From positions 1-32,292 of the forward strand of contig JAHFUQ010000033.1 in NCBI GenBank assembly GCA_023265045.1: a DNA stretch of 32,292 nt. The letters are read 5' to 3'. Positions 1 through 32,292 of this stretch are shown here, piece after piece; the stretch's first letter is position 1, and every line of letters starts with the position of its first letter. Position numbers and translations under genes: made by a program. The notes under the pieces are model-generated. The model was not told the DNA's origin and made no database searches. It worked only from the letters and a program-made list of their open reading frames with translations. The stretch is from Acidimicrobiia bacterium. GTDB taxonomy: Bacteria; Actinomycetota; Acidimicrobiia; Acidimicrobiales; AC-14.

Positions 1-219
1 GAGCGCGAGCGCCGGGTGCGGGCGAGTCGCAGCGGGGAGAAGCCGGCCGCGCCCACCGCCACCGCCATCGCCACGCCGGCGCCGGAGCCGGACGAGCCGG
101 CCGTGCCCGACGTCGTCGACGTCATCGAGCCCGAGCTGGGGGCGCCCGACGCCGAAGCGGCGACGCCCGTCACCGACGAGACCGCCGAAGCCGCAGCCGA
201 CGCAGAGGAAACTGAGTAG
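1..219 (+). CDS. rplV: 50S ribosomal protein L22, C-terminal tail (5' end outside window)
   Basis: The reading frame is open from the first base and ends at TAG 217-219, giving 72 residues. A short basic stretch (ERERRVRASR) is followed by an Ala/Pro/Asp/Glu-rich acidic tail with no fold signal. I call it L22 because it lies 3 bases upstream of rpsC, the rplV position in the S10 operon, and because actinobacterial L22 proteins often carry low-complexity C-terminal extensions. The conserved L22 core, which lines the exit tunnel of the large subunit, lies outside the window, so the identity rests on position and composition. A start inside the window is unlikely, since the tail alone has no known function. 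Confidence 0.7.
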   Translation, partial: ERERRVRASRSGEKPAAPTATAIATPAPEPDEPAVPDVVDVIEPELGAPDAEAATPVTDETAEAAADAEETE

Positions 220-222
220 CGC

Positions 223-1143
223 ATGGGTCAGAAGGTCAATCCGTACGGGTTCCGCCTGGGTGTCACCACCGACTGGAAGTCGCGCTGGTTCAGCGACCGG
301 GACTACACCGAGTACCTGGTCGAGGACTGGAAGATCCGCGACTACCTGATGAAGCAGCTCCCGCACGCCGCCATCAGCCGCATCGAGGTCGAGCGCACGC
401 GTGACCGCCTTCGTGTCGACGTCCACACCGCCCGGCCCGGCATCGTCATCGGCCGGCGCGGCGCCGAGGCCGACCGCCTCCGGGCCGACCTGGCCAAGCT
501 CACCGGCAACGTCAAGATCCAGCTGAACATCCAGGAGATCCGCCAGCCCGAGCTCGACGCCGCCCTGATCGCCCAAGGCGTCGCCGACCAGCTCGCGGGG
601 CGGGTCAGCTTCCGCCGGGCGATGAAGCGGGCGGTCCAGACGGCCCAGAAGGCCGGGGCCCAGGGCATCCGGGTGCAGTGCTCCGGTCGCCTGGGTGGGT
701 CGGAAATGGCCCGCAGTGAGTGGTACCGCGAGGGCCGGGTGCCGCTGCATACGCTTCGCTCCGACATCGACTACGGCCTCCGCGAGGCTCGCACCACCTT
801 CGGCCGCATCGGCGTGAAGGTGTGGATCTACAAGGGCGACATCCTCCCGTACCGCACGTCGGCTGAGGACAAGATCGCCCGCGAGGCCGGCATGGCCGTG
901 GGTGAGACGTCGGGCTCGGCCCGGCCGCGGCGGATCATCTCCGCCGGCGGTGGACGGCGCCGCCCCGAAGGCGAGGAGGCCGCCGCCCCGCCGCCGGCCG
1001 ACGGCGAGACCCCGGTCGACGCGGGTCCCGTGGTGAAGGAGGCCGACCCCGAGCTCGAGCGCCTCCTCGCCGAGGAAGAGGAGATCGAGCGCCGCACCCG
1101 CCAGCACCACGACACTCCGCACTTCCGTCCGGGGGACGAGTGA
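223..1143 (+). CDS. rpsC: 30S ribosomal protein S3 with long acidic C-terminal tail
   Basis: S3 sits at the mRNA entry side of the small subunit head. The protein is 306 aa. It opens with the family start [14 protein letters not shown], has a type 2 KH domain (about 38-110, loop IGRRGAE) and the S3 C-terminal domain (about 120-208, including [18 protein letters not shown]). The core normally ends near 215-230. The remaining ~75 residues are first basic ([14 protein letters not shown]) and then Glu/Ala/Pro-rich and probably disordered. ATG 223 lies 3 bases after the L22 stop. It is co-transcribed with rplV and rplP. Confidence 0.97.
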
Positions 1144-1150
1144 CCACGCC

Positions 1151-1567
1151 ATGTTGATGCCTCGCCGGGTCAAGCATCGCAAGCAGCAGCGCGGGCGGAT
1201 GCAGGGGATGACGAAGGGCGCGGCGGCGATCTCGTTCGGGGATTTCGGGATCCAGGCCCTCGAGCCGGGCTGGATCACAGCCCGCCAGATCGAGGCCGCC
1301 CGTATCGCCATGACTCGCCACATCAAGCGCGGCGGCAAGGTCTGGGTCAACATCTTTCCGCAGAAGCCCGTCACCCATAAGCCGGCGGAGACACGCATGG
1401 GCTCGGGGAAGGGCAACCCCGAGCTCTGGGTCGCGGTCGTGAAGCCGGGCCGGATCATGTTCGAGCTGGCGGGTGTCAGCGCGGAGCTGGCCAAGGAGGC
1501 CATGGAGCGGGCGATCCAGAAGCTGCCGATCAAGGCCCGTTTCGTGGCCCGTTCGGAGGAGGTGTGA
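1151..1567 (+). CDS. rplP: 50S ribosomal protein L16
   Basis: L16 binds 23S rRNA near the A site and helps place aminoacyl-tRNA. The 138-aa length is normal. It begins [15 protein letters not shown] and contains the conserved [15 protein letters not shown] segment (about residues 76-90). ATG 1151 is preferred over ATG 1157 because the family starts with MLxPxR. The gene follows rpsC by 7 bases, and its TGA overlaps the rpmC start (TGATG at 1565-1569), which implies translational coupling. Confidence 0.97.
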
Positions 1568-1794
1568 TGGCGAAGACATCCGAACTGCGCGAAATGGACG
1601 ACGACGAGCTGTTCACGAAGTTGACCGAGGCCAAGCAGGAGCTGTTCAACCTCCGGTTCCAGCACGTCACCGGCCAGCAGGACAACTACGCCCGCCTGGG
1701 CCAGGTCCGCAAGGACGTCGCCCGCATCAACACCCTGCTCCGGGAGCGGGAAATCGCCGCGGCCGAGGCCGCCGAAGGAGGACGTCGTGGCTGA
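1567..1794 (+). CDS. rpmC: 50S ribosomal protein L29
   Basis: L29 is a small helical protein near the tunnel exit that helps form the docking site for trigger factor and SRP. The protein is 75 aa with the family signature [12 protein letters not shown] and the second helix pattern [16 protein letters not shown]. An in-frame GTG precedes it at 1564, but ATG 1567 sits in the TGATG overlap with rplP and gives the usual MAKTSELRE start. The 3' end overlaps rpsQ by 8 bases, and an AGGAGG-like site for rpsQ lies inside this gene. Confidence 0.95.
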
Positions 1795-2068
1795 CGCTGA
1801 ACCCGCCGCCGCCCGGCCCACCAACCGCCGCAAGGTGCGCGAGGGCGTGGTCGTCTCGACCGCCGGGGACAAGACCGCCGTCGTGGCCGTGGTCGAGCGC
1901 GTCCGCCACCCCCGCTACGACAAGACGGTGCAGCGCACCAAGCGCCTGCACGCCCACGACGAGGCCAACGACGCCCGCACCGGCGACCGGGTCCGGATCA
2001 TGGAGACCCGGCCGCTGTCGAAGCTGAAGCATTGGCGCTTGGTCGAAGTCCTCGAGCGCGCACGATGA
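1787..2068 (+). CDS. rpsQ: 30S ribosomal protein S17
   Basis: S17 is an early-assembling OB-fold protein that binds the 16S rRNA 5' domain. The protein is 93 aa. The conserved elements are [24 protein letters not shown] and the [20 protein letters not shown] segment. The start is GTG 1787, backed by GGAGG at 1777-1782, and it overlaps the end of rpmC. The first ~14 residues (Ala/Pro-rich) extend a little beyond shorter homologues. This is the last gene of the S10 part of the cluster. Confidence 0.96.
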
Positions 2069-2090
2069 GCTTCGCGAAGGGGGCTGCATC

Positions 2091-2459
2091 GTGATCCAAC
2101 AGGAGAGCCGGCTGCGGGTGGCCGACAACTCGGGCGCCAAGGAGATCCTCTGCATCAAGGTGCTGGGGGGGTCGAAGCGGCGCTACGCGTCGATCGGCGA
2201 CATCATCGTCGCCACCGTCAAGCAGGCGATCCCCGGCGCCGCCGTCAAGAAGGGCGACGTGGTGAAGTGCGTCGTCGTGCGGACGAAGAAAGAAAACCGG
2301 CGCCCGGATGGTTCTTACATTCGCTTCGACGAGAACGCGGCCGTGCTGATCAACGACGCACTCCAGCCGCGTGGCACCCGGATCTTCGGCCCCGTCGGGC
2401 GCGAGCTGCGGGACAAGAAGTTCATGCGAATCATCTCGCTTGCACCAGAGGTGTTGTGA
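2091..2459 (+). CDS. rplN: 50S ribosomal protein L14
   Basis: L14 lies at the subunit interface and contacts 16S rRNA and L19. The 122-aa length is exactly typical. It begins [18 protein letters not shown] and contains the central [17 protein letters not shown] segment (about residues 51-67) and the C-terminal [10 protein letters not shown]. The start is GTG 2091 with an AAGGGGG site at 2077-2083. It is the first gene of the classical spc operon, and the 22-base gap after rpsQ shows no clear terminator. Its TGA overlaps the rplX ATG (TGATG). Confidence 0.97.
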
Positions 2460-2764
2460 TGAGGCTCAAGAAGGGTGACCGTGTCCGTGTGCTCACGGGC
2501 AAGGACCGTGGCGACGAGGGCGACATCATGCGCGTCTTCCCCAAGACGGGGAAGGTGATCGTGGAGAACGTCAACATCGCCAAGAAGCACCAGCGCGCCC
2601 TACGGGCGACGATGCAGGCCGGGATCATCGACAAGGACATGCCGATGCCGGCGTCCAATGTCGCCCTCATCTGTCGCGCGTGCGACAAGCCGACGCGCGT
2701 CGGGTACCGCTTCGAGGGCAACACCAAGGTCCGCGTCTGCAAGAAGTGCGAGGCCGACATCTGA
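2459..2764 (+). CDS. rplX: 50S ribosomal protein L24
   Basis: L24 initiates large-subunit assembly by binding the 5' end of 23S rRNA. The protein is 101 aa, starting at ATG 2459, which overlaps the rplN stop. It has an N-terminal KOW motif ([20 protein letters not shown]) and the conserved [10 protein letters not shown]. The C-terminal half has two CxxC pairs (CRAC near 78-81 and CKKC near 94-97), which could bind a metal. An upstream in-frame extension would run through rplN and is not coding. The stop overlaps the rplE start. Confidence 0.96.
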
Positions 2765-3459
2765 TGGCCGCGCCGGGTGTCAAGGGCAAGGGCAAGCCGC
2801 AGCCGCAGAAGGGCGGGAAGGGCGGCGACCCTCGCCAGCAAGGGAAGGGGCAGGCCAAGGCGACCGCCGCGGCGGCGACCAGTTCCGCGCCCGCCGTCCC
2901 CCGCCCCACGCCGCGCCTGAAGATCAAATACCGCGAGGAGCTGCAACCGCGGCTGAAGGATTCGCTCGCCCTCCCCAACATGATGATGGTGCCGCGCCTG
3001 GAGAAGATCGTCTTGAACTGCGGGGTCGGCAAGGCCACCCAGCAGGCGTCGCTGCTCGACGGGGCGGTCACCGACCTCACCCTGATCACCGGCCAGAAGC
3101 CGCAGGTCACCAAGGCGCGCCGGTCGATCGCCGCCTTCAAGTTGAGGGAGGGCAACGCCATCGGCGCCATGGTCACGCTGCGGGGCGACCGCATGTGGGA
3201 GTTCTTCGACCGCCTGATCAGTGTGACGATCCCCCGCATCCGGGACTTCCGAGGCCTGCCGGCGAGCGCGTTCGACGGGCGAGGGAACTACACGTTCGGG
3301 ATCAACGAGCAGCTGATCTTTCCGGAGATCGATTACGACAAGGTCGACGCCGTCAGGGGCATGGACATCACGATTGTGACGACAGCACGCGACAACGCGG
3401 GCGGGCGGGCCTTGCTCGACGCCTTCGGGTTCCCGTTCCGTCGGGAGGGTTCGAACTAA
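2764..3459 (+). CDS. rplE: 50S ribosomal protein L5 with basic N-terminal extension
   Basis: L5 forms part of the central protuberance with 5S rRNA. The protein is 231 aa, whereas the family is usually 178-190. The core starts near residue 50 ([13 protein letters not shown]) and carries [35 protein letters not shown] and [10 protein letters not shown]. The first ~48 residues are Gly/Lys/Gln/Pro/Ala-rich and lack predicted structure. ATG 2764 lies in a TGATG overlap with rplX. No alternative ATG, GTG or TTG lies closer to the core, so the extension appears real. The TAA overlaps the S14 start. Confidence 0.95.
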
Positions 3460-3644
3460 TGGCAAAGAAGTGCCTGGTCATCAAGGCAAACCGCAAGCCG
3501 CGGTTCAAGGTGCGCGCCTACACCCGGTGCCGGCGCTGCGGGCGGCCGCGCGCCGTGTTCCGCCAGTTCGGCCTGTGCCGGCTGTGCCTGCGCGAGCTGG
3601 CCCACGCCGGCGAGGTGCCCGGCGTCACGAAGTCGAGCTGGTGA
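3459..3644 (+). CDS. rpsZ: 30S ribosomal protein S14, zinc (type Z) form
   Basis: S14 sits in the head of the small subunit and is needed for S2, S3 and S10 placement. This 61-aa protein has the zinc ribbon Cys24, Cys27, Cys40, Cys43 (CRRC and CRLC), so it is the short zinc-dependent form. It ends with the typical [14 protein letters not shown] 3459 overlaps the rplE stop (TAATG). Some actinobacteria also carry a zinc-free paralogue used in zinc starvation; none is seen here. Confidence 0.97.
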
Positions 3645-3660
3645 GAGGAGGGATGCCGAG

Positions 3661-4065
3661 ATGACGATGACCGACCCGATCGCCGACATGCTCACGCGGA
3701 TTCGCAACGGGAGCGTGGCCGCCCAGGACGCCGTCCGCATGCCGTCCTCCAAGTTGAAGGAGTCCCTCGCCGTCATCCTCCGGCGCGAGGGCTATATCAA
3801 CGACTTCAAGGTGCAGGACGACCCCAACCGCCCCGGCCAGCAACTCGAGATCACGCTCAAGTACACCCCGGAGCGGGTGCCGACCATCACCGGGCTGCGC
3901 CGCGTCTCCAAACCGGGGCTGCGGGTGTACACCAAAGCCGACCGACTGCCCCGCGTCCTCGGCGGACTCGGCGTGGCGGTCCTGTCCACGAGCCAGGGGC
4001 TCCTCACCGACCGCGAGGCGCGCGACCGCCGGGTCGGGGGCGAAGTCCTCTGTTACGTGTGGTGA
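3661..4065 (+). CDS. rpsH: 30S ribosomal protein S8
   Basis: S8 binds the central domain of 16S rRNA and in several bacteria represses its own operon. The 134-aa protein has the N-terminal [13 protein letters not shown] and the C-terminal [26 protein letters not shown] region. ATG 3661 is chosen because GAGAGGAGGG (3644-3653) lies about 8 bases upstream; ATG 3667 would be too far. It is the fifth gene of the spc operon. Confidence 0.97.
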
Positions 4066-4075
4066 GGTAAGAGCC

Positions 4076-4615
4076 ATGTCCCGAATCGGCCGATCGCCCA
4101 TCCCCGTCCCCGCCGGCGTCGAGGTCACCCTCGCCGACCGTTCGGTGACGGTGAAAGGCCCGCGCGGCACGCTCGCACGCGTGCTCCCGCCGGACATCAC
4201 CGTCGACCAGGCTGACGGCGTGCTGCTGGTCCAGCGGCCCGACGACGAGCGGGAGCACCGGGCGCTGCACGGGCTCACCCGCAGCTTGGTCAACAACATG
4301 GTCGTGGGAGTCACGACCGGGTTCCAGAAGGACCTCGAGATCGTCGGGGTGGGCTACCGCGCCGTGGCTCAAGGCCCGACCACGTTGGAGCTGGCCCTCG
4401 GCTTCTCCCACCCGGTCAAGGTCGAGGCGCCCGAAGGCATCACCTTCGAGGTGCCGGCCCCTACCCGCATCACCGTGCGCGGCAATGACAAGGAAGCGGT
4501 CGGCCAGGTCGCGGCGAACATCCGCAAGCTGCGCAAGCCCGAGCCCTACAAGGGCAAAGGCGTCCGCTACGCCGGCGAAGTCGTCCGTCGCAAGGCCGGA
4601 AAGGCAGCGAAGTAA
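4076..4615 (+). CDS. rplF: 50S ribosomal protein L6
   Basis: L6 binds 23S rRNA near the sarcin-ricin loop. The 179-aa length is normal. Two homologous half domains are visible, beginning [15 protein letters not shown] and ending with the signature [14 protein letters not shown] (about residues 155-168). ATG 4076 follows the rpsH stop by 10 bases, with GAGGT at 4064-4068 as ribosome-binding site. No unusual features. Confidence 0.97.
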
Positions 4616-4618
4616 CCC

Positions 4619-4984
4619 ATGACGGTTTCGACGAAGCAGAAGCAGAGGGCGCTGGCGCGCCGGCACCAGCGGGTGCGCAAGACGGTCAAGGGCACGCCCG
4701 AGAGGCCGCGCCTGGCCGTGTTCCGGTCCAACAAGCACATCCACGCCCAGGTGATCGACGACGTCGCCGGGCGCACACTCGCTGCCGCCAGCACGGTCGA
4801 AGCCGACCTGAAGGGCGCCGCCACCGGCAACAAGGCCGCCGCCACCCAGGTGGGCAAGCGGGTGGGCGAGCGCGCCAAGGCCGCGGGTGTCGCCAGGGTC
4901 GTGTTCGATCGGGGCGGGTTCCTCTACCACGGGCGGGTTGCGGCGGTGGCCGATGGCGCCCGCGAAGCCGGCCTCGAGTTCTAA
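4619..4984 (+). CDS. rplR: 50S ribosomal protein L18
   Basis: L18 carries 5S rRNA into the large subunit. The protein is 121 aa, with a basic N-terminus ([16 protein letters not shown]), the core [19 protein letters not shown] and the C-terminal [29 protein letters not shown] 4619 is 3 bases after the rplF stop. No strong Shine-Dalgarno site is visible, so coupling to rplF is likely. Confidence 0.97.
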
Positions 4985-4993
4985 GGAGTTTGT

Positions 4994-5542
4994 GTGCCTG
5001 AAAGCCAGTACGAAGAGCGAGTGATCGACATCAACCGGGTGGCCAAGGTGGTCAAGGGCGGCCGGCGGTTCTCGTTCACCGCGCTCGTGGTGGTGGGCGA
5101 TGGCGGCGGGAAGGTCGGGCTCGGCTACGGCAAGGCCAAAGAAGTTCCGGCTGCCATCCAGAAGGGGATCGAGGAGGCGCGCAAGAACCTCTTCGACGTC
5201 CCGCTGGCGGGCTCGACCATCACCCACCCCATCCTCGGCGCCCGCGGCGCGGGCCGGGTGTTGCTGAAGCCGGCGGCGCCCGGCACCGGCGTCATCGCCG
5301 GCGGCGCGGCGCGCGCCAACCTCGAGGCGGCCGGCATCCACGACATCCTGGCCAAGTCGCTCGGGTCGTCCAACTCCATCAACGTCGCCCACGCCACCAT
5401 CCAGGGCCTACGCAGCCTCAAGCGGCCCGACCAGGTCGCCAAGATGCGCGGCAAGTCCCCTGAAGAGGTGACGCCGGCCGGCCTGCTGCGGGCCTACAAC
5501 GAAACCAAGCGCGGGCCGCACGTACCGGTGGAGGTGGCGTAA
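4994..5542 (+). CDS. rpsE: 30S ribosomal protein S5
   Basis: S5 works at the mRNA entry channel and in decoding accuracy. The protein is 182 aa. The double-stranded-RNA-binding-like domain spans about 7-75 ([21 protein letters not shown]), and the C-terminal domain contains [20 protein letters not shown] and [14 protein letters not shown] 4994 has AAGGAG at 4983-4988. It lies 9 bases after rplR and is followed directly by the TTG-initiated rpmD. Confidence 0.97.
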
Positions 5543-5543
5543 G

Positions 5544-5735
5544 TTGGCCGACCAGCTCAAAGTCGTGCAGGTACGTTCGGCCATCGGGTCCATTCCCAAG
5601 CACCGCGGCACGCTGCGGGCGCTCGGGTTGGGCCGCATCGGTAAGACGAACATCCTCCCCGACCGGCCCGAGATCCGGGGCATGCTGGCCCAGGTCCCGC
5701 ACCTGATCACCGTCGAAACGCTGGAGCCACGATGA
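5544..5735 (+). CDS. rpmD: 50S ribosomal protein L30 (TTG start)
   Basis: L30 is a small peripheral large-subunit protein. The protein is 63 aa, containing the signature [23 protein letters not shown] and the C-terminal [10 protein letters not shown]. The only start that fits is TTG 5544, one base after the rpsE stop; GGAGGTGG (5530-5537) inside rpsE is the likely ribosome-binding site. Its TGA overlaps the rplO ATG (ATGA). A weak start may lower L30 yield relative to its neighbours. Confidence 0.94.
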
Positions 5736-6220
5736 AGGTTCACGACCTCAAGCCCGCGGAGGGCTCCTCGCGCCCCCGGCGGCGCGTCGGGCGCGGCACG
5801 GGCGGCAAGGGCGGCAAGACCGCCGGCCGGGGCACCAAGGGCCAGGGCGCACGCAACACGGTCAGGCCCGGGTTCGAGGGCGGGCAGATGCCGATCATGC
5901 GCCGCCTCCCCAAGCTGAAGGGCTTCAACAACCCGTTCCGCATCGAGTACACGGTCGTGAACCTCGACGGCCTGCAGAAGTTCGACGGCACGGAGGTCAA
6001 CCCGGACACGCTGCGCGCCCGGGGCATGGTCCACAAGCACGGCCTCGTCAAAGTGCTGGGCCGGGGCGAGCTCACGCGGGCCGTGCACGTCTCGGCCCAC
6101 GCGTTCTCGAAGTCGGCTGAAGCGGCAATCAAGGCTGTGGGCGGTACGGTGGAAGTGCTGCCGTCGCCCTACGGCAGCCGCCGCCCGCCGGCCAAGGGCA
6201 GCGCGTTGACGAACCGTTGA
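5732..6220 (+). CDS. rplO: 50S ribosomal protein L15
   Basis: L15 is a late-assembling protein that reaches deep into 23S rRNA. The 162-aa protein has the basic glycine-rich N-terminal extension typical of L15 ([19 protein letters not shown]) and the globular C-terminal domain with [23 protein letters not shown] 5732 overlaps the rpmD stop. It is followed 17 bases later by secY. Confidence 0.97.
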
Positions 6221-6237
6221 GGCGAGGGGATTAGACG

Positions 6238-7530
6238 GTGTTCGGCAGCCTGAAGAACATGTTCAAGGTTCCGGACCTCCGGAACAAGATCGTATTCACC
6301 CTGTTCGTCATCACCCTGTACCGGATGGGGTCCAACGTCACGGTCCCCGGCATCGACTTCAACGCGGTGCAGGACCTGCAGCGCCAGGCCGAGCGGGGCG
6401 GCGTGCTCGGGTTTCTCAACCTGTTCTCCGGCGGCGCCCTGACCCAGATGGCGATCTTCGCCCTGGGGATCATGCCCTACATCACCAGCTCGATCATCAT
6501 GCAGCTGCTGGCGGTCGTCATCCCCCGTATCGAGCAGTGGCAGAAGCAGGGCGCGGTCGGCCAGCGCAAGATCACCCAGTGGACCCGGTACATGACCGTC
6601 GGCCTCGCCATCCTGCAGGCGACGGGCATCACCTACCAGTTCAACAACGGTTTACTGGGGCGGGCCGGGTCGACCAACCTCAAGCTGGTGACCAAGTTCG
6701 ACGTCCCTCACGTCGCCCTGATCGTCATGACGATCACCGCCGGCACGGCCGTCGTGATGTGGATGGGCGAGCTGATCACCCAGCGGGGGATCGGCAACGG
6801 CATGTCGATCCTGATCTTCTCCAACGTCGTCAGCCGGTTGCCGGCCCAGGTCGGCAACGTGCGGGCCGAGGGCGGCAATGTCATCTTCGGGGTCGTGATC
6901 GCCGTCGGGATCCTGATGATCCTGGCCATCGTGTTCGTGGAGCAGGGCCAGCGGCGCATCCCCGTCCAGTTCGCCAAGCGGGTGGTGGGGCGGCGCATGT
7001 ACGGCGGCCAGTCGACCTACATCCCGCTCAAGGTCAACCAGGCCGGCGTCATCCCGATCATCTTCGCCAGCTCGGTGCTGTACTTCCCGGTGCTGCTGTC
7101 GAACGTCATCCAGTGGAAGGGCGTCGTCAACTTCATCAACCGCAACCTGGTGCAGCCCGACAACTTCTTCTACATCTCGATCTACGGCCTGTTGATCGTG
7201 TTCTTCACGTACTTCTACACCGCCATCACGTTCAACCCCCAGCAGCAGGCCGACATCATCCGCAAGCAGGGCGGCTTCATCCCCGGCATCCGTCCCGGGC
7301 CGCCCACCGAGCGGTACCTGGGCACGATCCTGAACCGCATCACCCTGCCCGGCTCGCTCTTCCTGGCCGCTATCGCCCTCGTCCCGCAGATCGCGCTGGC
7401 CGTTTACGGCGTACAGGGGTTCCCGTTCGGTGGCACAACGATCCTCATCGCCGTGGGGGTCGCCCTCGAGACGATGAAGCAGATCGACAGCCAGCTCATG
7501 ATGCGCAACTACGAGGGCTTCCTCACCTAG
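6238..7530 (+). CDS. secY: Preprotein translocase channel subunit SecY
   Basis: SecY forms the membrane channel through which SecA and the ribosome export proteins. The protein is 430 aa with ten predicted membrane helices. Visible landmarks are the plug-proximal FSGGALTQMAIFALGIMPYI and IMQLL (about 64-91), GELITQRGIGNGMSILIF in the cytosolic loop region, and the C-terminal GTTILIAVGVALETMKQID. GTG 6238 follows GAGGGGA (6224-6230). It lies in the spc operon between rplO and adk, the usual actinobacterial place. Confidence 0.98.
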   Translation: MFGSLKNMFKVPDLRNKIVFTLFVITLYRMGSNVTVPGIDFNAVQDLQRQAERGGVLGFLNLFSGGALTQMAIFALGIMPYITSSIIMQLLAVVIPRIEQWQKQGAVGQRKITQWTRYMTVGLAILQATGITYQFNNGLLGRAGSTNLKLVTKFDVPHVALIVMTITAGTAVVMWMGELITQRGIGNGMSILIFSNVVSRLPAQVGNVRAEGGNVIFGVVIAVGILMILAIVFVEQGQRRIPVQFAKRVVGRRMYGGQSTYIPLKVNQAGVIPIIFASSVLYFPVLLSNVIQWKGVVNFINRNLVQPDNFFYISIYGLLIVFFTYFYTAITFNPQQQADIIRKQGGFIPGIRPGPPTERYLGTILNRITLPGSLFLAAIALVPQIALAVYGVQGFPFGGTTILIAVGVALETMKQIDSQLMMRNYEGFLT

Positions 7531-7543
7531 GGGGCGTGCCCCC
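7530..7543 (+). other. Small GC hairpin between secY and adk
   Basis: GGGGG (7530-7534) pairs with CCCCC (7539-7543) across a CGTG loop, directly on the secY stop codon. There is no T-run, so it is not a classical terminator. It could slow ribosomes or polymerase or protect the upstream mRNA end. Confidence 0.35.
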
Positions 7544-7556
7544 CTCCGGGTAGTAC

Positions 7557-8255
7557 ATGCCTGGCCCGCGGTTGGTCATCCTCGGCAAGCAGGGTGCCGG
7601 AAAAGGCACCCAGGCGCAGCGGCTCGCGGCCCACTACCGGATTCCGCGCATCTCGACGGGGGACATGTTCCGCACGGCCGTGGAGCACAACACCGAGGCC
7701 GGGCAGAAGGCGCAGAAATACATGGAGGCGGGCGAGCTGGTGCCCGACGACGTGGTCATCGAGATGGTCGAGGAGCGGCTGAAAGACTCCGACGCCCGCC
7801 GGGGCTTCGTGCTCGACGGCTTCCCCCGCAACGCCGAGCAGGCCAGGGCCCTCGACGAGGCGCTCGGGCGCAAGGCGGTCGACCTGGTGGTCGAGTTGGA
7901 GGTGCCGACCGACGTCGTGCTCCGCCGCCTGGCGAGCCGGCGCGTCTGCCTCAACTGCGGCGCCCCCTACAGCACCGACCGGCCCCCGGCCCAGAACTGG
8001 ACGTGTGACATCTGCGGCGGCGCCGTCGTGCAGCGCGAGGACGACACCGAGGCCGCCATTGCCCGGCGCCTCGACGTCTACACCCGCCAGACCGAGCCGC
8101 TGGTCGCCTACTACCTGGGCCAGGACAAGCTGGCGTCGGTCGACGGCACCGGCCAGCCCGACCAGGTCACCGGCCGCCTGCTCCGCGGCATCGACTCGCG
8201 GCTCAACCGCAGGTCTGGGGGTACCGTGGATGGGGATCGCGAGGAGATGGGCTAA
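7557..8255 (+). CDS. adk: Adenylate kinase, zinc-LID type
   Basis: It interconverts ATP, AMP and ADP in the cytosol. The protein is 232 aa. The P-loop is GKQGAGKGT at 10-18 (the family usually has GxPGxGKGT, so Gln replaces Pro). The AMP-binding part has STGDMFR (33-39) and DGFPRN (87-92). The long LID carries Cys131, Cys134, Cys150 and Cys153, a structural zinc site as in Gram-positive enzymes. ATG 7557 is 26 bases after secY. The last ~15 residues are longer than usual. It is followed immediately by map. Confidence 0.97.
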   Translation: MPGPRLVILGKQGAGKGTQAQRLAAHYRIPRISTGDMFRTAVEHNTEAGQKAQKYMEAGELVPDDVVIEMVEERLKDSDARRGFVLDGFPRNAEQARALDEALGRKAVDLVVELEVPTDVVLRRLASRRVCLNCGAPYSTDRPPAQNWTCDICGGAVVQREDDTEAAIARRLDVYTRQTEPLVAYYLGQDKLASVDGTGQPDQVTGRLLRGIDSRLNRRSGGTVDGDREEMG

Positions 8256-8999
8256 GTGCGAAAGAGCAAGGAAGAAGTGGCGAAGATGCGCCGGGCGGGC
8301 CGGGTGGTGGCCCAGATGCTGGAGGCCTGCGAGCGGGCGGCCAAGCCGGGTGTGACCACGCGGGAGCTGGACCTGATCGCCCGCGACGTCCTCGAGCGCA
8401 ACCACGCCCGCTCGAACTTCCTCAACTACAAGGGGTTCCCCGCCGTCATCTGCACGTCGCCGAACAGCGTGATCGTCCACGGCATCCCCAGCAACCAGCC
8501 CCTCAAGGACGGCGACATCCTGTCGGTGGACTGCGGGGCGATCATCGAGGGCTACCACGCCGACGCGGCCCGCACATTCCCGATCGGCGACGTCGACGAG
8601 GACGCCCACCAGCTGATGAAGGTCACCCGAGCCAGCCTCGACGCCGGCATCGAGTTCGTGCGCGACGGGGCACGGGTCAGCGACATCGGCGAGGCCGTCC
8701 AGAAGGTGGCCGAGGCCGCCGGGTTCTCGGTGGTGCGGGAGTACGTCGGCCACGGCATCGGCACGGCCCTGCACGAAGAGCCCCAGGTGCCGAACTACAA
8801 GACCAACCGGCGCGGGATCAAGCTCATGGTCGGCCACGTGCTGGCCGTCGAGCCCATGGTCAACATGGGCGGCCCCAAGACCGAGCTGCGCGACGACGGC
8901 TGGACCGTCGTGACCCTCGACGGGAGCCTCTCCGCCCACTTCGAGGACAGCATCGCCGTCACCGAAAACGGCCCGGAGATTTTGACCCGCCTGGACTGA
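8256..8999 (+). CDS. map: Methionine aminopeptidase type I
   Basis: It removes the initiator methionine from nascent proteins when the second residue is small. The protein is 247 aa with all metal ligands present: Asp92, Asp103, His166, Glu199 and Glu230, plus the catalytic His75. GTG 8256 directly follows the adk TAA with no gap, and the GAGGAG inside adk (8241-8246) is the likely ribosome-binding site. It belongs to the secY-adk-map unit. The N-terminus has no zinc-finger or SH3-binding extension. Confidence 0.97.
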   Translation: MRKSKEEVAKMRRAGRVVAQMLEACERAAKPGVTTRELDLIARDVLERNHARSNFLNYKGFPAVICTSPNSVIVHGIPSNQPLKDGDILSVDCGAIIEGYHADAARTFPIGDVDEDAHQLMKVTRASLDAGIEFVRDGARVSDIGEAVQKVAEAAGFSVVREYVGHGIGTALHEEPQVPNYKTNRRGIKLMVGHVLAVEPMVNMGGPKTELRDDGWTVVTLDGSLSAHFEDSIAVTENGPEILTRLD

Positions 9000-9007
9000 G
9001 GTATCCT
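8982..9007 (+). promoter_or_regulatory. Possible internal promoter before infA
   Basis: TTGACC at 8982-8987 and TATCCT at 9002-9007 resemble -35 and -10 boxes, but the spacing is only 14 bases, so the -10 may act alone. An internal promoter here would separate the alpha operon from the spc operon, as in other bacteria. Confidence 0.3.
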
Positions 9008-9027
9008 GAAGGGCTCCGCGTCTGCTG

Positions 9028-9044
9028 GCGCGCCTGTGGCGCGT
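9028..9044 (+). other. Stem-loop in the map-infA spacer
   Basis: GCGCGCC (9028-9034) pairs with GGCGCGT (9038-9044) over a TGT loop, seven pairs including one G-U. No T-run follows. It lies in the 88-base leader of infA and could be a weak terminator of the spc operon or part of a leader control element. Confidence 0.35.
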
Positions 9045-9087
9045 GTGTTCGCCGGAGCAAACCGTAGTCCGCTCGTTGGAGGTTCAC

Positions 9088-9312
9088 CTGCCCAAACCCA
9101 AAGAAGACACGATCGTCATGGAAGGGACGGTTGTGGAATCGCTGCCCAACGCCATGTTCCGGGTGGAACTGGAGAACAAGCACAAGGTGCTGGCCCACAT
9201 CTCCGGGAAGATGCGCATGCACTACATCCGCATCCTGCCCGGCGATCGGGTGCAGGTGGAGCTCACGCCGTACGACCTCAGCCGAGGTCGCATCACGTAC
9301 CGATACAAGTAG
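9088..9312 (+). CDS. infA: Translation initiation factor IF-1, apparent CTG start
   Basis: IF-1 binds the 30S A site during initiation. From CTG 9088 the protein is 74 aa (family 72-73), an OB-fold with [39 protein letters not shown] and the end [12 protein letters not shown]. No ATG, GTG or TTG gives a normal N-terminus. TTG 9076 would begin inside the Shine-Dalgarno, GTG 9043 adds 15 odd residues, and ATG 9118 removes the first strand. GGAGG at 9078-9082 ends 5 bases before CTG 9088, which gives a [12 protein letters not shown] start like other actinobacterial IF-1. The start is inferred; the identity is certain. Confidence 0.93.
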
Positions 9313-9324
9313 AAAGAGCGCGGA

Positions 9325-9438
9325 GTGAAGGTACGACCAAGCGTCAAGAGAATCTGTGAGAAGTGCAAGGTGATCCGTCGCCACGGCAACGTGATGGTCA
9401 TCTGCGCCAACCCGCGCCACAAGCAGCGCCAGGGCTAG
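9325..9438 (+). CDS. rpmJ: 50S ribosomal protein L36
   Basis: This is the smallest ribosomal protein, 37 aa, at the base of the L7/L12 stalk region. It reads [20 protein letters not shown] and continues to the zinc ligands Cys27 and His32; with Cys11 and Cys14 this is the zinc-binding (C+) form. The start is GTG 9325, with GCGGAG-like sequence just upstream. It lies 12 bases after infA and 15 bases before rpsM, the standard infA-rpmJ-rpsM order. Confidence 0.96.
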
Positions 9439-9453
9439 GAGGCAGCTCGCGAC

Positions 9454-9834
9454 ATGGCTCGTATCTCCGGCGTCGACATCCCCCGCGAAAAGCGGCTCGA
9501 GATCTCCCTCACCTACATCTTCGGCATCGGCCGTACCACCTCCGGGCAGATCTGCGCCCGCACCGAGATCGACCCTTCCACCCGGGTGCGCGACCTGACC
9601 GACGAGGAAGTCGCCCGCCTGCGCGCCGACATCGACACCAATGTCAAGGTCGAGGGCGACCTGCGGCGGGACATCGCCCAGGACATCAAGCGCAAGATCG
9701 AGATCCAGTGCTACCAGGGCATCCGCCACCGCCGCGGCCTGCCCGTGCGGGGTCAGCGCACCCACACCAACGCCCGCACCCGCAAGGGTCCCAAGAAGAC
9801 GGTCGCCGGCAAGAAGAAAGTCAGGAAGCACTGA
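9454..9834 (+). CDS. rpsM: 30S ribosomal protein S13
   Basis: S13 forms the intersubunit bridges at the head of the 30S subunit and touches P-site tRNA. The protein is 126 aa, starting [20 protein letters not shown], with the helix-two-turns-helix region and the basic C-terminal tail [23 protein letters not shown] 9454 has AGGAGG at 9437-9442. Its TGA overlaps the ATG of a 26-codon reading frame that leads into rpsK. Confidence 0.97.
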
Positions 9835-9914
9835 TGATTTTGGCGAAGTTCGCGCGATTTACCCGGCCAGGCGGGGTCTCCGGTCCAAACCTCGCGGAGA
9901 TTGTCCGTGGCTAA
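9834..9914 (+). CDS. Possible 26-residue leader ORF between rpsM and rpsK
   Basis: ATG 9834 overlaps the rpsM stop (TGATG), and the frame ends at TAA 9912-9914, 8 bases inside rpsK. The peptide would begin [15 protein letters not shown] recognise no family. Its arrangement would let ribosomes leaving rpsM continue, open the hairpin that pairs with the rpsK ribosome-binding site, and end beside the rpsK start. A chance frame is possible because short open frames are common at this GC content. Confidence 0.3.
9875..9902 (+). promoter_or_regulatory. Hairpin masking the rpsK ribosome-binding site
   Basis: Bases 9875-9882 (GGTCTCCG) pair with 9895-9902 (CGGAGATT), eight pairs including two G-U, over a 12-base loop. 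The 3' arm contains the GGAG that serves GTG 9907. The structure could couple rpsK translation to passage of ribosomes from rpsM, or be a site for a ribosomal repressor such as S4; the latter is speculation. Confidence 0.4.
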
Positions 9915-10305
9915 GCCGAGGCCGGGCGGGCGGAGGCCCAGGAAGAAGGAGCGCAAGAACGTCACCTTTGGGGTGGCGCACATCAAGAGCTCCTTCAACA
10001 ACACGATCATCTCGATCACCGACACCGAGGGCAATGTCCTCGCCTGGGCGTCCGCCGGCAACGTCGGGTTCAAGGGGTCCCGCAAGTCGACGCCGTTCGC
10101 GGCCCAGCTGGCGGCCGAGGCGTGCGCCAAGCGAGCCATGGAGCACGGCGTGCGCCGGGTGGACGTGCTGGTCAAGGGCCCGGGTTCGGGCCGGGAGACC
10201 GCCATCCGCTCGCTGACCACGGCCGGCATCGAGGTCGCCGGGATCAAAGACCTCACCCCGATCCCGCACAACGGCTGCCGGCCCCCGAAGAGAAGAAGAG
10301 TCTGA
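9907..10305 (+). CDS. rpsK: 30S ribosomal protein S11
   Basis: S11 lies in the platform near the E site. The protein is 132 aa. The basic N-terminus ([19 protein letters not shown]) leads into [15 protein letters not shown], and the C-terminal signature [16 protein letters not shown] is conserved here with KD for TD. GTG 9907 is preferred over TTG 9901 because GGAG (9896-9899) lies 7 bases upstream of it. The 72-base gap after rpsM is the longest within the alpha operon and holds a hairpin and a short ORF. Confidence 0.97.
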
Positions 10306-10308
10306 GCC

Positions 10309-10932
10309 ATGGCGCGCTACACCGGTCCCGTCTGCCGCCTCTGCCGGCGCGAGAAGATGAAGCTGTTCCTCAAGGGCCCCAAGTGCGACTCGATGAAGTG
10401 CCCGATCGAGCGCCGCCCTTACCCCCCCGGTGACCACGGTCGCGGCCGGGTGCGGGAGTCCGAGTACCTGCTCCAGCTCCGCGAGAAGCAGAAGGCCCGC
10501 CGCATCTACGGCGTGCTCGAAAAGCAGTTCCGCAACATGTACGAGGAAGCCACCCGCCAGGGCGGGATCACGGGCGAGAACCTCCTGCGCATGCTCGAGC
10601 TCCGGCTGGACAACGCCGCCTTCCGGGCCGGTTGGGGCTCCAGCCGGTCCCAGGCCCGCCAGTTCGTGCGCCACGGGCACATCAACGTCAATGGCAAGCG
10701 GGTCACGATCCCCAGCTACCAGCTCCGCAAGGGCGACGTGGTCGAGGTACGGGAGAAGTCCCGCCAGATGATCGTCCTGCGCCACAACCTCGACACCATC
10801 GACCGGGCCATCCCGCCCTGGTTGGAGCCCGGGGCGGACCGCTTCTCGGTCACCGTCCGCGACCACCCGCTACGGGAGCACATCGATGTACCCGTGCGCG
10901 AGTCCCTCATCGTCGAGCTTTACTCCAAGTAG
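10309..10932 (+). CDS. rpsD: 30S ribosomal protein S4, zinc form
   Basis: S4 nucleates 16S 5' domain assembly and in many bacteria represses the alpha operon. The protein is 207 aa. The N-terminal zinc cluster Cys9, Cys12, Cys26 and Cys31 is complete (C+ form). The S4 RNA-binding domain spans about 95-160 (LELRLDNAAFRAGW, SRSQARQFVRHGHI). ATG 10309 lies 3 bases after the rpsK stop. Confidence 0.97.
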   Translation: MARYTGPVCRLCRREKMKLFLKGPKCDSMKCPIERRPYPPGDHGRGRVRESEYLLQLREKQKARRIYGVLEKQFRNMYEEATRQGGITGENLLRMLELRLDNAAFRAGWGSSRSQARQFVRHGHINVNGKRVTIPSYQLRKGDVVEVREKSRQMIVLRHNLDTIDRAIPPWLEPGADRFSVTVRDHPLREHIDVPVRESLIVELYSK

Positions 10933-10951
10933 AAACGTAGGAGACGCAACC

Positions 10952-11890
10952 TTGCTCATCATCCAGCGCCCCACGGTCGAGCCCCTCGGCGAGCAGGAGG
11001 AGAACCGGCAGCGGTTCGTCATCGGCCCGCTGGAGCCCGGCTTCGGTCACACCATCGGCAACTCCCTGCGTCGCACCCTTCTGTCGTCGATCCCCGGCGC
11101 GGCGGTGACCCAGATCCGCTTCGACGACGTCCTCCACGAGTTCACGACCATCGCGGGCGTGAAGGAAGACGTCACCGACATCATCCTCAACCTCAAGGAC
11201 CTGGTACTGCGGGTGGAGGCCAACGAGCCGCTGACCCTGCGGCTGGACGCCCGCGGCCCGAGCGAGGTCACCGCCCGCGACATCCAGGCCAACGCCGAGG
11301 TCGAGATCCTCAACCCCGACCTGCACATCGCGTCGCTGACGGCTCGGGGCCGCCTGGCCATGGACATCACCGTCGAGCGGGGCCGGGGCTACGTCTCGGC
11401 GGAGCGCAACAAGAAGTCCTCGGTGATCGGCGTGATCCCCGTCGACTCGATCTTCTCCCCCGTGCGCCGGGTGGCGTTCAACGTCGAGCCCACGCGCGTC
11501 GAGCAGGCCACCAACTACGACCGCCTCACGCTCGACATCGAGACGGACGGCTCCATCTCGCCCCGCGAGGCCCTGGCCTCGGCCGGCGCCACGTTGCGCT
11601 CGCTGGTCTCGCTGGTGGCGGAGATGTCCGACGCCCCCAAGGCGCTGGAGCTGGGCGAAGTCGGCACGTTGGGGAGCGGCTCGCCCGACCTCGACCTGCC
11701 CATCGAGGACCTCGACCTGTCCGAGCGCCCCCGCAACTGCCTGCGCCGGGCCCAGATCAACACCGTCGGCGAACTGGTGCAGAAGACGCACGACGACCTG
11801 CTCACCATCACCAACTTCGGGCAGAAGTCGCTCGACGAGGTGCTCCAGAAGCTCGACGAGCGGGGCCTGTCCCTGCGTTCGAAGGGCTAG
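10952..11890 (+). CDS. rpoA: RNA polymerase alpha subunit (TTG start)
   Basis: Alpha dimerises to start RNA polymerase assembly and contacts UP elements and activators. The protein is 312 aa from TTG 10952, giving the actinobacterial start [18 protein letters not shown] (10938-10943) is well placed. The N-terminal domain (about 1-228) has [19 protein letters not shown]. The C-terminal domain (about 245-312) has [19 protein letters not shown] and FGQKSLDEV. An upstream frame extending into rpsD is not coding. Confidence 0.97.
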
Positions 11891-11897
11891 GCCCGCC

Positions 11898-12251
11898 ATG
11901 CGGGGGACGCCCAAGAAGGCACGCCGGTTCGGGGGCGACGCGGCTCACCAGAAGGCCATGTTCGGCAACCTGGTGGCGTCGCTGATCGCAGCCGAGGGGC
12001 TGGTGACCACCGAGGCCAAGGCCAAGGCGCTGCGGCCCATCGCCGAGAAGGTCATCACCAAGGCCAAGAAGGGCGGCGTGCACCAGCACCGCCAGGTCGT
12101 CGCCTTCATCCGCGACAAGGACATGGCGTCGAAGCTCTTCGACGAGATCGCCCCCCGCTACGAGGACCGTCCGGGCGGCTACACCCGCATCCTCAAGCTG
12201 GGCCCGCGCCACGGGGACAACGCCCCCATGGCGCGCATCGAACTCGTCTGA
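11898..12251 (+). CDS. rplQ: 50S ribosomal protein L17
   Basis: L17 sits near the tunnel exit. The protein is 117 aa, with [20 protein letters not shown] and [20 protein letters not shown] matching the family core. ATG 11898 is 7 bases after rpoA. It lacks the long acidic C-terminal extension found in some actinobacterial L17 proteins. It ends the alpha operon, and truA follows 8 bases later. Confidence 0.97.
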
Positions 12252-12259
12252 GCCCAACC

Positions 12260-13051
12260 TTGCCGGACCCACCGCCGGGGCCGGCCCCGCCGCCCGACGG
12301 CTACGTGCGGCTGCGGATGACGGTGGCCTACGACGGGCGGCGCTTCCACGGGTTCGCGCCCCAGGACGGGCTCGACACGGTCGGCGGTGCGCTCGTCGGC
12401 GCGTTGGAGAAGGTGTTGCGGACCGCGCCCGTGAAGCTGAGCATCTCAGGGCGGACGGACTCGGGGGTCCACGCCTGGGGCCAGGTCGTGAGCTTCGACG
12501 CCCCTGGGGCGGACCTCGACCTCGACCGCATCGTGCGGTCGGTCAACTCCCAGCTCGCGCCCTCGATCGCCGTGCGCGACGTGGCCGTCGCCGCCCCCGA
12601 CTTCAGCGCCCGCCACTCGGCGCGGTCGCGTTCCTACCGGTACACGGTGCTGAACCGGCCCACGCCCGATCCGTTCCTCGCCGCGACGACATGGCACGTG
12701 CCTGAGCCCCTCGACCTCCCCGCGCTCCTGGTGGCGTGCGACCCCCTCATCGGCGAGCACGACTTCAGCTCGTTCTGCCGGGTCCCGAAAGGCGTCCCCA
12801 GCTTCAGCATGGTGCGCCGCGTGATCGACGCCAGCTGGTCGGACGTGGGCGACGACCTGCTGCGGTTCGAGATCGAGTCGAGCTCGTTCTGCCAGCAGAT
12901 GGTGCGGGCGCTGGTCGGGACGATGGTGCCGATGGGCCTGGGCAAGCAGCCCCCGGGGGAGATGGCGTCGATCCTGCGGGCCCGCACCCGGTCGGCGGGC
13001 GGGCGGGTGGCGCCGCCCCACGGGCTGTGCCTGTGGGAGGTGCGGTACTGA
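12260..13051 (+). CDS. truA: tRNA pseudouridine(38-40) synthase
   Basis: It converts uridines 38-40 in the tRNA anticodon stem-loop to pseudouridine. From TTG 12260 the protein is 263 aa; the catalytic Asp67 lies in GRTDSGVHAWGQ. Other family landmarks are YDGRRFHGFAPQ (24-35), FSARHSARSRSYRY and the C-terminal FCQQMVRALVGTM. The start is uncertain: GTG 12305 (MRLRMTVAYDG) would remove a proline-rich leader and fits the usual short N-terminus; neither start has a clear Shine-Dalgarno. It trails rplQ, as in many actinobacteria. Confidence 0.93.
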   Translation: MPDPPPGPAPPPDGYVRLRMTVAYDGRRFHGFAPQDGLDTVGGALVGALEKVLRTAPVKLSISGRTDSGVHAWGQVVSFDAPGADLDLDRIVRSVNSQLAPSIAVRDVAVAAPDFSARHSARSRSYRYTVLNRPTPDPFLAATTWHVPEPLDLPALLVACDPLIGEHDFSSFCRVPKGVPSFSMVRRVIDASWSDVGDDLLRFEIESSSFCQQMVRALVGTMVPMGLGKQPPGEMASILRARTRSAGGRVAPPHGLCLWEVRY

Positions 13052-13055
13052 GGGC

Positions 13056-13071
13056 GGCCCCGTCAGGGGCC
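13056..13071. terminator. Hairpin between convergent truA and ilvA
   Basis: GGCCCC (13056-13061) pairs with GGGGCC (13066-13071) across a GTCA loop in the 27-base gap between the two stop codons. It is symmetric, so it could end transcripts from both sides. There is no T-run, which is common for GC-rich actinobacterial terminators. Confidence 0.45.
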
Positions 13072-13078
13072 ATGGGAG

Positions 13079-14290
13079 CTAATCGGTCATCTCGACCCGG
13101 TAGCCCTGCGCCCGCAACCCGTCGACCACCTCGGTCCGGTGGCCGGGGTCGCGGGTCTCCAGGGTGAGGACGACCTCCACCTGCTCCATCGGCAGGAGCA
13201 GGCCCGAGCGGTGGTGTTCGACAGCCAGCACGTTGAGGCCCATGGTGGCGACGGCCGCGGTCAGCGCCGCCAGCGCACCGGGGCGGTCCTCGAGCTGGAC
13301 CCGCAGGATGAGGTAGCGCCCGGAGGCGGACAAGCCGCGGTCGATGAGCTGGAGCAGCAGGAACGGGTCGACGTTGCCGCCCGAGAGCACGGCGACCGCC
13401 AACCCGTCGCCCCCGATCTTGCCCGCCAGCAGGGCCGCCAACCCGACGGCGCCGGCAGGCTCGACCACCGCCTTGGCCCGCTCCAGCAGCAGCACGACGG
13501 CGCGGGCGATCTCGTCGTCGTCCACGGTGACGATCTCGTCGACGTACGCCCGTACGTGGGCGAGGGTCAGCAGGGACGGTCCTTTGATGGCGATGCCGTC
13601 GGCCATGGTCGCCAGGGCGGCGAGGCGCACCGGGCTGCCGGCCGCGAGCGAGGCCGCCATGCAGGCGGCGCCGGCGGCTTCGACCCCGACGACCCGAGGG
13701 GCGGGGCGCCCGCCGCGGCCGGGCGCCGTCTTGAGGGCGGCGGCGACGCCGGAGATGAGGCCGCCGCCTCCCACCGGCACGACGACGACCTCGGCGTCGG
13801 GCGCCTCCTCGGCCAGTTCGAGGCCGATAGTGCCCTGGCCGGCGATGACGAGCGGGTCGTCGAAGGGCGGGACGAAGGTGGCGTGGCGCCCGGCCGCGTA
13901 CGCCTTGGCCTCGGCGATGGCGTCGTCGACGGTGTCGCCCGCGAACCGCACCGAGCCGCCGTAGTTCCGGGTGGCCTCGACCTTGGGCAGGGCGGCCGAC
14001 GTGGGCATGAAGATGGTGGCGGTGAGCCCGGCCCGGGCCGCGGCCAGCGCCACCCCTTGGGCGTGGTTGCCGGCCGAGGCGGCGACCACCTCCGTCCCCG
14101 GCGCGAGCGTCGAGATGAAGTTGGTGGCGCCGCGGATCTTGAACGAGCCGGTACGCTGCAGGTGCTCGGGCTTGAGCGCGACGGGGCGGCCGAGGAGCCG
14201 GGAGAAGGTGTCCGAGCGGTCGAGATGGGTGGGGCGAACGACGCCCCGCACCCGCTCCCGGGCGCGCGCGAGATCCTCCCGTGTGACCAT
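13079..14290 (-). CDS. ilvA: Threonine ammonia-lyase with one C-terminal ACT domain
   Basis: It is a PLP enzyme deaminating threonine to 2-oxobutanoate, the entry to isoleucine. The protein is 403 aa. The PLP lysine is Lys51 in TGSFKIRGA, the phosphate-binding glycine loop is GGGG at 174-177, and ASAGNHAQG (71-79) is the family asparagine motif. Residues about 325-403 form one ACT domain (YLILRVQLEDRPGALAALTA), so this is the medium, single-ACT form, probably regulated by an amino acid. Start ATG 14290 is chosen because upstream sequence lacks family similarity. It is convergent with truA and divergent from rplM, splitting the ribosomal series. Confidence 0.93.
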   Translation of the reverse strand: MVTREDLARARERVRGVVRPTHLDRSDTFSRLLGRPVALKPEHLQRTGSFKIRGATNFISTLAPGTEVVAASAGNHAQGVALAAARAGLTATIFMPTSAALPKVEATRNYGGSVRFAGDTVDDAIAEAKAYAAGRHATFVPPFDDPLVIAGQGTIGLELAEEAPDAEVVVVPVGGGGLISGVAAALKTAPGRGGRPAPRVVGVEAAGAACMAASLAAGSPVRLAALATMADGIAIKGPSLLTLAHVRAYVDEIVTVDDDEIARAVVLLLERAKAVVEPAGAVGLAALLAGKIGGDGLAVAVLSGGNVDPFLLLQLIDRGLSASGRYLILRVQLEDRPGALAALTAAVATMGLNVLAVEHHRSGLLLPMEQVEVVLTLETRDPGHRTEVVDGLRAQGYRVEMTD

Positions 14291-14311
14291 GGCCGGCGGC
14301 AACGCTAGACT
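14283..14311 (+). promoter_or_regulatory. Promoter of rplM-rpsI-glmM
   Basis: GTGACC (14283-14288) and TAGACT (14306-14311) have 17-base spacing, a good match to housekeeping promoters. The predicted start lies about 35 bases before rplM. The -10 box overlaps, through CTAG, a minus-strand -10 (TAGCGT, 14307-14302) for ilvA. Confidence 0.5.
14302..14307 (-). promoter_or_regulatory. Probable -10 element of ilvA
   Basis: Minus-strand TAGCGT lies 11 bases before the ilvA ATG, giving a leader of only about 4 bases. I see no -35 box. It overlaps the plus-strand rplM -10. Confidence 0.35.
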
Positions 14312-14352
14312 TCCCCGGTTGGCTTGCCGCCGACCGCGACACTGGAGCCCGC

Positions 14353-14802
14353 GTGCGTACGTACTTTCCAAAATCTGCAGACATCCAGCGCGCCTGGCAC
14401 GTCGTCGACGCCGACGGGCTGGTGCTGGGTCGCCTGTCCACCGAGGTGGCGCGCATCCTGAGGGGCAAGCACAAGCCGATGTTCGCGCCCAACATGGACA
14501 CCGGCGACCACGTCATCGTCGTCAATGCGGCCAAGGTTGTGCTCACCGCCGGCAAGGCGACCAAGAAAGAGGCGATCCGCCACTCCGGCTATCCGGGCGG
14601 GTTGCGGCGTGAGAGCTATGTCACCATCATGGCCAACAAGCCGGAGGAAGCGGTCCGGCGGGCGGTGCGGGGGATGCTCCCCAGGGGCCCGCTGGGGCGG
14701 AAGATGCTCAAGAAGCTGAAGGTGTACTCGGGTCCGACCCACCCCCACGCCGCGCAGATGCCCGCGCCGCTGGACCTTTCGGACGCCCGGGCCCGCGCCT
14801 AG
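14353..14802 (+). CDS. rplM: 50S ribosomal protein L13
   Basis: L13 is an early-assembling large-subunit protein. The protein is 149 aa, starting [20 protein letters not shown], with [19 protein letters not shown] and the signature [19 protein letters not shown] (about 103-121). GTG 14353 has GGAG at 14344-14347. It opens the rplM-rpsI-glmM unit downstream of its own promoter. Confidence 0.97.
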
Positions 14803-14828
14803 TCAATGAAGTCGTAGGAGGAGGAGTC

Positions 14829-15221
14829 GTGCCCAAACCGCTCGTGCAGAGCACCGGACGCCGCAAGGAGGCAGTGGCGCGCGTGCGCATCCGCACTGGC
14901 ACCGGCGTGATCACCATCAACAAGCGGCCGTTCAACGACTATTTCCCGAACGAGACGCACCGCATGATCGTGAGCGAGCCGCTGCGCATCACGTCGACGG
15001 CCGAGGGCTACGACGTGGACGCCACCCTCGACGGCGGCGGGGTGTCGGGCCAGGCCGGGGCCATGCGCCTGGGCATCGCCCGCGGCCTCGTCGAGATCGA
15101 CGCCGACCTGCGGCCCGCGCTCAAGAAGGGCGGGTTCCTGACTCGCGACGCCCGTGAGAAGGAGCGCAAGAAGTACGGCCTGAAGAAGGCCCGCAAGGCT
15201 CCGCAGTACTCGAAGCGCTGA
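14829..15221 (+). CDS. rpsI: 30S ribosomal protein S9
   Basis: S9 sits in the 30S head with its C-terminal tail reaching P-site tRNA. The protein is 130 aa, with [38 protein letters not shown] and the invariant C-terminal [17 protein letters not shown]. The start is GTG 14829 behind a strong GGAGGAGGAG (14816-14826). Its TGA overlaps the apparent CTG start of glmM (CTGA, 15218-15221). Confidence 0.97.
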
Positions 15222-16510
15222 CCCTTCGTTTCGGCACCGACGGCGTTCGCGGCCTCGCTAACGTCGAGCTCACCCCGGAGTACGTCCTCGCCCTGGGCCG
15301 GGCCGCGGCGCGCGTGCTGGGGCTGGGGCCGTTCCTGGTCGGGCGCGACACCCGCTGGTCGGGGCCCATGCTTTCCGCGGCGCTGGCCGCGGGCCTGGCG
15401 GCGGAGGGCGCCGAGGTCCACGACCTGGGGGTGATCCCCACGCCCGGGGTGGCGTGGTACGCGGCGGCCGAGGGCCGCCCGGCGGCGGTCGTGTCGGCGT
15501 CGCACAACCCGTTCCACGACAACGGGGTCAAGTTCTTCGGGCCGGGCGGGCGCAAGCTGTCCGACGGCCAGGAAGCGCAACTCGAGGCCGAGCTGGACGG
15601 GGGGGCGCCGGGGATCGCCGTGGGCCGGGTGACGCGCCGTGTCGACACGGGCGCCTACGAGGCGGCCTTGGCGGCGAGCTTGGCCGGGCGGCGGTTGGAC
15701 GGGCTGCGGCTCGTGCTCGACTGCGCCCACGGGGCGGCCTCGGCCGCGGCGCCGCCGGTGTTCCGGGCGCTGGGGGCCGACGTCGCGGTCATCAACGCCG
15801 AGCCCGACGGCCGCAACATCAACGAGGGGTGCGGCTCGACCCACCCTGAAGGGCTGCAGCGCGCCGTGGTGGAGGGGGGCGCGGACGTAGGACTGGCGTT
15901 TGACGGCGACGCCGACCGGGTGCTGGCGGTCGACGCCGGCGGCGCCCTGGTCGACGGCGACCACCTTCTGGCCTTGCTGGCCGTCGATCGGCGCCTCGAC
16001 ACCGTCGTCGTCACCGTGATGACCAATCTGGGCTTCCGCCACGCCATGGCGCGGCACGGGATCGCCGTGGTCGAGACGCCGGTGGGGGACCGCTGGGTGC
16101 TGGAAGCGCTGGAGAAAGGCGGGTGGCCGCTGGGGGGCGAGCAGTCGGGCCACATCATCTTCCGGGACCTGGCCACGACCGGCGACGGCCTCCTCACCGG
16201 CGTGCAGGTACTCGACGTGATGAAGCGCACCGGTCGGCCCCTGGCCGAGCTGGCGTCGGTCATGACCCGGCTGCCGCAGGTGCTGCGCAACGTGCGGGTC
16301 CCGACGGCGGGGCTGGACGCGGCCGACGGGCTGTGGGCCGAGGTGCGCGCGGTCGAGGCCGCGCTGGGCGGGGACGGGCGCGTGCTGGTGCGTCCCAGCG
16401 GCACCGAGCCGCTGGTGCGGGTCATGGTGGAGGCGACCACCGCCGAGGCGGCCGACGAGGCGTGCGAGCGGCTGGTCGCGGCCGCGGTCCGCACCCTCGG
16501 TTCCGCCTAG
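15218..16510 (+). CDS. glmM: Phosphoglucosamine mutase, apparent CTG start
   Basis: GlmM converts glucosamine-6-phosphate to glucosamine-1-phosphate for UDP-GlcNAc and peptidoglycan. From CTG 15218 the protein is 430 aa and starts [20 protein letters not shown], the family N-terminus. The catalytic phosphoserine is Ser95 in SASHNP, the magnesium loop is DGDADR (229-234), the sugar loop GGEQSGH is present, and [12 protein letters not shown] ends the phosphate-binding domain. Between the in-frame stop at 15155 and GTG 15314 there is no ATG, GTG or TTG, and GTG 15314 would delete the conserved first 32 residues. CTG overlaps the rpsI stop, so coupled initiation is likely. Confidence 0.94.
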
Positions 16511-16513
16511 CCT
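16508..16513 (+). promoter_or_regulatory. Possible -10 element for leaderless acpS
   Basis: TAGCCT covers the glmM stop codon and ends 8 bases before the acpS GTG. This matches the spacing of the other proposed leaderless starts here. No -35 box is seen and read-through from glmM is also possible. Confidence 0.3.
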
Positions 16514-16521
16514 GGCCCGCG

Positions 16522-16887
16522 GTGCACGGCATCGGGATCGACACGGTGGAGATCGACCGGTTCCGGCGGCTGCTGGACCGGCGGCCGTCCGCCGCCGACC
16601 GGCTCTTCACACCTGATGAACTGGCCTACGGGCGTCGCCAGCGAGACCCTACGGCCCGGCTGGCGGCCCGCTTCGCGGCGAAGGAAGCCGTGATGAAGGC
16701 CATGGGCGTCGGCCTGGGGGCGTTCTCGTTCCATGACGTCGAGGTCGTCGCGGCCCCGTCGGGGGCGCCGTCGCTCGTGCTCCGGGGCGGGGCGGCGGCG
16801 CTGGCGAGTCGGCTGGGGGTGGAGGGGTGGCGGCTGTCGCTGACCCACACCGATTCGACCGCCTCCGCGGTGGCGGTCGCGCTGTAA
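16522..16887 (+). CDS. acpS: Holo-[acyl-carrier-protein] synthase
   Basis: AcpS transfers 4'-phosphopantetheine from CoA to the serine of ACP, activating fatty acid synthesis. The protein is 121 aa from GTG 16522, with the magnesium-binding GIGIDTVEIDRF (Asp7) and FAAKEAVMKAMG (Glu55). The upstream in-frame extension runs inside glmM in another frame and is not coding. The stop abuts the nnrD GTG. The acpS-nnrD-alr order is standard in actinobacteria. Confidence 0.95.
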   Translation: MHGIGIDTVEIDRFRRLLDRRPSAADRLFTPDELAYGRRQRDPTARLAARFAAKEAVMKAMGVGLGAFSFHDVEVVAAPSGAPSLVLRGGAAALASRLGVEGWRLSLTHTDSTASAVAVAL

Positions 16888-18243
16888 GTGACAGTCCCGG
16901 TCGTCACGCCGGCGGAGATGAAGGCGATCGACGACGCCGCGCTCGAGCCGGTCGAGGCGCTCATCGACCGAGCCGGGGCGGCGGTGGCGCGGGCTGCGCT
17001 CGCCATGCTGGGCGGGACGTACGGCCGGCGGGTCGTGGTGGTAGCGGGCAAGGGCAACAACGGGGCCGACGGGCGCGCCGCCGCGGCGCGGCTGCGGCGC
17101 CGGGGCGTGCGGGTGGAGGTCATCGACGCCGCCGCGGCGCGGGCGCTGGCGCCCGCTCGGCTCCCGGCCGCAGACCTGGTGGTCGACGCCGCCTACGGCA
17201 CGGGGTTCCGAGGCTCGTACCAGGCGCCGAACCCCGGTGGTGCGCCGGTCCTGGCCGTCGACATCCCGTCCGGCGTCAACGGGTTGACGGGCGAGGCCGG
17301 CCCGGGGGCGGTGCGGGCCGCCAGGACGGTCACCTTCGCCGCGCTCAAGCCCGGGTTGTTGCTCGGGGCCGGGCGGGAGCTGGCGGGCGAGGTCATGGTG
17401 GTCGACATCGGCCTCCCCACCGACTCGGCCACGGCCGCCCTGGTGGAGGCGTCCGACGTGGCCGCCTGGCTGCCGCGCCGGCCTGTCGACGCCCACAAGT
17501 GGCAGACCGCCGTCTACGTCGTGGCCGGGTCGGCGGGCATGACCGGGGCCGCCCACCTCTGTGCCCGGGCGGCCATGCGGGCGGGGGCGGGGACCGTGCG
17601 GCTGGCCATCCCGGGCGTGGCGCCCGACCCCCGGTTCCTCGAAGTGGTCGGCCGCACGATTCCGGCCGCGGACTGGTCGGCCGCCGTGCGTTCCGACGCC
17701 GAGCGAGCCAAGGCGGTGGTCGTGGGGCCAGGGCTGGGCCGGACCGACGGCGTGCGGGACGCGGTGCGGCGGTTGGCGGCCGCGGCACATCAGCCGATGG
17801 TCATCGATGCGGACGGGCTCTACGCCTTGGGCCTGGCTGAGGACATGACGCTCCGCCGCGACGCGGGAACCGTTCTGACGCCCCACGACGGCGAGTTCAC
17901 CCGGCTGGCGGGTGCCAAGCCCGGCGCAGACCGGCTCGGCGCCACCCGGGACCTCGCCCGCCGCACCGGCGCCACGACCCTGCTCAAAGGGTTGACGACC
18001 ATCGTCGCCGACCCGGGTGGCAGGGCGCTGTTCACGACCACGGGCGACCACCGGCTGGCGACGGCAGGGACCGGCGACGTGCTGGCCGGGGTGATCGGGG
18101 CGTTCCTGGCCATGGGGCTCGCGCCGCTCCAGGCCGCCGGGCTCGGCGCCCACGTCCACGGCGCCGCCGGGCGGCTGGGCTTCGAGCGGGGCCTGGCGGC
18201 GGGCGACCTGCTCGACCTTCTCCCGGTTGTGCTCAACGGGTGA
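16888..18243 (+). CDS. nnrD: Bifunctional NAD(P)H-hydrate epimerase / dehydratase
   Basis: It repairs damaged NAD(P)HX: the N-terminal domain epimerises it and the C-terminal domain dehydrates it using ADP or ATP. The protein is 451 aa. The epimerase part (about 1-210) has AGKGNNGADG (53-62; many homologues have GGDG) and VDIPSGVNG. The ribokinase-like part (about 215-451) has HKWQTAVYVVAGSAGMTGAA, DADGLYALG, LTPHDGEFTRL and the nucleotide motif GTGDVLAG (about 394-401). GTG 16888 follows acpS with no gap. The last bases form GTGA with alr. Confidence 0.95.
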   Translation: MTVPVVTPAEMKAIDDAALEPVEALIDRAGAAVARAALAMLGGTYGRRVVVVAGKGNNGADGRAAAARLRRRGVRVEVIDAAAARALAPARLPAADLVVDAAYGTGFRGSYQAPNPGGAPVLAVDIPSGVNGLTGEAGPGAVRAARTVTFAALKPGLLLGAGRELAGEVMVVDIGLPTDSATAALVEASDVAAWLPRRPVDAHKWQTAVYVVAGSAGMTGAAHLCARAAMRAGAGTVRLAIPGVAPDPRFLEVVGRTIPAADWSAAVRSDAERAKAVVVGPGLGRTDGVRDAVRRLAAAAHQPMVIDADGLYALGLAEDMTLRRDAGTVLTPHDGEFTRLAGAKPGADRLGATRDLARRTGATTLLKGLTTIVADPGGRALFTTTGDHRLATAGTGDVLAGVIGAFLAMGLAPLQAAGLGAHVHGAAGRLGFERGLAAGDLLDLLPVVLNG

Positions 18244-19343
18244 ACGGCCGCCCGGCATGGGCCGAGGTGGACCTCGACGCCATCCGCCACAACGCCCGGG
18301 TCCTCGCCGGCAAGGCCGCCCCTGCGGCCCTGTGCGCGGTCGTGAAGGCGGACGGCTACGGCCACGGCGCCGTGCCGGTGGCCCGGGCCGCCCTCGAAGG
18401 CGGGGCGACCTGGCTGGCGGTAGCCATGGTCGAGGAAGGGGTCGGGCTGCGTGACGCGGGGATCACCGCCCCGATCCTGCTGCTCTCGGAGCCGCCCGAC
18501 GTGGGCGCAGCGGTCGCCGCGGGGCTGACGCCGACGGTGTACACCGAGGCCGGCGTCGCCGCCGCCGGGGACGCGCCCGTCCACCTCAAGGTCGACACAG
18601 GGATGCACCGGGTGGGCGCCGACCATGCGACGGCGGCCAAGCTCGCCCGCGCCATCCCCCGTCTCGAGGGGGTGTGGACCCACTTCGCGGTGGCTGATCA
18701 GCTCGACGACCCCTTCACCGACCTCCAGGCGGAGCGGTTCGAGGCGCTGCTCGCCGACCTCGAGGCGGCCGGCATCCGCGCGCCGCTGCGCCACGCCTCC
18801 AACTCGGCGGGCGCCCTCGGCCACCCCCACCGCCGCTACGACATGGTGCGGTGCGGGATCGCGCTTTACGGCGTCGCCCCCAGCCCGGCCATGGCGGGAC
18901 TGGCGCGCGACCTCCGCCCCGCCCTGTCGCTCAAGGCCGAGGTGTCGTACGTCAAGGAAGTCGAGGCGGGCGCCGGCGTGTCCTACGGGCTGCGGTACCG
19001 CCTGCCCGAGCCGTCCACGGTGGCGACCGTCCCGATCGGCTACGCCGACGGCGTGCCGTGGCGACTCGGCGTGACCGGCGGCGAGGCGCTCATCGGGGGA
19101 TTCCGCCGCCCCATCGCCGGCGCGGTCACGATGGACCAGATCACCGTCGACTGCGGCCCCGACCCGTCGGTGCGGCCCGGCGACGAGGTCGTGCTGATCG
19201 GCCGCCAGGGCGACGAGCACATCAGCGCCCAGGAGTGGGCCGACCGCATTGGGACGATCGCCTACGAGGTCCTCACCGGCATCGGCTCCCGGGTGCCGCG
19301 GGAATACGACTCGCCGAGGTCTCCGCGCACCTGGGGTCCATGA
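18240..19343 (+). CDS. alr: Alanine racemase
   Basis: It is a PLP enzyme making D-alanine for peptidoglycan. The protein is 367 aa. The PLP lysine is Lys36 in VVKADGYGHG, the opposing catalytic tyrosine is Tyr249 in GVSYGLRY, and IGYADG and TMDQ (297-300) complete the site. GTG 18240 overlaps the nnrD stop. The last ~15 residues (SPRSPRTWGP end) are non-conserved. It is convergent with the protease gene, 26 bases away. Confidence 0.96.
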   Translation: MNGRPAWAEVDLDAIRHNARVLAGKAAPAALCAVVKADGYGHGAVPVARAALEGGATWLAVAMVEEGVGLRDAGITAPILLLSEPPDVGAAVAAGLTPTVYTEAGVAAAGDAPVHLKVDTGMHRVGADHATAAKLARAIPRLEGVWTHFAVADQLDDPFTDLQAERFEALLADLEAAGIRAPLRHASNSAGALGHPHRRYDMVRCGIALYGVAPSPAMAGLARDLRPALSLKAEVSYVKEVEAGAGVSYGLRYRLPEPSTVATVPIGYADGVPWRLGVTGGEALIGGFRRPIAGAVTMDQITVDCGPDPSVRPGDEVVLIGRQGDEHISAQEWADRIGTIAYEVLTGIGSRVPREYDSPRSPRTWGP

Positions 19344-19369
19344 CCCGCAATGACGCGGAAACGTTGCCT

Positions 19370-20893
19370 CTAGGCGGGGGTCGGGGTCGTCAGGCAGCCG
19401 GCTTCGCGGCCGAGGTAGCGGAGGCCCTCGCGGTCGGGGGGGCGGTACTCGGCGGGGCGGGAGGTCTGGTCGGCCGTCTCGGGGTACATGATCGCCCCCT
19501 TGTCCCGGGTGTGGCCCAGGCCCATCACATGGGCCAGCTCGTGGAGGATGACTCGGCCCCACTGGACGGCGTCGTGGCCGATGGCGCCGACGCCGGAGCC
19601 GATGGTCGGCCCGAAGCCGGGCTGCACCTTGGCCCGGGTGTCGCTGTTGGTGATGGCGTCGATGTTCAGGCTGAGCTGGCCGGAGACGAGCACGTCGCCC
19701 ACTCGCGAGCCGATGCCCCGCCCCACCGCCTGGATGGCGGGGTCGCTGCCTTGGTTCCCGAACGAGATCCAGCTCACCAGGATCGGCGCCCACCGCGGGC
19801 CGTAGCGGTCGGGGAGGAACTGGCTGCGGCCGCGCACCCGTTCGTCGGTCGTGCCGTCGTCGATGAAGGTGATGCCCGTGGCCTCGCTCAGCATCCTGAA
19901 GGCGGTGCGTACGTCCTCGGGGCCGCCTGGTGGCGCCTGCGCCACGTTCTGCACGTAATGGAGCGGCTCGCAGGGGTTGAACCGCACGGGCGAGCACCCG
20001 TCGCTCTTGGTGAACAGGAACGAGTACGAGTTGGGCAGCTTGGGGATGTCCTCGGGACGCTGGCCGCTGACGTAGGTGTCCTCGTGCCCCTTGGACGGGC
20101 AGGCGTTGAGAGGGCCGGCGTCGGCGGCCGTGGTCGCCGTGGCCGCCGAGGACGAGCTTGACTTGGACGAGCCGCCCGCGAACACGGTGACCGCCAGGAT
20201 CAGGCCGAGCACGGCCACGCCCGCCACCACTCCGGACGTCACGAGCTTCTTGGCCGCCACCGCGACCTGCTGGCGGTAGCGCCCGCCGACGTCGATGGCC
20301 TCGCCCACGGCCGGCGTCGCCAGGATCTTGAACGGCGTCTCGCGCTCGTCTCCGGTGAACAACTTCCGGAGCGGGGCCACGTCGACCGTCACCGCCGCCG
20401 GGCGGTCGGTTCCCACCGTCACGGTCGGGGGATCGATGCGGACGTCCACGCCGTCGGCCCCGGTTGCGGTCAAGGCAACCTCGACGGGTGCGTTGCCCCG
20501 GTTGGCCAGCGAGACCTTGTACTGCACGGGTCCCTTGTCGCTCGCCTCGGACGGGTCGAGCGAGATCGACAACGAGCTGAACGGCTGGACGTCGATCACG
20601 CCGCTTGCGGCCGGCCCGTCCTGGCCGTCGACCCGCACCTCGAACGCCAGCGGGCCGGCCGCGGGCGTGCTGGTGCGCGGCACCCGAAATCCGACGCGTG
20701 CCGCGGCTTCGGCGCCCGGCTCGACCGTCAACGTGTCGGGGACGATGTAGGAGAACGGCCGCCCCGGCCCCGCCACCTGCAGCCGGACCGTCGCCGCTGC
20801 GTCGCCGACGTTGCGCACCGTGACGTCGGTCGCGACCGTGCCGCCCGGCTCGATCCCGAGGGCGCCCACACCCAGCGATACGGTCACCGCCAT
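19370..20893 (-). CDS. Membrane-anchored matrixin-like metalloprotease with N-terminal beta-sandwich repeats
   Basis: The protein is 507 aa starting at ATG 20893. Residues 1-~200 look like two immunoglobulin-like domains of the COG1470/NEW3 kind (patterns VRNVGDAAATVRLQV and LANRGNAPVEVALTATG). A single hydrophobic helix spans about 218-241, preceded by Arg/Lys (RYRQQVAVAAKK) and followed by a Ser/Ala/Thr-rich linker. Residues ~265-507 hold a zinc protease domain with HELAHVMGLGH (451-461) and a downstream methionine turn (IMYP, 468-471), the metzincin pattern of matrixins. There is no signal peptide. By the positive-inside rule, the beta-sandwich part lies in the cytosol and the protease outside. 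Substrate unknown. Confidence 0.8.
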   Translation of the reverse strand: MAVTVSLGVGALGIEPGGTVATDVTVRNVGDAAATVRLQVAGPGRPFSYIVPDTLTVEPGAEAAARVGFRVPRTSTPAAGPLAFEVRVDGQDGPAASGVIDVQPFSSLSISLDPSEASDKGPVQYKVSLANRGNAPVEVALTATGADGVDVRIDPPTVTVGTDRPAAVTVDVAPLRKLFTGDERETPFKILATPAVGEAIDVGGRYRQQVAVAAKKLVTSGVVAGVAVLGLILAVTVFAGGSSKSSSSSAATATTAADAGPLNACPSKGHEDTYVSGQRPEDIPKLPNSYSFLFTKSDGCSPVRFNPCEPLHYVQNVAQAPPGGPEDVRTAFRMLSEATGITFIDDGTTDERVRGRSQFLPDRYGPRWAPILVSWISFGNQGSDPAIQAVGRGIGSRVGDVLVSGQLSLNIDAITNSDTRAKVQPGFGPTIGSGVGAIGHDAVQWGRVILHELAHVMGLGHTRDKGAIMYPETADQTSRPAEYRPPDREGLRYLGREAGCLTTPTPA

Positions 20894-20902
20894 TCGACGG
20901 CA

Positions 20903-20908
20903 ACAGTA
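20903..20908 (-). promoter_or_regulatory. Probable -10 element of the protease gene
   Basis: Minus-strand TACTGT ends 9 bases before ATG 20893, implying a leader of only 2-3 bases. No -35 box is evident. Confidence 0.35.
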
Positions 20909-20952
20909 GAGCCCTGGCCGGCGCCCGGGGCGGCGAGATTTCGCCACGGCGG

Positions 20953-20958
20953 TAGCAT
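20953..20958 (+). promoter_or_regulatory. Probable -10 element of the uracil-DNA glycosylase gene
   Basis: TAGCAT ends 6 bases before GTG 20965, so transcription would start on or next to the start codon (leaderless mRNA). No upstream Shine-Dalgarno is present, which fits. Confidence 0.45.
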
Positions 20959-20964
20959 CCGTAT

Positions 20965-21546
20965 GTGCCAACCCTCGCCGAGGTGGAGCGCGACGCCCTG
21001 GCGTGCACCCGGTGCCCGCTCCATCAGAGGCGCACCAACGTCGTGTTCGGGGTCGGCGATCCGAACGCCGACCTCATGTTCGTGGGCGAGGGGCCCGGCC
21101 AGCAGGAGGACATAGAGGGCTTGCCGTTCGTCGGCCGGTCGGGTCAGCTGCTCGACCGCCTCATGCTCGAGGAGATGGGCCTCACCCGAGCGTACTGTTA
21201 CATCTGCAACGTGGTGAAGTGCCGCCCGCCCAACAATCGAGACCCACTGCCGGACGAAATCGCCGCCTGTCACCCGTACCTGGCCGCCCAGCTGGACCTG
21301 ATAGACCCCAAGGTGATCGTGACGCTCGGGAACTTCGCGACCAAGCTGCTGCTCAACTCGACGGAGGGCATCACCCGTCTTCGGGGCCGCGCCTACCCGC
21401 GGCCGGACGGGCGAACCCTCGTGCCGACGTTCCACCCGGCGGCGGCCCTGCGGGGCGGGGGCGAGACCGTCGCGCAGATGCGCGCCGACATGGTCCGCGC
21501 CAAGCAGCTCTTGGACGGGCGCCGACCCTCGCCGCTGCCCGCATGA
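20965..21546 (+). CDS. Uracil-DNA glycosylase, family 4 (iron-sulphur)
   Basis: It removes uracil from DNA to start base-excision repair. The protein is 193 aa with family 4 motif 1 [20 protein letters not shown] (41-60) and motif 2 around HPAAAL. Cys14, Cys17, Cys86 and Cys102 match the [4Fe-4S] ligands of thermophilic family 4 enzymes. GTG 20965 has no Shine-Dalgarno but a -10 box 6 bases upstream. It overlaps tsaE by ATGA, so it heads the tsaE-tsaB-rimI-tsaD unit. Confidence 0.92.
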
Positions 21547-22028
21547 TCCAGGCTCGTACCAAGTCCGCCGACGACACGCGCGCCCTCGCCGCCGAGCTGG
21601 CGCCGCTCACGCGCGCCGGCGACCTCATCCTGCTGGAGGGCGGGCTGGGCGCGGGCAAGACGGCTTTCGTCCAAGGCTTCGCCCGCGGCCTGGGTGTCGA
21701 CGAGACGGTCACCAGCCCGACGTTCGTCCTGGTGCGGACGTACGAGGGCCGCCTGCCGATGGTGCACCTCGACGTCTACCGGCTCGACCGGGTGCAGGAA
21801 CTGGTCGACCTCGGCATCGCCGACATCCTCGACGAGGACGGCGTGACCCTCATTGAGTGGGGCGACGTCGTGCGCCCCGCCCTCCCCGGCGACTTCCTGG
21901 AGGTCCGGCTCGATCCCGGCGCGACGGAGGACGAGCGGATCGTGCAGATGCGAGGCGTGGGCCCCCGGTGGCCGCACCGCCTGCGCGCCATCCAGGAGGC
22001 CGTCGAGCGGTGGACGGCGGCGGACTGA
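21543..22028 (+). CDS. tsaE: tRNA t6A synthesis ATPase TsaE
   Basis: TsaE is the ATPase that resets the TsaB-TsaD complex during threonylcarbamoyl transfer to tRNA adenosine 37. The protein is 161 aa. The Walker A is GGLGAGKT (33-40), followed by SPTFVLVRTY and HLDVYRLD, with IEWGD near 115. ATG 21543 overlaps the glycosylase stop. The C-terminal ~30 residues are variable. It is followed by tsaB after one base. Confidence 0.95.
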   Translation: MIQARTKSADDTRALAAELAPLTRAGDLILLEGGLGAGKTAFVQGFARGLGVDETVTSPTFVLVRTYEGRLPMVHLDVYRLDRVQELVDLGIADILDEDGVTLIEWGDVVRPALPGDFLEVRLDPGATEDERIVQMRGVGPRWPHRLRAIQEAVERWTAAD

Positions 22029-22029
22029 G

Positions 22030-22926
22030 GTGCTGATCCTCGGGATCGAGACCGCCACGCAACAGGTCGGGTGCGCCATCGGCGGCTACGAAGGGGTGCG
22101 GGCCACGTTCCATGCGGCCCGGAGGCGCCGCCACGTCGAGACGCTGGCGCCGGCCATCGACTTCGTCTGCCAGCAGGCCGACGTGCCCCTGAGCGAGCTG
22201 GGCGCGGTCGCGGTGGACGTGGGGCCGGGCCTGTTCAGCGGCCTGCGGGTGGGCGTGACGACGGCCAAGACGCTGGCCCAGGCCCTGCGCCTGCCTGTCA
22301 TCGGCGTGTCGAGCCTGGACCTGCTGGCCTTTCCTGTCCGCCACAGCAACCGGCTGATCGTGCCCGTGATCGACGCCCGCCGGGGCGAGCTGTACTACGG
22401 CTTCTACCGCCAGGTCCCGGGGGGCGTGCAGTGCCTGTCCGGGTACCAGGTGGGCAAGCCCGGCGAGCTGGTGTCGGAGCTGCTGGCCCGGGGCGAGGAC
22501 GTCCTCATGGTCGGCGACGGCGTCGTCCGCTACGCCGACGAGCTCAGCGGGGTCGTGCGCTGCGAGCTGGCCGGGTCGCCGCACCTCTACCCGTCGGCCT
22601 CGGCGCTCGTCGCCCTTGCCCACCCCCGGGCGGTGCGCGAGGACTTCGTCTCGCCGTCCGAACTGGAGCCGATGTACCTGCGCAAGACCGACGCCGAGAT
22701 CAACTGGGAGGTGAGCGCGGGGTGGGGGCGGGCGCCGAAGCCGCATCCCAATCCCGGCGTCGACGACGACATCGGCGGCCCGGACGGCCGCGACGACCTG
22801 GGCGGCCCGGACGGCCGCGACGACACCGGCGGCCCGGACGGCCGCGACGACACCGGCGGCCCGGACGGCCGCGACGACACCGGCGGCCCGGACGGCCGCG
22901 GCGAGGCCGGGCGTCAGGCCAGCTGA
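22030..22926 (+). CDS. tsaB: t6A complex protein TsaB with repeat-encoded acidic tail
   Basis: TsaB is a partner and dimerisation subunit of TsaD with an ASKHA fold. The protein is 298 aa, against a usual ~210-240. The core has LILGIETATQQVGCAIGG at the N-terminus, VDVGPGLFSGLRVGVTTAK (62-80) and ends near ELEPMYLRKTDAEINWE (211-227). Residues ~230-298 are extra. They contain five copies of a 9-residue unit with core GGPDGRDD, encoded by a 27-bp tandem repeat. GTG 22030 is one base after tsaE. The stop overlaps the rimI ATG. Confidence 0.93.
   Translation: MLILGIETATQQVGCAIGGYEGVRATFHAARRRRHVETLAPAIDFVCQQADVPLSELGAVAVDVGPGLFSGLRVGVTTAKTLAQALRLPVIGVSSLDLLAFPVRHSNRLIVPVIDARRGELYYGFYRQVPGGVQCLSGYQVGKPGELVSELLARGEDVLMVGDGVVRYADELSGVVRCELAGSPHLYPSASALVALAHPRAVREDFVSPSELEPMYLRKTDAEINWEVSAGWGRAPKPHPNPGVDDDIGGPDGRDDLGGPDGRDDTGGPDGRDDTGGPDGRDDTGGPDGRGEAGRQAS
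22771..22905 (+). repeat. 27-bp tandem repeat inside tsaB, five copies
   Basis: The unit (NNN then GGCGGCCCGGACGGCCGCGA plus CGAC-type ending) repeats five times, the fifth diverged at its end (GGCGAG). The unit is in frame, so copy-number change alters only the length of the TsaB tail by 9 residues per copy. Units 3 and 4 are identical; unit 2 differs in its first codon (CTG for ACC). Confidence 0.92.
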
Positions 22927-23504
22927 TGGTTCGCGCCCGGGACGATCGACGACCTACCCCCCGGTCGCCGGAGTTGCTCGTGCACGTGGCGCCCATGCGC
23001 CGCCGCCACCTGCGCGCCGTGCTGCGGATCGAGGCCGAGACCCACCCGCGCCCGTGGTCGCTGAGCCTGTTCATGAGCGAGATGGCGCTGCGCAGCAGCC
23101 GCGCCTACTACGTGGCTCGCGTCGACGGGCTCGTCGTCGGCTACGTGGGGCTGATGATGAACGGGGACGAGGGCCACATCACCACCATCGCCGTCGACCC
23201 CAACTGGCACCGGCGCAAGATCGGGACCCGGCTGCTCCTGGTGGCGGCCCGGGAGGCCATCCGGCGCGGCGGCCAGTCCCTGACCCTGGAGGTCCGGACG
23301 AGCAACACCGCCGCCCAGGAGCTGTACCGGGCCTTCGGCTTCCGGCCCGCGGGCGTGCGCAAGAACTACTACGCCGAGACCAACGAGGACGCGCTGATCA
23401 TGTGGGCTGAGGACGTGAACGAGGCCGCGTACGGACGCCGGCTCGACGACATCGGCGGGTCGATCCCCGGCGAGACGGTCGTCGACGAAAGCAGCCGGCC
23501 ATGA
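22926..23504 (+). CDS. rimI: Ribosomal-protein-alanine N-acetyltransferase
   Basis: It is a GNAT enzyme expected to acetylate the N-terminus of S18. The protein is 192 aa. The acetyl-CoA region is IAVDPNWHRRKIGTRLLLVA, followed by LTLEVRTSNTAAQELYRAFGF and KNYYAETNEDALIM, all typical of RimI. ATG 22926 lies in a TGATG overlap with tsaB. About 25 extra N-terminal and 30 C-terminal residues are not conserved. The tsaB-rimI-tsaD order is standard. Confidence 0.92.
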   Translation: MVRARDDRRPTPRSPELLVHVAPMRRRHLRAVLRIEAETHPRPWSLSLFMSEMALRSSRAYYVARVDGLVVGYVGLMMNGDEGHITTIAVDPNWHRRKIGTRLLLVAAREAIRRGGQSLTLEVRTSNTAAQELYRAFGFRPAGVRKNYYAETNEDALIMWAEDVNEAAYGRRLDDIGGSIPGETVVDESSRP

Positions 23505-24550
23505 CGGCGGCCGCCCAGGGGGGCGGGCCGGGGACCGGTCCGACGGCGAACGGCGAGCCTTTCGTCATCCTCGGCATCGAGACGTCGTGCGACGAGACCG
23601 CGGCGGCGCTGGTCGCCGACGGTTCGTCCGTCATCTCGTCGGTGGTCTCCAGCCAGGTCGACCTGCACGCCCGCTTCGGCGGGGTCGTACCGGAGATCGC
23701 CAGCCGCGCCCACGTCCAGGTCCTCACGCCCGTGATCGCCCAGGTCCTCGTCGAGGCCGGGCTGGAGGGGAGCGGGATCGACGCGGTGGCGGCCACGATC
23801 GGCCCCGGCCTGGTGGGCGCCCTGCTCGTGGGGATGAGCGCGGCCAAGGCGCTGGCGCTGGTGTGGGACGTGCCGTTCATCGGCGTCAACCACCTGGAGG
23901 GGCACCTCTACGCCAGCTTCCTGGAGCGGCCCGACCTGGAGTTGCCCACGGTGGTGCTGCTCGTCTCCGGCGGCCACACCCAGCTCGTGCTCATGGAGGG
24001 CCACGGCCGCTACCGCATGCTGGGCGGCACCGTGGACGACGCCGTGGGCGAGGCCTACGACAAGGTGGGGCGGTTCCTCGGGCTGGGGTACCCGGGCGGC
24101 CCGGTGATCGACCGGCTGGCGGCCGCGGGCGATCCGGAGGCGGTCAAGTTCCCCCGGCCCATGCTCAACGACGGCCACGACTTCTCCTTCAGCGGGCTCA
24201 AGACCGCCGTTGTCCAGTACATCCGCGCCCATCCCGACACGCCCGTGGCCGACGTGGCCGCATCGTTCCAGGCCGCTGTCGTCGACGTGCTCGTGACCAA
24301 GGCCATGCGGGCCGCCGTCGACACCGGGGCCAAGGGGATCTGCATCGGCGGCGGCGTCGCCGCCAACTCGGCCCTGCGGGCCCGGATCGTGGAAGCGTGC
24401 GACGAGGCCGGCATCGCCTCGTTCGTCCCCAGCCGGGAGATGTGCACCGACAACGCCGCCATGATCGCGGCGGCGGCGTGGTGGCGCTACCAGGCGGACG
24501 GCCCGACGTCGCTCGCCGTCGGCGCCTCCCCCAACCTCAGGCTGGTCTAG
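23501..24550 (+). CDS. tsaD: tRNA N6-adenosine threonylcarbamoyltransferase
   Basis: TsaD transfers the threonylcarbamoyl group to A37 of ANN-decoding tRNAs. The protein is 349 aa. Metal ligands are His131 and His135 in NHLEGHL, and Asp317 in CTDNAAM. ILGIETSCDETAAALV, SGGHTQL and GGVAANSALR are family motifs. ATG 23501 overlaps rimI by ATGA. The first ~18 residues are Gly/Ala-rich and non-conserved. It is convergent with the small secreted protein gene. Confidence 0.97.
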   Translation: MTAAAQGGGPGTGPTANGEPFVILGIETSCDETAAALVADGSSVISSVVSSQVDLHARFGGVVPEIASRAHVQVLTPVIAQVLVEAGLEGSGIDAVAATIGPGLVGALLVGMSAAKALALVWDVPFIGVNHLEGHLYASFLERPDLELPTVVLLVSGGHTQLVLMEGHGRYRMLGGTVDDAVGEAYDKVGRFLGLGYPGGPVIDRLAAAGDPEAVKFPRPMLNDGHDFSFSGLKTAVVQYIRAHPDTPVADVAASFQAAVVDVLVTKAMRAAVDTGAKGICIGGGVAANSALRARIVEACDEAGIASFVPSREMCTDNAAMIAAAAWWRYQADGPTSLAVGASPNLRLV

Positions 24551-24559
24551 GACGGTTGC

Positions 24560-24572
24560 CGGCGGCCCGCCG
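24560..24572. terminator. Weak hairpin between convergent tsaD and secreted protein gene
   Basis: CGGCG (24560-24564) pairs with CGCCG (24568-24572) over a three-base loop in the 30-base gap. It is short and lacks a T-run, so termination is only suggested by position. Confidence 0.3.
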
Positions 24573-24580
24573 CGCCTCGG

Positions 24581-25042
24581 CTACGGCAGGGTGACCGAGC
24601 CGGGGGCGCTGACGAAGAACCAGGCCGAGCCCTCCTCCGAGCACCCGGTGGGGGTGCGGTCGGCGACGAAGATCGCCTTGCCGGAGTATGTGCCGCTCCC
24701 GCTGATGCCGGCGTAGGCGCCAGTGCCCTGGCTCAGGGTGTACGTCCCGGCGAAGGTGGCGGTGCCGAGGCACGCCACCTCGTTGAACCTCTCGTCGTTG
24801 CTGGTCTCCGGGTGCGTCACGAGGAACGAGCCGTTCGGGAAGACGAAGCGGTCGTGATCCTCGTCGATGGGGATCGACTCGCCCACCGCGAAGACCGTGC
24901 CCGAGGCGATGACCGTCTGTCCGTTGTTGTCGCCGAACAGGTTGAAGCGCTGGGCGCCGGTGGTGGCCGCCAGGGCCGGCCTCGCCGTCGTGCCGGCGAG
25001 CGCCGCCACCATCATCGTCACCGCTAGCAGGGTCTTCCTCAT
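24581..25042 (-). CDS. Small secreted protein of unknown function
   Basis: The protein is 153 aa. Residues 1-25 are a clear signal peptide (MRKTLLAVTMMVAALAG, cut after ALA at 23-25). The mature part is rich in Gly, Thr and Ser with a repeating GTYTLSQGTGAYAGISGSGT pattern, suggesting a beta-barrel of the kind seen in allene-oxide-cyclase-like or dirigent-like folds; this is only an impression. Cys91 and Cys134 could form a disulphide. A GAGGGGGC site precedes ATG 25042. It lies between tsaD and groES, unrelated to both, and looks like a lineage-specific insertion. No function assigned. Confidence 0.75.
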   Translation of the reverse strand: MRKTLLAVTMMVAALAGTTARPALAATTGAQRFNLFGDNNGQTVIASGTVFAVGESIPIDEDHDRFVFPNGSFLVTHPETSNDERFNEVACLGTATFAGTYTLSQGTGAYAGISGSGTYSGKAIFVADRTPTGCSEEGSAWFFVSAPGSVTLP

Positions 25043-25087
25043 GGCCGCGCCCCCTCAGCTCGAGATGTGGCGTAAGCGTACCGCCGG

Positions 25088-25116
25088 TTGCCGGACCTCC
25101 GCCGGACGGCTATCGT
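25088..25116 (+). promoter_or_regulatory. groESL promoter
   Basis: TTGCCG (25088-25093) and TATCGT (25111-25116) are separated by 17 bases. The -10 box runs directly into the CIRCE operator, so HrcA binding would block initiation. Confidence 0.6.
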
Positions 25117-25142
25117 TAGCACTCGTAACCCGAGAGTGCTAA
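25116..25142 (+). promoter_or_regulatory. CIRCE operator (HrcA binding site)
   Basis: TTAGCACTC (25116-25124), nine spacer bases, GAGTGCTAA (25134-25142): a perfect match to the CIRCE inverted repeat. It predicts that HrcA represses groES-groEL and releases it on heat shock. hrcA itself is outside the window. Confidence 0.97.
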
Positions 25143-25210
25143 CTCCCCAACGAGGTCCCCGGGAGAGGAATCCCGAGCCCCGCCACATCTTCCATGGAGG
25201 TCGATGCCGC

Positions 25211-25507
25211 ATGAACCTCAAGCCCCTCGACGACCGCATTGTCGTCCGTCCCCAAGAGGCCGAAGAGACCACGATCAGCGGGATCGTCATCCCCGACACG
25301 GCCAAGGAAAAGCCCCAGAAGGGCGAAGTCCTCGCCGTGGGCCCGGGCCGCCGTTCCGAGCAGACCGGCCAGCTCATCCCGATGGACGTCAAGGTCGGCG
25401 ACGTCGTGATCTACAGCAAGTACGGCGGCACCGAGATCACCATCGACGGTGAGGACGTCCTCATCCTCACGGGTCGCGACGTCCTCGCCATCGCCGAAGG
25501 CAGCTAG
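25211..25507 (+). CDS. groES: Co-chaperonin GroES
   Basis: GroES caps the GroEL folding chamber. The protein is 98 aa, starting [19 protein letters not shown], with the mobile loop about 17-33 ([18 protein letters not shown]) and the end [19 protein letters not shown] 25211 has GGAGG at 25196-25200. An ATG at 25204 is out of frame. The leader carries the CIRCE element about 70 bases upstream. groEL follows after 3 bases. Confidence 0.97.
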
Positions 25508-27196
<1,689 letters not shown>

Positions 27197-27200
27197 TTAC

Positions 27201-27229
27201 GGGGAGGGCAGGGCCGCTCAGGGGGAGGG
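27201..27229 (+). other. G-quadruplex-like G-tracts after groEL
   Basis: Four runs of three or more G (27201-27204, 27206-27208, 27211-27213, 27221-27225) with loops of 1, 2 and 7 bases fit the quadruplex pattern. They overlap the left arm of the hairpin at 27219-27244. Confidence 0.35.
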
Positions 27230-27244
27230 CAGGCCCTCCCCCTG
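27219..27244 (+). terminator. Strong hairpin terminating groESL
   Basis: CAGGGGGAGGGC (27219-27230) is perfectly complementary to GCCCTCCCCCTG (27233-27244). Allowing a four-base loop, 11 pairs form, nearly all G-C. It lies 22 bases after the groEL stop. No T-run follows. A second small palindrome (27267-27272 with 27275-27280) lies close to the ferredoxin stop and could act for that gene. Confidence 0.65.
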
Positions 27245-27283
27245 GACCCCCTCCCGGCGCTCGGCAGCCGACCTGTCGGCGGC

Positions 27284-27493
27284 TTAGGAGATTTTCTTGC
27301 CGTCCTGGAGCACGGTGATTGCCCCGGTCGGGCACGCCTCCGCGGCTTCCAGGATCGCCTCCAGCGGCTCGCCGTTTGGGTTCTTCACGGACGAGACGCG
27401 GGTGGCGTCGAGTTCGAATACCCCCGGCGCGCGGTTGACGCATGCCTTGGTGGCGATGCACTTGTGCCGGCTCACAGCCACCTCGATAGACAC
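27284..27493 (-). CDS. Single-cluster ferredoxin, probably [3Fe-4S]
   Basis: This is a 69-aa cytosolic electron carrier. Cluster ligands are Cys12, Cys18 and Cys54 (CIATKAC and CPTGAI). The position of the second cysteine of a [4Fe-4S] motif is Ala/Thr, so a [3Fe-4S] cluster is expected, as in ferredoxins that serve cytochromes P450. APGVFELD and the C-terminal CPTGAITV are typical. The GTG start at 27493 lies 6 bases after a -10 box shared palindromically with the divergent GlmS-like gene. No partner P450 is in the window. Confidence 0.88.
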   Translation of the reverse strand: MSIEVAVSRHKCIATKACVNRAPGVFELDATRVSSVKNPNGEPLEAILEAAEACPTGAITVLQDGKKIS

Positions 27494-27499
27494 GAGGGA

Positions 27500-27509
27500 A
27501 GGCTAGCCT
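27500..27509. promoter_or_regulatory. Palindromic shared -10 of ferredoxin and GlmS-like genes
   Basis: AGGCTAGCCT is a perfect 10-bp palindrome and reads TAGCCT on both strands. The plus-strand box (27504-27509) ends 9 bases before ATG 27519, and the minus-strand box (27505-27500) ends 6 bases before GTG 27493. Both genes would be leaderless or nearly so. Confidence 0.5.
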
Positions 27510-27518
27510 CGGGTCGCC

Positions 27519-30500
27519 ATGTGCGGCATCGTCGCTGTCCTTCGCCGTCCCAGTCGCCGTCCGCCGCCGTCGGGCGACGCCGTGCTCAGCGCCCTCGACA
27601 CGGCGCTGGCGACCGTCGATCTCGAATCGTTGGGCGACGTCGCCGCGTCGGTCGCCGCCGTCGACCGGTCGTTGCGGGGCGTGGCCGGCGTACGGGCGCT
27701 CGTCGACCCTGCGCTGCGCGGCCGCGTCGAGGCGCGGGTGCACCGGCTCGAAGCCGAGGTGGCGCGGATCGAGGCAGATCTCGACGCTGGCGGGCGGCCG
27801 CTGACCCCGGCCGCGATCGAAGCGGTGAACGCGGCCCTCATCGGGCTCAAGGACGGGCTCTGGGCCATCCGCCAGGACCGGCTGCGCACGGCGCGGGCGG
27901 TGGGCGAGCTGGCCGGGGCCGGCGCGGAGGCAGGGGGCTCCGTCCTCGAGGCGTACACGTCCATCCAGGTGGCGCTCTCCGCCATCGACCGCCTCGAGGT
28001 TCGGGGACGGGACTCGGCGGGGCTGCATGTCCTGGTCGAGGGCCACGGCCTCGAGGTGGACAGCGCCGACGTCCAGGCCCTGCTGAGCGGGCGGGCGGAC
28101 GACAGCCTCTTCATGTCAGGGGCGGTGCGGGTGACGGGCGCCTACCTGGCGTTCGTGTACAAGGCGGCGGCCGAGATCGGCGAGCTGGGCGACAACACCC
28201 GCCGGCTCAGGGACGCGGTGCGGTCCGACGACTTGTTGCGCCTGGCGCTGCAGGCGCCGACGGCGCGCGCCGCCGTGCTGGGCCACACCCGGTGGGCCAG
28301 CGTCGGCATCATCTCCGAGGCCAACGCCCACCCCCTGAACCAGGAGGAAGACGGCCGGGCGCCGGGGCCGTACGTTGTCGGCGCCCTCAACGGGGACGTC
28401 GACAACTACCCGACGCTGAAGCTTCGCGAGGCCCTCTCGGTGCCCCCCGAGGTCACCACCGACGCAAAGGTCATCCCTGTGCTGGTGTCCCGGGCGGTGG
28501 ACGCCGGCGCGCCCCTCGACCAGGCCTTCCTGGCCACGGCCCGCATGCTGGAAGGGTCGGTGGCGGTGGCGGCGGCGTGCGCCGACGAGCCCCGCAAGCT
28601 CGTCCTCGCCCTGCGGGGCAGCGGGCAGGCCCTGTACGTGGGGCTGGCCGAGGACGCGTTCGTGGTCGCCAGCGAGCCCTACGGCCTGGTGGAGGAGACC
28701 CCCCGGTACCTGCGCATGGACGGCGAGTCGGGCGCCACGCCCGGCCAGGTGGTGGTGCTCGACGCCGACCGGGCCGGGGACCTCGCCGGGCTGACCCGGC
28801 TGGGCTACGGCGGCGCCGCGCTGCCCGTCGCCGAGGCCGAGGTGCGCACCGCGGAGATCACGACGCGCGACGTCGACCGGGCCGGCTACCCGCACTACCT
28901 CCTCAAGGAGATCTCCCAGGCGCCGGCGTCGTTCCGGAAGACCTTGCGGGGCCGCCTCGGCCCGGCGGGCGTCACCCTCGGCGAGGAGGCGCTGCCTCTG
29001 GCGTTGCGCCAGCGGTTGCACGACGGTGCGGTGCGGCGGATCGTCGGCATCGGACAGGGCACGGCGGCGATCGCGGCGCAGGGCTTCGCCGCCGTCCTCG
29101 CCCCGCTGCTCGCCCGCTCCGGCGTGGTGGTGGACGCCACGCTCGCCACCGAGCTGTCCGGCTTCGGCCTGGCCGACGACATGAGCGACACCCTCGTCGT
29201 CGCGGTCAGCCAGTCGGGCACCACCACGGACACCAACCGCACCGTCGATCTCGCCCGCGCCCGGGGCGCGGCGGTGATCGGGATCGTCAACCGGCGCAAC
29301 AGCGACCTGGTCGAGAAGGTGGACGGCGTGCTCTACACCTCCGACGGCCGGGACGTGGAGATGGCGGTGCCCTCGACCAAGGCGTTCTACGCCCAGGTGG
29401 CGGCGGGCGTGCTTCTGGCGGCGGCGCTGGCCGACGAGCTGGGCCGCAAGGGCCACGCCGTCACCCGGTTGTTGGAGGGGTTGCGGGAGCTGCCGGCGGC
29501 CATGGAGGCGGTGCTGGCCCGGCGGCCGGCGATCGCGGCCGCGGCCCAAGCCCATGCTCCCTCGCGCCGGTACTGGGCCGTGGTCGGGAACGGGTCCAAC
29601 CGGATCGCCGCCCAAGAAGTGCGGGTCAAGCTCTCAGAGCTCTGCTACAAGGCCATCGCCTGCGACCAGACCGAGGACAAAAAGCACATCGACCTGTCCT
29701 CGGAGCCGCTGATCCTGGTGTGCGCGTCCGGCCTGTCGGGGGTGAACGTCGACGACGTGGCCAAGGAGGTGGCGATCTACCGGGCCCATAAGGCGGCGCC
29801 GATCGTCATCGCCGACGAAGGGGTCACGCGCTTCGAGGCGGCCATGGAGGTGTTGACCGTGCCGGTGGTGGCGCCGGCGCTGGCGTTCGTGCTGACCGCC
29901 ATGGTCGGGCACATCTTCGGCTACGAGGCCGCCCTGGCCATCGACGCCCAGGCCCGCCCGCTGCGGGAGGTGCGGGGCGCGGTCGAGGAGGTCCTGGCGG
30001 GCGGGAACGGGCTCGATCCCCTCCACCAGCTGGCGGCGCTGGCGGCCCGTCCCGCGTCGTCGTTCCTGGCCGAACTCCGGGCCGGCGCCTACGACGGGCA
30101 CCTGGAGGCGAGCACCGCGCTGCGCGTCGCGACGCTCTTGCGCCACGCCACGTCGACCAGCGGGCTGGAGGGGTACGAGGCCGAGACCGGCCGGGTGGCC
30201 ACGCCGACCGCTTTCCTGGCCGACCTGACCGACGGGCTGACGCGGGCGATCGGCGAGCTGACCCGTCCCGTCGACGCCATCAAGCACCAGGCCAAGACGG
30301 TGACGGTCGGCATCTCCCGGTCCGAGGAAGCCCTGTACGGGAACGGGCTGGTGCGGGCGGTGCTGGAGGCGGGCGCGCCGAGGGACCGGCTGGGGTACCG
30401 GGCGTTGCGCACGCTGGTGGCGTTGGAACCGGCCGTGGTCGAGGTCACCGGGTGGACCCGCTACCAGGTCGACGGGCTGACTGTGCGGGTCGTCGACCGG

Positions 30501-30893
30501 GGCGGGGTGGCGTTGGACATCCCCACCCGGACCGACCGGGACCCCCGCCTGCGGGGCTCGAAGCACCGGGCCGCCACGTTGCGGGAGGTGCTGGTGGCGC
30601 GGGGCGGCGCCGACCAGCGGACGGTGCTGATCGTGCCCGAGGTGAAGAACGGCGAGGTGACCGGGCTCACGCTTTTGCACGCCCAGTTCCGCGAGCGGTT
30701 GGCGGCCGACGACGCCCGGGGCGTGCTGGCCGGCTACCTCGACCGCTACGACGCGTTGGTGGACGCGGTGACCGAGCGGGAGCCGGCGTTCGAGGAGTCG
30801 GTGCTGGCGTCGATCTCGATCGTGGACCTGCTCACCGAGCCGGTCCGTACGCTGGCAGTACATTGGGGGGCACATGGACAGACCGCCCCCTGA
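27519..30893 (+). CDS. Giant GlmS-like glutamine amidotransferase with two SIS domains
   Basis: The protein is 1124 aa; GlmS is ~610. The N-terminal nucleophile Cys2 (MCGIVAV) opens a class II glutaminase that is interrupted by about 110-130 mostly helical residues (about 25-145). It then resumes with RLEVRGRDSAG (158-168), HTRWAS (256-261), NGDVDNY (291-297) and TDAK (314-317). KEISQAP (463-469) marks the linker. SIS1 spans about 505-640 (SQSGTTTDT, STKAF) and SIS2 about 684-805 (VKLSELCYK, KKH at 721-723). The last ~320 residues are not GlmS, except AKTVTV (925-930), which resembles the GlmS end. Likely makes glucosamine-6-phosphate from fructose-6-phosphate and glutamine, supplying glmM in this window, but substrate is inferred. 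Confidence 0.8.
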   Translation: MCGIVAVLRRPSRRPPPSGDAVLSALDTALATVDLESLGDVAASVAAVDRSLRGVAGVRALVDPALRGRVEARVHRLEAEVARIEADLDAGGRPLTPAAIEAVNAALIGLKDGLWAIRQDRLRTARAVGELAGAGAEAGGSVLEAYTSIQVALSAIDRLEVRGRDSAGLHVLVEGHGLEVDSADVQALLSGRADDSLFMSGAVRVTGAYLAFVYKAAAEIGELGDNTRRLRDAVRSDDLLRLALQAPTARAAVLGHTRWASVGIISEANAHPLNQEEDGRAPGPYVVGALNGDVDNYPTLKLREALSVPPEVTTDAKVIPVLVSRAVDAGAPLDQAFLATARMLEGSVAVAAACADEPRKLVLALRGSGQALYVGLAEDAFVVASEPYGLVEETPRYLRMDGESGATPGQVVVLDADRAGDLAGLTRLGYGGAALPVAEAEVRTAEITTRDVDRAGYPHYLLKEISQAPASFRKTLRGRLGPAGVTLGEEALPLALRQRLHDGAVRRIVGIGQGTAAIAAQGFAAVLAPLLARSGVVVDATLATELSGFGLADDMSDTLVVAVSQSGTTTDTNRTVDLARARGAAVIGIVNRRNSDLVEKVDGVLYTSDGRDVEMAVPSTKAFYAQVAAGVLLAAALADELGRKGHAVTRLLEGLRELPAAMEAVLARRPAIAAAAQAHAPSRRYWAVVGNGSNRIAAQEVRVKLSELCYKAIACDQTEDKKHIDLSSEPLILVCASGLSGVNVDDVAKEVAIYRAHKAAPIVIADEGVTRFEAAMEVLTVPVVAPALAFVLTAMVGHIFGYEAALAIDAQARPLREVRGAVEEVLAGGNGLDPLHQLAALAARPASSFLAELRAGAYDGHLEASTALRVATLLRHATSTSGLEGYEAETGRVATPTAFLADLTDGLTRAIGELTRPVDAIKHQAKTVTVGISRSEEALYGNGLVRAVLEAGAPRDRLGYRALRTLVALEPAVVEVTGWTRYQVDGLTVRVVDRGGVALDIPTRTDRDPRLRGSKHRAATLREVLVARGGADQRTVLIVPEVKNGEVTGLTLLHAQFRERLAADDARGVLAGYLDRYDALVDAVTEREPAFEESVLASISIVDLLTEPVRTLAVHWGAHGQTAP

Positions 30894-31032
30894 CCCCAAG
30901 AAACTCCTCGCGTCCTGGATGGAATGGGAGAAGGGCGAGACGCCGCCCGGCCGCGTCATGAGCAACCTCAAGACCGCCGGCATGCGCGAGCTGCTCGAAG
31001 AGTTGGCGGCGCGCGAGCCCGCCGCTCCCTGA
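30874..31032 (+). CDS. Conserved-looking 52-aa protein
   Basis: ATG 30874 lies inside the last codons of the GlmS-like gene, in another frame, with GGGGGG about 6 bases upstream. The protein starts MDRPPPDPKKLLASWMEWEK and contains GRVMSNLKTAGMRELLEELA, an amphipathic helix. Composition is not random: two Trp in a WMEW pair and a coherent helix. I believe similar short proteins occur beside such NUDIX genes in related bacteria, but this is memory, not evidence. Its stop overlaps the apparent CTG start of the NUDIX gene. Function unknown. Confidence 0.65.
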   Translation: MDRPPPDPKKLLASWMEWEKGETPPGRVMSNLKTAGMRELLEELAAREPAAP

Positions 31033-31712
31033 CCGCCCGGCAGTTCATCCCACGGCCGCCGGACGCCCGTCCCGGCGACCCGCTTCCCTGGGCCGTAGCG
31101 CCCGCGTGTCCGGTCCCGCTGGCGGTGGTGCGGGGCCTGTTCGCCGCCGGCGCCGTTGGGCCGCCGGCGCTCACCTCGGCCGCCGCCCTGGTGGCGCTGT
31201 TCGAGGAGGACGGCGAGGCGCGTGTTGTCCTGACCCGGCGGTCAACGTCGCTGGTGCTGCACCCGGGGGAGATCTCGTTCCCCGGCGGTTGGGTCGAGGA
31301 GCGGGAGGGTGTGGTGGTGGCGGCGCTGCGGGAGGCCCAGGAGGAAGTGGGCCTCGATCCCCAGGCGGTCGAGGTGGTGGGGGCGCTCGGCCCGGTGACA
31401 ACCCGGACAGGCGCGGCGGTGGTCACGCCCGTCGTGGGCATGCTGGCGGGCGGGCGGCCCCCGCTCGTCGCCAATCCCCGGGAAGTCGACGTCGTCTTCG
31501 ACGTCGCCCTCGCGTCGTTGCTCGCGTGCTGCCGGTCGGAGTGGTGGGGCACCCGCCCGATGTACTTCTTCGAGCTGGGGGAGGACACGGTGTGGGGCAT
31601 GACGGCGCGCGTGCTGCACGCCCTGCTGCTGGCCGTCAGCGGGCGAATGCCGCCACCAGGAGGGGAACCACCACCAGGGCGGGGAGGAACGAACCGACCC
31701 GCACCTTCCTGA
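31029..31712 (+). CDS. NUDIX hydrolase, CoA pyrophosphatase type, apparent CTG start
   Basis: The protein is 227 aa if it starts at CTG 31029. The NUDIX box is complete at 87-109 (G87, E93, REAQEEVGL 101-109). It is preceded by LTRRSTSLVLHPGEISFPGG (68-87), the CoA-diphosphatase signature, so it probably splits CoA derivatives to 4'-phosphopantetheine and 3',5'-ADP. The segment PRPPDARPGDPLPWA (9-23) looks like a real N-terminus. The only ATG upstream, 30924, lies wholly inside the 52-aa gene, and the next GTG removes ~32 residues. CTG overlaps that gene's stop (CTGA). The 3' end overlaps the convergent DUF554 gene by 77 bases. Confidence 0.87.
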   Translation: MTARQFIPRPPDARPGDPLPWAVAPACPVPLAVVRGLFAAGAVGPPALTSAAALVALFEEDGEARVVLTRRSTSLVLHPGEISFPGGWVEEREGVVVAALREAQEEVGLDPQAVEVVGALGPVTTRTGAAVVTPVVGMLAGGRPPLVANPREVDVVFDVALASLLACCRSEWWGTRPMYFFELGEDTVWGMTARVLHALLLAVSGRMPPPGGEPPPGRGGTNRPAPS

Positions 31713-32292
31713 GGTCGAGCAGGCGCAGGCCGATCCCCAGCATGATCACCCCTCCGGCGGCCGACATCTCGTCGATCATCCTGGTGGTGAGGACCCGGTC
31801 GGCGGCGCCCGCGAACAGGGTGAGGCCGCCCTGCACGACGACGATCGTGACCGCGCTGAGGGCCACCCCCCAACCGAGCGTCGACGCGAACACCATCGCC
31901 ACCAACCCGTCCAGAGCCGCCTTCACGAACAGCAGCTGGGCATGACCGGCGCCGCCCAGGCCGTCTTGGATCGAGCCCAGGATCGTCAGCGGGCCGACGC
32001 AGAAGACGAGGCTGGCGGCCACGAACCCGTCGGACGACGCCGGGAGGGCGTCGAGCCGGTCCTCGAGGTGCAGCAGCTCGCCCGCGATCGCGCCAATCAT
32101 CAGGCCGGCCAGCGGGAACACCACGTTGTCGGTCCTCAGCGCTTGCTGGACGCCAATCACCAGCACCATCAGCCCGACGCCCGACAACAGCGTCGAGCGC
32201 ACCCGCTCGGGCAGCCGGTTGCCTACCAGCGCCCCGACGACCGTCCCCAGCAGGACCGTCCCGACGTTGACGACCGTCCCGATCCCGCGCAC
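31636..32292 (-). CDS. DUF554 family membrane protein (start at or beyond window edge)
   Basis: The 218 codons are visible, with about seven hydrophobic helices and very few charges: GTVVNVGTVLLGTVVGALVG, AGLMIGAIAGELLHLEDRL, GPLTILGSIQDGL, KAALDGLVAMVFASTLGWG. These match the DUF554 (YdfK/YqgA-type) family, usually 220-240 aa, a possible transporter of unknown substrate. A GTG sits exactly at the window end (32290-32292) and gives a plausible N-terminus, but a start further upstream cannot be excluded. It is convergent with the NUDIX gene and overlaps it. Confidence 0.88.
   Translation of the reverse strand: MRGIGTVVNVGTVLLGTVVGALVGNRLPERVRSTLLSGVGLMVLVIGVQQALRTDNVVFPLAGLMIGAIAGELLHLEDRLDALPASSDGFVAASLVFCVGPLTILGSIQDGLGGAGHAQLLFVKAALDGLVAMVFASTLGWGVALSAVTIVVVQGGLTLFAGAADRVLTTRMIDEMSAAGGVIMLGIGLRLLDLRKVRVGSFLPALVVVPLLVAAFAR

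What the first reader, a model, noticed from the sequence alone, without database searches (positions are those of the whole stretch)
19370..20893. Metzincin protease predicted to be tethered with cytosolic beta-sandwich domains
The HELAHVMGLGH domain follows a single membrane helix whose N-side is positively charged, and there is no signal peptide. Thus ~215 residues of Ig-like domains would sit inside and the protease outside. Such a layout could sense an internal state and control an external protease. The gene sits between alr and the uracil-DNA glycosylase, near cell-wall precursor genes.
Basis: partly seen in the sequence, partly recalled or inferred. Interest (0 to 1): 0.55.

Follow-up and report, generated by a model that had tools for sequence, protein, structure and literature searches.

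The report
Surface protease with injection-system effector tail
An actinobacterium carries a collagenase-like protease, probably displayed on the outside of the cell, whose inner part is related to the front part of proteins linked to phage-tail-like injection machines, although most bacteria with this combination do not have such a machine.

Summary
Window 19370-20893 (-) encodes 507 residues: two beta-sandwich domains from residue 1 without signal peptide, one membrane helix (about 217-238) and an MMP-like metzincin domain (HELAHVMGLGH plus Met-turn). Homologues support the topology: the catalytic domain also occurs as lipoproteins and signal-anchored proteins, has conserved cysteines and keeps its zinc motif (39 of 40 complete); three relatives carry the N-terminal module alone, soluble, without signal peptide.

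Among 297 genomes of the order, other carriers of the module usually have a CIS sheath (32 of 38, against 8 of 250 without module). The metzincin fusion is uncoupled: 2 of 9 genomes have a sheath, and none of 11 fusion genes is on a sheath contig. The module tree places the 11 fusion modules plus 3 soluble ones on one side of a branch (98/99), which fits one origin; the protease has changed anchor repeatedly.

The inside-out sensor idea is untested; no neighbour is shared beyond close relatives. Best reading: a type II ecto-metzincin with a borrowed CIS-effector-type cytosolic handle, now CIS-independent.

The parts
19370..20893 (-). whole gene, 507 aa, three-part metzincin
   Evidence: 11 full-length relatives aligned (this one included)
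20582..20893 (-). first PapD/ASH-like beta-sandwich, residues about 1-104
   Evidence: AlphaFold2 strands, pLDDT mostly 80-90; Pfam HYDIN-type Ig (PF22544) 2.8e-6 over the cut-off; alignment A1
20270..20581 (-). second PapD/ASH-like beta-sandwich, residues about 105-208
   Evidence: AlphaFold2; Pfam FixG_C 3.6e-7 over the cut-off; FimC-like Z 10.1, rmsd 2.4, 96 aligned
20180..20245 (-). single membrane helix, residues about 217-238, basic on its N side
   Evidence: helix 217-236; hydrophobicity and K/R counts
20102..20179 (-). Ser/Ala/Thr-rich linker, residues about 239-264
   Evidence: low pLDDT; poorly conserved in length and sequence
19373..20101 (-). MMP-like (M10) metzincin domain, residues 265-507, four cysteines (265, 300, 308, 500)
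   Evidence: Pfam, model and fold match, cysteine columns
19511..19543 (-). zinc-binding motif HELAHVMGLGH, residues 451-461
   Evidence: E, second His, Gly and third His kept in 40 of 40, first His in 39 of 40
19481..19492 (-). Met-turn IMYP, M469
   Evidence: Met in 39 of 40 homologues

Best explanation
The gene encodes a type II (N-in, C-out) membrane protein. Shown by homology and prediction: a twin PapD/ASH-like module in the cytosol, one membrane helix, and an MMP-like zinc protease domain of the kind that relatives export. Shown: the module is homologous to the N-terminal module of proteins encoded in CIS gene clusters, and the metzincin version is largely uncoupled from CIS genes. Inferred: the protease and the module were joined once in this bacterial order, the helix became an ordinary signal anchor, and the protein now works as a tethered ecto-protease that trims surface proteins near the membrane. 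Inferred and least certain: the cytosolic module is a docking handle that binds a protein partner inside the cell and so places or holds the protease, rather than a small-molecule sensor.
For: Profile of the 11 fusion modules alone finds all 35 other modules tested, including the CIS-cluster hydrolase of Streptomyces clavuligerus at 9.5e-41, and none of 5000 shuffled decoys at E<=10; that hydrolase lies among sheath, gp25, VgrG and DUF4255 genes. CIS link of the module and uncoupling of the fusion: 32 of 38, 8 of 250 and 2 of 9 genomes with sheath, second marker PF14065 in 0 of 7 sheath-less fusion genomes and 11 of 11 sheath-positive ones. Protease outside: six lipoprotein relatives and several signal-anchored ones; cysteines. 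Module inside: three soluble stand-alone modules. K/R before the helix exceed those after in 11 of 11 fusion proteins, 7 of 30 others. The 14 fusion and soluble modules lie on one side of a branch at 98/99. dN/dS of the module 0.19-0.67, so it is kept by selection, though more loosely than the protease (0.14-0.42).
Against: All topology evidence is indirect. The AU test neither rejects nor shows a clade of the 11 fusion modules by themselves (p 0.204), because the soluble ones lie among them. Close relatives of the protease have no module (lipoproteins; L028 with most of the module deleted), so the module is not needed for export or folding of the protease. The docking role has no direct evidence. 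The module evolves faster than the protease. The window's own genome does have a CIS cluster, so a CIS link there is not excluded.
Confidence: 0.55

Rival explanations
1. It is a working CIS effector: the module loads the protein into or onto the injection particle, and the protease is delivered on firing.
For: Module homology to CIS-cluster proteins; published Sco4256-4258 are needed for filled CIS tubes and cell death (PMC10066040, passages read); the window's genome has a CIS cluster with eCIS_core, tube, sheath and AAA genes next to another module protein (L034).
Against: 7 of 9 fusion genomes lack both the sheath and PF14065; none of the 11 fusion genes lies on a contig with a sheath hit; the G006 sheath is of a two-sheath kind without the module nearby; the fusion modules branch apart from all 32 others.
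Confidence: 0.12
2. Inside-out sensor: the cytosolic sandwiches sense an internal state and switch the outer protease across the membrane.
For: Topology is compatible; the module is under purifying selection.
Against: No ligand-binding feature, no conserved partner gene; a single helix and a flexible low-confidence linker make conformational coupling to the protease unlikely; relatives work without the module.
Confidence: 0.13
3. Relic: the module is a leftover of the fusion and only serves as a folded cap in front of a signal anchor; it has no function of its own.
For: Repeated loss or exchange of the module among closely related proteases (starred branches force at least 4 label changes); L028 keeps only a remnant; module identity falls faster than protease identity.
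Against: dN/dS below 1 in all six pairs (0.19-0.67); two intact sandwich folds; soluble stand-alone copies kept in three genomes.
Confidence: 0.15
4. The whole protein including the module is exported by an unrecognised route.
For: The closest folds of the module include periplasmic chaperones and surface proteins.
Against: No signal peptide in any family member read; soluble modules with 3-5 cysteines; module proteins sit with cytosolic CIS genes. A fold match says nothing about location.
Confidence: 0.05

Closest known systems
Sco4256/Sco4257/Sco4258 CIS-associated effectors of Streptomyces coelicolor (PMC10066040, PMC10020575; passages read)
   Same: Conserved N-terminal domain likened to pilus chaperones, single membrane helix, exchangeable C-terminal domain; sequence homology shown here through the S. 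clavuligerus CIS-cluster hydrolase, not against Sco4256 itself
   Different: C-terminal metzincin; gene away from CIS genes; mostly in genomes without CIS; basic side of the helix is the N side in all 11 fusions
M10 matrixins (matrilysin, karilysin; bacterial matrixin family metalloproteases)
   Same: Zinc motif, Met-turn and fold
   Different: Cytosolic twin sandwich plus signal anchor instead of signal peptide; two conserved cysteine pairs in the close subfamily
CisA (SCO4242), CIS membrane adaptor (PMC12237407; abstract and passages read)
   Same: Single-pass, N-in and C-out
   Different: Its N-terminus is reported as largely unstructured; no sequence relation was found or tested here

Membership tests
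Metzincin / Peptidase_M10 | HEXXHXXGXXH zinc motif | tested here: met
   residues 451-461; complete in 39 of 40 homologues
Metzincin / Peptidase_M10 | Met-turn after the zinc motif | tested here: met
   M469; 39 of 40
Metzincin / Peptidase_M10 | Pfam score over the curated cut-off and matching fold | tested here: met
   33.7 bits against 24; matrilysin Z 14.6, rmsd 2.7, 152 aligned
Metzincin / Peptidase_M10 | proteolytic activity | not testable with these tools
   needs a bench assay
Sco4256-type CIS effector | homologous N-terminal module | tested here: met
   fusion-module profile finds the S. clavuligerus CIS-cluster protein at 9.5e-41
Sco4256-type CIS effector | single membrane helix directly after the module and a variable C-terminal domain | tested here: met
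Sco4256-type CIS effector | encoded in or next to a CIS cluster | tested here: not met
   0 of 11 fusion genes on a contig with a sheath hit; no CIS gene among the window genes scanned with Pfam
Sco4256-type CIS effector | genome has a CIS | tested here: inconclusive
   own genome yes, but 7 of 9 fusion genomes no
Sco4256-type CIS effector | carried in the CIS tube and toxic on delivery | not testable with these tools
   needs experiments

The most novel reading that the evidence does not exclude
The twin-sandwich module is a general cytosolic dock for CIS particles on type II membrane proteins whose outer domains act on or bind the envelope (peptidoglycan-binding and ChW domains, beta-propellers, long beta-repeat stalks, and here a protease). 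On this reading Sco4256-type proteins are not only injected toxins but also membrane landing pads, and the metzincin branch, where the outside position of the C-terminal domain is clear, reveals the orientation of the whole family.
Probability: 0.15. Interest if true: 0.8.

Novelty: new variant of a known kind. Interest (0 to 1): 0.5.

Why it matters
The N-terminal domain of the Streptomyces CIS effectors has no assigned job in the papers read here. A branch in which the same module is joined to a protease that must work outside, in genomes without any CIS, gives a way to ask what the module does on its own and how these proteins sit in the membrane. It also shows a CIS-type module moving into ordinary surface biology.

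Tried and rejected
CisA (SCO4242) as the relative: rejected because its N-terminus is reported as unstructured. Neighbour-based function: all-against-all comparison of the 7 kb on either side of the 11 fusion loci gives shared neighbours only within close relatives (window-G003; G018-G071; G004-G006-G008; G072-G213); the one other pair is a 25% identical match. No sigma-70-type promoter or terminator pattern around the gene, uninformative. First genome-contig scan with the single protein found nothing; the second, with A3, gave six named loci in Acidimicrobiia and Actinomycetota MAGs. Full-length model gave a poor protease part, so the protease was modelled alone. Literature: searches for metzincin with contractile injection, Acidimicrobiia with contractile injection and hydrolytic protein with contractile injection found no paper in the held library; the wider effector and metalloprotease search listed none on this fusion by title and abstract. 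Paywalled papers and preprints were not searched.

Limits of the counts: genomes are drafts, many of them MAGs; the window's genome is 85% complete and 5.9% contaminated. The sheath test treats genomes as independent, which they are not. The 100-bit cut for other modules was chosen after seeing the hits; with 140 bits the figures are 19 of 24 and 21 of 264. Into I entered by hand the stronger module hits and left out weaker further hits of the same genomes; every genome with a hit was entered. Module hits under the cut count as without module. Anchor labels in the tree were assigned by eye. The proteins' start sites in scripts were the start codon nearest to the aligned position 1. A4 lacks one fusion protease (L004), so that tree has 10 of the 11. 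The identity of the contigs of G004, G006 and G213 with named MAG contigs rests on equal contig length only.

Full report
What is there. The gene at 19370-20893 on the minus strand encodes 507 residues. Residues 1-208 form two beta-sandwich domains, 217-238 a membrane helix, 239-264 a loose linker and 265-507 a metzincin. The protease modelled alone has mean pLDDT 89.5 and matches matrilysin and karilysin. The N-terminal part matches PapD-like pilus chaperones and the HYDIN/CEP192 (ASH) domains, in line with the published HHpred result for Sco4256 (PMC10020575, passages read).

Topology. No signal peptide precedes the module, and in relatives the start codon lies at or within a few residues of the same first strand. 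Among 41 module proteins with a helix, the 11 metzincin fusions all have more K/R before the helix than after it; of the 30 others 7 have more, 6 equal and 17 fewer (Fisher p 1e-5, with related sequences counted as independent). The protease is found in relatives as six lipoproteins (L013, L014, L015, L022, L023, L024, lipobox read by eye), behind signal-peptide-like N-termini and behind short charged N-terminal tails with one helix. Cysteines 308 and 500 are kept in 40 of 40 homologues, and 265 and 300 in 19 and 20 of 40, as expected for disulfides outside the cell. Three relatives (G004, G006, G008) have the module alone, with neither signal peptide nor helix. Together this supports module inside, protease outside, but no direct test exists.

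Relation to contractile injection systems. A profile made only from the 11 fusion modules finds all 35 other modules tested, and no decoy of 5000. One of them, WP_003963535.1 on a Streptomyces clavuligerus plasmid, lies between sheath, tube, baseplate, VgrG-like and DUF4255 genes. In a sample of 297 genomes of the order the sheath family occurs in 42; in 32 of 38 genomes that have other module proteins (100 bits or more), in 2 of 9 with the metzincin fusion and in 8 of the remaining 250. Several other modules lie within 30 kb of the sheath; no fusion gene is on a sheath contig. A second CIS family, PF14065, is absent from all 7 sheath-less fusion genomes and present in all 11 sheath-positive genomes that were searched. 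The window's own genome has a CIS cluster on another contig, with a module joined to a PD40 beta-propeller. Published work shows that deletion of sco4256-4258 leaves CIS tubes mostly empty and abolishes stress-induced death (PMC10066040, passages read).

History. In the module tree the 11 fusion modules and the 3 soluble ones lie on one side of a branch at 98/99 support, against 32 others. In the protease tree the 10 fusion proteases included fall with six lipoproteins and three signal-anchored forms in one group at 97/99, and starred branches force at least four changes between fusion and other anchors. L028 keeps about the first 40 residues of the module and then runs into the helix. In a sample of 396 genomes of the phylum, the only full-length matches are in G000 and G018, both of this order, while module-only and protease-only matches are widespread. 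The simplest account, inferred, is one fusion in this order followed by several losses.

Mechanism. The protease most likely cleaves surface proteins close to the membrane. The module is kept by selection (dN/dS 0.19-0.67 in six pairs) but more loosely than the protease. Since the module in other proteins goes with a large cytosolic particle, and ASH/PapD-like domains usually bind proteins (recalled, not tested), I take it as a protein-docking handle. That step is inference.

Verdict. I score it 0.5: unexpected for a specialist and testable, but the role of the module is unknown.

Noticed in passing
L034 (G000:C186:1-13354): CIS cluster in the window's own genome: LuxR-type regulator, Pvc16_N, AAA ATPase, module joined to a PD40 beta-propeller, eCIS_core protein, sheath and tube.
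   Followed up: partly
L130 (G051), L131 (G131), L132 (G068): Neighbouring genes with a weaker form of the same module and a helix near residue 220 followed by long beta-repeat regions, within about 25 kb of the CIS sheath.
   Followed up: partly
L008, L010, L019, L026, L047, L058, L063-L066 after the helix: Many CIS-linked module proteins have a basic stretch resembling KPxVxxTA right after the helix; the metzincin fusions do not (read by eye).
   Followed up: no
L029/L041, L049, L050 (G008, G006, G004): Soluble stand-alone modules of 215-221 residues; in G006 and G004 the gene upstream looks like an Rrf2-type regulator by eye.
   Followed up: partly
L028 (G004:C53): Protease with most of the module deleted, only a remnant left before the helix.
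   Followed up: partly
window 22650-22920: The TsaB-like protein ends in tandem repeats of GGPDGRDD.
   Followed up: no
L017, L094, L095, L104, L107, L108: Protease relatives that follow repeats like GYWLVASDGGIFSFGDA, apparently exported.
   Followed up: no

Follow-up and report, generated by a model that had tools for sequence, protein, structure and literature searches.

The window analysed here, a stretch of 32,292 nucleotides, encodes on its forward strand a long GlmS-like enzyme of 1124 amino acids, P0001 (27519..30893), which is very probably the GlmS of the organism. GlmS makes the first amino sugar of the cell wall; it is a near-universal, essential enzyme and a drug target, and its architecture, ending in a catalytic tail, is regarded as fixed. 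The form described here is nearly double-sized and replaces the normal form in many actinobacterial families. Its apparently internal tail and the unannotated domain behind it would mean that the GlmS design can be rebuilt. We are highly confident that the long form works like GlmS. To the whole model, a GlcN-6-P synthase with a ligand-sensing module joined to a displaced tail, we assign a probability of about 0.6. No description of the long form was found in the open-access literature searched.

The reading frame starts with ATG and runs for 1124 codons with no internal stop. An initial annotation, made from the letters alone, had reported glutaminase catalytic residues and two SIS domains and had proposed an HMM search. 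That search found both Pfam domains, GATase_6 (amino acids 251-386, 2.8e-12) and SIS (506-635, 1.5e-18), and the motifs MCGI, RGRDSAG (162-168) and HTRW (256-259) are present where the annotation had placed them. The NCBIfam glmS model TIGR01135 aligned with amino acids 237-807 (4e-65) at 220.5 bits, about half of its curated cut-off of 418 bits, and none of the long forms with a listed score reached that value. As curated, the TIGR01135 equivalog does not include the long form, and the halved score counts against the model of a GlmS with a sensor. Because the long form scores below the cut-off, a search by curated score finds no glmS in genomes that carry it. Sequence matches in PDB were to E. 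coli GlmS and human GFAT. The AF2 model of P0001, built with 63 sequences, has a pLDDT of 88.5 and a pTM of 0.79; its best Foldseek hits in PDB, with E of about 1e-26, were to human GFAT-1 and E. coli GlmS, and a comparison limited to the isomerase domain gave a TMt of 0.87. No element was matched when the window was screened against Rfam, so no glmS ribozyme was found, and a search for defence systems gave no match.

Relatives were gathered into an alignment set of 63 distinct full-length proteins, P0001 included, which are 1085-1211 amino acids long and 42-75% identical to P0001. In pairwise comparisons third codon positions vary most in every segment, the inserts included. Since the long architecture is common to the 63 relatives and the third-position excess is present in all segments, this architecture is not a product of chance.

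P0001 has four extra segments in addition to its glutaminase domain and its two SIS domains. The N-terminal strand MCGI (27519..27545), invariant in 63/63, carries the catalytic Cys2, which is Cys1 after removal of the methionine. Behind this strand the initial annotation had noted an insertion of 110-130 residues, and alignment to normal GlmS gives about 130 (insertion 1, amino acids 10-145; 27546..27953), with a range of 104-189 among relatives. Insertion 1 is the least conserved segment of the 63 long forms (0.50). AF2 predicts it to be all-helical, with helices at 19-32, 35-52, 54-61, 64-90 and 97-132, followed by one at 140-159, and our guess is that it helps in assembly or packs around the glutaminase. 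The glutamine-site motif RGRDSAG lies at 28002..28022, with R162, G163, D165 and S166 in 63/63, and is followed by the insertion 2 region (amino acids 173-249; 28035..28265), where alignment bears out the enlargement that the initial annotation had noted between DSAG and HTRW, of about 50 amino acids over normal GlmS. The remaining glutaminase domain (28266..28838), identified by GATase_6 and conserved columns, includes R258, W259, H271, N291, G292 and D315. SIS1 (28839..29498) contains SQSGTT (564-569) and STK (619-621) and is covered by the Pfam SIS match; SIS2 (29499..29942) contains K704, E707 and H723, which align with E. coli K485, E488 and H504. The Pfam match, these three residues and the isomerase fold match agree on two SIS domains. 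The approximately 320 residues reported beyond SIS2 are right in length (316 after the SIS2 core), but they do not form a single extension: the region divides into an insertion, a tail and a C-terminal domain.

Active-site positions were compared in a joint alignment of the 63 long forms with 22 normal GlmS, using E. coli numbering for normal positions. On the glutaminase side C1, R26, G27, D29, S30, R73, W74, H86, N98, G99 and D123 are kept in 63/63 long forms, as are G301, Q348, S349, E396, V399, K403, K485, E488 and H504 on the isomerase side and A602, K603 and V605 in the tail. The long forms thus share with GlmS an N-terminal Cys glutaminase with Arg26, Arg73, Trp74, Asn98, Gly99 and Asp123, and two SIS domains with Lys485, Glu488 and His504. 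Invariant residues in P0001 numbering (63/63) include C2, R162, G163, D165, R258, W259, N291, G292, D315, S564-Q-S, K621, K704, E707, H723 and K926. Cys1 serves glutamine hydrolysis, and Glu488, His504 and Lys603 serve isomerisation (PMC9272926). T302 and T352 are conserved except for one Ser each. Other positions have changed: T76 to Ser, H77 mostly to Val, S303 always to Ala (as in some normal GlmS), and R599, N600 and L601 of the tail to Lys/Arg, His and Gln, respectively. The changes at H77, S303, R599, N600 and L601 are a further point against the GlmS and sensor model. They would suit an SIS amidotransferase that acts on another keto-sugar phosphate, with GlcN-6-P coming from elsewhere, as would the divergence from normal GlmS described below; that all residues of the Fru-6-P chemistry are retained is among the reasons why we think such an enzyme very improbable.

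Normal GlmS ends in VDQPRNLAKSVTVE (LAKSVTVE, Lys603), shortly beyond the SIS2 core. At that point the long forms have no conserved lysine; a matching (V/I)DAIKHQAKTVTVGISR lies about 110 residues further on, behind the helical insertion 3 (amino acids 809-917; 29943..30269, from alignment and AF2), which separates it from the SIS2 core. Here, at amino acids 918-934 (30270..30320, from conservation and motif), an invariant QAKTVTVG resembles the normal tail, and from the sequences the catalytic C-terminal tail of GlmS appears to have been displaced inward, with Lys926 equivalent to Lys603. K926 is 198 residues from the C-terminus, and the long form therefore departs from GlmS in not having the Lys603 tail at its very end. 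A coincidental resemblance, with another lysine or another mechanism in use, would be compatible with a GlmS with or without a sensor. It would agree with the result that a profile HMM built from just the normal tail scores below significance on the long forms (P0001 reaches 1.8 bits, decoys up to 6.0), which also weighs on the sensor model, and with the AF2 prediction of the tail as a low-confidence helix (pLDDT below 50). We nevertheless judge coincidence unlikely, given that AK[ST]VTV occurs once per protein, at one site, in 63/63 long forms, while of 300,000 shuffles of amino acids 809-1124 just 17 contained it and none the full spaced motif. The spacing from the preceding Asp is kept, the stretch is the most conserved of the protein (0.97), and K926 and K1015 are the only invariant lysines beyond amino acid 808. 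As the normal-tail profile is not significant, the displaced tail is assigned by its conservation, spacing and order and by the requirement for a lysine; as the tail has a pLDDT below 50, the placement of Lys926 in the active site is a proposal.

Behind the tail is a C-terminal domain of about 190 residues (amino acids 935-1124; 30321..30890), predicted by AF2 to have a beta-beta-alpha-beta-beta-beta core. Sequence searches of Pfam and PDB found no relative of it, and among 247 genomes of the phylum searched it is present only in long GlmS. The structure predictions proposed in the initial annotation gave, besides the helices of insertion 1, a model of the C-terminal domain folded together with amino acids 806-934, with a pLDDT of 93.7. 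The top 50 Foldseek matches of this region (806-1124) in PDB belong for the most part to sensor domains of the GAF, PAS and Cache types, although they are weak (the best E is 2.8e-3, none falls below 0.001, and TMt does not exceed 0.45), a weakness that tells against the sensor part of our model. High-probability fold matches (PDB 3eea, 5w10, 3e0y, 3ksf) are like amino acids 960-1057 in the order of strands and helices, but they are without sequence relation to the long GlmS domain and have low TM-scores. The comparison is suggestive of a GAF/PAS-like fold, and we treat it as a lead, not proof. The enzyme may instead be a GlmS whose extra parts are structural, forming a larger oligomer or docking GlmM without ligand sensing. 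Purely helical segments (insertion 1 and amino acids 809-917), the lack of a sequence match to any known ligand-binding family and the clustering of the gene with glmM would fit such a role. The prevalence of sensor domains among the fold matches would not, nor would the conservation of the C-terminal domain, which is nearly that of the glutaminase domain (0.67 vs 0.69), and we regard a purely structural role as possible though somewhat unlikely.

Relatives with names are from Acidimicrobiia, Acidimicrobiales, Ilumatobacteraceae and unplaced actinobacteria, mostly the same class as the window; some long forms occur outside the class, in families f46, f53, f73 and f76. Systematic searches covered the phylum of the window, and a single scan of genome contigs used short patterns that reach close relatives only. 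All glmS-profile candidates were scored in 41 genomes, including that of the window: the long form is the sole type in 28 and the normal GlmS of about 600 amino acids the sole type in 13, with none having both and none having neither. Long-only and normal-only genomes both occur within the family of the window. In a larger sample, 395 genomes from the class with only three candidates scored in each, 209 had a match above the TIGR01135 cut-off and 154 matched below it, the latter group including long forms and fragments. In one relative (G020:C1:1179740-1183184) the long GlmS is read as two overlapping frames on one contig, split at amino acid 727, which may be a frameshift, a sequencing error or a real split gene.

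The initial annotation had suggested that P0001 could be the only GlmS of the organism, rebuilt with extra parts, or else a new SIS amidotransferase for another sugar, for which no positive evidence was found. The first suggestion is upheld by the mutual exclusion of the two forms in the 41 genomes and by the organism's own genome, in which a search for a normal glmS, named in that annotation as a refuting finding, gave none; the assembly is 85% complete, with 5.9% contamination, and its incompleteness is a reservation about our model. Plasmid records gave partial matches to normal GlmS only, none covering 80% of the query. Some genomes run counter to the model: G082, outside the class and with 5% contamination, has the long form and a normal GlmS, G769 has the long form and a 236-amino-acid piece of normal GlmS at a contig edge, and a few genomes in the wider samples beyond the 41 show neither.

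Long and normal GlmS are about 30% identical over 599 shared columns. In the tree a single branch, 1.84 substitutions per site long and with support 1.0, lies between them, and the normal GlmS proteins of this order cluster with further normal forms, among them sequences from archaea and Bacillota. From the single long branch and this grouping, the long form is an old separate lineage that replaces the normal one; judged by these sequences, it is not a recent modification of normal GlmS.

Gene order in the relatives is rpsI-glmM-long GlmS-acpS-nnr-alr-tsaE-tsaB-tsaD-groES-groEL, and in most of them the long gene occupies exactly the position X of rpsI-glmM-X-acpS that normal glmS has. The same order holds in the window, except that its long GlmS gene has shifted from the gap between glmM and acpS to just behind groEL (25511..27196, forward strand; intervening gap 27196-27519). 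The gene for the next pathway step, glmM (15221..16510, forward, start approximate; TIGR01455, 498 bits, above cut-off), is directly followed by acpS (16522..16887, forward), with the empty glmS slot at 16510-16522, and alr, for alanine racemase (18240..19343, forward; TIGR00492, above cut-off), belongs to the same cluster. The nearest relative (L010, in G003) has the same groEL-GlmS neighbours, which suggests one local relocation. The long copies of family f76 and of G082 also lie outside the glmM slot. A small ferredoxin-like frame was read by eye on the reverse strand at 27286-27495, between groEL and the long GlmS gene.

P0001 is thus the sole enzyme of its kind in its genome and stands in the context of its pathway. 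The lack of a normal glmS, the exclusive distribution (28 vs 13), the slot in relatives and a glmM above its cut-off favour a GlmS with a sensor. For an enzyme of another sugar phosphate, the low identity and long branch could be expected; the complete exclusion, the occupied glmS slot and the absence of a further GlmS candidate in the genome could not.

In the GlmS and sensor model, Cys2 would release ammonia from glutamine, which would be passed on to the SIS domains; these would form GlcN-6-P from Fru-6-P and supply GlmM, encoded in the same cluster. The helical insertion would displace the tail with the isomerisation residue Lys926, and a GAF/PAS-like module would then come at the C-terminus, where it may sense a small molecule, alter the entry of Lys926 into the active site and so exert allosteric control. 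A more specific version, which we offer tentatively and think rather doubtful, is that the Lys926 segment is the moving part of a switch, inserted or withdrawn as the sensor binds a metabolite of the pathway, for instance UDP-GlcNAc. If true, feedback control of a bacterial GlmS would have evolved apart from that of eukaryotic GFAT.

A later enzyme of the pathway also shows an altered architecture. The GlmU at G000:C168:1470-2531 stops near position 344 of the 452-position model, and so does almost every GlmU that was found in the order, whether it accompanies long or normal GlmS; full-length GlmU is present in three genomes sampled elsewhere in the class. The cut falls before His363 and the other residues that catalyse acetyl transfer. 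With GlmU truncated, another GlcN-1-P acetyltransferase would be needed in the order. The C-terminal domain of long GlmS was considered for this role and rejected: truncated GlmU accompanies both GlmS types in the order, and G056 pairs long GlmS with full-length GlmU. GlmU of two genomes of family f44, in the same phylum (G059 and G087), is cut at about 334-346, possibly a second independent truncation.

Among known systems, eukaryotic GFAT-1 (PDB 6r4e and others), which gave the best Foldseek matches, shares the core fold with the long form. GFAT has few extra residues and keeps its tail terminal, and GFAT-1 is without an appended sensor-like domain. Bacterial GlmS (TIGR01135; E. coli, PDB 1jxa and 2j6h) shares with the long form the Ntn N-terminal Cys glutaminase, two SIS domains, the chemistry residues and the genomic slot. 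It is 589-716 amino acids long (PMC9272926), compared to 1085-1211 for the long form, and has a terminal tail, whereas the long form has an internal tail, four extra segments and a score below the cut-off. Eukaryotic GFAT is feedback-regulated by UDP-GlcNAc (PMC9272926, PMC7000685), which is the kind of control proposed here for the long form. In bacteria, in contrast to the UDP-GlcNAc feedback inhibition of the eukaryotic enzyme, expression is controlled by small RNA (PMC9272926). Papers on B. subtilis GlmR (PMC6171935) and on Salmonella EIIANtr (PMC5024086) concern routes to amino-sugar control by partner proteins. Relative to what these three accounts (PMC9272926, PMC6171935, PMC5024086) describe, a sensor built into a bacterial GlmS would be new, and the long GlmS offers a direct test case for feedback control of bacterial amino-sugar synthesis at the protein level.
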